Part shown: piece after piece, positions 1-5,755 of the stretch | Layout of the letters: each line of letters begins with the position of its first letter | Numbering within the stretch: the stretch's first letter is position 1 | Notes under the pieces: model-generated | Databases searched by the model: none | What the model was told of the DNA's origin: nothing | The model's input: the letters and a program-made list of their open reading frames with translations, nothing else | Made by a program: the position numbers and the translations under genes | Origin: Deltaproteobacteria bacterium | Lineage (GTDB): Bacteria > Desulfobacterota > Syntrophia > Syntrophales > UBA2210 | Length of the DNA stretch: 5,755 nucleotides | NCBI GenBank assembly: GCA_019314085.1 | Contig: JAFCZZ010000112.1 | Span: forward strand, 1 to 5,755 | Direction: 5' to 3'

Positions 1-61
1 AAAGGGGGAGGACATACACAAGCAGCCGCTCCCCGCTGATTCCCTGTACAGGTTTTTTCAT
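1..61 (-). CDS. Possible start of a further gene in the same direction (partial, unidentified)
   Basis: An ATG at 61 opens a frame that stays open for all 20 codons to the window edge (MKKPVQGISGERLLVYVLPL). It begins 39 bases after the stop of the beta subunit, so it could be the next gene of the cluster. There is no good ribosome-binding site: only a weak GATGG lies upstream. The stretch is too short to recognise. An open frame of this length also occurs by chance, so this is only a candidate. Confidence 0.3.
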   Translation of the reverse strand, partial: MKKPVQGISGERLLVYVLPL

Positions 62-76
62 ACGATAACCATCAGT

Positions 77-93
77 GTCGTGTCAGTCACGAC
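77..93 (-). repeat. Inverted repeat after the beta subunit stop
   Basis: GTCGTG (77-82) and CACGAC (88-93) form a perfect six-pair stem with a five-base loop, starting eight bases after the beta-subunit stop. No U-run follows in the direction of transcription, so it is not a convincing terminator. It may mark the 3' end of the pump message or be an intercistronic hairpin before the possible gene at 61. Confidence 0.4.
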
Positions 94-100
94 CCATACG

Positions 101-1447
101 CTATCCCAGTATTCCCAGAAAGACGCCTCCCGCAATCGCCGCGCCTATGGCCCCGGCAACATTCGGTCCCATGGCGTGCATCAGGAGAAAGTTCTGCTTG
201 TTCTCCTTCTGACCCATCACCTGAACGACCCGCGCGGACATGGGAACGGCGGAGACGCCGGCGGCCCCTATCATCGGATTGATCTTCTCCTTCAAACACA
301 GGTTCATGATCTTCGCAAGGATCACGCCCGCCGCCGCCGCACTGGCAAAGGAGACCACACCCAGGACGAGGATGAGGAGTGTCCGGGGTTGCAGAAAGTT
401 CTGCGCCGGCATCGACGCCCCGATGGCAAGGGTCAGAAAGATGGTGATAATATCAACAAAGGTCGTCTGGGCGGTCTTGTTGAGCCGATCCGTCACGCCG
501 GACTCCTTGAAAAGATTCCCCACCATGAAACACCCCATCAGGGGGGCTGAGGAGGGTACGATCAGAATGACAATAATGGTCGTAATCAGCGGAAAGAGTA
601 TCTTCTCCAGCTTCGACACCTTCCTGAGAGCCGGCTTCATATAGATGCCCCGTTCCTTCTTCGTGGTCAGAAGCCGTATCACCGGGGGGAGGATAATGGG
701 AACCAGCGCCATATACGAGTAGCAAGCGACTGCGGTGGCCCCTATGATATGCGGGGCGAGGAGCGAGGTGACATAGATGGTGGTGGCCCCTTCGGCCCCT
801 CCTATTATCCCGATGGATGCCGCCTCCGTCATGCTGAATCCGAAGATGAGTGACAGGAAGAATGCCAGGTAAACGCCGAATTGTGCGGCGGCCCCCAACA
901 GCAGGGTCTTTGGATTGGCAAGCATGGGACCGAAATCGGTCAGGGCCCCGAGGCACAGAAACATCAGGGGCGGAAGAATCTGCCACATGACCCCGAACTT
1001 GAAGATCCGCGAGAGCAGACCCACGGGGCGTGTGGGCAGCTCCGCCTGATTGGTCTGTTCCATCGTCAGAATAGAGCCCAGGGTCTGCCCCTTTTCGACA
1101 TGCTGGCCCTGGGATATGTTCAGACTGTCGATCCGTCCGAAGACGGGGGCCGTTACCTCACCCGAATCGAGTTTGTATATGATGCCGCCCTTCTTGAAGG
1201 AGTCTCCCTCATGCATCGACACCTCCATCACCGTGCCGGCCTGGGGGGCCTTCAGCATCATTTCGTAGTCCATCATACCCCCGAGGGGCAGGTTGACCAG
1301 TATCATCCCGAACCCTATGGGGACCAGCAAAAGGGGTTCCATCTTCTTGGCAATCGCCAGGTATATGAAACCCAGACCTATAAGAATCATAAGGGCGTTC
1401 CCCCAGTAAAACAGAGGGAATCCTGTCTCAAGTAATCCAAAAAGCAC
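101..1447 (-). CDS. OadB/GcdB-like ion-translocating decarboxylase beta subunit with an inserted biotinyl-like domain
   Basis: This is a polytopic membrane protein that releases CO2 from carboxybiotin and couples this to ion (classically Na+) export. It has 448 residues from GTG. The start is set by a perfect AGGAGG (1455-1460) seven bases upstream; an upstream in-frame TTG at 1468 would put that site inside the gene and is rejected. Family signatures are strong: MEPLLLVPIGFG, GALTDFGPMLANPKTLLLGAAAQFG, YSYMALVP, TTKKER, KINPMIGAAGVSAVPM and LLMHAMGPNVAG. Residues equivalent to Klebsiella OadB Y229, N373, G377 and S382 are kept (Y245, N390, G394, S399). Two things are odd. The motif GGADGPT reads GGAEGAT, so the essential OadB Asp203 is Glu here (E219). 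In addition, residues about 66-128, between membrane segments 2 and 3, form a soluble barrel-sandwich-like domain, which explains the length compared with GcdB/MmdB (about 375). OadB itself also has a longer loop at this place, but of different sequence. Confidence 0.93.
   Translation of the reverse strand: MLFGLLETGFPLFYWGNALMILIGLGFIYLAIAKKMEPLLLVPIGFGMILVNLPLGGMMDYEMMLKAPQAGTVMEVSMHEGDSFKKGGIIYKLDSGEVTAPVFGRIDSLNISQGQHVEKGQTLGSILTMEQTNQAELPTRPVGLLSRIFKFGVMWQILPPLMFLCLGALTDFGPMLANPKTLLLGAAAQFGVYLAFFLSLIFGFSMTEAASIGIIGGAEGATTIYVTSLLAPHIIGATAVACYSYMALVPIILPPVIRLLTTKKERGIYMKPALRKVSKLEKILFPLITTIIVILIVPSSAPLMGCFMVGNLFKESGVTDRLNKTAQTTFVDIITIFLTLAIGASMPAQNFLQPRTLLILVLGVVSFASAAAAGVILAKIMNLCLKEKINPMIGAAGVSAVPMSARVVQVMGQKENKQNFLLMHAMGPNVAGAIGAAIAGGVFLGILG
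1064..1252 (-). other. Inserted biotinyl/lipoyl-like domain without the biotinylation hairpin (domain of the beta subunit)
   Basis: Codons 66-128 of the beta subunit encode two half-motifs typical of biotinyl/lipoyl or HlyD-type barrel-sandwich domains. The first half is APQAGTVMEVSMHEGDSFKKG; the second begins APVFGRIDSLNISQGQHV and ends EKGQTLGSIL. By eye it aligns along its whole length with the separate biotin carrier of this cluster. The carrier's ILEAMKMENPIFAP turn is replaced by a shorter KLDSGEVTAP, so about four residues carrying the modified lysine are lost. It therefore cannot carry biotin in the normal way. It is flanked by membrane helices 2 (PLLLVPIGFGMILVNLP) and 3. Which side of the membrane it faces is not settled by the sequence: the KK after helix 1 would favour an external insert under the positive-inside rule, while docking of the carrier needs a cytoplasmic one. 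Confidence 0.75.
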
Positions 1448-1454
1448 GTCTATT

Positions 1455-1460
1455 CCTCCT
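1455..1460 (-). promoter_or_regulatory. Ribosome-binding site that decides the GTG start of the beta subunit
   Basis: AGGAGG on the minus strand is followed by seven bases (aatagac) and then GTG at 1447. This is the same core and spacing as for the biotin carrier. It rules out the longer frame from TTG at 1468, whose extra seven codons would contain the site itself. Confidence 0.85.
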
Positions 1461-1480
1461 CTACACAACCTTCAGCCAGT

Positions 1481-1615
1481 CTACTTCTTGACACCGGTAA
1501 TCTTTTCAGTAATCACCCTCGTCAACTCTACCGATATACCCAGCAGTACCAGTATACCAAACACCAGGCCGAATCCGCCGATGGCCGTCTTTATCGCCAG
1601 GCCCCAGTCAACCAT
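1481..1615 (-). CDS. Tiny OadG-like membrane subunit of the decarboxylase pump
   Basis: This is a 44-residue protein with one predicted membrane helix. After a short N-terminus (MVDWGLAIKT) comes a hydrophobic stretch with the glycine-rich GGFGLVFGILVLLGISV pattern (about 13-29), then a charged tail ending TGVKK. The pattern and the position directly before the beta-subunit gene fit the OadG/MmdD/GcdD family, single-helix subunits that hold the beta subunit and the soluble subunits together. Characterised members are about 80-110 residues and carry a cytoplasmic tail that binds the carboxyltransferase (in OadG also zinc); that tail is almost entirely missing here. AGGAG (1627-1631) lies 11 bases before the chosen ATG, a slightly long spacing. 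An in-frame ATG seven codons earlier (ending at 1636) would give 51 residues, but has no ribosome-binding site. No clear alternative identity. Confidence 0.75.
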   Translation of the reverse strand: MVDWGLAIKTAIGGFGLVFGILVLLGISVELTRVITEKITGVKK

Positions 1616-1635
1616 GTCAATACACGCTCCTCTCA

Positions 1636-1650
1636 TCCGGACAAGCCGGA
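1636..1650 (-). repeat. Third inverted repeat, just before the gamma gene's ribosome-binding site
   Basis: TCCGG (1636-1640) and CCGGA (1646-1650) pair around five bases (acaag). It ends four bases from the AGGAG (1627-1631) of the gamma gene, close enough to affect ribosome access if it forms, though it does not sequester the site. Confidence 0.4.
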
Positions 1651-1657
1651 ACCAGAC

Positions 1658-1678
1658 CGTTTGAACAGATCACAAACG
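1658..1678 (-). repeat. Second inverted repeat in the carrier to gamma gap
   Basis: CGTTTG (1658-1663) and CAAACG (1673-1678) can pair around nine bases. It begins one base away from the ten-base repeat at 1680-1721. On its own this is a weak hairpin; its interest is that it is the middle of three arrayed in one 114-base gap. Confidence 0.4.
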
Positions 1679-1679
1679 T

Positions 1680-1721
1680 AGAAGGGATAAGAACATTACG
1701 GCACAACCCCCTATCCCTTCT
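1680..1721 (-). repeat. Ten-base perfect inverted repeat right after the biotin carrier gene
   Basis: AGAAGGGATA (1680-1689) and TATCCCTTCT (1712-1721) are perfect inverted arms around 22 bases. The hairpin would begin eight bases after the carrier stop codon. No run of U follows in the leftward transcript (the arm is followed by acgtttgtg), so it is not a standard intrinsic terminator. A 3'-end stabiliser, a processing site or a partial attenuator separating carrier from membrane-subunit expression are all possible. Confidence 0.6.
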
Positions 1722-1729
1722 CTTTTCAG

Positions 1730-1945
1730 CTATTCCAGAACCATCAATATCTGATCGGCCTCCACGGAATCCTTTTCCTTTACCTTGATCTCCTTGACCG
1801 TCCCATCGGACGGGGCAAAGATGGGGTTCTCCATCTTCATTGCCTCAAGGATTATCACCTCGTCATTCTCCTTGACCGCATCACCGACCTTCACCAGAAT
1901 CTCAATAATGTTCCCCGGCATGGGAGCTGATATCTCTACGCTCAT
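1730..1945 (-). CDS. Small biotin carrier protein (biotinyl domain only)
   Basis: This is the swinging biotin carrier of the decarboxylase: it takes the carboxyl group from the carboxyltransferase and delivers it to the membrane subunit, where CO2 is released. The 71 residues are a single biotinyl/lipoyl domain. Pseudo-twofold halves are visible (APMPGNIIEILVKVGDAV and APSDGTVKEIKVKEKDSV). The hairpin EAMKME places the biotinylated lysine at K37 (codon 1835-1837). The Ala/Pro-rich flexible N-terminal linker found in many GcdC and MmdC subunits is absent, so mobility must come from the free protein rather than from a tether. The start is firm: a perfect AGGAGG (1953-1958) sits seven bases before the ATG. 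It lies between the carboxyltransferase and the gamma and beta genes, as expected for the gamma/C subunit of a sodium-pump decarboxylase. A biotin protein ligase would be needed from elsewhere in the genome. Confidence 0.95.
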   Translation of the reverse strand: MSVEISAPMPGNIIEILVKVGDAVKENDEVIILEAMKMENPIFAPSDGTVKEIKVKEKDSVEADQILMVLE

Positions 1946-1952
1946 CTTCGTT

Positions 1953-1958
1953 CCTCCT
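1953..1958 (-). promoter_or_regulatory. Strong ribosome-binding site of the biotin carrier gene
   Basis: AGGAGG on the minus strand lies seven bases before the ATG at 1945. It is an exact match to the anti-Shine-Dalgarno consensus and much stronger than the site of the preceding carboxyltransferase gene (AAGGG, 10 bases away). It fixes the carrier start and suggests high translation, fitting a subunit that may be needed in excess. Confidence 0.85.
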
Positions 1959-1970
1959 GATAATTTTGAT

Positions 1971-2000
1971 TATATACTGCAACAGGGGCACCCCTGACAA
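1971..2000 (-). promoter_or_regulatory. Possible internal sigma70-type promoter before the biotin carrier
   Basis: On the minus strand TTGTCA (2000-1995) and TATATA (1976-1971) are separated by 18 bases; TATAAT (1974-1969) is an overlapping second choice for the -10 box at a spacing of 20. A start near 1963 would leave a short leader ending in the carrier's AGGAGG. The surrounding region is AT-rich compared with the genes. Sequence match only; it would allow carrier, gamma and beta to be made independently of the upstream genes. Confidence 0.35.
1983..1996 (-). repeat. Short GC-rich inverted repeat between the possible -35 and -10 boxes
   Basis: CAGGGG (1983-1988) and CCCCTG (1991-1996) form a perfect inverted repeat around two bases, giving a five- to six-pair hairpin. 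On the transcript no U-tract follows, so it does not look like an intrinsic terminator. It overlaps the end of the putative -35 box and fills the spacer, so it could be an operator or a small intercistronic hairpin in the transcript from upstream. Confidence 0.5.
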
Positions 2001-2068
2001 TATACCCATATATTTCAGCAACCAACCGATGCTGAAGATCACCCGCAACAGTCGGTCGCATCGCGCTT

Positions 2069-3838
2069 CTATTCCTCTTTCACCGGCCTGTCAAGTCCCT
2101 TAACAACCTGGGATTGTATGAGCCTCGGGAGCATCATGTGGTGGCGGGGGCATATCGACCTCGGGTTCTGATAGACGCCGTTGGAAAAGGCCACCAGGTA
2201 CCGGCGCATGTCTTCGAAACGCACAACCTCATCCACCATCCCGGTCTTTGCGCAGTAGATCGGCCGGGACGTATCCTGATAATGCTGAACCATCTCATTC
2301 ATTTTTTCAATCACCGGCTCGAGCGAATGTCCCGCATCCTTCTCCTTGACAAGCCTCCTCGAGTAACTCGCGGCGGCGGCCGTCTCGCCGTGCATCACGT
2401 TGATCTCGGTGCTCGGGGTGCCAATGGTAAAGGCAGTGTTGTTATTGGCGGTGGGGCCTCCCATGACGTAATGAGCCGCCGCCGTCCCCTTCCTGAGGAC
2501 GACCAGCATCATCGGCACACCGGTCTGCTCTACCGAGTAGATCAGCGACTGCCCCAGGCCGAGAAGTTCTGCCTTTTCCGCGGTGTCACCCACATCGATC
2601 CCTGAGGTATCCTGGAACCAGATAATAGGAACCCTGTCACGACCGCACTGCGTCACAAATTCATTCATCTTGATCAGGCCCTGGCGGTAGAGCTTCCCCC
2701 CCACGCCAATATACTCATTCGTATACTCGGGGTAGTTCGGCAGCAGGCCCTGGCGGTTGCCGATGACAGCCATCAGGAACCCGTCTATCATGACGAGGCC
2801 CGTGTAGACCTCCGGACCGTATCCGGGTCTGAATTCGAGATGCTGACTGTTATCAACCAGACGGGCAAGGACGTTGTCGAAATCATACCCCGCCTTCGGA
2901 TTCATACTCACCAGGTACGGCAGCTCCGATGGGGCATATTTGGGCTCCGCCGGGACGGCGAGGCGGAAAAAGCGGGGGTCATACGCGGGGAGACCCGTCA
3001 TGTATTCCTTCAGGGCATCCAGAACCTGTGTCTCCTCATCAAAGACCGCCCTGAAGAACCCGGTCTCATCGTAGTGAATCTTCACACTCCCCGGCGGGAC
3101 GGACTTGAAGTGGCGGGTGGCACCGATCAACTCCTCCGCACTCTCCTCATCGAAATATCCCTTGGGACTCATCCCGCCCACGATACCGCCGCCGCCCACC
3201 GCTATGTTGCAGTTCTTATGCGCCAGCAGTATGGTGGGACTGATCCCCTGGTACCCTCCACCGGCGGGGTTGGTCCCGTAGATGCCCGCCAGGACGGGGA
3301 TGCCAAGCTTCTCCAGTTCAGCGTGGCGGTAGAAGCAGGTCCCCTGACCGCGACGGTTGGCATACATCTTCTCCTGCTCCGGCAGTTTGACGCCGGAACA
3401 GTTCACCAGCCAGACGAGGGGCAGGTTCATGATCTTTGCGATATCGGTGACCCGGAGATTGTTCTCGGGCTGCCCGGCTATCCAGGCGCCGGCGATCCAC
3501 TTATTGTTGAAGCCGATCAGCATGCACCACCGGCCGTTGATCCGGGCAAGACCGTCCACAACCCCCGTGCTTCCAGATTCCTCATGATCAGGGTCAAAGA
3601 TAGTGTGGAGGGGACAGAACGTCCCTGGGTCAGCCAGATACTCGATCCGTTCCCACACAGTCATACTGCCGCGCTGATGGACCTTCTCGACGGGAATTCC
3701 GACCCCCTTGATTCTCTCAACCTCCGCGTCGATCCCTGCCATGACCTCCTGCGCCAGGGTTACGTTTTTCTCCATCCTCTTGATCTGTGATTCCTTCAGA
3801 GGCCTTCCAAAATCATCCATCTTTAGATATGGTATCAT
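2069..3838 (-). CDS. Biotin-dependent carboxyltransferase, alpha subunit of a GcdA-type acyl-CoA decarboxylase
   Basis: This subunit transfers the free carboxyl group of a CoA ester to carrier-bound biotin; it is cytosolic and docks on the membrane pump. It has 589 residues with two crotonase-like halves (about 50-300 and 315-575). Oxyanion-hole and CoA-site glycine motifs are visible in each half: YGTNPAGGGY (187-196) and VGGGGIVGGMSPKG (214-227) in the first, DTSGIDVG (410-417) and RKGTAAAHYVMGGP (449-462) in the second. Length and motifs (NCSGVK, NRRGQGT, GGKLYRQGLIKMNEFVT, SICPRHHMMLPR) match the alpha subunit of glutaconyl-CoA decarboxylase (GcdA, about 587 residues) better than the roughly 510-residue PccB/MmdA type. 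Next to a mutase and MeaB, methylmalonyl-CoA or a substituted malonyl-CoA is a likely substrate, but glutaconyl-CoA cannot be excluded. The chosen ATG has AAGGG 10 bases upstream; Met7 is a less supported alternative start. A gap of 55 bases separates it from the GTPase gene. Confidence 0.9.
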   Translation of the reverse strand: MIPYLKMDDFGRPLKESQIKRMEKNVTLAQEVMAGIDAEVERIKGVGIPVEKVHQRGSMTVWERIEYLADPGTFCPLHTIFDPDHEESGSTGVVDGLARINGRWCMLIGFNNKWIAGAWIAGQPENNLRVTDIAKIMNLPLVWLVNCSGVKLPEQEKMYANRRGQGTCFYRHAELEKLGIPVLAGIYGTNPAGGGYQGISPTILLAHKNCNIAVGGGGIVGGMSPKGYFDEESAEELIGATRHFKSVPPGSVKIHYDETGFFRAVFDEETQVLDALKEYMTGLPAYDPRFFRLAVPAEPKYAPSELPYLVSMNPKAGYDFDNVLARLVDNSQHLEFRPGYGPEVYTGLVMIDGFLMAVIGNRQGLLPNYPEYTNEYIGVGGKLYRQGLIKMNEFVTQCGRDRVPIIWFQDTSGIDVGDTAEKAELLGLGQSLIYSVEQTGVPMMLVVLRKGTAAAHYVMGGPTANNNTAFTIGTPSTEINVMHGETAAAASYSRRLVKEKDAGHSLEPVIEKMNEMVQHYQDTSRPIYCAKTGMVDEVVRFEDMRRYLVAFSNGVYQNPRSICPRHHMMLPRLIQSQVVKGLDRPVKEE

Positions 3839-3893
3839 GATGTAATTTCCCTTCTGTAATTTGTATAATAGAACCTAATGTGCCGAGAGACAC

Positions 3894-4877
3894 TCAGGTA
3901 TCGTCCAGGAAAAAGAGCAGTTTGTCCGCAGCGGTTGTCGGCGCGGTCGTCCCCTCTTCCACCTCTCTTTCAATCTTCGGTATCATCGCCTTGACGTAGG
4001 GATTCTTGTAAAACCACTCGGCAAGCCCCTCTTTCACCAGGAACCACATCCAGTCAAGAGCCTGTTTCTCCCGTTTAATCTCCAGTTCTCCGGTCGACGT
4101 CAGCTTTTCCCTGTGTTCCAGGACGGTATCCCATATCTCCTGTACGCCGGTCAACTCCAGAGAACTGCAGGTAAGAACGGGGGGAGACCAGTTGGGGGAC
4201 AACGGGGCTGAAAAATGGAGGGCCGTCTCGAACTGTCTGCGTGCAAAGGCCGCCCTCTGCATATTGTCGCCATCCGCCTTGTTGATGGCGATCGCATCGA
4301 TCAGCTCCAGGATCCCCTTCTTTATTCCCTGAAGCTCGTCTCCCGCTCCGGATATCATCAGCATCAGGAAAAAATCAACCATGGAGGCTACCGCAACCTC
4401 GGATTGACCGGAGCCCAGGGTTTCAACGATCACCACATCAAAGCCGGCGGCCTCACAGACAAGCACCGTTTCCCTGGTCTTACTCGCAACGCCCCCGAGG
4501 GTACCCCCTGAGGGGGAGGGCCGGATAAAGGCATTCTCATGGGCGGAGAGTTTTTCCATGCGGGTCTTATCCGCCAGGACGCTCCCCCCGCTCCTCACAC
4601 TGCTCGGATCAACGGCGAGAACGGCCACACTGTACCCTTTTTTCACCAGGACCATACCAAGGGCCTCGATGAAGGTGCTCTTCCCCGCACCCGGCACTCC
4701 TGTTACCCCGAGGCGTATTGCCTTCCCCGTGTGAGGGAGCAGTTGATCGATGACAAGCCGCGCCGTCTTCTTATGATCCGGGAGTGAAGATTCGATCAGG
4801 GTAATGGTCTTGGAGATCATACGCCTGTCGTGTCTGAGCACTCCGTCTATATATGGCTGGGTCTCAGCTGCTGTCAT
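3894..4877 (-). CDS. meaB: MeaB/ArgK-type GTPase, chaperone of the B12-dependent mutase
   Basis: This is a P-loop GTPase of the G3E family (MeaB, human MMAA). Known members load and protect adenosylcobalamin in methylmalonyl-CoA mutase and gate cofactor exchange by GTP hydrolysis. The 327 residues match the usual length. Walker A is GVPGAGKST (60-68); the Mg-site region is VDPSS (89-93); the G3 motif is ETLGSGQSE (152-160); the guanine-specificity motif is NKAD (199-202). The C-terminal part (about 260-327) carries the helical dimerisation arm of the family, including LDWMW and a charged helix near KIEREVEE. Its ATG overlaps the mutase stop as ATGA (4874-4877), so translation is probably coupled and the partner is almost certainly the adjacent mutase. 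Two positions differ from the form I remember as usual: GSGQ where GVGQ is common, and SPSGGTLGG where SPSSGTLGG is common. Both lie in nucleotide-responsive segments, but the core motifs are intact, so I expect an active GTPase. Confidence 0.94.
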
Positions 4878-5755
4878 GCACCCTGCTCCAGGATGTTGAG
4901 GACCCTGTTCGCGGATTCCAGGATGGGTGTCCCCGGACCGAATATCGCCGCCACACCGGCATCATAGAGAAAATCATAATCGCTATGGGGGATCACACCG
5001 CCGACGATGACCTTGATATCTCCTCCCCCCTCTTTTTCGAGATTCTCCAGGAGCTGGGGGACAAGGGCCTTGTGACCGGCGGCCAGGCTCGAGACGCCGA
5101 CGGCGTGGACATCGTTCTCCACCGCCATCTTGGCCGCCTCCCGGGGAGTCTGGAACATGGGACCGATATCCACATCAAATCCAAGATCGGCATACGCCGT
5201 GGCGATCACCTTGCTCCCGCGGTCGTGGCCATCCTGTCCCATCTTGACAACCAGCATCCGCGGTCGTCTCCCTTTCCGTTCCATGAAGTCACCCGCCCGC
5301 TTCTTGGCTGAGGCAAATATTTCGCTGTCCGCGTACTCTGAGGCATAGGCCCCGGATATGCACTGAGTGGTCGCGATATACCGTCCGAAGACCTGCTCCA
5401 TCGCCCACGAGATCTCTCCGACCGTCGCGCGAGCTCGTGCGGCGGATATTGCCAGTTTCAGCAGGTTCCCCTCCCCCGATTCGGCGCAGTTTGTCAGGGC
5501 CTCCAGGGCCTTCTGTACGGCGGCAGGGTCCCGGCGCTTCTTAAGATCCTGCAGCCGGGCGATCTGCTCATCCCGGACGGCCTCGGACACCTCACGGATA
5601 TTGTCGAGAGGTTCCTCCTCTATCTGATACTTGTTGACACCCACGATCACGTCCAGACCCTGGTCTATTCGGGCCTGCTTCCGGGCCGCCGATTCCTCTA
5701 TGCGCATCTTCGGCATCCCGGTCTCGATGGCCCTGGCCATACCGCCCAGCTCCTC
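4874..5755 (-). CDS. Methylmalonyl-CoA mutase-like protein, C-terminal part with B12-binding domain (5' end outside window)
   Basis: This is an adenosylcobalamin-dependent acyl-CoA mutase that rearranges the carbon skeleton, classically (R)-methylmalonyl-CoA to or from succinyl-CoA, in the cytoplasm. The reading frame runs off the right edge, so 293 C-terminal residues are visible and the start is missing; the Met at 5740 is internal (it is preceded in frame by EELGG). Visible residues 1 to about 130 match the end of the catalytic barrel domain and linker ([28 protein letters not shown]). From about residue 160 the cobalamin-binding domain follows: DGHDRG (D175, H177, G180) is the DxHxxG motif whose His is the lower cobalt ligand; SSLAAGH at about 222-228 and VIVGGVIP at about 249-256 are the other B12-domain signatures. 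Barrel and B12 domain lie on one chain, as in MutB-type mutases and unlike split isobutyryl-CoA mutases. The family assignment is firm. The exact substrate is not decided, because the substrate-binding half is absent. The stop overlaps the next gene's start. Confidence 0.95.

Follow-up and report, generated by a model that had tools for sequence, protein, structure and literature searches.

In the OadB of Salmonella typhimurium (StOAD beta; PDB 6iww; eLife 2020), the structural account gives the order T1, T2, domain E, T3′, T3, and helix αE4 of domain E touches neighbours at the trimer interface (available text of PMC7274780). Short beta subunits of the GcdB/MmdB type are of the same family and have the same helices as the beta subunit described here. 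In the lipoyl domains of membrane fusion proteins, a long helical hairpin separates the two halves, and other adaptor domains come after them. The methylmalonyl-CoA decarboxylase carrier of Pyrococcus horikoshi (5gua, 2d5d) is a free barrel sandwich with its biotin lysine.

We analysed a stretch of 5,755 nucleotides from a Deltaproteobacteria bacterium (the window), in which the beta subunit of a variant of the known decarboxylase sodium pump carries a domain of its own between T2 and T3′. OadB likewise has an insertion there, but domain E has four helices (available text of PMC7274780), whereas the domain described here is predicted to be an all-beta barrel sandwich; an earlier note on this DNA had thus correctly called the OadB domain at this place unrelated. 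The minus-strand gene order is the end of methylmalonyl-CoA mutase, MeaB, carboxyltransferase, carrier, small subunit, beta, and the features are as follows.

4874..5755, minus strand: methylmalonyl-CoA mutase, C-terminal part, truncated by the window end (NF006944, 424 bits, profile 425-716; 2xij, 360 bits)
3894..4877, minus strand: MeaB GTPase (NF006958, 476 bits)
2069..3838, minus strand: carboxyltransferase, 589 aa, glutaconyl-CoA decarboxylase alpha (GcdA) type (3gf3, 707 bits)
1730..1945, minus strand: genuine biotin carrier, 71 aa, AMKM present, linker-less (PF00364, 80 bits)
1481..1636, minus strand: gamma/delta-type small subunit, 51 aa, one TM helix, tail of about 13-15 residues (PF04277, 15.7 bits, under the cut-off of 27)
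101..1447, minus strand: beta subunit (predicted carboxybiotin decarboxylase/Na+ translocator), 448 aa, GTG start
1295..1336, minus strand: helix T2, residues 38-51, with Glu37 just before it (equivalent to StOadB Glu40, cytoplasmic face; model, alignment with 6iva, available text of PMC7274780)
1022..1276, minus strand: whole inserted stretch, residues 58-142, between T2 and T3′ (alignments of homologous betas; loop lengths)
1064..1267, minus strand: barrel-sandwich domain proper, residues 61-128 (DSSP on two AF2 models; fold searches)
1157..1168, minus strand: hairpin turn Asp-Ser-Gly-Glu, residues 94-97, at the site of the carrier's AMKM biotin hairpin (alignment with 1dcz/1o78)
941..1018, minus strand: helices T3′/T3, residues 144-169, then Thr170-Asp171 (equivalent to StOadB Thr148/Asp149, cytoplasmic face; model, alignment with 6iva, available text of PMC7274780)

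By both profile (PF03977, 488.6 bits) and fold, the beta subunit is a clear OAD_beta protein. Its start was read at GTG 1447, seven bases after AGGAGG, which gives 448 aa, as in the database entry for the window's own protein (P0001). The genes for carrier, gamma and carboxyltransferase all neighbour it in the window. Since the 51-aa gamma scores only 15.7 bits against an OAD_gamma cut-off of 27, short gammas may escape standard annotation; a gamma relative stands directly upstream of beta in all 14 insert loci.

Positions 2069-5755 place a GcdA-type alpha in one operon with methylmalonyl-CoA mutase and MeaB. Locus L002, whose beta is 92% identical to that of the window, has a PccB/MmdA-type alpha, so that different carboxyltransferases sit on the same pump base. 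The insert is therefore independent of any single alpha type, and an association with one type was rejected. Two different beta genes stand in tandem at L091 (2668-3882 and 3995-5170), and adjacent beta matches occur also at G118:C96 and G147:C97 in the genome sample from the phylum of G001. At L096:5132-5849 two carriers adjoin, one of 154 aa (apparently membrane helix, linker and biotinyl domain) and one of 76 aa that is linker-less. L003, L004, L005, L008 and L010 have an insert-bearing beta and a gamma, and no carrier was found within their fetched flanks; their carriers may lie elsewhere in the genome or past the contig end.

The inserted domain and its missing biotin site

The earlier note had recognized a degenerate biotinyl-like domain between helices 2 and 3 of the beta subunit, at 1064-1252 of the minus strand (residues 66-128). 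The location was right, and the motifs it listed (APxxGTVMEV, GDSFKKG, TAPVFGRI, GQHVEKGQ) are present in frame; the fold, however, sets in near residue 61 (base 1267), and the insert extends as far as residue 142. Against Pfam, the whole beta subunit matched Biotin_lipoyl_2 (E 1.3e-10) and Biotin_lipoyl (E 8.8e-7), both past the curated cut-offs, and the excised insert matched them at E 1.3e-12 and 8.7e-9. Biotin_lipoyl was found at E ≤ 0.01 in 29 of 29 aligned inserts. Judged by these profiles, the resemblance to biotinyl domains is far above chance.

In the AlphaFold2 model of the whole beta subunit, residues 61-128 are all-beta, with six strands of at least three residues and two shorter ones (block pLDDT 85-91), and no helix occurs within residues 52-143. 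The domain predicted alone is all-beta too (pLDDT 87.7, pTM 0.69). Its top Foldseek match was the biotin carrier 5gua (TM 0.90 by target length, rmsd 0.8 Å), and 67 residues align with the 5gua/2d5d carrier at 0.8 Å and 27% identity. The domain is thus real by profiles and predicted fold, and the other fold that would have spoken against the earlier note did not appear, either in the two predictions or in the fold searches.

The insert shares its barrel sandwich with the P. horikoshi carrier, but is embedded in a membrane protein, has lost the lysine and has a shorter hairpin. The barrel sandwich is unmodified, as in the lipoyl domains of EmrA (4tko), HlyD (5c21) and MacA (9qgy); unlike these, the insert is one compact domain without the helical hairpin. 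A profile search against solved sequences ranks E2 lipoyl and biotin domains first and MacA-like adaptors shortly after them, and by structure the carrier and adaptor lipoyl domains score equally. The source of the insert may be the cell's own carrier or an adaptor's lipoyl domain. Peptidase M23 profiles also matched 26 of the 29 inserts. The hallmark of that family is a zinc-binding His/Asp with an HxH motif; the window's insert, the one read by eye, has two His and no HxH, and thus lacks the hallmark.

In place of the AMKM hairpin, the window's beta subunit has a tight turn, Leu-Asp-Ser-Gly-Glu. Aligned with 1dcz, the insert shows a four-residue gap exactly at MKM, into which the biotin lysine of 1dcz falls. 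We scored 7,998 homologues and used the best 120 (at least 77% identity; two of them are the window's own frames). Among these the turn is nearly always Leu-Asp-Ser/Thr-Gly. It was readable in 112, none of which has a Lys within the six residues surrounding it; this confirms the loss of hairpin and lysine proposed earlier. Lysines are frequent beside the turn, directly ahead of the Leu in many proteins and, in 26 for instance, two positions ahead of the conserved Pro; the biotin lysine of carriers lies eight residues before that Pro, that is, in the stretch deleted in the insert. A looser motif scan gave a match in 31 of the 120 loops, and the placeable ones among 20 of these were confined to the first strand and the part following the turn.

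The T2-T3 loop is 112 aa long in 119 of the best 120 of the 7,998 homologues and 113 aa in one. Among 123 distinct beta frames in the fetched loci, it measures 111-116 aa in 28 (exactly 112 in 26) and 31-64 aa in 80, and the pattern was unmatched in 15, two of which (L103 and L104) hold a diverged insert by eye. The claim that short beta subunits have no such domain thus stood for the 80 short ones among the 108 betas measured, with GcdB and MmdB themselves lying outside the alignment. These constant lengths rule out a random loop of variable length. The junctions are conserved as well: Met-Asp on entry, and Thr, Gln-Thr, Gln and Pro on exit. The insert changes at roughly four times the rate of its flanks. 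Across the 351 pairs formed by 27 insert betas of equal loop length, identity averages 0.46 for the insert and 0.84 for the flanks; in the 30 pairs whose silent change is unsaturated, the median dN/dS is 0.20 for the insert against 0.047 for the remainder. The domain is kept under purifying selection while its surface is free to change; given the fixed length and a dN/dS of 0.20, it is not the poorly conserved loop of random length that the earlier note had named as the finding that would count against it.

Membrane side, descent and possible role

The available text of PMC7274780 describes OadB Glu40 (between T1 and T2) and Thr148/Asp149 (after T3) as conserved residues of the cytoplasmic face, and has the central cavity, whose walls are T3′, T3 and T8, open to the periplasm. 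Since both sets of residues are cytoplasmic, the chain between them crosses the membrane twice and the T2-T3′ loop should be periplasmic. OadB is further described there as the elements of CitS minus its extra first helix, whose N-terminus points toward the cytoplasm (available text of PMC5451387); T1 should therefore run out-to-in and T2 in-to-out. In 18 rows without the insert, mean charges are K+R 0.3 and D+E 1.7 in the T2-T3′ loop, whereas loop 1-2 averages 1.8 K+R and loop 5-6 averages 5.1. This count is not wholly independent of the published sides, because the structural account also used the positive-inside rule to assign them (available text of PMC7274780). The T3′/T3 segment after the insert has a mean of 1.4 K+R in the insert rows, a small counter-signal. 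An older topology study of the Klebsiella OadB, by Jockel in 1999, reportedly placed the N-terminus in the cytoplasm, which also counts against a periplasmic side. From the published topology and the charge pattern, we consider it highly probable that the insert loop faces the periplasm, opposite the carboxybiotin/Na+ cavity. The earlier note's fallback, an extracytoplasmic module, fits this evidence better than its main proposal of a dock, plug or gate.

We built a FastTree phylogeny of 124 betas from 372 well-filled columns, excluding those of the insert. The window's beta and 27 others group in a single clade (support 1.0) that has no insert-less member; the insert is of single descent in this main clade, and no loss was seen in the core clade of 28 sampled. 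Of 16 relative loci, L015 and L016 are without the insert. Three loci from the class of G005 sit in a mixed group whose resolution is weak, which brings the parsimony count to three changes. Their inserts, at the same site, are strongly diverged (L102:1495-2865, L103:1468-2880, L104:1492-2898) and by eye also lack the MKM motif; on these betas Biotin_lipoyl matched L102 at E 1.1e-6 and L104 at E 0.006, below the cut-off, and gave no such match to L103. They may be separate gains or decayed copies. Matches spanning the insert (the centre included in each count) occurred in 22 of 155 genomes from the order of G001, 4 of 294 from the class of G005, at least 2 of 247 drawn from the phylum of G001 (136 with some beta) and 1 of 251 from the phylum of G005 (45 with some beta). 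The insert is thus uncommon and patchy. The relatives are labelled as metagenome-assembled Syntrophales, other 'Deltaproteobacteria' and Dehalococcoidia/Chloroflexi.

We favour, by a modest preference, the reading that the barrel sandwich without a biotin site is an extracytoplasmic cap or clamp with no role in biotin delivery. Each protomer of the beta3 trimer would bear one such domain, tethered by a pair of short linkers next to the central cavity on the periplasmic side (T3′, T3, T8), and the domain would cap or clamp the pump from outside, steadying the scaffold domains of the trimer as domain E slightly does in OadB. We think this most likely because the domain occupies the site of domain E, whose helix αE4 adds a small protomer contact; contacts among the three domains may exist as well. 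Fast evolution and a widely varying surface count against a cap, being compatible with a loosely constrained decoration. Since many homologous pumps are without the domain, it is dispensable for pumping as such.

It is also possible, though clearly less probable, that the domain is such a tolerated decoration, the T2-T3′ loop being an insertion hot spot in which the fold is kept against misfolding and does nothing specific. The same spot holds the four helices of OadB, loops of 31-64 aa and barrel sandwiches perhaps gained repeatedly (L102-L104), and dN/dS in the insert exceeds that of the flanks. Lineage-specific insertion of small domains, including the hammerhead/barrel-sandwich type, is described for RNA polymerase (available text of PMC11515920). 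Mere tolerance, however, sits poorly with the constant loop length in 119 of the best 120 homologues, with the absence of loss in the core clade and with the conserved junction residues.

Somewhat doubtful, but conceivable, is an arrangement in which the three domains, packed against one another in the way that lipoyl domains are in membrane fusion proteins, form a ring above the central cavity on the periplasmic side and control the opening or the stability of the pump. If so, the carrier fold would have been reused, its cofactor site lost, on the outside of the same enzyme. That likeness would also suit an extracytoplasmic module binding an envelope partner or ligand, which we consider unlikely. 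No extra partner gene recurs in 11 insert loci (4.8-15 kb; ORFs of at least 90 aa), where, besides beta, only the carboxyltransferase (5 of 11) rises above 3 of 11; nor does the AF2 model of beta contain a coiled-coil hairpin or other adaptor domain.

Carboxybiotin delivery

The earlier note had proposed that the domain mimics the carrier as a dock, plug or gate at the carboxybiotin site, replacing the short gamma tail and the missing carrier linker. The shared fold is in favour of such a cytoplasmic pseudo-carrier, as are the linker-less carrier and short gamma of the operon; both are short in comparison with the parts of the Clostridium symbiosum Gcd, where the carrier linkers are 48 and 39 residues and GcdD continues to residue 95 (available text of PMC7145394). 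The loop, however, lies on the side opposite Glu40 and Thr148/Asp149, as the CitS topology and the charges agree. Decarboxylation of carboxybiotin is thought to occur in the cytoplasmic cavity, the authors allowing another place (available text of PMC7274780), so a periplasmic domain should be unable to dock or gate carboxybiotin directly. Fast surface change is also unlike a mimic of the conserved carrier surface.

The idea of compensation fared no better. Past its helix, gamma has a tail of 9-23 residues in 14 of 14 insert loci; of the 22 no-insert loci, the 15 with a gamma found have tails of 7-22 residues, and seven gave no match. This comparison was made with short queries, which favour short gammas, with weak matches accepted (E up to 1; that of L099, a 181-aa frame, is doubtful) and with 20 of the 22 no-insert loci hand-picked from phylum-sample matches rather than random. 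Carriers with only 36-44 residues before the biotin lysine occur in seven of the nine insert loci that have any carrier (those of L006 and L007 have 69 and 64, with start codons uncertain) and in nine of ten no-insert loci (L015, L082, L083, L085, L088, L089, L092, L096 and L101, where the carrier is 3.4 kb from beta on the other strand; L098 has a long carrier only). In L015, L085, L088 and L092 a short gamma and a linker-less carrier stand close by and the insert is absent. A link between the insert and these two traits, which the earlier note suggested looking for, was thus not seen, compensation for a short gamma and linker-less carrier is rejected on these loci, and a pseudo-carrier as a whole seems very improbable. 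Least tenable of all is a still-working second carrier of biotin or lipoate, which the overall fold and the lysines just before and after the turn would suit, but which is ruled out by the gap at the 1dcz biotin lysine and the lack of a turn lysine in all 112 readable cases, the diverged inserts of L102-L104 agreeing by eye.

Automatic annotation already pairs PF00364 with PF03977 in many of the best 120 homologues. We found no description of a biotinyl-like domain in a beta subunit among the listed matches in open-licence literature, at the level of titles and abstract openings, which is weak evidence of absence. Automatic calls match the insert to biotin- or lipoyl-binding families although the attachment lysine is missing, and should be read with that in mind. 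If the extracytoplasmic cap or clamp is right, lineages would have equipped the T2-T3′ loop with extracytoplasmic modules of different kinds, a four-helix one in OadB and a barrel sandwich in this pump, which is found in some uncultured anaerobic bacteria. Natural pairs with and without the domain (window-type pumps and those of L015 or L053) would suit tests of the module's effect on trimer stability and Na+ release.
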